Assembly: GCF_000317205.1 (NCBI RefSeq)
Contig: NZ_AJLK01000162.1
Location: forward strand, 1-33,536
DNA: 33,536 nucleotides
Reading direction: 5' to 3'
DNA from: Fischerella muscicola PCC 7414
GTDB taxonomy: Bacteria > Cyanobacteriota > Cyanobacteriia > Cyanobacteriales > Nostocaceae
Each line of letters begins with the position of its first letter. The stretch's first letter is position 1. Both the position numbers and the translations under genes were made by a program. This document shows, piece by piece, positions 1-33,536 of the stretch. The notes below the pieces were generated by a model. The model ran no database searches. It was not told the origin of the DNA and worked only from the letters and a program-made list of their open reading frames with translations.

Positions 1-28
1 AAGTGGGACCCCTAGCCCCCCATCTCCC
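1..28. repeat. Dispersed G/C-rich repeat, partial copy at window edge
   Basis: This stretch matches the reverse complement of about 9302-9331 over nearly its whole length, differing by one G in a G run. It is therefore a copy of a dispersed repeat, ending just before the stop codon of the phosphate-binding-protein gene. The copy may extend beyond the window. Confidence 0.6.
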
Positions 29-30
29 TA

Positions 31-1104
31 CTATCGAACTCCAGCAAACCCCGCTCGCTCAATTGCCTTTTGCCCTTGATCTGTAAGTAAAAGTTGAGCA
101 TAAGCTTCACCAACTTGCTGTGCCTGTCCATTGTTTTGCTTAATAATTACAAACAAGTTGGTAGTGATTGGATAACTGCCATTTTTGATGGCTTCAGTAT
201 TGATTTGGTTACGCTGACGTGGGCACTGGTCTGGTGTGACTAATGAGTCACGATAGGGCGAAATTAATTCAGTGGAAGTCAGACCTAATGCTAAAGGCTT
301 AACGGTACATTGAGGAACTACTGCACGAGCTGAGGCGTAATATAGACCGCCAGGAATTTTACTGACTTGTCGTAATGCTTCTGTAGTTGAGGACACATAC
401 TTGACATTAGAACCAAGTGTTAGATTCTGCAAGTTTTGATTTTGAGAGAAGATAGCAGAATCTGCCTTTTCTAGACGTAGAGAGAAAGGAGTAATAGGCA
501 AGTCTGGCCCGCCTACTTGTTTCCAATTAGTGATCTGTCCCAAATAAATTTGCTGCAACTGATCAACGGTTAAACCTGGCACTTGCAAAGATGGATTGAC
601 TACCACTGCAATACCATCAGTTCCAACTTGACGTTGTTCAAGGGTAAAGCCTCGTTGTTTGGCTAGAGAATATTCTGATTCTGTGAGGGGACGGGAAGAC
701 TGAGCAAAATCTAATTGCCCGTCTAGTAACATACGTATACCAGAACTAGAACTGGGAGTGCCATTATTGGGTTCTTGGTAGCGCAACTGTAATTCTGGGC
801 GATCGCTTTGGATTTGTGAATCTACTAGTTGGCGAATCGGGGCCCAAGCTGTACTACCACCATAATTAACTGATGCAACTGGAAGATTAGCAACACTTTG
901 AAAGTTAGATACAACAGGTGAAGCTGGATTAGAATTTGAACTGGTAGCAACAGTATTCTTACGAACCAATGTGTATGGTCTTAACAACCACCACGCAACT
1001 CCACCAAGAACTAAAATTGTCAATATTTTGCCAATAATTAAACCTCTCAGAAAGAGTGCGATTTCTCCGTTAAAAGGTATTCTTCTTTGGTTTGTATTGT
1101 CCAT
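31..1104 (-). CDS. PstS-like phosphate-binding protein with N-terminal membrane anchor
   Basis: Protein of 357 residues. Residues about 18-42 form one hydrophobic segment followed by a Ser/Asn-rich linker (about 50-70), with no lipobox Cys, so I expect an uncleaved membrane anchor with the binding domain outside the membrane. Residues about 76-357 match the periplasmic phosphate-binding (PstS/SphX) fold: an early GGST turn, SSSSGIRMLLDG resembling the ligand-binding loop, and FAQSSRPLTESE. No permease or ATPase subunit genes are adjacent, so it may act as a sensor or accessory protein rather than as part of a transporter. It lies downstream of the kinase fragment on the same strand with a 292-bp gap, so co-transcription is possible but not shown. 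The start is an ATG. Phosphate as ligand is inferred from family membership. Confidence 0.8.
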   Translation of the reverse strand: MDNTNQRRIPFNGEIALFLRGLIIGKILTILVLGGVAWWLLRPYTLVRKNTVATSSNSNPASPVVSNFQSVANLPVASVNYGGSTAWAPIRQLVDSQIQSDRPELQLRYQEPNNGTPSSSSGIRMLLDGQLDFAQSSRPLTESEYSLAKQRGFTLEQRQVGTDGIAVVVNPSLQVPGLTVDQLQQIYLGQITNWKQVGGPDLPITPFSLRLEKADSAIFSQNQNLQNLTLGSNVKYVSSTTEALRQVSKIPGGLYYASARAVVPQCTVKPLALGLTSTELISPYRDSLVTPDQCPRQRNQINTEAIKNGSYPITTNLFVIIKQNNGQAQQVGEAYAQLLLTDQGQKAIERAGFAGVR

Positions 1105-1396
1105 ATCGATTGTTTTATTTGTTTTGTAAATTACAGGTTTGAAGCAATGAGTTGAGTGATGTTGTGTGCTATCTCTGGCATATAACCAAAGGCAATGAAG
1201 TGGTAGATGCAGAAGACTGAAAATTCTTAATAATCTCGTTTTTGAAGATGTAAATTATCTTTAACTGGTTCAAAAAATTGTTTGATAAATCTGAATGATT
1301 GATCAGGTTGATGCAAATTGAATATACTCGTTTGCAAGAACACATAAAGAATAAATATTATCAATAAACTAGTGCTAGCACCAAACCCCATTCCCA

Positions 1397-2272
1397 TTAG
1401 TAAAATGTTTTTTTATTGGAAATATAATAATTTTGATGAGTTGTTTTGTCTTTGATTACACGTAATGAAGATAGTGATAAATCCCTAGTAGCCATGAGTG
1501 CTTGTAACGCTTCTAATGCTGACTGGTAGCGCTGGCTAGGGCGGACGCAAACCATTTTATCTATCACATTTGCGAGACTGTCACTGACCCTGGAGCGATC
1601 GCGCCAGATTATTTTTCCTGTATTGCGATCTTTTGGTATTTCGTTAGGTTTTAAACCAGTCAAAGCTTGAATACCAATTATGCCAACTGCATAAACATCA
1701 CTGCTAAGTTCTGGTTTACCCTTGCTCTGTTCACTAGGCATATAGCCAGGAGTACCCACAGCAACCGTGGCACTAGTTTGTCCATGTTGATTTACTCCTA
1801 AAGTGCCAATTTCTTTAATACTTCCAAAATCAATTAGCACAACTTTCCCATCACTATGTCGTCGCATTAAATTTTGGGGCTTAATATCCCGATGAATAAT
1901 GTTATTTTGGTGAACAAAAACTACTACTTCTAAAATTTCCTTTAATAGACTAAAAACAACATCTTCATTTAGACATATGCCTGGAGAAATTTCTTGGGTT
2001 AAGTCATGACCATCAACAAATTCCTGAACTAGATAGAAATCGCCATTTTCATCAAAGTGAGCAAATAAGCGGGGAACTTGGTCGTGATCGTCACCTAGTT
2101 GATATAAAACTTCTGCTTCTTTGGCAAATAAACTTTTAGCGATCGACACATGAACTGGATTTAGACCTTTGGGTTTGAAATGTTTAACTACACAATAAGG
2201 CCGCCCTGGTAAATCTAAATCAACAGCCAATGCACTGGCTATTTGCAAACAATCTGAGAACCTGCCAAACAA
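1397..2272 (-). pseudogene. Ser/Thr protein kinase, 5'-truncated by transposon junction
   Basis: The open frame gives 291 residues of a Hanks-type (bacterial PknB-like) kinase: VVK lysine at about 30, catalytic loop HRDIKPQN (127-134, Asp129), DFG (148-150), then GTPGYMPSEQ of the activation segment and the C-lobe. The glycine-rich loop is absent. The related cyanobacterial kinases I know start with a zinc ribbon and a GxGGFG loop before LAVD. Here homology begins at about residue 15 (LAVDLDLPG), and the preceding residues are antisense to TnpB coding sequence. The TTG start is therefore an accident of the junction at about 2228-2233. Without the P-loop the product is unlikely to be an active kinase. 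The missing N-terminal region is not found beyond the element. A fragment translated for another role cannot be excluded. Confidence 0.8.
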
Positions 2273-2279
2273 TAGCGAT

Positions 2280-3284
2280 TTGCAAAAGCTTGTGATTACG
2301 CAAGCTAAAAAGACTATTGAGCGTAAATGGTTGTCAGACGTTTCTACTACCCCATTGCAACAATCTGTTGCTGATTTAGGAGTTGCCTACAAAAACTTTT
2401 TTGATTCACTCAAGGGTAAACGAAAAGGTAAAAAAGTAGGTACGCCCAAGTTCAAAAAGAAGATGGGGAGACAATCTGCAAGGTTTACGCTCAATAGTTT
2501 TTCAATCAAAGCAGATGAAGTATATCTAGCCAAAATCGGCAATATTAATCCAATTTGGTCAAGACAATTACCATCTGCACCATCAAGCGTAACCGTCATT
2601 AAAGACTGCGCTAATCGCTATTTTCTCAGCTTTGTTGTAGAGATAGAACCTATTCATGTTGATGCCAAACACATCAGCATCGGCATTGATTTAGGACTCA
2701 AAACCTTTGCAGTGATGAGCAATGGGGGAAAAGCACTAAGTCCAAACTACTCAACTTTAGATAGGAAAATTCGTAAACTTCACAAGAAACTAGCGCGTCA
2801 ACCAAAAGACTCAAAACGTAGAAACAGAACTCGAATTAAAATTGCAAAACTGCACAATCAAATTGCCGACACCCGCAAAGATTTCTTGCACAAGTTGTCA
2901 ACCAAGATAGTTAACGACAACCAAGTAATTGTTTTGGAAGACTTAAATGTGTCAGGGATGGTTAACAACCGCAAGCTAGCAAGAGTAATTAGCTTACAAG
3001 GATGGCGAGAGTTTAGAACTCTTTGCCAGGCTAAATCTGAAAAGCTTAATCGCGATTTTAGAGTAATCAGTAGATGGGAACCCACTAGCCAGATTTGTTC
3101 TTGCTGTGGGTATCGCTGGGGCAAAATTGATTTGTCTGTTCGTTCAGTACTGTGCTTGAATTGCAACACTGAACACGACCGGGATGAGAATGCAGCTAAA
3201 AATATAAACAAAGTCGGGATAGGGCATTGCCACGACTCTAAACGGACACGGATCGACCGTAAGACTACAACCGTAGCAAGTTGA
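2280..3284 (+). CDS. tnpB: TnpB RNA-guided nuclease, N-terminally truncated
   Basis: The open frame gives 334 residues from a TTG. Full-length relatives are near 370-400. In-frame codons 2229-2279 also read as TnpB (ALAICKQSENLPNNSDL) but contain no usable start, so the N-terminal beta-barrel part (roughly 30 or more residues before that point) is gone. The nuclease core looks intact: RuvC-I Asp137 in SIGIDLG, RuvC-II Glu220 in VIVLEDLN, zinc-finger Cys273/276 and Cys292/295, RuvC-III Asp302 in HDRDENAA. Family members are guided by an omega-RNA read from the transposon right end. Whether this shortened copy is expressed is unknown; I lean towards a decaying gene. Confidence 0.75.
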   Translation: MQKLVITQAKKTIERKWLSDVSTTPLQQSVADLGVAYKNFFDSLKGKRKGKKVGTPKFKKKMGRQSARFTLNSFSIKADEVYLAKIGNINPIWSRQLPSAPSSVTVIKDCANRYFLSFVVEIEPIHVDAKHISIGIDLGLKTFAVMSNGGKALSPNYSTLDRKIRKLHKKLARQPKDSKRRNRTRIKIAKLHNQIADTRKDFLHKLSTKIVNDNQVIVLEDLNVSGMVNNRKLARVISLQGWREFRTLCQAKSEKLNRDFRVISRWEPTSQICSCCGYRWGKIDLSVRSVLCLNCNTEHDRDENAAKNINKVGIGHCHDSKRTRIDRKTTTVAS

Positions 3285-3301
3285 AATGATGTGTCAAGAA
3301 T

Positions 3302-3332
3302 CCCCGCGCGTTCACGCCGGGGAGTATGTCAA
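3302..3332 (+). repeat. IS605-type right-end hairpin
   Basis: Bases 3302-3306 pair with 3318-3322, and 3308-3310 pair with 3315-3317 around a TTCA loop, with one bulged C. GAGTATGTCAA follows. This is the right-end architecture of IS605-group elements and would also be the 3' scaffold of an omega-RNA. The bases TCA at 3329-3331 double as the stop codon of the opposing YegS-like gene. Confidence 0.7.
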
Positions 3333-4312
3333 GAGTCAAGGCTATCATTGGTTTCTTTAACTTGAATGTTTAAGTTAGGTAATCCCTCTAACTTTTCTGG
3401 AGGAGGGAGTTCTTCTTCTAACAAAGGTACAAAAACTTTTAAACTTGCTGGTATGCACTCAATTTCAACTGGAGTTTTCCCTAAAATTTCACCATCAACA
3501 ACAACTTTTTGAGGTGGGTCGGTTGTGATTTTAAATTTTTGCGATCGCAGATAACCAATATCATTTCTTTCTGCTGGGCTACCCGCAGAAGCTGTCTGAA
3601 ATAAGTGAAATGTAGCTGCGATCGCAGCTGCTCTATTAGCCGGGGCTACTATAGTTAAATCCAGCAATCCATCATCTACAATCAGTCCGGCTGGTCCCTG
3701 GGCTAAAACGGATGTAGCAGGTGCAGCATTTGCTACTGTTACTGCTGCTGCACAAGTGGAAATTACCTTATCTTCGGTTTCAATTTCTACATCAAATGAC
3801 TGTAATTCACTTAATTGTTTAAATCCAGCTATGATGTAAGCCAAAAAACCAAAACGATTTTTCGCTTCCCGGTCTGCTTTTTCTACGGTTTCGGCTTCAA
3901 AGCCAATACCTGTCAGCAGTACCATCGGAGAACCGTTGCAAGTGGCGGTATCTACAATCCGCGTCCCACCCTGCAAAATTGTTTTGCAAGCGCCTTCAAT
4001 TGTGTCTGGTATGCCTAAAGCTGTGGCAAAGGCGTTTGCTGTTCCACGAGAAATGATACCAAACGGAATATCACTACCTACTACAGCCGCAGCCGCAGCC
4101 GAGAGAGTGCCATCTCCTCCAGAAGCAATGATGGCTTCTACTCCTCTTTTCACTGCGTTGTGGGCTAGTTCATCGGCAGAGATTTCTTCAGTTGTGAAGC
4201 GAATATCCAGGTCGATTTCTGGCTCTAAGATCGCTCGAATTTGTGCCAACTCTTGCTCTGAGTCGCCCTGACCTGCAACTGGATTAAATATGAGGCAGGC
4301 TGAACGTTTCAT
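3329..4312 (-). CDS. YegS/DagK-family lipid kinase
   Basis: Protein of 327 residues matching the diacylglycerol/lipid kinase catalytic family (YegS, DgkB). Visible motifs are NPVAGQG (10-16), the nucleotide-binding GGDGT loop (65-69), and a C-terminal VVVDGEILGKTPVEIE segment typical of the family. The expected reaction is ATP-dependent phosphorylation of a membrane diacyl lipid; the substrate cannot be read from sequence. ATG start. The stop codon and last codon lie at the junction with the TnpB element right end, so the native C-terminus may have been altered by the insertion. The tail after about residue 300 is Pro/Glu-rich and poorly conserved in character, so the change is probably tolerated. 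Confidence 0.85.
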   Translation of the reverse strand: MKRSACLIFNPVAGQGDSEQELAQIRAILEPEIDLDIRFTTEEISADELAHNAVKRGVEAIIASGGDGTLSAAAAAVVGSDIPFGIISRGTANAFATALGIPDTIEGACKTILQGGTRIVDTATCNGSPMVLLTGIGFEAETVEKADREAKNRFGFLAYIIAGFKQLSELQSFDVEIETEDKVISTCAAAVTVANAAPATSVLAQGPAGLIVDDGLLDLTIVAPANRAAAIAATFHLFQTASAGSPAERNDIGYLRSQKFKITTDPPQKVVVDGEILGKTPVEIECIPASLKVFVPLLEEELPPPEKLEGLPNLNIQVKETNDSLDS

Positions 4313-4444
4313 ATATTGAGATAATTATAGTTCGTAAAGTTATCAAATTAATTCCTAACGTATCCGTAAAATTAAAGCTTCCCCCTTACGATAGGATTTT
4401 TAGTAATGAAGACCAAAGGAAGAAGGCAGCTATGCTGAAGGATA

Positions 4445-4640
4445 CCCATGCTTAAAAGCCTTGTCTTTACCCACTTTTTGTAATAGTCGAAGTTCGCCCT
4501 CTCGTGTTGTAACGCCGGTGAACTTCTGTTCACCGGGCAATAGCCTAAGTCCACTTCAAGTGGACTGAAGTTTTTGTTGAGTCTACTTCCGTAGAGAATT
4601 TATAAAGATGTGGGTAACGTACAAGGCTTAAAAGCATGGG
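4445..4640. mobile_element. MITE-like element, about 196 bp, with 30-bp imperfect terminal inverted repeats
   Basis: Bases 4445-4474 and 4610-4640 are imperfect inverted copies of each other (about 25 of 31 positions), sharing CCCATGCTT, GCCTTGT and TACCCAC blocks. The interior contains a paired hairpin unit (4515-4566) and no credible gene. Size, terminal repeats and lack of coding capacity fit a non-autonomous miniature element. A flanking target duplication is not obvious. Confidence 0.5.
4515..4566. repeat. Double-hairpin repeat unit, copy 1
   Basis: Hairpin 1 is CCGGTGAAC (4515-4523) with GTTCACCGG (4528-4536). After a CAATAGCC linker, hairpin 2 is AGTCCACTT (4548-4556) with AAGTGGACT (4558-4566). 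A diverged copy with different stem bases but the same linker lies at 21046-21094. Confidence 0.65.
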
Positions 4641-4908
4641 ATTGAACTAAGAACGCTTTATACCTTCACTCTGTAAGTGTGGCTCTAAACCTACAACTTT
4701 AGTTCTCTTGTATACCTTTAAATACCATCTGCCCTCTGCCTTCTGCCTTTCCTGATAGAAAACCCTGCAACAAACAACAAAACTTGTAAAGATACGTAAA
4801 GCTAAAAAAAGAAACTTAATGGCAATGGGCAGAGTGCAACGCCGAACGTCACCCACTGCGGTAGTCTAGATGAAGTGAATTTATCTCTGCCGTTTGACAT
4901 ACTGCTTT

Positions 4909-5880
4909 ATGACATCAGTGGTTTCCAGTCCGAGCCGTACAATCCGCATTGGTTCTCGTAAAAGCCAACTTGCTCTAATTCAGACTTATTGGGTACAAGA
5001 ACAACTGCAAAAAAGCTTTCCCGATATTACTTTTGAAGTCCACACTATGGCCACTCATGGCGACAAAATCTTGGATGTGGCATTAGCCAAGATAGGTGAT
5101 AAAGGACTGTTTACCAAAGAACTCGAACTGGGAATGATTAATCAGGAGATTGACTTTGCTGTTCATTCTCTCAAGGATCTGCCAACTCGCTTACCAGAGG
5201 GTTTAGTTCTAGCAGCAATCACAGAACGAGAAAATCCCGCCGATGCGCTTGTGGTGCATGAAAAGCACAAAGACAAGCAAATTGACACCCTACCAGAAGG
5301 CGCGGTAATTGGTACATCTTCTCTGCGTCGCTTAGCACAGTTACGCCATCGCTATCCCCATTTCACATTTAAAGATGTGCGTGGTAACTTGAACACACGC
5401 ATGGCTAAACTAGATGCTGGTGAGTACGACGCTTTGATTTTGGCAGTCGCTGGATTGCAACGTTTGGGAATGGGCGATCGCATTCATCAAGTTCTCCCCA
5501 AAGAAGTTTCTCTACATGCTGTTGGACAAGGTGCATTAGGTATTGAATGCCGTGCTGAAGATACAGAATTGATATCCTTACTCAAAGCCATCGAACACCC
5601 AGAAACACGCGATCGCTGTTTGGCTGAACGCGCTTTCTTACGGGAACTAGAAGGCGGTTGTCAAGTACCCATTGGTGTAAACACTGAAATTAATGGTAAT
5701 AATTTGACCTTGACAGGAATCGTCGCTAGTGTCGATGGTCAAAAAGTTGTCAAAGACACCATTTCCGGCGAAACCAAAGACGCAGAACAGCTAGGCACAC
5801 AACTAGCCAAGCAAATGCGGGGACAAGGAGCGCAGGAAATTTTGGATCAAATCTTTGCGGAAATCCAACGTGGTTCTTAA
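4909..5880 (+). CDS. hemC: Porphobilinogen deaminase (hydroxymethylbilane synthase)
   Basis: Condenses four porphobilinogen molecules into hydroxymethylbilane in the tetrapyrrole pathway leading to chlorophyll, haem and bilins; cytosolic. The protein from this ATG is 323 residues and carries [12 protein letters not shown] at the N-terminus, HSLKDLPT with the catalytic Asp (about 90), [15 protein letters not shown], and [11 protein letters not shown] with the Cys (about 251) that holds the dipyrromethane cofactor. Length is close to other bacterial HemC proteins. An in-frame TTG at 4894 would add MTYCF; I prefer the ATG because the remaining N-terminus fits the family. It stands alone, with glgA following after 371 bp. 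The 3' end runs directly into a CAGTTATCAGT-type repeat. Confidence 0.95.
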
Positions 5881-6251
5881 ATCAGTAAACAGTTATCAGT
5901 TATCAGTGAACAGTTACATCTAATGTAAATTCACACTGCAAAATAGCATGTCTTTTGCCAACAGTCTAATCGTTTTTGGATAAACGACCACCAAATTATG
6001 ACTCAATGCACACGAATAATCTATCTATGTGTATCTGTGTCCATCGGTGGTCGATTTCTCAAACATAAAACTTGTTGTGTTTTGAATTCAGATTAGGCAT
6101 CAGTGAGAAAAATGACAACTGACAACTGATAACTGTTATTGTGATGATATTAAGAAAGATTACAGTTGCTAAGCAGGTCTAGCAGATTTGGCTAACAGTT
6201 TAGCAAAGGAAATTTTAACACGTAGGTAAATTCGGGGAAGCAAAAATTACC
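5881..6251. repeat. Intergenic repeats between hemC and glgA
   Basis: There is no gene here. AACAGTTATCAGTT at 5888-5901 is repeated as a perfect 14-bp inverted copy at 6124-6137. Inside, CGACCACC (5985-5992) pairs with GGTGGTCG (6046-6053). The same CAGTTATCAGT family forms the hairpin at the end of rph (12167-12208). The glgA promoter must lie in the right part, but I cannot assign boxes. Confidence 0.5.
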
Positions 6252-7685
6252 ATGCGGATTCTATTTGTTGCAGCAGAGGCAGCTCCCGTTGCAAAAGTTG
6301 GCGGAATGGGTGATGTAGTCGGGGCACTACCTAAAGTCCTGAGAAAAATGGGGCATGATGTGCGGATTTTCATGCCTTACTACGGTTTTCTGCCAGACAA
6401 AATGGAGATTCCCAAAGACCCCATTTGGCACGGATATGCCATGTTCCAGGACTTTTTAGTTTATGAAAGTGTTCTACCTGGTACTGATGTGCCACTGTAT
6501 CTATTTGGACATCCAGCTTTTTGGCCCCGTCGCATCTATTCTGGAGACGATGAAGACTGGCGGTTTACCTTGTTTGCTAATGGAGCAGCCGAGTTTTGCT
6601 GGAATTACTGGAAGCCAGAAATTGTTCATTGTCACGACTGGCACACAGGTATGATTCCTGTTTGGATGCACCAGTCTCCTGATATCACCACTGTGTTTAC
6701 AATTCATAACCTGGCGTATCAAGGGCCCTGGCGGTGGTATTTGGAGAAAATTACCTGGTGTCCCTGGTATATGCAAGGACACAACACAATGGCTGCTGCG
6801 GTGCAATATGCCGACAGGGTGACAACTGTTTCCCCGACTTATGCTGAACAAATCAAGACGCCTGCTTACGGTGAAACTTTAGAAGGTTTAATGTCCTTCA
6901 TTAGTGGAAAATTATCTGGGATTGTCAATGGTATTGATACTGAAGTTTACGACCCAGCAACTGATAAATACATTGCCCAAAACTTTACCAGCAACACCCT
7001 AGAAAAGCGCAAAGCGAATAAAGTTGCTTTGCAAGAAGAAGTAGGGTTAGAAGTTAACTCTAGTGCCTTTTTGGTGGGGATGGTGACGCGCCTAGTAGAA
7101 CAAAAAGGCATTGATTTGGTGTTGAATATTCTGGATCGGTTTATGTCTTATACCGATGCCCAGTTTATTGTATTGGGTACAGGCGATCGCTACTACGAAA
7201 GCCAATTGTGGCAGATGGCTTCTCGCTTCCCTGGACGGATGAAAACTTATTTACTTTATAATGATGCCCTAGCCCGTCGTATCTATGCTGGTTCTGATGC
7301 TTTCTTGATGCCTAGCCGTTTTGAACCCTGCGGTATTAGCCAAATGATGGCTTTACGCTACGGTTCTGTACCCATTGTCCGCCGCACTGGAGGATTAGTA
7401 GACACTGTATCGCACCATGTACCCATGCATCATAGTGGTACTGGTTATTGTTTTGACCGCTACGAGCCGTTGGATTTATTCACTTGTATGGTTCGTGCTT
7501 GGGAAGGCTTTCAATACAAAGATTACTGGCAAGATTTACAAAAACGTGGCATGAGCCAGGATTTTAGTTGGTATCGCTCAGCTAAACAGTATGAGAAGCT
7601 GTATCGGTCGATACTTGGCTTGCCGGAAGAAGAGGAACAAAAAGAACCAGAAACGGAACAAGCTGATTTGGTTTTGAAATCTTGA
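6252..7685 (+). CDS. glgA: Glycogen synthase (ADP-glucose dependent, GT5)
   Basis: Transfers glucose from ADP-glucose to the non-reducing end of alpha-1,4-glucan in glycogen storage. The 477-residue protein begins with [21 protein letters not shown], where Lys15 of KVGG binds ADP-glucose. It has [11 protein letters not shown] (about 123-133), [19 protein letters not shown], and the catalytic region SRFEPCG (Glu358) followed by [10 protein letters not shown]. It is the KVGG-type of the two GlgA forms found in cyanobacteria, the form I recall as GlgA2 in Synechocystis. The acidic C-terminal tail ([12 protein letters not shown]) is poorly conserved. ATG start. No other glycogen genes are nearby; it converges on the peroxiredoxin gene. 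Confidence 0.95.
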
Positions 7686-7710
7686 TCGAAAAATAGAGAT
7701 TTACTGAATT

Positions 7711-7745
7711 AAGAGGGGACATTAGCTATCTAATCCACTCCTCTT
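7711..7745. terminator. Possible bidirectional terminator between glgA and prxQ
   Basis: AAGAGG (7711-7716) pairs with CCTCTT (7740-7745), with an inner ATTAG-CTAT-CTAAT hairpin and flanking GG/CC pairs. Two Ts follow on the plus strand. It lies between convergent genes and overlaps the stop codon of the peroxiredoxin gene. The U tract is weak, so the call is moderate. Confidence 0.4.
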
Positions 7746-8200
7746 TTCTGTAAGGATTGCAGTGTTTTAAGTGCCTCTTCTACATGACCTTTAAAGTTGA
7801 ATTGAGAGTTGAAAATGTTCCGTACAACTCCATTCTGGTCTATCACGTAAGTGACACGACCAGGAAGAAGACCAAGAGTCGCTGGGACACCGTAAAGTTT
7901 GCGAACCTGGTTACTTGTGTCACTTAATAAGGTGAAGGGTAGCTGGTGCTTGTTAGCAAATTTTTGGTGAGACTCTGGGGAGTCGCCACTAATACCAATA
8001 ACCTCAGCACCAGCATCCTGGAAGACTTCATACTGGTCTCTGAAGGCACACGACTCTGCTGTACATCCTGGCGTATCGTCCTTAGGATAGAAATAAAGGA
8101 CGACACATTTTTGACCACGATAATTACTGATGCTAACTAGTGAACCAGACTGGGAGGGCAGGGTAAAATCGGGAGCAATATCTCCAACTTTGACTGACAT
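7730..8200 (-). CDS. Peroxiredoxin, PrxQ/BCP type
   Basis: Thiol peroxidase reducing H2O2 and organic peroxides with thioredoxin. The 156-residue protein shows the family pattern: DFTLP at the start, [16 protein letters not shown] with peroxidatic Cys46 and resolving Cys51 five residues later (the atypical 2-Cys PrxQ arrangement), and [14 protein letters not shown]. No signal peptide is seen, so it is probably cytosolic. ATG start. It is a single gene convergent with glgA. Cyanobacteria carry several PrxQ paralogues and the sequence does not tell which one this is. Confidence 0.92.
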
Positions 8201-8299
8201 ATGTGTTAAGCGAAAAACTTAAATATGGCCAATATTTAATTATCCGGGTTTACTATATCACAGCTAAGAAACTGGTTCGTTGTTGCAAAAAGCAAGTTT

Positions 8300-9049
8300 T
8301 CAACTAGCACGATAAGCGAGGCGCAGACTCTGCACAAGAATAATTAAAGAAGCGATCGCCATCAAAGCTCCCCAAAACCAGTAAGGTAAAAATAATTGTT
8401 GCTGAATTTGGGCTGTATCAGATAACCCTAATGGCCCTGCACTGTAGCTAAATAAATAATCGAGTTGGTGATAGGTACTTACACAAGCTTGTACACCCAA
8501 AAATTGCACAGCAAATCCCTGCAACCAACGTGGTGCTTTCAAACCAGTACCCAGAATAATTAAACCCAGTAAGGGAATTGCTATTAATCCAAATAGGGAT
8601 CTGACCCAAATTACTGTTGATAGTAGTAAAAAACTACCTAATATTTTTAAACTCCACGAAGCAGTCTTAAAACTCCGGGAAGCCAAGATTAAAGCTGCAC
8701 CAGCAATAGGTGGCCCCATTGGCCCAGCCGCTGCAACTACAGCGCGACTAAGAGACCCTAGTAATAATCCACCGTTATAGCTATAATATGCGATACCAGA
8801 GCCATTGGAAAAAATCAGTAATTGTTGAAAATTACCGCCCAAAATTAAGGCCATCAAGCCATGAGCCATTTCATGAAACCAAGTCGCTAGGATAGTAAAC
8901 GGGTATAAAATATAATTCCCTGCGGGAACTTGCCACAGGATGATGGTCGCGATCGCCGCTCCTATTAGCCAGGTAAGCCCCATGCGTTCAACTTCTGGTG
9001 GGGCTTCTTTAGCTAATAAGGGTTGATGTTCTTTGTTTGATTCCCTCAT
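8300..9049 (-). CDS. M50-like (M50B) membrane metallopeptidase-type protein
   Basis: Protein of 249 residues, with several hydrophobic segments: about 24-42, 48-72, 92-122, 130-170 and 222-243. HEMAH (59-63) is an HExxH zinc motif lying at the edge of a membrane segment, as in the M50B-like family of conserved bacterial membrane proteins. A downstream AAAGPMGPPIAGA segment resembles the second conserved region of site-2-protease folds, although the usual NPDG motif is not clear. Function is unassigned; proteolysis within the membrane is the family expectation, but substrate and activity are unknown. It is a single gene with 99 bp to the peroxiredoxin start. Confidence 0.7.
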   Translation of the reverse strand: MRESNKEHQPLLAKEAPPEVERMGLTWLIGAAIATIILWQVPAGNYILYPFTILATWFHEMAHGLMALILGGNFQQLLIFSNGSGIAYYSYNGGLLLGSLSRAVVAAAGPMGPPIAGAALILASRSFKTASWSLKILGSFLLLSTVIWVRSLFGLIAIPLLGLIILGTGLKAPRWLQGFAVQFLGVQACVSTYHQLDYLFSYSAGPLGLSDTAQIQQQLFLPYWFWGALMAIASLIILVQSLRLAYRAS

Positions 9050-9398
9050 GGGTTATCCGCTAATAGGATTTTGGATTTTGGATTTTAGATTTTGGATTTT
9101 GCCCAGTAATAAAGTTATTTAAAAGTCGTCCACCTCAAATGTTGAAGTTGCTTTTGTATCTATCTTAGCTGCTTGGTGAGAGTGGGGGTGGGGAGATGGG
9201 GAGATGGGGAACTCACCGGTCCCCACGACCGACAGGGAGGAGCCAGTGCGGTGGACGGGTTTCCCGGCATAAAGCACCTGGCGTTGGGGATTAGGGGCAG
9301 TGGGGAGATGGGGGGCTAGGGGTCCCCACTTTGTGGGGTTGGGGGGCAATGGGGAGTGTGAGGAGTGTGAGGAGTGTGAGGAGTAGAGAAATAATTAT
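9050..9398. repeat. Intergenic low-complexity and dispersed G-rich repeats
   Basis: No gene is supported. The stretch holds short GGATTTT(A/G) repeats at about 9066-9098, a G-rich segment 9206-9240 that recurs inverted at 29965-29999, a segment 9302-9331 that recurs inverted at 1-28, and three perfect 9-bp units GAGTGTGAG at 9354-9380. A 76-residue open frame here reads through these repeats and shows no protein character. Confidence 0.6.
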
Positions 9399-9399
9399 T

Positions 9400-9553
9400 A
9401 ACAACTAACCACCAACAACTAACCACCAACAACTAACCACTAACAACTAACCGCCAACAACTAACCGCCAACAACTAACCGCCAACAACTAACCACTAAC
9501 AACTAACAACTAACAACTAACCACTAACAACTAACCACCAACAACTAACTACT
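9400..9553. repeat. Short tandem repeat array, 14-bp unit
   Basis: About eleven imperfect copies of AACAACTAACCACC and variants (CCGCC, CACTA), equivalent to paired heptamers. This is the STRR class known in heterocystous cyanobacteria. The array ends six bases before the stop codon of the FHA gene. The GTT-rich strand is the sense strand of that gene. Confidence 0.75.
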
Positions 9554-9559
9554 AACTGT

Positions 9560-9985
9560 TCACCTTTTCCTGGGTAAACTTTCAATTTCTTGATCTGCTT
9601 GTTCTCCAATCTCTGTTTCTCTTTCCGTATTTATGAGGGTTGACAAGCAACGCTGGGACTTGGTGACTGGTGTTGTTGTCGGTATTCCTAAACGAATTTG
9701 AATTTGCGGTCCGGAACGAGCAAGGCGGAGGATAACCCCATCGGTAACTGGCACTCTCACAATTGCTTCCCCATCTACATAAGTTCCATTCGCACCTAAA
9801 TTGACGACTTCCCAGCCATTATCCACTCGTCTTAATTCTAGATGGCGTCGGGAAACCACAGCACTATACAGAACAACATGGTTATCCGCCGCTCGTCCGA
9901 TCAAAATGGCTGGTTCGTCGTCTGCAAAAGTCCAGCTTTGGGCTGGAATAGGTTGTAGTGGGTGCAAGAGGATAAGTGTAATCAC
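9560..9985 (-). CDS. Small FHA-domain protein
   Basis: Protein of 141 residues made of a single forkhead-associated domain (about 3-100) and a short charged tail. The FHA signature is complete: ILIGR (Gly30, Arg31), SRRH (Ser45, His48) and NLGANGTYVDG with Asn66-Gly67-Thr68. FHA domains bind phosphothreonine peptides, so the protein is expected to read the output of a Ser/Thr kinase. It has no enzymatic domain and no membrane segment, so it is probably a cytosolic adaptor. It lies 42 bp downstream of a second FHA gene on the same strand, which suggests an operon. The partner protein is unknown. Confidence 0.85.
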   Translation of the reverse strand: MITLILLHPLQPIPAQSWTFADDEPAILIGRAADNHVVLYSAVVSRRHLELRRVDNGWEVVNLGANGTYVDGEAIVRVPVTDGVILRLARSGPQIQIRLGIPTTTPVTKSQRCLSTLINTERETEIGEQADQEIESLPRKR

Positions 9986-10027
9986 GAGCTAGGCTTGTAT
10001 CAATTCTCCTCCACTATAACTGACCAT

Positions 10028-10948
10028 TTAGGAGATTTGAAATATGAATGTCACCAGATCCCCTTTACCTAGACTGATGCGATCGCCTGGTCTCAAACGA
10101 TGCCTGTTTCCAGGTAATAAGGGCAAATTATTGATGTATGTGCCGTTAGAACTGCCTACATCTTCTATATAATAAGCATCTCCCTCAACACGAATATCTG
10201 AGTGTATGCGCGAAACAATTTCTGAGTTGGGGAAGCCAGAAACATCCACATCGGGTGGAATCCGGTCATTAGGTTTACCGATATGAATTACAGACAGATT
10301 CTGTGGCAATTCAATTTGCCTATCTGTTTGGACATGGACAAGCCGTGCTGTTACTTGCTGTAATTGTGTTCTAGAAGTAGGTGATGGTGCTACGGGTTGT
10401 GGGGGTGGCGGTGGCGGTGGCGCGGGTTGTGATGCTGGCTGACTTTCACTTGCTAGTACTGGACTCTCTTGTTCGGCAGCTACTGGTGGTGGGGCTGCAA
10501 CGGTTGGAGGTGGTACAGCAGCCGGTGGTTCTGGGGGTGCAGGTGGTGGAGACGGGCTAGTTTCCTCAGCATTAAAAGCTGGAATTGGAGGTGGTGGTGG
10601 GCTGCTTTCTACTGAAGGAAATGCTACAGCTGTTGGTGGCAAAGGTGGCGAGTCAGGCGTGGTGTAGCTGGCAGATCCACTTACTGGCGCAGGTTGTGGT
10701 TGTACAAGTGGATCAGGTGAAACTAACGGTTGTACTTCCACAGGAATGTCAGGTGCTACAGTTGCTGCGACTGGCGTTACAGTACCTGTACGCAGGTGAT
10801 AGCCACACTGCCCGCAAAAAGAAGCATCTGCCTGCACGGTTGCCCCACAACTAGGACAGTTAGTAGTCGCTGGTAAGGGGGTATAGCAAGCTTCACACTG
10901 GGTAGCGCCATCAGGGTTGTGGTGATTGCAGTTAGGGCAGACGATCAT
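10028..10948 (-). CDS. Double zinc-ribbon, Pro-rich linker, FHA-domain protein
   Basis: Protein of 306 residues in three parts. Residues 1-50 hold two CxxC pairs per ribbon (Cys4/7/18/21 and Cys31/34/45/48). Residues about 60-200 are a Pro/Ala/Ser-rich, probably disordered linker with several polyproline runs. Residues about 205-306 are an FHA domain with IHIGK, SRIH and SSNGTYINN, although the canonical Arg of the GR motif is Lys here. Phosphothreonine binding is the family role. Zinc ribbons of this type also occur at the N-terminus of cyanobacterial Ser/Thr kinases, which fits a role in the same signalling network. ATG start. The small FHA gene follows in the same direction. Confidence 0.85.
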   Translation of the reverse strand: MIVCPNCNHHNPDGATQCEACYTPLPATTNCPSCGATVQADASFCGQCGYHLRTGTVTPVAATVAPDIPVEVQPLVSPDPLVQPQPAPVSGSASYTTPDSPPLPPTAVAFPSVESSPPPPPIPAFNAEETSPSPPPAPPEPPAAVPPPTVAAPPPVAAEQESPVLASESQPASQPAPPPPPPPQPVAPSPTSRTQLQQVTARLVHVQTDRQIELPQNLSVIHIGKPNDRIPPDVDVSGFPNSEIVSRIHSDIRVEGDAYYIEDVGSSNGTYINNLPLLPGNRHRLRPGDRISLGKGDLVTFIFQIS

Positions 10949-11039
10949 GGAAATTAAACCTTTGTTTTAGGTCATCGTACAATAGTGCTGGCAAGCAGAG
11001 GCACAACTCTAGCTTCCGATTTTAACAATTACTTTTGAA

Positions 11040-11116
11040 GGCAGGAGGCAGAGGGCAGGAGGCAGGAGGCAGAGGGCAGGAGGCAGGAGGCAGAGGGCAG
11101 GAGGCAGAAGGCAGAG
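11040..11116. repeat. Heptamer tandem array GGCAGGA/GGCAGAG
   Basis: Eleven contiguous 7-bp units beginning GGCAG. The same heptamer family appears four times at 22135-22162 after vapC and in reverse complement near 4730-4750. No coding function. Confidence 0.75.
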
Positions 11117-11135
11117 GGATAAATTAATTCTTCAT

Positions 11136-11220
11136 CCTTCATAATTCATAATTCATCCCTTCACAATCCATCCTTCATAATTCATAATTCATCCCTTCAC
11201 AATCCATCCTTCATAATTCA
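11136..11220. repeat. 36-bp direct repeat, two full copies plus a partial third
   Basis: Copies start at 11136, 11172 and 11208, each beginning CCTTCATAATTCATAATTCA; the third breaks off after about 17 bases. They are contiguous with no spacers. The last copy supplies the stop codon of the 6-phosphogluconolactonase gene (TCA at 11218-11220). Confidence 0.7.
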
Positions 11221-11940
11221 TAATTTAATTTCATCACCTGCCGCTGCATCCAGCAACCACCAAAGTTCTCCCTGGGGTTGAATGAGGCGGGATGGATAAG
11301 TAAAGTTATCTGCTTGTGGTGCGAAAACTTGAGCGAGGGCTGGTTTTTTGTTTGCGCCAGCAACCACGAAAATAACGCATCTGGCCGCATTAATAAATGG
11401 ATAGGTAAAGGTAATACGGGGATTACCATCTTTGTTGCCTACGGTAATTAAGCGATCGCGTACTTTTAATGCTTCTGTGTGTGGGAACAAAGAAGCAGTA
11501 TGTGCATCATCGCCCATGCCCAGCAAAATCACATCCAAAGCCGGAAATTCTCCGGGTTGACAATGAAAAAACTCTTGCAGTTCCTGTTCGTGTTTAGCCG
11601 CAGATACTGCTGGATCACCTTCAGTTGTGGGTACAGCATGAATGTTAGCTGCTGGTATATCCACGCGATCTAACCAAGCACGACGCGCCATACCTTCATT
11701 ACTATCTGGATGATCGGGCGGGACGTAACGCTCATCCCCCCAAAAGACATGAATTTTATCCCAAGGGAGATTTTGGGTAGCGATCGCTTCGTACAATGGC
11801 TTGGGTGTACTGCCGCCAGATAGGGCGATGGTGAATCTTCCTCGCTGTGCAATTGCAGCGTTAATTTGCGAGAGGATCAATTCTTTAGCCCGCGCTATGA
11901 GCGCTTTTTGATCTGGTAAAACCTCAATTTTTCTTGTCAT
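11218..11940 (-). CDS. pgl: 6-phosphogluconolactonase
   Basis: Hydrolyses 6-phosphogluconolactone to 6-phosphogluconate in the oxidative pentose phosphate pathway, the main route for glycogen breakdown in cyanobacteria in the dark. The 240-residue protein has the Pgl/DevB signatures: FTIALSGGSTPKPLYEAI, HVFWGDERYVPPDHPDSN, LDVILLGMGDDAHTASLFP and the later RITFTYPFINAA. Cytosolic, no signal peptide. ATG start; length is usual. Zwf and OpcA genes are not adjacent. The last codon and stop fall inside a 36-bp repeat, so the extreme C-terminus has probably been remodelled. Confidence 0.93.
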   Translation of the reverse strand: MTRKIEVLPDQKALIARAKELILSQINAAIAQRGRFTIALSGGSTPKPLYEAIATQNLPWDKIHVFWGDERYVPPDHPDSNEGMARRAWLDRVDIPAANIHAVPTTEGDPAVSAAKHEQELQEFFHCQPGEFPALDVILLGMGDDAHTASLFPHTEALKVRDRLITVGNKDGNPRITFTYPFINAARCVIFVVAGANKKPALAQVFAPQADNFTYPSRLIQPQGELWWLLDAAAGDEIKL

Positions 11941-12166
11941 CGCTTCCTCATAATATAGGCGATTTCCAGCATTACCATACCGAAATTACTCACTTCATGA
12001 AGTCAATGGTCAATGGTCGATGGTCATTTGTAAAAACTCTGGACAATTGACAATTGACCCTGGACTTTGGACTTCCTGAAGGGTTTAACACTTGTTTATT
12101 CAAACCAATTACGGCAATTTAATAAAATCTTGCCGAATCTTAATAAAAATCATCAGTAACAATGAC

Positions 12167-12208
12167 AGTGAACAGTTATTAAAAACTGATAACTGATAAC
12201 TGTTCACT
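12167..12208 (-). terminator. Repeat hairpin overlapping the rph stop codon
   Basis: AGTGAACAGTTAT (12167-12179) pairs perfectly with ATAACTGTTCACT (12196-12208), 13 bp around a 16-base loop. It lies at the 3' end of rph on the minus strand and contains the rph stop codon (12204-12206). It belongs to the CAGTTATCAGT repeat family. It could stop transcription or protect the mRNA end; no strong U tract follows. Confidence 0.45.
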
Positions 12209-12941
12209 GATATATTTGATGCCAATCAGCGATCGCTTCTCGTTGGGCAGCTAATAAGTTTTGAATTCCTTTTTCAGCAAAATCTAAAAGCTGATTCAGC
12301 TGGGAACGGCTAAAACAGCCTTCTTCCGCAGTTCCTTGAGCTTCAATAATTCCTAAGTGCTGATTCATTACCACATTAAAATCTACTGTAGCGGCAACAT
12401 CTTCAATGTAGTTCAAATCTAAAAAAGGCTCTCCTTGTAATAAGCCTACAGAAACAGCTGCTACCTGTCCAACAAGGGGCGATCGCTCTAAAACCCCCTG
12501 CTGCAATAACTTAGAAATTGCGTGTGCAAGAGCTACAAAACCGCCTGTAATCGCTGTGGTTCTAGTGCCGGCATCTGCTTGCAAAACATCTGCGTCCACA
12601 GTCAGCGTACGTTCTCCCAGTAATTCTAAATCTACTGCTGCTCGTAGACTACGTCCGATTAAACGTTGAATTTCCTGAGTTCGTCCAGATAATTTCAAAA
12701 ATTCTCGTTCTTGCCTTTGGTGAGTAGCAGTAGGTAACATGCGGTACTCAGCAGTGAGCCAACCTTTGCCAGTACCAGCAAGAAACTTAGGGACTCCTTC
12801 AATCACGCTGACATTACACAGCACTTTCGTCTCACCAGCAATTGCCAAAACAGAACCACAGGCAAAGCGAGTAAAGTCTTGATAAAAGGTAACGGGACGG
12901 AGTTCATAAGGTTGCCGACCGTCTGGACGCTGCCAAACCAT
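12204..12941 (-). CDS. rph: Ribonuclease PH
   Basis: Phosphate-dependent 3' exoribonuclease that trims tRNA precursors and other structured RNAs. The 245-residue protein starts [16 protein letters not shown] and contains [17 protein letters not shown], the [20 protein letters not shown] helix with phosphate-contacting Arg residues, [20 protein letters not shown] with the catalytic Asp region and GTRTT, and [18 protein letters not shown]. All fit Rph; length is typical. ATG start. It is monocistronic by appearance, with 263 bp to pgl. The final residues come from the repeat hairpin that holds the stop codon. Confidence 0.95.
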
Positions 12942-13019
12942 TGCAGTAGCCTCAAATTTTATAAGACACTGCTTTCAGAGTATCCTTTCAAGTCACACTT
13001 TGAATAAATTTAAACAACT

Positions 13020-13162
13020 ATCTAAGGATTGGGGAGTGTGGGGAGGTGGGGAGTGTGGGGAGTGTGAGGAGTGTGAGGAGTGTGGGGAGTGTGAGCAGAA
13101 TAAATAGTGACAAATGACCACTAACCACTAATGTAGAGAGGCGAGGAACATCGCGTCTCTAC
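13020..13162. repeat. G-rich 9-bp repeats and a GTAGAGACG-family palindrome
   Basis: Bases 13031-13094 carry repeated GGGGAGTGT/GAGGAGTGT units, the same type as at 9354-9380. Bases 13133-13144 and 13151-13162 form a 12-bp inverted repeat with one mismatch around a six-base loop; related palindromes occur at 21140-21176 and 30041-30062. Confidence 0.55.
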
Positions 13163-13166
13163 CTAC

Positions 13167-13396
13167 TAACAACCAACAACCAACAACCAACAATCAACAA
13201 TCAACAATCAACAACCAACAACCAACAACCAACAACCAACAACCAACAATCAACAACCAACAACCAACAACCAACAACCAACAACCAACAACCAACAACC
13301 AACAACCAACAACCAACAACCAACAACCAACAATCAACAACCAACAATCAACAACCAACAACCAACAACCAACAACCAACAACCAACAACCAACCA
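13167..13396. repeat. STRR array, CAACCAA heptamer, about 33 units
   Basis: Uninterrupted 7-bp units AACCAAC with occasional AATCAAC variants. This is the classical STRR class of Nostocales. A 67-residue open frame inside it is only a translation of the repeat (VGCWLLV units). The array ends a few bases before the adenylate kinase stop codon, and its TTGGTTG strand is the sense strand of that gene. Confidence 0.85.
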
Positions 13397-13401
13397 CTAA
13401 C

Positions 13402-13956
13402 TTAACAAACAGAAAGCAGACTCATAATACTGTGTAGCACCATTTCTGGTGATTGGTCGCCGTTAATAGTTAGGAGGCGGCGGCGACGGTCGTAATATTC
13501 CAAGATCGGGATGGTGCGATCGTAAAATAACTCAACACGACGTTGGACAATTTCTGGTTGATCATCTGGAAGAGAACGCCCCAAAGCACGGCTAACCATA
13601 ACAGCTTGTGGTACTTGTAGATAAATTGCCCAGGTTAATTGTTGTCCTAACTGATCCAATAAAAAATCTAATTCTTCTGCTTGAAAGGCTGTACGAGGAT
13701 AACCTTCTAACACCCAACCACGTTTAGCGTCAGGCTGCTTGAGTTGATTCAGGATAAATTCAATAATCACCTCATCTGGCACTAACTCCCCTGTTGCCAT
13801 ATATGGTTGTGCAAAGCGATCCAAGTTGGTAAAGTTAGCAATTGCTTGACGCAATAGTTCACCTGTTGCAATCAAAGGGATTTCCAATTGAGTACATAGC
13901 TTGTGCGCTTGAGTACTTTTCCCAGATCCTGAACCTCCCACAATCACTAATCTCAC
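13402..13956 (-). CDS. adk: Adenylate kinase-like nucleoside monophosphate kinase (short form)
   Basis: Interconverts ATP + AMP and 2 ADP. The 184-residue protein has Walker A GGSGSGKST (7-15, with KS instead of the usual KG), ATGELLRQ for the AMP site, EGYPRT (normally DGFPRT), and the R-rich stretch SRALGRSLPDD ... QRRVELFYDRT in the lid region. It lacks the zinc-binding lid insertion, so it belongs to the short type. Small departures from the consensus at three motifs suggest a paralogue rather than the ribosomal-cluster adk, and a different monophosphate substrate is possible. ATG start. Upstream is an AT-rich leader with a perfect hairpin at 14031-14054. Confidence 0.8.
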   Translation of the reverse strand: MRLVIVGGSGSGKSTQAHKLCTQLEIPLIATGELLRQAIANFTNLDRFAQPYMATGELVPDEVIIEFILNQLKQPDAKRGWVLEGYPRTAFQAEELDFLLDQLGQQLTWAIYLQVPQAVMVSRALGRSLPDDQPEIVQRRVELFYDRTIPILEYYDRRRRLLTINGDQSPEMVLHSIMSLLSVC

Positions 13957-14315
13957 AACACTAAACTCCTAGTCTTGTCAATTTCACAACTGTCTAAGTC
14001 TGTTTTGCTGAGTTAAAAAAAATTTAATATCTGAAAAATTTCGGAATTTTTCAGAAGATTTAGCAATTTACCTAATTTTTTCTTTTGATTGAAACTTTAA
14101 AATGTGTGTTTTAATTTTTACCAATATTTTCATAAGTCGAACCAAAAATAAAATCTTCACAAACCTTGACTTCAATACATAGGTAGTGTTTGACTAAGAA
14201 TGCAACTTGCCAAATAAACTACACATCTTAAAAATAGTTTGATTATACAAGCAGACTTACTAGAACAAACCTCCGCGAAAACGCTTTAATCTATTGTATT
14301 TTTTTATATTCAATT
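13957..14315. promoter_or_regulatory. Divergent intergenic region with AT-rich hairpin
   Basis: The region separates divergent genes (adk-like on minus, BtuR-like on plus), so it must contain both promoters. It is very AT-rich. CTGAAAAATT (14031-14040) pairs perfectly with AATTTTTCAG (14045-14054) around TCGG, 75-100 bases upstream of the adk-like start. No clear -10/-35 pair can be assigned with confidence. Confidence 0.35.
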
Positions 14316-14852
14316 ATGGTTGTCCAGCTAGAAACCCCAAACGAAAATTTGACACTCAGCCTACCATACTCGATAGAAGGACTAGTACAAGTTTTCACGA
14401 GTACGCATCGTAGTTTTTTTACTAGTGTTATGGCTCAAGCACTGAGAATCGCTGGTCAAGGTACGCCAGTGTTAGTGGTGCAATTTCTCAAAGGAGGCAT
14501 AAATCAAGGACATCAACGGCCGATTAGGTTGGGACAAAATTTAGATTGGATTCGTTGTGATTTACCTCGTTGTATCGATACACCACACCTCGACGAAAGC
14601 GAAGCTCAAGCCTTACAAAAGTTGTGGCAACATACACAAAAGGTCGTATGTGAAACTAAGTATTCTCTCGTTGTCCTAGATGAGTTAAGTTTAGCGATTA
14701 ACTTTGGCTTGATTCCAGAAACGGAAGTTCTAGCCTTTTTGGCAAAACGTCCTGCTCATGTCGATATCATTCTCACAGGGCCAGATATGCCCAAGTCGAT
14801 TCTAGAGGTGGCAGATCAAATCACAGAGATCCGTCGCAGTCATCAACCTTGA
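14316..14852 (+). CDS. BtuR/CobO-like protein with degenerate P-loop
   Basis: Protein of 178 residues resembling the ATP:corrinoid adenosyltransferase BtuR/CobO/CobA along most of its length: LVVQFLKGG (53-61) matches VVQFIKG, SLVVLDELSLAINFGLIP matches MVLLDELTYMV, then VDIILTGPDMPKSILEVADQITEIR. The N-terminal segment that should be the Walker A loop (GNGKGKTTAA in E. coli BtuR, recalled) reads STHRSFFTSV at residues 29-38, with no gap in the alignment. The glycines and both lysines are gone. It is thus unlikely to bind ATP in the normal way, and I do not assign adenosyltransferase activity. ATG start. A palindromic mini-element and the intein-bearing dcd follow on the same strand. Confidence 0.7.
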   Translation: MVVQLETPNENLTLSLPYSIEGLVQVFTSTHRSFFTSVMAQALRIAGQGTPVLVVQFLKGGINQGHQRPIRLGQNLDWIRCDLPRCIDTPHLDESEAQALQKLWQHTQKVVCETKYSLVVLDELSLAINFGLIPETEVLAFLAKRPAHVDIILTGPDMPKSILEVADQITEIRRSHQP

Positions 14853-14873
14853 GGTGAATGGGAATAGGGGATT

Positions 14874-14981
14874 TAGTGGTTTGTGTCATTCGTTCTGACT
14901 CTTTGCGAGGGGTCAGATCCCCGACTTTTTAAAAAAGTCGGGGATCTTGCAGCCCATAAAAATTAATGGGACAGACCACTA
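14874..14981. mobile_element. Mini-element with 17-bp terminal repeats and a perfect 33-base palindrome
   Basis: TAGTGGTTTGTGTCATT (14874-14890) and AATGGGACAGACCACTA (14965-14981) are inverted copies at 14 of 17 positions. Between them AGATCCCCGACTTTTT (14915-14930) and its exact complement (14932-14947) form a 16-bp perfect stem around one base. At about 108 bp with no coding capacity it looks like a MITE. It may also act as a terminator after the BtuR-like gene. Confidence 0.55.
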
Positions 14982-15107
14982 GGAACAGGAAATTAGGAAT
15001 TAAAGAAAATAAATATTATTTCTCCCTAACTCGATCCCTAATCACCTATCCCCTATTCCCAATTCAGGATATTCTATATACTTTGGTTTTTTGATTATTC
15101 TCAACTT

Positions 15108-16505
15108 GTGATTAAGAACGATATTTGGATTTCTCAAATGGCTCAAAAGGCTATGATTCACCCCTTTGAGCCAAGTCTGATTCGAGAAATTAAAGATTCA
15201 GATGCTCCACACTTACGCCGTGTTATCAGCTATGGTTTGTCTTCTTACGGGTATGATATACGGCTTTCTCCTGTTGAGTTCCGAATTTTTCGCCACATTC
15301 CTGGAACTGTTGTTGATCCCAAAAACTTTAATCCTCACAATTTGGAACCAACACCACTGCATACAGATTCCAATGGCAGTTACTTCATCTTACCTGCACA
15401 CTCCTATGGTTTGGGGGTTGCTTTGGAAAGGTTGGAAGTGCCAGACAATATTACAGTGATTTGTATAGGTAAAAGCACTTATGCAAGATGTTTTAGAGGA
15501 GATACTCGTGTAGCTCTAGTTGATGGTACATCTCCAACGTTAGAGGAAATGGCTGAACGCTCTGAAAATGGAGAAAAATTTTGGGGGTATAGTATTGGTC
15601 AACATGGAAGAATAATAGTCACTCTACTAGAAAATCCGAGATATATCGGTCGAGATTCTTTATTAGAAGTGACTTTAGACAATAACGAATCAATATTTTG
15701 TACACCCGATCATCTTTTTATGACTAGAGATGGTCGAATGGTTGAGGCTCATAATCTCAGACCACAAGATTCTTTAATGCCTCTTTACCGTCAAATTGCT
15801 CGTGGTTATGAGATGGTGTATCAACCGCTTAACGGTCATCTTTACCCGACTCATCGATTGAGTGATGAGTGGAATTTATATTACGAAATTTACGAGGACA
15901 CTCCTAATACTCACCGCCATCATGTTGACTTTAATCGTTTGAATAATAATCCCTGGAATATTGCCAGGATGGATGCTTCAGCACACATTCGACTACATAA
16001 CCAGGAAAACTATGGTGATGAGTTTGATCATGATGCACAGGTCGAATCTATTAGAGAAGCTATTGCCAGACTCAAACAAAATGTTGAATGGAATGCTTGC
16101 GATCGCTCTGTGTTTAGGCGATTTCCAGAAGTTATACAAGCGTTTACAGGTATATCACAAAGTCATCCTCTTAAAAACCACAAGGTTATATCTGTGAAAG
16201 AAATACCTGGTATTCATGATGTTTATTGTCTAACCGTACCTGAAGCAGGTAATTTTGCCTTAGAAGCAGGAGTTTTTGTGCATAATTGTGGCATAATCGC
16301 AAATCTAACTCCTGCGGAGGCTGCATGGCGCGGTCATTTAACTTTAGAATTTTCTAATTCTTCTAGTGCTGACTGTCGGATTTATGCTAATGAAGGCGTT
16401 GTGCAATTACTATTTTTAGAAGGCGAACCCTGCGCTATTAGTTATGAAGCACGCCAGGGTAAATATCAGGATCAGCAAGAAAAAGTGACTCTTGCTAAAG
16501 TCTAG
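15108..16505 (+). CDS. dcd: dCTP deaminase interrupted by an intein
   Basis: Deaminates dCTP to dUTP for thymidylate synthesis. The 465-residue precursor consists of N-extein 1-127, intein 128-393 and C-extein 394-465; the spliced enzyme would be 199 residues, the usual Dcd size. Dcd motifs are SYGLSSYGYDIRLSP, PAHSYGLGVALERLEVP, the active-site GKSTYAR, then C-G-I-I-A-N-L-T-P after splicing, and HLTLEFSN with the catalytic Glu414 (148 after splicing). The split lies directly after Arg127, the residue equivalent to the active-site Arg of E. coli Dcd (SSLAR). The start is GTG at 15108; a second in-frame ATG (residue 11) is possible, but MIKNDIWI fits the family. A strong hairpin follows the stop. 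Without splicing the enzyme should be inactive. Confidence 0.93.
   Translation: MIKNDIWISQMAQKAMIHPFEPSLIREIKDSDAPHLRRVISYGLSSYGYDIRLSPVEFRIFRHIPGTVVDPKNFNPHNLEPTPLHTDSNGSYFILPAHSYGLGVALERLEVPDNITVICIGKSTYARCFRGDTRVALVDGTSPTLEEMAERSENGEKFWGYSIGQHGRIIVTLLENPRYIGRDSLLEVTLDNNESIFCTPDHLFMTRDGRMVEAHNLRPQDSLMPLYRQIARGYEMVYQPLNGHLYPTHRLSDEWNLYYEIYEDTPNTHRHHVDFNRLNNNPWNIARMDASAHIRLHNQENYGDEFDHDAQVESIREAIARLKQNVEWNACDRSVFRRFPEVIQAFTGISQSHPLKNHKVISVKEIPGIHDVYCLTVPEAGNFALEAGVFVHNCGIIANLTPAEAAWRGHLTLEFSNSSSADCRIYANEGVVQLLFLEGEPCAISYEARQGKYQDQQEKVTLAKV
15489..16286 (+). other. Dcd intein with HNH endonuclease region (266 aa)
   Basis: The intein starts with Cys1 (CFRGDTRVAL, block A) and ends with VHN followed by Cys+1. 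Block B is CTPDHLFMTRDGR with Thr72 and His75 (intein numbering). Block F/G is VYCLTVPEAGNFAL then GVFVHN. Between them, HRHHVDFNRLNNN (142-154), NI at 157-158 and HIRLHN (166-171) look like an HNH homing endonuclease rather than a LAGLIDADG type. All splicing residues are present, so it should splice. One HIP1 site lies inside at about 16099, so the intein has adapted to, or derives from, a cyanobacterial genome. Boundaries were fixed by joining the exteins to restore the Dcd motif. Confidence 0.92.
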
Positions 16506-16510
16506 TTTTG

Positions 16511-16535
16511 AAGGTGTGTTAACGTAACACACCTT
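16511..16535 (+). terminator. Hairpin after dcd, likely terminator
   Basis: AAGGTGTGTTA (16511-16521) pairs perfectly with TAACACACCTT (16525-16535) around ACG, starting five bases after the dcd stop codon. Only short T runs follow, so it could be a terminator or an mRNA 3' stabiliser. Confidence 0.55.
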
Positions 16536-17080
16536 ATAACTTATTTATGAAAGTAAATATTAAGTAGTGGACTGACACGACTAAAATAATGCGTATTTAT
16601 TTTGTGGGTTGGGTTGAGTTTTCCAGACCCAACATTATTAAGATAAGTTGGGTTTCCTTGCGTCAAACGCCACTTGCTACAACTGTTGGAACCCCCCGCA
16701 GTGGCTTCCTAACCTATTCTTAATGCACTATTTTATACCTAAGAGTGTTTTAACAAGGAACGCCTGAGAATTAAGATCGCTTTCTCAAGAGACGGCTACT
16801 TTCTCAATGAAAGTTGCTGAATATCGATTCTCAAAACAAGAACTGTGTAGGATGCACTACACTTAATTAAGAAAGATTCAGTGCAATTCCTTTTATTGTC
16901 AGGTGCAAACCTTTTTTGTCTCTAGATTGAATCAAAATATATTCTGTAGGCAAGAAGCACACAACTGGCTAAATTGTTATAAGAAAAGTTTAAAGGAGAG
17001 TAACTAACCTCAAAAATCTTAATAAGAGGATAATCTTCTCCTGCTGTAGATAAACACCGCTCAAGTTATTAAGATTCCTT
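16536..17080. other. Intergenic region with a REP-like hairpin
   Basis: No gene is supported. GTTGGGT (16608-16614) pairs with ACCCAAC (16627-16633), a GTTGGGTT-type repeat common in cyanobacteria, with a further GTTGGGTTT copy at about 16649. A GCCAC/GTGGC pair flanks about 16670-16706. The promoter of the downstream two-gene unit should lie in 16900-17080, but I cannot point to boxes. Confidence 0.4.
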
Positions 17081-17488
17081 GTGCAATCTCAAAAACCCGA
17101 AAAACTTGATTTTAATAGCGAATACCCTTGTCCCTGCCGTCGTCGGGGACGATTAGTTCCGATTACCCTTACAGAAGCATTTGGATGCGATCGCTGTCAG
17201 CAAATCTTTGTAGTGGAAGATAATGGTTTTGTCCTAGAACAGCTTTCTACTACCTATCCTTACAAACGCGCTTGGCGCTGGACAGGTTCAAGCTGGCAAG
17301 TTGTCCATCCGCGTTTAGGAGAAAGCTATCTGCCGGTAGCGCTTGGCATTATTTTCGTGCTAGTGATTATATGGTTGCCATTAGCACTGCGATTGGCAAG
17401 TGGTTCAAGTATAATCGCTTGGGCAATGGTGGCAGTACTATTGGCAATTTTACCCGCACTGATGGTCTGGCTTACCTACAGACGTTGA
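17081..17488 (+). CDS. Conserved zinc-ribbon membrane protein upstream of proA paralogue
   Basis: Protein of 135 residues. The N-terminal part has Cys17/Cys19 (CPC) and Cys36/Cys39 (CDRC), a probable metal-binding ribbon. Residues about 60-80 form a WRWTGSSWQ region, and two hydrophobic segments (about 84-105 and 110-132) end in a short YRR tail, so the ribbon probably faces the cytosol. The start is GTG. Only four bases separate its stop from the proA-like ATG, so the two genes are almost certainly co-transcribed. I do not recognise a named family and assign no function. Confidence 0.75.
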   Translation: MQSQKPEKLDFNSEYPCPCRRRGRLVPITLTEAFGCDRCQQIFVVEDNGFVLEQLSTTYPYKRAWRWTGSSWQVVHPRLGESYLPVALGIIFVLVIIWLPLALRLASGSSIIAWAMVAVLLAILPALMVWLTYRR

Positions 17489-17492
17489 TTCA

Positions 17493-18758
17493 ATGACAGT
17501 GGATGCTTTTGATGATAGCCCCGAAGCAATCTCCAGCACTAAACGTGCCTATGCTGCTTCTTTAAAGTTAGGAATTACCAAAGGGACAGATCGTAGTCGC
17601 GCCGTCTTGGCGATGGCAGAGGCGATCAAACGTTCTTTTGATGACATTCTAGAAGCTAATACTTTGGATCTAGAGGCTAGTCGGGAAATGGCCATACCAG
17701 ATTTGATTTTGGATTGGCTAAAGCTAACACCAAAACGTCTGGAAGCAACTGTAGAGATTTTGCAACGACTAGGAGAATTGTCAGATCCACTGCGGCGAGT
17801 GCGTAGTGCTGACTACCAACTGGAAGACTCTCAGACTTACACACAGCTAATGCCTTTGGGTGTGATCGCATTTATTTATGAAGCGTTTCCAGAGTTAGGT
17901 GCGATCGCTGCGGGTTTATGCATCAAAACGGGTAATTGTTTGATTCTTAAAGGTGGTACAGAAGCTAGCCACTCTAACGCAGTGATCGCTGATGCTTTAC
18001 AAGCTGGTATCGCTGATGCTGGTTTACCCCCTGGTTGTATAGAATTGATCCAGACTGAACATGGTGCTTCAATTCGTGATTTGGTCAGTCAAGATAATTA
18101 CTTAAACTTAGTCATTCCCTACGGACGCGCAAGTTTGGTACAGCAAGTGGTGCGGCACTCTACAGCACCAGTGCTGAGATCCGCAATGGGTAATTGTTAC
18201 CTTTATTGGTCACTCAATGGCAGCTTAGAAATGGTGCGCTGGATGATTGTGGATAGCCATTGTAGCGAACCAGATCCGGTGAATGCGATCGAAAAAGTTT
18301 TGATTCATCGGCAAGCGATGCCATCATCTTTAATTACCCTGTGGAACAGCTTGCAAGAAAAAGGCTTTGAAATAAGAGGAGACGCGGAATTAGTAGAAGC
18401 CTTTGGGCAGCTACAACTAGCTAAAGATGGGGAATGGGGAAGTGCTTATTTAAACAAAACAATAGCTTTTAAACTAGTAGATAGTTTAGAGGCAGCGATC
18501 GCCTGGATTAATCAGTACAGCAGTGGTCACGCCGACTGCATCGTCACAGAATCTTATCAAGAAAGTCGGCAATTTGCTTTAGGAGTCAACAGCGCCTCTA
18601 GTTACATCAATGCTTCGCCCCGTTTTACCCGTAACCCTGCACGGGGAGATGGCGTATTTCTGGGTATGTCCAACCAGAAAGGTCATCGACGTGGCTTTAT
18701 CAGCTTAGAAAGCCTGACTACAGTCAAACATATTGTGCAGGGAAACGGAAGGTTTTAG
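17493..18758 (+). CDS. proA: ProA-family protein lacking the catalytic cysteine
   Basis: Protein of 421 residues with the fold and length of gamma-glutamyl phosphate reductase (proline biosynthesis, NADPH-dependent reduction of glutamyl phosphate). Alignable landmarks are PLGVIAFIYEAFPE, CIKTGNCLILKGG, LVIPYGRASLV, APVLRSAMGNCYLY and a C-terminal INASPRFTR ... GMSNQKGHRRG. At the site where ProA proteins have Cys in CNxIE(T)LL, this one reads VNAIEKVL (Val263; codon GTG at 18279-18281), with no gap over about 20 flanking residues. ARP of the substrate loop is also AFP. Either a nearby Cys (235 or 257) substitutes, or the protein is a divergent paralogue with another role. The gene symbol marks the family only. 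Confidence 0.8.
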   Translation: MTVDAFDDSPEAISSTKRAYAASLKLGITKGTDRSRAVLAMAEAIKRSFDDILEANTLDLEASREMAIPDLILDWLKLTPKRLEATVEILQRLGELSDPLRRVRSADYQLEDSQTYTQLMPLGVIAFIYEAFPELGAIAAGLCIKTGNCLILKGGTEASHSNAVIADALQAGIADAGLPPGCIELIQTEHGASIRDLVSQDNYLNLVIPYGRASLVQQVVRHSTAPVLRSAMGNCYLYWSLNGSLEMVRWMIVDSHCSEPDPVNAIEKVLIHRQAMPSSLITLWNSLQEKGFEIRGDAELVEAFGQLQLAKDGEWGSAYLNKTIAFKLVDSLEAAIAWINQYSSGHADCIVTESYQESRQFALGVNSASSYINASPRFTRNPARGDGVFLGMSNQKGHRRGFISLESLTTVKHIVQGNGRF

Positions 18759-18764
18759 AAAAGA

Positions 18765-18796
18765 ATGGGGTGATGGGGTGATGGGGTGATGGGGTG
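18765..18796. repeat. 8-bp tandem repeat ATGGGGTG x4
   Basis: Four perfect contiguous units start six bases after the proA-like stop codon. A C-rich tract (CTCCCCATCTCCCC and similar) follows before the convergent desaturase stop, so the transcript could fold G-rich against C-rich strands and help end transcription. Confidence 0.6.
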
Positions 18797-18841
18797 TAGT
18801 ATTTTCTCCCCATCTCCCCAACTCCCTATCTCCCCACCATC

Positions 18842-19657
18842 CTATTTATTGTCTGCCAACTTCACATTCGTGGCTAGACCAAGTGCTTGTAGGAACTTAA
18901 CAGTCATCCAAGTCATATCAATTTCCCACCATTGCAGTCCGTGACGGGCTGAATACTGAAAAGCATGGTGGTTATTATGCCAACCTTCACCGTAAGTTAA
19001 TAAAGCAACCCACCAACAATTTGTTGAGCGATCGCCTGATTCATAAGTACGATAACCAAATTTATGGGTAGCACTATTAACCAACCAGGTGCAATGCCAT
19101 ACGAAGACTAGGCGAACAAAAACTCCCCAGATTACAAAAGGCCAGCCACCCAGCAAAAACAGTACTACACCTAGAGCTACTTGGAGCCAAATTAAATTAT
19201 TTTGGAAAAACTGATAAACTGGGTCATCGCCGATATCTTTTGTAAAGCGAGGTACTTCTGGCTGAAGTGGTGAATGATAAAACATCCAACCCATGTGGCT
19301 CCACCAGAAACCTTTGTTGGAATCATGGGGATCTAACTCCTTATCTGAGTACAAATGATGCATCCGATGCATACCGACCCATTCTATTGGGCCTCCTTCG
19401 CAGGAAAGGGTTCCGCACAAAACAAGGAAGTATTCTAGCCACTTAGGGGTTTGAAAACTACGGTGGGTGACGAGGCGGTGATAGCCCAGAGTAATACCTA
19501 AGCCACCTGTTACCCAATGGAGAAACAAGCACACACCAACTGCTTTCCAGCTAAAGAAAGCGGGAAACAGGGCAAGCAACGCAGCAGCGTGCAAAACACT
19601 TAAGAATGTAATGTGTACTAAATGGCTTCGGGATTTTGTTGATGTAGCAATTGTCAT
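18842..19657 (-). CDS. desC: Acyl-lipid delta-9 fatty acid desaturase (DesC type)
   Basis: Membrane di-iron desaturase that introduces the first double bond into acyl chains of membrane lipids, important for growth at low temperature. The 271-residue protein has all three histidine boxes: HRLVTH (60-65), HRMHH (97-101) and HNNHH (227-231), plus the GYHR and EGWHNNHHAF contexts of delta-9 enzymes. Hydrophobic segments lie at about 14-57 and 155-195, as expected for four membrane spans. ATG start; usual length. It is divergent from the PLP-enzyme gene with about 84 bp between starts, so the promoters overlap. Regiospecificity at position 9 is inferred from the family. Confidence 0.92.
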   Translation of the reverse strand: MTIATSTKSRSHLVHITFLSVLHAAALLALFPAFFSWKAVGVCLFLHWVTGGLGITLGYHRLVTHRSFQTPKWLEYFLVLCGTLSCEGGPIEWVGMHRMHHLYSDKELDPHDSNKGFWWSHMGWMFYHSPLQPEVPRFTKDIGDDPVYQFFQNNLIWLQVALGVVLFLLGGWPFVIWGVFVRLVFVWHCTWLVNSATHKFGYRTYESGDRSTNCWWVALLTYGEGWHNNHHAFQYSARHGLQWWEIDMTWMTVKFLQALGLATNVKLADNK

Positions 19658-19741
19658 GCAGTAACCTGAATAGGAATTGTTCAGCCTAGTCTGCGCGATC
19701 CGTAAATCCGCATATTATGTTTTTTTGTGAATGAGGAACTA

Positions 19742-20974
19742 ATGAACAGCTTGGAACAGCTGCGGCAAGCAGAACAGGCACTGATACAGATTTTTTCTGG
19801 AATTGACGCTCAGGTCAAGAGAAATCTTTACAGAGTGTTAAGTGCTTTTCGCCATCATCGAGTAGGCGCTCACCATTTTGCAGGTGTCACAGGCTACGGT
19901 CATGATGACTTAGGGCGAGAAACTTTAGACAAAGTCTTTGCCGAAGTTATGGGCGCAGAGGCGGCGGCTGTGCGAGTGCAGTTTGTATCTGGAACTCACG
20001 CGATCGCTTGTGCCCTATTTGGTGTCCTCCGTCCTGGCGACGAGATGCTCTCAGTAGCTGGCGCTCCTTATGATACATTAGAAGAAGTAATAGGTTTACG
20101 GGGTCATGGTCAAGGCTCCCTTATAGATTTTGGCATTCGCTATCGCCAATTGAATCTTACCCCAGAAGGAACAGTGGATTGGCAAGCATTAAGCCGATCG
20201 GTGGAGGATAACACTACTTTAGTTCTAATTCAGCGTTCTTGTGGGTATTCTTGGCGTCCTAGTCTGTCAATTGCCGATATTGAAAAAATTATTAATTTAG
20301 TCAAGCAGCAAAATCCCAACACGATTTGTTTTGTTGATAATTGCTACGGCGAATTTATCGAAACCAGTGAACCTACCCACGTAGGCGCTGATTTAATGGC
20401 AGGTTCCTTGATTAAAAACCCTGGTGGAACCATTGTCACTGCTGGTGGTTACGTTGCCGGTCGCGCGGATTTGGTAGAAGCGGCTGCGTGTCGGCTGACT
20501 GCCCCTGGTATTGGTAGTTACGGCGGTGCGACCTTTGATCAAAATCGTTTGCTCTTCCAAGGCTTATTTCTCGCACCTCAGATGGTAGGAGAAGCCATGA
20601 AAGGTACGCACCTTACAGGTTATATTTTTGACAAGCTTGGTTATCCAGTTAATCCCGCACCTCTTGCTCCCCGGCGTGATGTGATCCAGGCAATTAAACT
20701 CGGTTCTGCCGAGAAGCTAATTGCCTTTTGTAAAGCGATACAACAAAATTCACCCATTGGTTCTTATCTAGACCCCATTCCTGATCAAATGCCAGGTTAC
20801 GAAAGCAAAGTCGTCATGGCTGGCGGGACATTTATTGAGGGTAGCACATTAGAGTTCTCGGCTGACGGGCCATTACGAGAACCGTATGTAGTTTACTGCC
20901 AAGGCGGCACCCATTGGACTCATGTAGCGATCGCTTTAGAAGCCGCAATTGAGGCGGTAGGAGTAGCAAACTAA
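19742..20974 (+). CDS. Methionine gamma-lyase family PLP enzyme ('aluminium resistance protein')
   Basis: Protein of 410 residues from this ATG, in the fold-type I PLP family often labelled aluminium resistance or cystathionine beta-lyase-like. The PLP lysine should be in AGSLIKNPGG (Lys225 here). Other landmarks are VSGTHAIACALFGVLRPGD, RSCGYSWRPSL, CFVDNCYGEF and GSYGGATFDQNR. A C-S lyase reaction on a methionine- or cystathionine-like substrate is the family guess; the true substrate is unknown. An in-frame GTG at 19727 would add five residues, but GAGGAA sits five bases upstream of the ATG as a good ribosome-binding site, so I prefer 19742. Repeats fill the gap downstream. Confidence 0.85.
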   Translation: MNSLEQLRQAEQALIQIFSGIDAQVKRNLYRVLSAFRHHRVGAHHFAGVTGYGHDDLGRETLDKVFAEVMGAEAAAVRVQFVSGTHAIACALFGVLRPGDEMLSVAGAPYDTLEEVIGLRGHGQGSLIDFGIRYRQLNLTPEGTVDWQALSRSVEDNTTLVLIQRSCGYSWRPSLSIADIEKIINLVKQQNPNTICFVDNCYGEFIETSEPTHVGADLMAGSLIKNPGGTIVTAGGYVAGRADLVEAAACRLTAPGIGSYGGATFDQNRLLFQGLFLAPQMVGEAMKGTHLTGYIFDKLGYPVNPAPLAPRRDVIQAIKLGSAEKLIAFCKAIQQNSPIGSYLDPIPDQMPGYESKVVMAGGTFIEGSTLEFSADGPLREPYVVYCQGGTHWTHVAIALEAAIEAVGVAN

Positions 20975-21045
20975 GTCAATTGTCCATTGTCAAAAATAGG
21001 GTGCATTGTCCAGCAATAATTTAACGTGAGTTTTGCCACGATATC

Positions 21046-21094
21046 GCCCGCAAGTAAACTGCGGGCTAATAGCCAAAACCCATCGAAGTGGGTT
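21046..21094. repeat. Double-hairpin repeat unit, copy 2
   Basis: GCCCGCA (21046-21052) pairs with TGCGGGC (21060-21066). A TAATAGCC linker follows, then AACCCA (21077-21082) pairs with TGGGTT (21089-21094). The layout and AATAGCC linker match copy 1 at 4515-4566, while the stem sequences differ but stay complementary. Confidence 0.6.
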
Positions 21095-21139
21095 AAAAGG
21101 CAATACGGTTCAGTTAAGGATTTTTCGTCATAATTTTGG

Positions 21140-21176
21140 ACATGTAGAAACGTTGCACTGTAACGTCTCTACATGT
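21140..21176. repeat. Palindrome of the GTAGAGACGTT family
   Basis: ACATGTAGAAACGTT (21140-21154) and AACGTCTCTACATGT (21162-21176) are inverted copies at 14 of 15 positions around a seven-base loop. Related palindromes lie at 13133-13162 and 30041-30062. Confidence 0.6.
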
Positions 21177-21442
21177 CACTCTTCCTTTGCGTTCTCTCTG
21201 TTGAAAAGCTTTGAGCCTCGCTATCGCGTAGACGCCTGTAGGGCGGCTTCTCGTTAGAGTGGAGCTTACGCTAACGCCCCAAGCCCTAGCACCCTACGGG
21301 AAGCCGCAAAGCGTCTACAAACTTTTCGCTGCGTCCTGGTGCGGTTTTTTACCCAACCCCTCAGAATTGAGGCGATGAACTAGTAGACTTGGGCTATTGC
21401 AATTAGTGCAATAAATCCCTATTTTACTTAATTCAAGTTTAA

Positions 21443-21479
21443 TTCTTACAATAAAGTAAGAAATTATGTTTATTGTAAG
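21443..21479 (+). promoter_or_regulatory. Probable autoregulatory operator of vapBC
   Basis: Two nested inverted repeats precede the antitoxin gene. CTTACAATAAA (21445-21455) and TTTATTGTAAG (21469-21479) form a perfect 11-bp pair with 13 bases between; within the left half TTCTTAC (21443-21449) pairs with GTAAGAA (21456-21462). The right arm overlaps the AAGGA ribosome-binding site before the ATG at 21488. AbrB-type antitoxins normally bind such sites with the toxin to repress their own operon; binding here is inferred. Confidence 0.6.
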
Positions 21480-21487
21480 GAAAAAAT

Positions 21488-21730
21488 ATGTCTATTGCCA
21501 CAATTACTAGTAAAGGTCAGACAACTATCCCTAAGGAAATCCGCGAGAAACTGAACTTACGTCCAGGCGATCGCATTAGTTTCTTTATTGAAGCTGACGG
21601 TAGAGTATATATTCAACCATTGAATGTTCATGTTGAAGACTTATCTGGTGTTCTCTACAAGCCAGGAAGAAAGGCTGTATCTGTTGAACAGATGAATGAA
21701 GCAATTGAACAGTGTGGTGGTAGCTTGTGA
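21488..21730 (+). CDS. vapB: AbrB/MazE-type antitoxin (VapB role)
   Basis: Protein of 80 residues. Residues 1-47 form a SpoVT-AbrB swapped-hairpin DNA-binding domain (ATITSKGQTTIPKEIREKLNLRPGDRI split over positions 4-30). The C-terminal part (about 50-80), including LYKPGRKAVSVEQMNEAIEQ, should wrap and inhibit the toxin. ATG start with AAGGA upstream inside the operator. Its last codons overlap the toxin GTG by four bases (GTGA), giving translational coupling. The nested inverted repeats upstream fit autoregulation. Confidence 0.88.
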   Translation: MSIATITSKGQTTIPKEIREKLNLRPGDRISFFIEADGRVYIQPLNVHVEDLSGVLYKPGRKAVSVEQMNEAIEQCGGSL

Positions 21731-22125
21731 GCAAGGGGCTGGATACAAATGTTATTGTTCGTTATCTTGTACGGGATGATTTGGAACAATGGAAACTAGC
21801 AGATGAATATATTAAACAGGTTAAGGCAAGCGGTGAAACTTGTTTTATCAACAACATTGTTTTATGTGAACTTGTCTGGGTACTAAAAACTTCTTACAAA
21901 CTTAGTCGTATTGAAATTACCGACGTTATCGAGAAAATACTGAAAACAGATGCTTTTGATTTTGAAAACAGAGAAGCCGCTTTGTGGTCATTACAGCAGA
22001 TGAAAAAAGGAAAAGCAGATTTCTCTGATTATCTAATTGGAAAGTTAAACGAACAAGCGGGATGCAGTGAAACCGTTACATTTGATGCAAAGTTGCAAGG
22101 AACTCAGGGAATTCGTTTACTTTGA
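21727..22125 (+). CDS. vapC: PIN-domain toxin (VapC type)
   Basis: Protein of 132 residues forming one PIN domain, a metal-dependent RNase that in VapC toxins cuts tRNA or rRNA. Candidate acidic residues are Asp6 (GLDTNV), Glu48 (LCELVW), Asp98/Asp101 (ADFSDYLI) and Asp120 (TFDAKL), so the active site appears complete. The start is GTG, overlapping the antitoxin stop by four bases. The RNA target cannot be told from sequence. Four GGCAGAA-type heptamers begin nine bases after the stop. Confidence 0.87.
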   Translation: MSKGLDTNVIVRYLVRDDLEQWKLADEYIKQVKASGETCFINNIVLCELVWVLKTSYKLSRIEITDVIEKILKTDAFDFENREAALWSLQQMKKGKADFSDYLIGKLNEQAGCSETVTFDAKLQGTQGIRLL

Positions 22126-22134
22126 CCGAAGAAA

Positions 22135-22162
22135 GGCAGAAGGCAGACGGCAGAAGGCAGAA
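22135..22162. repeat. GGCAGAA heptamer x4
   Basis: Four contiguous 7-bp units (GGCAGAA, GGCAGAC, GGCAGAA, GGCAGAA) directly after vapC. They belong to the same family as the array at 11040-11116. Confidence 0.65.
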
Positions 22163-22242
22163 GGAATAAAGATTTTCATCGGTGGTGCTGTACTAAAAAT
22201 TCATGACCCACTAATAATATTTATCAAAGTCACATTAATCTC

Positions 22243-22494
22243 ATTAATGAGGCTCAAACACTCATTGACGAGCTTCTAATAGTTGACGACGAGTCTCAAA
22301 CACTCGACGACGAGTCTCAAACACTCGACGACGAGTCTCAAATACTCGACGACGAGGCTCAAACACTCGACGACGAGGCTCAAACACTCGACGACGAGGC
22401 TCAAACGCTCATCGACGAGGCTCAAACACTCGCCGACGAGTCTCAAACACTCAACGACGAGTCTCAAACACTCAAAAAAGAAGTTCTAATACTC
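22243..22494. repeat. 21-bp tandem repeat array, about 9 good units plus degenerate edges
   Basis: Units of the type GACGACGAGTCTCAAACACT plus C start at 22285, 22306, 22327, 22348, 22369, 22390, 22411, 22432 and 22453, with decayed copies on both sides. The 21-bp period keeps every frame in register, so long open frames arise on both strands; they read as seven-residue repeats (DDESQTL, TTSLKHS on plus; LVVECLR on minus). The DDESQTL frame is open from about 22205 but has no ATG, GTG or TTG start that I can find. I therefore call it a repeat, not a gene. Confidence 0.7.
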
Positions 22495-22530
22495 ATTCAC
22501 CAAGCTTCTATTCCACCTTTCCCCATCCTC

Positions 22531-24605
22531 TCATCGGCACGCCTCATTAGGCACATCAGGATGGCTAGCAAAGTAATCTCTCAGCCAATCGCACCCCCGC
22601 GCCAGCAGTTCATCTAAACCCTCAACCGGACGCAACTGCACAGTATTATCTACAACAACCGTTATTAACTTACCATCTGGGTTAAGCACTCCGTCTCTAC
22701 CCTGATATTCAGCCAACTGCTGCCAATCATCCCCTACCTGCGTCCATAAGCGGACAGCACCTTCACTTGATGCAGTCGCAATAGTTTTGCCATCTGGGCT
22801 AAACACTACGTTGTTGACCTCATCGTTATGCTTGAGGATGGCAATTTGTAGCCCTTGGAGATTCCACAATTTGGCTGTGTCGTCAATTGATGCAGTCGCC
22901 ACAGTCTTGCCATCCGGGCTAAACACTACATTTCTGACCGAACCGTTATGCTTGAGGGTGGCAATTTGTAGCCCTTGGAGATTCCACAATTTGGCTGTGT
23001 CGTCAATTGATGCAGTCGCCACAGTCTTGCCATCCGGGCTAAATACCACGTCGTAGACCGAACCGTTTGCTTGAGAGTGGCAATTTGTAGCCCTTGGAGA
23101 TTCCACAACTTAGCTGTGCCGTCAGCTGATGCAGTCGCCACAGTCTTGCCATCCGGGCTAAATACCACGTTGTTGACCGAATCATTATGCCTCAACTGAT
23201 TTTTCTCTCGGATATTTTCGAGAGTAGTTTGCAAAGCTAATAGGGGGCTGACAGTTGGATATTCTGTCAATGAGCGATTATCTTTGACTATTTGTTTTAG
23301 GTCTTTTGCTGGTTCTATAGCCTCAATTAAATTTTCCAACCCAGGAAACTGAGATGATCGCAACAAACGCGCAGATGATTGTTCCAAGCGTGTAACAGTT
23401 TGCGCTGTTCTAAATTGTTGCCAACCAAATCCAGCCAATGCTAAAGAAATAACTGCGGCAGTTGTAGTCCCCAATAAAATCCGCCTCGCCTTCTTTTGGG
23501 CATTTGCTAATACCTGATTCGCTTCCCTTTCTGTCTCTAAAGCCTTTTCCGCCTGTTGTCGCGCCTGTGCCAAAAGTTGATTTGCTTCCTGTTCTGCTAC
23601 CAAAGCGCGTTGAACTTCCCGCTTATCAAATTCCTGACTAGCAGATAAATACTGATAATCCACACTACTCAAGTTCTTGCCACTTGCCCACTGTAAAGCT
23701 TCTTGCAAAGCTTGTCCCCGCAATAAACGCGATTCATCTTCACACTCAGAAGCCATCCAAGCATTAATTTCACTGGCATAAGGGCGGAGTTTTGCTAATT
23801 GTTGCTCACACCATTGTTGATTAAATACTTCTTGATAAATGCGGTTATAAATTAACAGTTTGCCACCACGTTTTACAGCCAACCCTGTTAACCGCAACTC
23901 TGTTTGTTCCGGGCTATTATCACTTGCAATCTCTCCCTGTTGTAGAATCTGTTGAGCCAAAGCCAATAATTGCCCAGTCCGCTGTTCACTACTCCGCAAC
24001 AGCCGATCGCGAATAGTCCGCAAATGCTCCGGTTCATCGTGCATTTCCCAATTTTCAATAATCCGCTGACGCACCAAACGTTCCACAAAAGACGAAGCAG
24101 ACAAAATTTCCCCCGTGTCTCCCCTGTCCTCCTTGTCCTCCTCATCCCCAATCCCCAATCCCCGATTTCCTACCAACTTACAAACCTTCTGCGTCAAAAA
24201 CGGCTGTCCACCTGTCCACTCCAACACGGCTTGCATTAATTCTTGTGGATCACCTACTGCTGCAAGTCCCCTTGCCAATGGCTGCGCTTCTTCAAGTTGA
24301 AACCCTGTTAAATCAATTGCCCTACCAATATTAAATGGTGTCCTTCGCTTATCCCCTATTAAATCGGAAGGCGTACAAACTCCAATTAATGCAAACGTTA
24401 AACGCTTGTATGCTGGTTGGTCAGCACGACGGTTGTAACAGTCGCGAATCACAGCAAAAAAATCATCTAAATTGAATTGAATGCTGAGAATGCTATCTAT
24501 TTCATCAATAAAAATAATAATTTTGTCAGTAATTCTCGCAAGTAAAACTGTTTCGAGACTAGGTAAATTATTGTAATCAATAATACGAAGAATTAATAGA
24601 AACAC
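22531..24605 (-). pseudogene. AAA ATPase (AAA_35-like) with WD40 repeats, truncated and frameshifted
   Basis: Two overlapping reading frames together cover one gene. The first (24605 down to about 23067) carries Walker B IIIFIDEID, CTPSDLI, TPFNIGRAIDLTGFQ, WTGGQPFLTQKVCKLV, a coiled-coil stretch rich in EQEANQLLAQARQQAEKA, a hydrophobic helix (TTAAVISLALAGFGW) and the first WD40 unit. The second (23106 to 22531) continues with WD40 units (VVFSPDGKTVATAS ... AKLWNLQG) and the family C-terminus GCDWLRDYF. The repeat period is 120 bp, but one unit is 119 bp: AACCGTTATGC has become AACCGTTTGC at 23061-23070, a one-base loss. The 5' end also begins just before Walker B, with an in-frame stop immediately upstream of the GTG, so the Walker A half is missing. 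It is most likely a dead STAND/AAA-type gene. Confidence 0.8.
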
Positions 24606-24763
24606 TCAGGTGATTAAGAAAAAAGCAAAGTAAGATATGAAACCGTTATTGGAGTAGCGATCGCTCTTTGTTATTCCAAAACTAGATATTAGCGTTGATT
24701 GGTAAGCACTAAACTTAAGCAACAGAAAAAAACTTAGTCACTTTCATCACAAGGGCAGTAATT

Positions 24764-25798
24764 ATGGGTTTGAAAGATTACGGTGTATTAAAGTGTCAGG
24801 CGCTCGCTGGCAAGATGGAACTCGACGATGATTCTCCACACTATCAAGTACATGCCAACGATGGTAAATTTGACTATCGCTTGGCAATCAACGTTCGGTC
24901 AGTTCAGCAACCCTATGATTTGTTGTATTTAATCGATAGTAATTTTGAACACTACATTACTGAAAAGCTGAAAAAATTAGACTTTGGGTTTAACAAAATT
25001 GAAGTTTCTCAAAGACAAGCCGGAGGAATTGCCCTGGATTACATCCGGGGCAATTTATTTAAAGTCAATGAGATGAAAGCTTTGCCTTACAGTCTTCCTG
25101 GAGAAAATAACGACCTCAACGAGTTTATTGACTCATACATCCAAAGAGCAATTGAAACGAAAGCTGATATCTACGTTTTTGGTGAACCCTGGGGGCCAGA
25201 AGATAAGCCTGATAAAATATTTGGTTTCAAACCAGGTAGAGGTGTTCATGACATACACATGAACCAAGGTAGCAGTGGTAGGTTTCAAAAGGATAATGGG
25301 GTTTACCAAGATGGAGCGTTATTAATTCACTATAAATCTAGTCCTCAAGAGTATTGGGTTGCTGCCTTTTTTGCATTCCAATCTCAGTCCTTCCATACAG
25401 ATGACAAAACTGGTAATCCCATCGATCAGAATGTAGGAACTGAACCAGAAATACCAGACACCCCAGCAGTGAAGCCACAGGTAAGAATTATTGCCGCCCT
25501 ACTTAATCCTAGTGGAGAAGATTTCGGCAAAGAATCAATCACTTTAATTAACTCTTCACCGCAAAAAGTAGATTTAACAGGTTGGGCGATCGTCAACCAA
25601 CTCAAACAAAAAGTCAGTTTAGATGGATTCAAAATTGAACCTGGTGGAGTTGTGCAAGTGCCTTTGAGTGGAAAAGATGTTCAGTTTTCCAACAAGGGTG
25701 GAACTATATCTCTTCTCAATCAAGAAGGTATTAAAGTTGATGGTGTTTCCTACACGAAGAAAGATACTCAAGAGGAAGGGTGGACGACAGTATTTTAA
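24764..25798 (+). CDS. YukJ-like (DUF2278) protein fused to a lamin-tail domain
   Basis: Protein of 344 residues. Residues 1-225 match the YukJ/DUF2278 family: MGLKDYGVLKCQALAGK, SPHYQVHANDG, YRLAINVRS, YVFGEPWGPEDKPDKIFGFKPGRGVHDIHMNQGSSG. Residues about 240-344 look like a lamin-tail (LTD) beta-sandwich: VRIIAALLNPSGEDFGKESITL, LTGWAIVN, FKIEPGGVVQVPL. Neither part has a catalytic motif I can name; LTD domains in bacteria often sit in extracellular or surface proteins, but no signal peptide is seen here. Function unknown. ATG start. A heptamer repeat array starts at its stop codon. Confidence 0.8.
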   Translation: MGLKDYGVLKCQALAGKMELDDDSPHYQVHANDGKFDYRLAINVRSVQQPYDLLYLIDSNFEHYITEKLKKLDFGFNKIEVSQRQAGGIALDYIRGNLFKVNEMKALPYSLPGENNDLNEFIDSYIQRAIETKADIYVFGEPWGPEDKPDKIFGFKPGRGVHDIHMNQGSSGRFQKDNGVYQDGALLIHYKSSPQEYWVAAFFAFQSQSFHTDDKTGNPIDQNVGTEPEIPDTPAVKPQVRIIAALLNPSGEDFGKESITLINSSPQKVDLTGWAIVNQLKQKVSLDGFKIEPGGVVQVPLSGKDVQFSNKGGTISLLNQEGIKVDGVSYTKKDTQEEGWTTVF

Positions 25799-26111
25799 TG
25801 TTGGTTGTTGGTGGTTGATTGTTGATTGTTGGTGGTTGATTGTTGATTGTTGGTGGTTGATTGTTGGTTGTTGGTTGTTGGTGGTTGATTGTTGGTGGTT
25901 GATTGTTGGTTGTTGGTGGTTGATTGTTGGTTGTTGGTTGTTGATTGTTGGTTGTTGGTTGTTGATTGTTGATTGTTGGTTGTTGGTTGGAACAAACAAT
26001 ATACACCCAACAACAAACAACAAACACCTAACTACTAAATGTTGGTGGTTGATTGTTGGTTGTTGGTTGGAACAAACACCCAACAACTAACAACCAACAA
26101 CTAACAACTAA
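25799..26111. repeat. STRR arrays between convergent genes, with strand switches
   Basis: TTGGTTG/TTGATTG/TTGGTGG heptamers fill 25799-25990; a CAA-rich stretch follows (about 25991-26037), a second TTG-rich block (26040-26070) and a second CAA-rich block (about 26071-26111). The two orientations are complementary and can fold back on each other. It separates the YukJ-like stop from the stop of the phosphatase gene. Open frames here (VGCWLLV/NNQQPT repeats) are translations of the array. Confidence 0.8.
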
Positions 26112-27509
26112 CTAATTAATAACTTGCAATACCACCAGCGTCATATCATCGGTGTTCTGTTTTTCAGCACCGATGAATTGTTGCACTCGCTCAAATAAGT
26201 AATCTAGTATTTCCTCTGGGCCATTACAATATCTACAAGCAAGGCTGAATTCACGAACGAGGTTTTCTTCGTCAAAGCGATCGCCACTAGCGGCTGCGGC
26301 ATCAGTCAAGCCATCTGTATAGTAAATAATTGTATCTCCTGGCTCTAACCGTGCTTGACCATCTTCGTATTGGCTATTAGCATCCAAACCAATTAACATC
26401 CCCAGAGTATCCAAACGCGTCACTGTTTTCGTACTAGCGTGCCACCACATGGGAGGGTTATGTGCTGCGTTACTATAGGATAACAACTTGGTTTTCGGGT
26501 CATATTCTGAATAAAACAACGTCACGAAGCGGTTAGAATTTTCTAAATCCGCATACATGACTCGATTTAAGTTTTGCAAAATCTGTGCTGGGGTGTTACT
26601 ATGCAGCACCTCACCCCGTAGCATTCCCCGCATCATAGTCATAATTAGACCTGCGGGGACTCCTTTTCCCATCACATCACCAATCACCAAAGCCCAACGA
26701 CTAGATTCCGCAGTTTCTCTGGCATTGGGCGGCAAAATTAAGTTGTGATTGGTAGGAACAAAGTCGTAGTAGTCTCCACCGACACGATTCGCTGGTTTAC
26801 AGCGTGCAGCCAGAACTACTCCCGGAATACTAGGACATTGACGTGGCAATAATCGCCGTTGAATTTCAGCACCAATTTCTAATTCTTGATCTAAGCGTTC
26901 TTTTTTCCTTAGTTCTACAGCCAGTTCATCGTTTTCAATCGCGACTGCCGTTTGGTCTGCCACTAATCTAACTAACTTTTGTCTGGTTTCTGTCCATCCA
27001 TAGTCAGGATCGCGGCTCAAAACATAAAGCCATCCCCTTTCTACGTGCTTGACTAGAATTGCCGTACCAAAGATTTGGACATCCGGCCCCAAGTGGTAAT
27101 GCATCTGGGCATCTAAAATACTGGTGGTGGTTGCTAGCCCAGATACATTTTGCTGATATGTAATTTGACTACTTACTGTCTCTAATGCTTTACGGATATT
27201 TTTTCTTTGGCGACTGTCCTGCCAGTGTAGCTGTTCTAGCCTAACTTGACCATTTGGTTTGTAGAGAAACAGGGCGCTGCCGTCTGCGTCTGTTACTCTT
27301 GTTGCCATTAGCGGGATTAACTCCAAAAACTGGTTTAAGTTATTGAAGCTTCTGAGGGCAAATCCTAAAGAACTTAGCAAATCTTGGATTTTGTTTTGCT
27401 CCCGGTGCAGCCTTGCCACAAGTTCTTTCAGCGCCACAACTGGAGTAACATCTGTTGTGGCACTACTATTACTGTCGGTAGGTTCAGAAGGCAGTTTAGG
27501 CACAGGCAC
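26112..27509 (-). CDS. GAF plus SpoIIE-type (PP2C) serine/threonine phosphatase
   Basis: Protein of 465 residues, RsbU-like. Residues about 45-195 are a GAF-like sensor domain (ending LVRLVADQTAVAIEND), followed by a helical linker ELRKKERLDQELEIGAEIQ and a SpoIIE/PP2C domain from about 225. Metal-binding motifs are GGDYYDF (244-250), IGDVMGKG (276-283), YYTDGLTDA and NTDDMTLVVL near the end. The N-terminal about 25 residues are Ser/Thr-rich. It should remove phosphate from a Ser/Thr protein, such as an anti-sigma antagonist, in response to a GAF ligand; the partner is not encoded here. Start is GTG. It lies 786 bp downstream of ftsY on the same strand, so probably not one operon. Confidence 0.88.
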   Translation of the reverse strand: MPVPKLPSEPTDSNSSATTDVTPVVALKELVARLHREQNKIQDLLSSLGFALRSFNNLNQFLELIPLMATRVTDADGSALFLYKPNGQVRLEQLHWQDSRQRKNIRKALETVSSQITYQQNVSGLATTTSILDAQMHYHLGPDVQIFGTAILVKHVERGWLYVLSRDPDYGWTETRQKLVRLVADQTAVAIENDELAVELRKKERLDQELEIGAEIQRRLLPRQCPSIPGVVLAARCKPANRVGGDYYDFVPTNHNLILPPNARETAESSRWALVIGDVMGKGVPAGLIMTMMRGMLRGEVLHSNTPAQILQNLNRVMYADLENSNRFVTLFYSEYDPKTKLLSYSNAAHNPPMWWHASTKTVTRLDTLGMLIGLDANSQYEDGQARLEPGDTIIYYTDGLTDAAAASGDRFDEENLVREFSLACRYCNGPEEILDYLFERVQQFIGAEKQNTDDMTLVVLQVIN

Positions 27510-28295
27510 AGGTATTATTTAACTTCAATAAGCAGATTTGAGACTACTAATAAATGAACTAGCTTCAGAATCGCTAAACCATATTTAGATAAGATTTGTC
27601 AGTTTAGCAAGAGTAGAAAGACGTAAGTGTAAATTTTAGAAGTATTTCATTTTCTATTTGATTTCTTTATCAAGTGTCAGTATTTCAAGGGATGTTTTTT
27701 AGTTTAAAACCGATCTATTAATAGCAGCCATTTTTACTAAGTATTAGAAGGTACTAAATTTTTTCATAACTTTATGAATAAGTCATATACCTTAAGATAT
27801 AAAAAGCTATCGAGAAATAGATATAGATTTTTAGATATCACAATTAACACTGTGGGGTGAAATACATAGGGGGTCTTAACCATGTTGACATCATGCAAGT
27901 CAATATGCTTTCTATGTTCTTTCATACACGAATAGAAGTTACAAAGAAGACTTACGGAAAAATCATAACTCAAAGATTTTTCACCTCTACATTAAAAATG
28001 ATGTTTTTACGCAGTTATTAGATTGACATTTTTTAAACTACCTCGAGAGAATATTATTTGGCAAGCCAACAATCAGCCATGATGAAAGCAGGATTAACTG
28101 CTTTTTCCATCGACTTAGATTAATTAACTATTTTGCAGCAACATTTTACAACCCTTTTGAGAGTTGTTCAAAGAAAGTAATTAAGTTGCAATTCTAGCAG
28201 AGGTTTTTCAGTCGTTATCAAAAAGTTGTTAGTGGTTAGTTGTTGGTTGTTGATTGTCTGCAATACCCAATCCCCGATCCCCGATCCTCAACCTA
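27510..28295. other. Long AT-rich intergenic region, no gene seen
   Basis: No credible gene or tRNA. A 69-residue open frame (27764-27973, minus) is AT-driven and lacks protein character. Near the right end a short TTG-rich STRR stretch (28229-28256) and ATCCCCG heptamers (28267-28286) precede the ftsY stop. The phosphatase promoter must lie just above 27510, but I see no certain boxes. Confidence 0.45.
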
Positions 28296-29897
28296 CTAGC
28301 CACTCAAAAGCGCTTCCACAAACTCATAGCTAGAAAAAGGACGTAGGTCTTCAATACCTTCACCAGCGCCGATAAAGCGAATTGGTAAACCCAGCTGCTG
28401 CACTACAGCTAAAGCTACACCTCCTTTAGCGGTGCTATCCAATTTCGTCAGGACTACACCTGTGAGTTCTGCCGCTTCTGAGAAAACTTCAGCTTGACGC
28501 AATCCATTCTGACCTAAAGTTGCATCTAATACCAGCAATGACTCTATTTTGGCATTGGGTGCTTTTTTATTAATAATCCGACGGATTTTGTTGAGTTCTT
28601 CCATTAAGTTTTTCTTATTTTGCAGCCTACCTGCGGTGTCGACCAGAAGTAATTCGGTTTGCCGTGCTATTGCTGCATCGATCGCATCAAAGACAACAGC
28701 CGCTGGATCAGTATTCTTGCCAGGATTGGCAATTACTTCTACACCACTGCGATCGCCCCAAACTTTCACCTGTTGTACAGCAGCAGCACGGAAAGTATCA
28801 GCTGCTCCAATCAAGCATTTATAGCCAGATTTTTGTGCCAAGTGAGCAATTTTACCGATAGTGGTAGTTTTACCAGCTCCATTTACCCCTGTGATTAACC
28901 AAATATTAAAAGCATCTTTTTCTGGCGCGAAAAAGTGCTTTTGGGATTTTTCAAGCGGTCGCTCCAGCATATCGCGGAGAATTTGTTTGAGGTAGGCGAT
29001 CGCCTGTTCTGGTGGCAAAGCTTCTTCGCGCAGTTTGTTCTGCAAGGCGGTGATAATATAATCTGTTGCTTCCACACCCACATCTGCCTGCAACAACAAT
29101 GCCTCAATTTCGGCTACCCCGGCTTGATTCAGTGGCCCTTGACCAACAATTGCCTTGAGTTGGTTAACAATATTACGACGAGTTTTACTTAAACCCTGCC
29201 GTAGCCTTTTAAGCCAGGTAATTTCTTCAATTGAAACATCTTCCGCCCGCCTACCCTGTGCTGCTAGTACTTCTGCTGACCATAAAAATCCTTCATCAAA
29301 ATCTAGTTCTGGTATAGCTTCGGCTGTTTGTAGAACCTCAGTCGCATCTTCAACTGGTTTTACTTCTTCCGGTTCTGTGACTTCGATCGCAGTTGCGATT
29401 AAACGTTCTTGTTTTGCTTGCCGTTCTGCGGCTGCCTTTGCTAGTAAAGATAAACCAGCAGGTTCTTCTTGTGGTGATGTTACTGCTTCAGTTGATGTAT
29501 TTTCTAAGTTTTCTTCTGAGGTAACAACAGGTGTTTGGGGAGTCGTTTCTGTTGGTGCTTCTGGTGCTGTAACTTCAGTGACTTCAGCTACAGTTTCGAC
29601 ATTTTCTGTGGGTAATGTTTCTGGTGTAGTTTCAGATGTCGTCTCAGGTACAGTCTCAGTTGTTTCCTCGCTAGTTGGAGTTTCTACTGACTGAGATTGT
29701 TGCTTTTGTTGAATATTTTTATAAGCAGCTTTCGCGAAAGCAAGTAAATCTGTTGCCACAGCTTGTTCTGTTTCTGTTGTTGGTGCTGTGGCTGATTCTG
29801 TAGGAGATGGTGTTGAGACAGGAGTTTCTGCCTGTTTTTCTGGGGATGAAGTATCAGAAGAATCAGTATGTTGACGACGAAACCAATTAAAAGCCAT
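28296..29897 (-). CDS. ftsY: Signal recognition particle receptor FtsY
   Basis: SRP-receptor GTPase that docks ribosome-SRP complexes at the membrane for co-translational insertion. The 533-residue protein has a long acidic, Thr/Glu/Pro-rich N-terminal region (about 10-200, with degenerate TPETxxET repeats), then the N domain (about 225-320) and the G domain: GVNGAGKTT (337-345), DTFRAAA, DTAGR (420-424), TKLD (484-487), with GAGEGIEDL near the end. Such an acidic A domain is usual for FtsY, but this one is long. ATG start. It follows nusB and the DUF502 gene on the same strand; the nusB gap of about 340 bp is filled with repeats, so co-transcription is uncertain. Confidence 0.95.
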   Translation of the reverse strand: MAFNWFRRQHTDSSDTSSPEKQAETPVSTPSPTESATAPTTETEQAVATDLLAFAKAAYKNIQQKQQSQSVETPTSEETTETVPETTSETTPETLPTENVETVAEVTEVTAPEAPTETTPQTPVVTSEENLENTSTEAVTSPQEEPAGLSLLAKAAAERQAKQERLIATAIEVTEPEEVKPVEDATEVLQTAEAIPELDFDEGFLWSAEVLAAQGRRAEDVSIEEITWLKRLRQGLSKTRRNIVNQLKAIVGQGPLNQAGVAEIEALLLQADVGVEATDYIITALQNKLREEALPPEQAIAYLKQILRDMLERPLEKSQKHFFAPEKDAFNIWLITGVNGAGKTTTIGKIAHLAQKSGYKCLIGAADTFRAAAVQQVKVWGDRSGVEVIANPGKNTDPAAVVFDAIDAAIARQTELLLVDTAGRLQNKKNLMEELNKIRRIINKKAPNAKIESLLVLDATLGQNGLRQAEVFSEAAELTGVVLTKLDSTAKGGVALAVVQQLGLPIRFIGAGEGIEDLRPFSSYEFVEALLSG

Positions 29898-30234
29898 ATT
29901 TTAGTTAGTAGTTGGTGGTTGGTGGTGAGTCAGCGCGCAGAAGGGGGGTCCTCCCCCAATCCCCACTCCCTGTCGGTCGTGGGGGCCGGTGAGTCCCCCA
30001 TGAGCGACTGACGAACCCGAAGGGTTGGTGGTTGTTGTACCAGACGTGCCATGGCACGTCTGTACAGTAGTTAGTAGTTATTAGTTAGTAATTAATGGTA
30101 ATTCTTTGACTCCCCCCACTCCTCACACCCTCTTCCTAAATTTTGAATTGTTTTCTCCCCATCTCCCCCTAATCCCCACTCCCTTGGGGGAGTGGGGGCC
30201 CCGAGTTCCCCACCTCCCGATCTCCCCACCTCCT
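29898..30234. repeat. Intergenic repeat cluster between nusB and ftsY
   Basis: Contains TTGGTGG-type heptamers (29910-29933), a dispersed segment 29965-29999 matching the reverse complement of 9206-9240 at 32 of 35 positions, a perfect 22-bp palindrome CAGACGTGCCATGGCACGTC (+TG) at 30041-30062, and C-rich tracts up to the nusB stop. No gene is supported. Confidence 0.6.
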
Positions 30235-30867
30235 CTAAACAGGCTGTTTTTGCTGCTGTGTGACTCTGCGGAGAACTCCGTTAATAAACCGATGACCTTC
30301 ATCTCCACTGTAGCGTTTGGCTAATTCCACAGCTTCATCAATTGCTACACTGTTGGGGACTCCCAAATATAGTATTTCTGCTACAGCAATTCGTAAAATA
30401 TCACGGTCAATTTGAGCCAGACGAGTCACTTGCCAATCTACTAGCGCTACATTGATTTGCTGGTCTATATTTTTGCGTTCTTCGTCGATTGTTCTGACTA
30501 TTTCAATGGCGTATCTGCTAACTTCTTTATCTTGGTTTGCTAACTGAATTAATTCTGGAAACTCAACAGCTGCACTTAACTGGTTAATTGCTGTTTGAGT
30601 AGAAGTTATTGCCTCTTTAACCATCGTTCTGGCTACATTGAGGTCACTAGCGCGAGTTTCGCTACTGAGGAGGCGATCATTACTGCGTTGTAGTTCGGCG
30701 ACAGCATTATCCAAAGTATCTTGCACTTCTGAGCGCAGGGTGCGCACTGCTGCTAGTACCAATTTTGGTAGTTGGTCTTCAGTTAATTTTTTGGGATTGC
30801 CTGGCAATTGAGAAAGGCTCAGAAGTGCCAATTCGCGGGCAATTTGACGAGGTTTCCTGGGTTGCAT
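30235..30867 (-). CDS. nusB: Transcription antitermination protein NusB
   Basis: RNA-binding factor that, with NusE/S10, assembles antitermination complexes on rRNA transcripts. The 210-residue protein begins [21 protein letters not shown], the NusB start pattern, and ends with the conserved [55 protein letters not shown] (shown here by its landmarks [20 protein letters not shown] and FINGVLRR). A middle insertion of about 60 residues (helical, about 50-115) makes it longer than E. coli NusB, as in other cyanobacteria. ATG start. It follows the DUF502 gene by about 100 bp on the same strand. Confidence 0.93.
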
Positions 30868-30969
30868 ATTAATTTAAGTAAGAATGTATGAGGAGTATGG
30901 GTCAGGTGAATATCAACGGAGTTAACAGTATATCAGTAGTGTTTACTTGTTAATTTACATTAATCAATT

Positions 30970-31743
30970 TTAAGTATCTTCGACAGGAAAAACCTGCCGT
31001 TTTGCTTCTAGAGGTGATACTTCTACTTTACGGTCTTTGGTAATAATGACGGGAGGTAGGGGAGTGTTAGGTGAGACAATGCCGCCAGAAACAATAATTT
31101 TGAAGGCGTCTTCTATCGACATCGATAGGTTGACTACCTCATCTTCAGGAACTACCGCATACCAACCAGTGGTAGGATTGGGTGTTGTGGGAATAAAAAT
31201 ACTGAGCATAGGACGAGACATATTCGCTTGGATATCGTTGCTGACAACACCAGTAACGAAAGCGATCGCCCAAATTCCCTGACGAGGATACTCTACCAAT
31301 ATTACACGGCGAAATTTACCATTTGTATCTTTGAGTATTGTCTCTAAAAGTTGCTTGAGGGTTTTGTATACCTGCCCAGCCAGGGGTATTGCCTGTAAAA
31401 ATCGCTCACCAAAGTCTAGTAACCACCGCCCTACAATGTTCCTAGCCATCAAGCCAATTAGGAGAATACTTAGTAATGGCACCATTAGCCCCACTAATAA
31501 ATCTAGTAGATTTACTAAGATGGGGTGCATTCCATCAAAGGGATTTAACTGCTTGGGAATGCGGGTGAGAAAGTTAATGACCCAACTAGCAATGGTAATC
31601 GTCAGCCAAATGGTAGTTGCTAGAGGAATCACTACCAACAAACCAGCAATCAGGTCATTTTTTAAGTCCTGCTTCCAGCGATCGATTACCAAACCTTGAT
31701 TCTCCTTTTTTAAGCTTGGGGAATTTCTGTTATCAATATTCAT
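30970..31743 (-). CDS. DUF502 family membrane protein
   Basis: Protein of 257 residues with two membrane segments (about 30-58 and 78-102) and a soluble C-terminal domain containing LVEYPRQGIWAIAFVTG and IFIPTTPNPTTGWYAVVPEDEV, hallmarks of DUF502, a family found in cyanobacteria, plants (LCV/COV) and other bacteria. Plant members affect Golgi-related membrane traffic, but the bacterial role is unknown. ATG start. It lies just upstream of nusB in the same direction, an arrangement I recall from other cyanobacteria, so an operon is likely. Confidence 0.88.
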   Translation of the reverse strand: MNIDNRNSPSLKKENQGLVIDRWKQDLKNDLIAGLLVVIPLATTIWLTITIASWVINFLTRIPKQLNPFDGMHPILVNLLDLLVGLMVPLLSILLIGLMARNIVGRWLLDFGERFLQAIPLAGQVYKTLKQLLETILKDTNGKFRRVILVEYPRQGIWAIAFVTGVVSNDIQANMSRPMLSIFIPTTPNPTTGWYAVVPEDEVVNLSMSIEDAFKIIVSGGIVSPNTPLPPVIITKDRKVEVSPLEAKRQVFPVEDT

Positions 31744-32509
31744 AACAGCAGTTTTAACAAATAGCTAAGACAGACCTCGACATTGAAAAGTCGTAATTTG
31801 CTGTCAAATACAGCAAACAGTTAGCTAAGGAACAAATATTTTTCTAGCTTGATGAAAATATTCAGCAACAGAAGCCAGAAGCTCACATATTGCTTTACTG
31901 TCTCCTCACCTCTAAACCCAATTTTCATCGGTTGATTGAGTTTGCAGTTCCTTATAGCAACACAAAGCATGTAGACTTATACCCAATACAGTTGGGTTAA
32001 AGGTTAAAGGAGAAAATGCTTATTTTTCTCCCTTTGTCCTTTCCCCCTTAACCAAAGGTTATTAGACTTGTACCAACCTTGATAAAGGTTGGATAATCTC
32101 AAGAGAGCATTAATTTACTTTTGAAAACTTGTAAACGATTGTTGCAAGTTTTTGGGGTATTTCTAATACTACCGCGTGCAATCCCAAGCTGGTTATTATT
32201 CTATAAGTATTTATTAGATGGCGTTTTAATCAACCTCTTGAGCAAGCTAGTCTGACAACATCAGTGTGGACGATTCTAAAAAATTTCTTTCCAGAATATT
32301 AAATTATATTAACTATCTTAACAGTAAGAGTATGAGGGTGTGAGGTCTAGAGGTAAAACTAGCCCCAAGGGAAAAAGATACAAGCCCACGCACGCCACTT
32401 AACGCTAGTTGCTGATGGCAAGAACCTCACTCGTTTATACTGGGCAAAGAGTCTACCGTAGTGGCTTCTCAATTTATTTTGATCATATTTCCCCAAAACC
32501 CCTACACCT
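31744..32509. other. Intergenic region with hairpins, no gene seen
   Basis: ACCCAA (31981-31986) pairs with TTGGGT (31992-31997). A larger imperfect hairpin follows around GGAGAAAA ... TTTTCTCC (about 32005-32035). CCAACCTT (32073-32080) pairs with AAGGTTGG (32085-32092) around GATA. No tRNA or credible open frame was found. The right edge (32496-32524) holds CCCCTACACC-type repeats that include the glycosyltransferase stop codon. Confidence 0.4.
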
Positions 32510-33394
32510 TCACACCCCTACACCCTTTTTTTTGACTGTTGTTACTTTTTTGTCAGGTGATTGTGCATCTAGGTTTGATATAGGCATATGCTTCATTTCC
32601 CAAATTTTGAGCAAGATAAGATACTCATAGAAAGTTTGCAAAGAACACCATGCCAAGCCAGCACGTCCATCCAGACATCCACCTAAGAGAAAATACATAT
32701 ATATAAAACGTAGCAAGGGTCGAGCTGGTAGACGCAAAGACAAATCTTTGAGGGCACGCCGGCGTTCAACTTCTGACTGACCAAAGAATAAATCCCACCA
32801 GCGGATTTCTCCATTTTCTAGTTGATGCAGGGTTTCTTTAGCTTCATCAGTGGAGTAACGGTTGTGCTTTTCAACCCAACGACTCAAGCCTTTGCTACAA
32901 GTGTAGTGGGGGTAGGTTTGTTTTAAAAAGCTTGTTGCCCCATCACAAACTTCTCTTTCTGTATGACCATAATCTGTAAACCAAACCTTACCGTGACGGA
33001 AAAGCCGCAGTTGGTAACGAGGATACTGAGTACTGCGGCGAATCCAGGTATCCATAAACATTACGCGTTCGGCAACGTAGTAACCAATGTAACTTGGATT
33101 TTGCAGTGCTTGGTTGCATTCCGCGAATAGTTCTGGCGTCATGCGTTCATCAGCTTCTAGAATATACACCCATTCATAGTTTGGAGGTATATTTTCTAAC
33201 ATCCAAGTGCGTTGACGACCGTGGCTTTCAAAGGCATGTTGAACAACACGAACAGGGTAACTACTGGCAATTTCTACAGTGCGATCGCTACTGCATGAGT
33301 CTACAACAATAATGTCATCTGATAGCATTGCTGACTCAATACAAGCCGCAATATCTAGTTCTTCGTTATAAGTCAATATATAGATTGAGAACAT
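32510..33394 (-). CDS. Family 2 glycosyltransferase
   Basis: Protein of 294 residues of the GT-A fold, WaaE/KdtX-like. It shows SIYILTYNEELDIAACIES at the start, VVDSCSSDRT (31-39), the nucleotide-sugar/metal motif LEADERMT (79-86), and a Trp-rich RYQLRLFRHGKVWF region typical of this subgroup. A hydrophobic stretch at about 225-240 (LLRFIYMYFLLGG) may associate with the membrane. It probably adds a sugar to lipopolysaccharide, exopolysaccharide or a heterocyst-envelope precursor; donor and acceptor cannot be read. ATG start. The C-terminal GVGV and the stop codon come from a GGTGTAGGGGTG-type repeat, so the native end may be altered. Confidence 0.87.
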   Translation of the reverse strand: MFSIYILTYNEELDIAACIESAMLSDDIIVVDSCSSDRTVEIASSYPVRVVQHAFESHGRQRTWMLENIPPNYEWVYILEADERMTPELFAECNQALQNPSYIGYYVAERVMFMDTWIRRSTQYPRYQLRLFRHGKVWFTDYGHTEREVCDGATSFLKQTYPHYTCSKGLSRWVEKHNRYSTDEAKETLHQLENGEIRWWDLFFGQSEVERRRALKDLSLRLPARPLLRFIYMYFLLGGCLDGRAGLAWCSLQTFYEYLILLKIWEMKHMPISNLDAQSPDKKVTTVKKKGVGV

Positions 33395-33536
33395 TGGAAA
33401 TTGTTAAGTCAATTGTCAATAGTCAATTGTCAATAGTCATTGGTCATTTGTCATTGGTCATTATATTATTCTCCTCACACTCCCCCCACTCCTCACACTC
33501 CTCATACCCTCTTCCTAAATTTTGAATTTTGAATTG
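33395..33536. repeat. GTCAATTGTC-type repeats and C-rich tract at window edge
   Basis: Bases 33408-33462 consist of AGTCAATTGTCAAT and GTCATTGGTCATTT units; 33470-33510 is a CTCCTCACACTCC tract like the reverse complement of the arrays at 9354 and 13031. The final bases match 30129-30150 (CCTCTTCCTAAATTTTGAAT). No gene. Confidence 0.55.

Follow-up and report, generated by a model that had tools for sequence, protein, structure and literature searches.

A Shortened HNH-Type Intein in the dCTP Deaminase of Fischerella muscicola PCC 7414, Probably Gained Recently by Lateral Transfer

Known Inteins of dCTP Deaminase

Inteins in dCTP deaminase (Dcd) are already known from haloarchaea and from a cyanophage. 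In the accessible part of a 2014 paper, a 'dtd' intein of deoxycytidine triphosphate deaminase is listed for 6 Halobacteria and 0 Bacteria (PMC4071816); on that part of the source, its host enzyme agrees with the one studied here by name alone. In cyanophage vB_AphaS-CL131, the dCTP deaminase ORF069 contains an intein at aa 133–483, which self-excised in E. coli according to the available text of the 2018 report (PMC6293099). An earlier note on the present DNA, made from the letters alone, named no well-studied Dcd intein and is outdated in this respect. Among the matches listed by full-text searches within the openly licensed literature, there was no paper on Dcd inteins of bacterial chromosomes, and the available excerpt of a study of neighbouring haloarchaeal inteins does not mention any deaminase (PMC10643990).

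The intein analyzed here lies in a contig of Fischerella muscicola PCC 7414 (NZ_AJLK01000162.1), the whole 33,536-nucleotide stretch of which is called the window. It shares with the CL131 intein (MG209611.1) the host enzyme, the insertion site, an HNH endonuclease, Cys1, and Cys+1. The CL131 intein differs in that it is only about 38% identical, is longer (352 aa), ends in KN, and sits on a very long branch of the intein tree. Full-length Dcd inteins are also found in Nostocaceae, e.g., in Nostoc sp. TH1S01 (locus L035). The L035 intein occupies the same site and is 91% identical to the window intein over shared residues, but it has 383 residues, including 117 that are missing from the window intein.

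The Interrupted dcd Gene

The layout of the gene is as follows.

15108..16505, + strand: dcd ORF with intein; 465 aa precursor; GTG start, the start sequence being identical in both congeners
15108..15488, + strand: N-extein, Dcd residues 1–127, last residues GKSTYAR
15489..16286, + strand: intein, 266 aa, Cys1 to Asn266
15489..15824, + strand: N-terminal splicing part, intein residues 1–112 (border chosen by us), with block B TPDH
15912..16001, + strand: HNH motif, intein residues 142–171, HRHH...LNNN...HIRLHN, predicted strand-strand-helix
16170..16286, + strand: C-terminal splicing part, intein residues 228–266, blocks F and G (border chosen by us)
16287..16505, + strand: C-extein, 72 residues from Cys+1, plus the stop codon

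The precursor is thus divided into 127, 266, and 72 residues, with the interruption directly after Arg127. Residues 1–127 and 394–465 align to solved dCTP deaminases, one of which, 4dhk, reads GKSTYARCGII without an insert. The proposal that joining residue 127 to residue 394 restores a normal 199-residue Dcd is borne out by TIGR02274, which scores the interrupted ORF at 90.7 bits, below the cut-off of 92.8, and the joined protein at 111.9 bits, above it. The Arg of the GKSTYAR motif is catalytic in E. coli Dcd, so that the precursor should be inactive. Only one dcd was found in the genome, together with one copy of the Dcd intein. A promoter scan of 14850–16700 gave 0 consensus promoters vs. 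5.4 in shuffles and is uninformative on the intein.

Two side observations concern the genome at large. The dUTPase family model PF00692 has no match in genome G000 up to E 1; 13 of 14 control genomes match it. Only one other intein N-terminus was found in the genome (L122, contig C201 of G000); its ORF resembles DNA polymerase III alpha, the usual host of split DnaE inteins.

Identity and Class of the Intein

The earlier note placed an intein in Dcd at 15489–16286, and these borders prove exact to the base. Pfam Intein_splicing (PF14890) spans insert residues 9–266 (2e-19), and the insert ends match TIGR01445 (1.1e-8) and TIGR01443 (3.2e-4). An AlphaFold2 model of the insert has a mean pLDDT of 77.5 and a pTM of 0.56; its best Foldseek matches are solved inteins, with NpuDnaE (4kl5, E 3.7e-8) at the top, which suggests a Hint fold for the predicted structure. 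The class 1 residues, i.e., Cys1, Cys+1, TPDH as the block B TxxH, and the terminal HN of block G, are present as had been claimed, and chance is excluded as the source of the intein features. The endonuclease had been called HNH-like. The HNH catalytic residues are indeed found by alignment, in a predicted strand-strand-helix; the window intein itself has no Pfam match for HNH at E 0.1, and HNH_3 (PF13392) matches the homologous stretch of the phage CL131 intein (7.7e-10). By its residues, the insert belongs to the class 1 (Cys1) cis-splicing inteins and is of the HNH type; it sits directly behind the active-site Arg of Dcd.

Class 3 was considered when the Cys at block F:4 turned out to be invariant. 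The other class 3 positions are B:12 and G:5, and in the window intein their putative equivalents, by our own placement, are Phe77 and Val264. In class 3 inteins, as described in the available part of the source, Cys1 is absent and a Trp-Cys-Thr set is found, with the Cys at F:4 (PMC7765530). Class 3 is ruled out by the presence of Cys1, and its other characteristic residues were not seen.

A search of the insert against intein models and cyanobacterial Dcds, which the earlier note had proposed, returned intein matches and same-site relatives. The RtcB-type intein model NF052663 matches the entire window intein (1.6e-41), and the GyrB (3 checked) and RtcB (2 checked) inteins match this model as well; these inteins differ from ours by host gene and are about 30–47% identical to it. 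Among the plasmids searched with the window intein, there was one weak match only, in gyrB of a Bernardetia plasmid.

Empty Alleles and Unequal Divergence

The Dcd N-extein is matched in 45 of 60 related genomes, a set that includes the window's own. A long frame, of 353–613 aa, is present in six of the 45 (own included); the frames of the remaining 39 are 194–249 aa in length, too short to accommodate an intein. The two same-genus genomes belong to these 39; their site is empty, with a continuous GKSTYARCGII, and their N-exteins are 98% and 97% identical to that of the window. The inteins of L035 and L004 are 91% identical to the window intein over shared residues, yet for the N-exteins of these two loci, identity to that of the window drops to 84% and 82%.

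At the codon level, ten relatives were compared, and dS was computable for all three parts in seven of them, values above 1 being rough. The intein dS is below that of both exteins in five of the seven (intein, N-extein, C-extein): L035 (0.313, 1.085, 1.187), L004 (0.371, 1.523, 1.391), L034 (0.291, 0.991, 1.228), L005 (0.501, 1.130, 0.945), and L037 (0.781, 1.525, 1.534). In L036, the intein value of 0.685 is below that of the N-extein (1.002) and above that of the C-extein (0.617), and the same holds for L033 (0.935, with 1.574 and 0.765). For L007, L042, and L047, dS is saturated for most parts.

Because the intein is far closer to the Nostoc inteins than the host enzyme is, we consider that the window intein was probably gained recently by lateral transfer. 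The mobile origin expected in the earlier note, which had suggested a comparison with intein-free alleles of sister strains, agrees with the empty congener alleles and with an intein less diverged than the host exteins.

A cyanobacterial extein tree was built from 43 rows, 17 with an intein (phage included) and 26 empty. Intein presence changes at least 12 times on this tree vs. a mean of 13.7 for shuffled labels, with 24 of the 40 inner branches drawn open. In a quick intein tree, the cyanobacterial inteins form one starred set. A CL131-like phage is disfavoured as the direct recent source, given the identity of about 38% and the very long branch of the CL131 intein.

The Residue at +1

Splicing requires Cys, Ser, or Thr at +1. 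In the 26 empty cyanobacterial Dcds, which are those among the 30 loci fetched from the 45 matching genomes, the +1 residue is Cys in 21 and Val in five, the latter grouping as a single set on the cyanobacterial tree. Six empty viral Dcds, among ten loci, have Ala (2) or Met (4) at this position. All 58 intein-bearing Dcds have Cys. The pattern fits a host-range limit set by a single residue, although the sample is small and its members are related to one another. The occurrence of Val, Ala, or Met in empty Dcds suggests that an allele can become closed to the intein by a single substitution.

A Shortened Endonuclease

By alignment, the window intein is a shortened form of the 383-residue intein, and the loss of 117 residues is in frame. 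Two further features mark the event.

16097..16098, + strand: deletion junction, where L035 residues 204–320 (117 residues of the 383-aa relatives) are missing
16098..16145, + strand: remnant of the helix-turn-helix-like end piece (CDRSVFRRFPEVIQAF), intein residues 204–219

A model of the full-length intein has a pLDDT of 78.5 and a pTM of 0.41, its domain arrangement being unsure. In this model, the lost 117 residues are predicted to be helical and to include helices 1 and 2 of a four-helix end piece, which we read as helix-turn-helix-like. Among 37 full-length inteins, the mean majority share of the end piece is 0.814, vs. 0.810 and 0.821 for the splicing parts; the helical stretch preceding it is variable (0.574). 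Compared with its full-length relatives, the window intein therefore has an incomplete C-terminal, DNA-binding-like endonuclease part. The shortening escaped the earlier note, and an intact homing endonuclease is not supported, as half of this conserved unit is among the residues gone. At the junction, only a few bases of microhomology are apparent by eye.

Up to F179, every HNH residue that shows no variation among the 37 full-length inteins is retained. H184, likewise invariant in the 37, is Gln in the window intein. In a comparison with five relatives, residues private to the window intein occupy 7 of 111 endonuclease positions but 1 of 151 positions in the splicing parts (Fisher p 0.011, a post hoc test on small counts); four of the seven lie within residues 181–185 and may be one event rather than independent changes. 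Private changes in four relatives (splicing/endonuclease: L004 1/1, L035 1/1, L036 4/5, L005 8/3) are without this skew. Because the deletion hits the conserved end piece, substitutions concentrate in the endonuclease, and H184 is changed, homing has probably been lost and splicing kept. The retained HNH residues could still allow catalysis.

Same-Site Inteins in Other Organisms

A scan of genome contigs found 58 relatives of the window intein, 55 of them in dcd. The same-site inteins that could be excised at both ends also number 58, namely the window intein, five from related genomes, 51 of the 55, and that of phage CL131; L069, L076, and L086, with the C-terminal junction off the contig, and L074, with a broken frame, are excluded. 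The figures for L006 and L041 are identical, and the two probably represent a single organism. As to L074, the Dcd of this Burkholderiaceae MAG has a same-site intein whose frame is broken in the C-terminal splicing part, either a sequencing error or a dead allele.

All 58 same-site inteins have Cys1, Cys+1, and the block F:4 Cys. They end in HN (40), SN (10), RN (5), KN (2), or LN (1). Sizes range from 155 to 386 aa, with 36 inteins of at least 365 aa and 22 shorter. The seven shortened cyanobacterial inteins (window, L006, L007, L008, L033, L034, and L047, with L041 set aside) have seven different pairs of deletion borders; thus, shortening occurred repeatedly. Some shortened non-cyanobacterial forms lack no more than a portion of the variable helical stretch, and these are not necessarily dead.

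In the intein tree, the 57 rows were assigned by record title to Pseudomonadota (22), Chloroflexota (13), Cyanobacteriota (11), Bipolaricaulota (2), Planctomycetota (1), and Gemmatimonadota (1), with 7 ungrouped; many rows are MAGs, and the single-MAG phyla may be binning errors. Phylum labels change 9 times on this tree, where the minimum possible is 5, and 5 times on an extein tree of 55 rows over the same-site loci, empty alleles excluded. These changes hint at transfer between phyla and are no proof of it. The intein's first 110 residues have a match at E ≤1e-30 in 11 of 291 genomes drawn from the order (own included), in frames of 353–629 aa, the host gene being read for the fetched loci only. 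The window intein itself has no match in the viral contigs. Alignment-based and pattern scans together detected a same-site Dcd intein on three viral contigs, L124, L140, and L141. The latter two resemble the CL131 type and may be one virus, since the frame of L140 coincides exactly with the first part of that of L141.

At one codon position of dcd there is thus a natural series, some of it in related genomes: empty, full-length (about 374–386 aa), and shortened to as little as 155 aa. Such a series suits tests of the homing cycle and of a possible benefit of endonuclease-free inteins, and the 155- and 167-residue inteins may serve as small splicing tools. This site-wide picture of Dcd inteins is of more interest than the single window case.

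Proposed History and Alternatives

We hold with considerable confidence that the window has a class 1 HNH-type Dcd intein of recent lateral entry that is now splicing-only and immobile. The sequences themselves show an intein at this site, empty alleles in the congeners, unequal divergence, and the deletion. A full-length or already shortened relative would have entered dcd recently by lateral transfer, presumably via HNH-directed homing into the conserved GKSTYAR/CG site. Splicing would proceed by an acyl shift at Cys1, transfer to Cys+1, and cyclisation of Asn266; the 266-residue intein would be released and the exteins joined into a normal Dcd of 199 residues. Until then, the precursor would be inactive. 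With 117 endonuclease residues gone, the element would most likely be in the decay phase of the homing cycle. Splicing of the window copy, homing as its entry route, and the loss of cleavage are the steps that we infer. For splicing, the analogy with the same-site CL131 intein, which was removed in E. coli, makes it most likely that the window intein splices too.

An intein that still homes despite its shortening, with the HNH core and the remaining helices recognising and cutting dcd and the lost part dispensable, is unlikely. The retained invariant HNH residues up to F179, the variability of the lost helical stretch before the end piece, and the existence of several shortened forms would all suit such an intein, but two of the four helices of the conserved end piece are deleted too, the invariant H184 is Gln, and the substitutions are concentrated in the endonuclease. 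That the insert is an assembly artefact or a misbinned fragment has a negligible chance of being right. The assembly is a draft of 270 contigs and the insert is absent from both congeners; however, the frame is single and uninterrupted, the site is exactly that of 55 dcd loci elsewhere and of phage CL131, and the single-contig assemblies G027 and G034 have a same-site intein.

Retention as a post-translational switch, in which redox- or stress-dependent splicing gates dUTP supply, is exceedingly doubtful. It would agree with the active-site position of the intein in the sole dcd found, with the F:4 Cys that is invariant beside Cys1 and Cys+1 (58/58), and with the persistence of shortened inteins across many hosts. 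Against it, the congeners live without the intein, its presence is patchy, and retention is expected regardless of benefit, because loss must be precise. A splicing-only, immobile intein of recent lateral entry remains the reading that we prefer.

Several Inteins in One Dcd

In a Thermoflexales MAG (L060, 893–4873), a 1327-residue frame consists of Dcd and three inteins at three points of the catalytic loop.

L060 intein 1, after GK: 412 aa, LAGLIDADG_3, +1 Ser
L060 intein 2, after STYAR: 376 aa, same family as the window intein
L060 intein 3, after TPFEP: 341 aa, Hint matches below cut-off, +1 Cys where relatives have Glu

Chromatium okenii DSM 169 (L071, 914–3418) has two Dcd inteins, a LAGLIDADG one after GK and one of the window family after STYAR. 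In C. okenii LaCa (L058), only the post-STYAR intein is present, with the same internal deletion as in DSM 169.

A broader proposal is that the Dcd catalytic loop (GK/STYAR/CGIIVNVTPFEP/E, with slashes at the insertion points) is a hot spot with at least three sites, entered in four or more bacterial phyla as well as in phages, and that endonuclease-less inteins are retained there as a switch of dUTP synthesis. Taken as a whole, it is very doubtful. Its hot-spot part is visible in the sequences, the third site in one MAG only, and its switch part is speculative.

A minor observation comes from the C-extein of a Thiomargarita sp. MAG (L044), which reads EPCW where relatives have EPEW; it thus has a Cys at the third site of L060 and is intein-free there.
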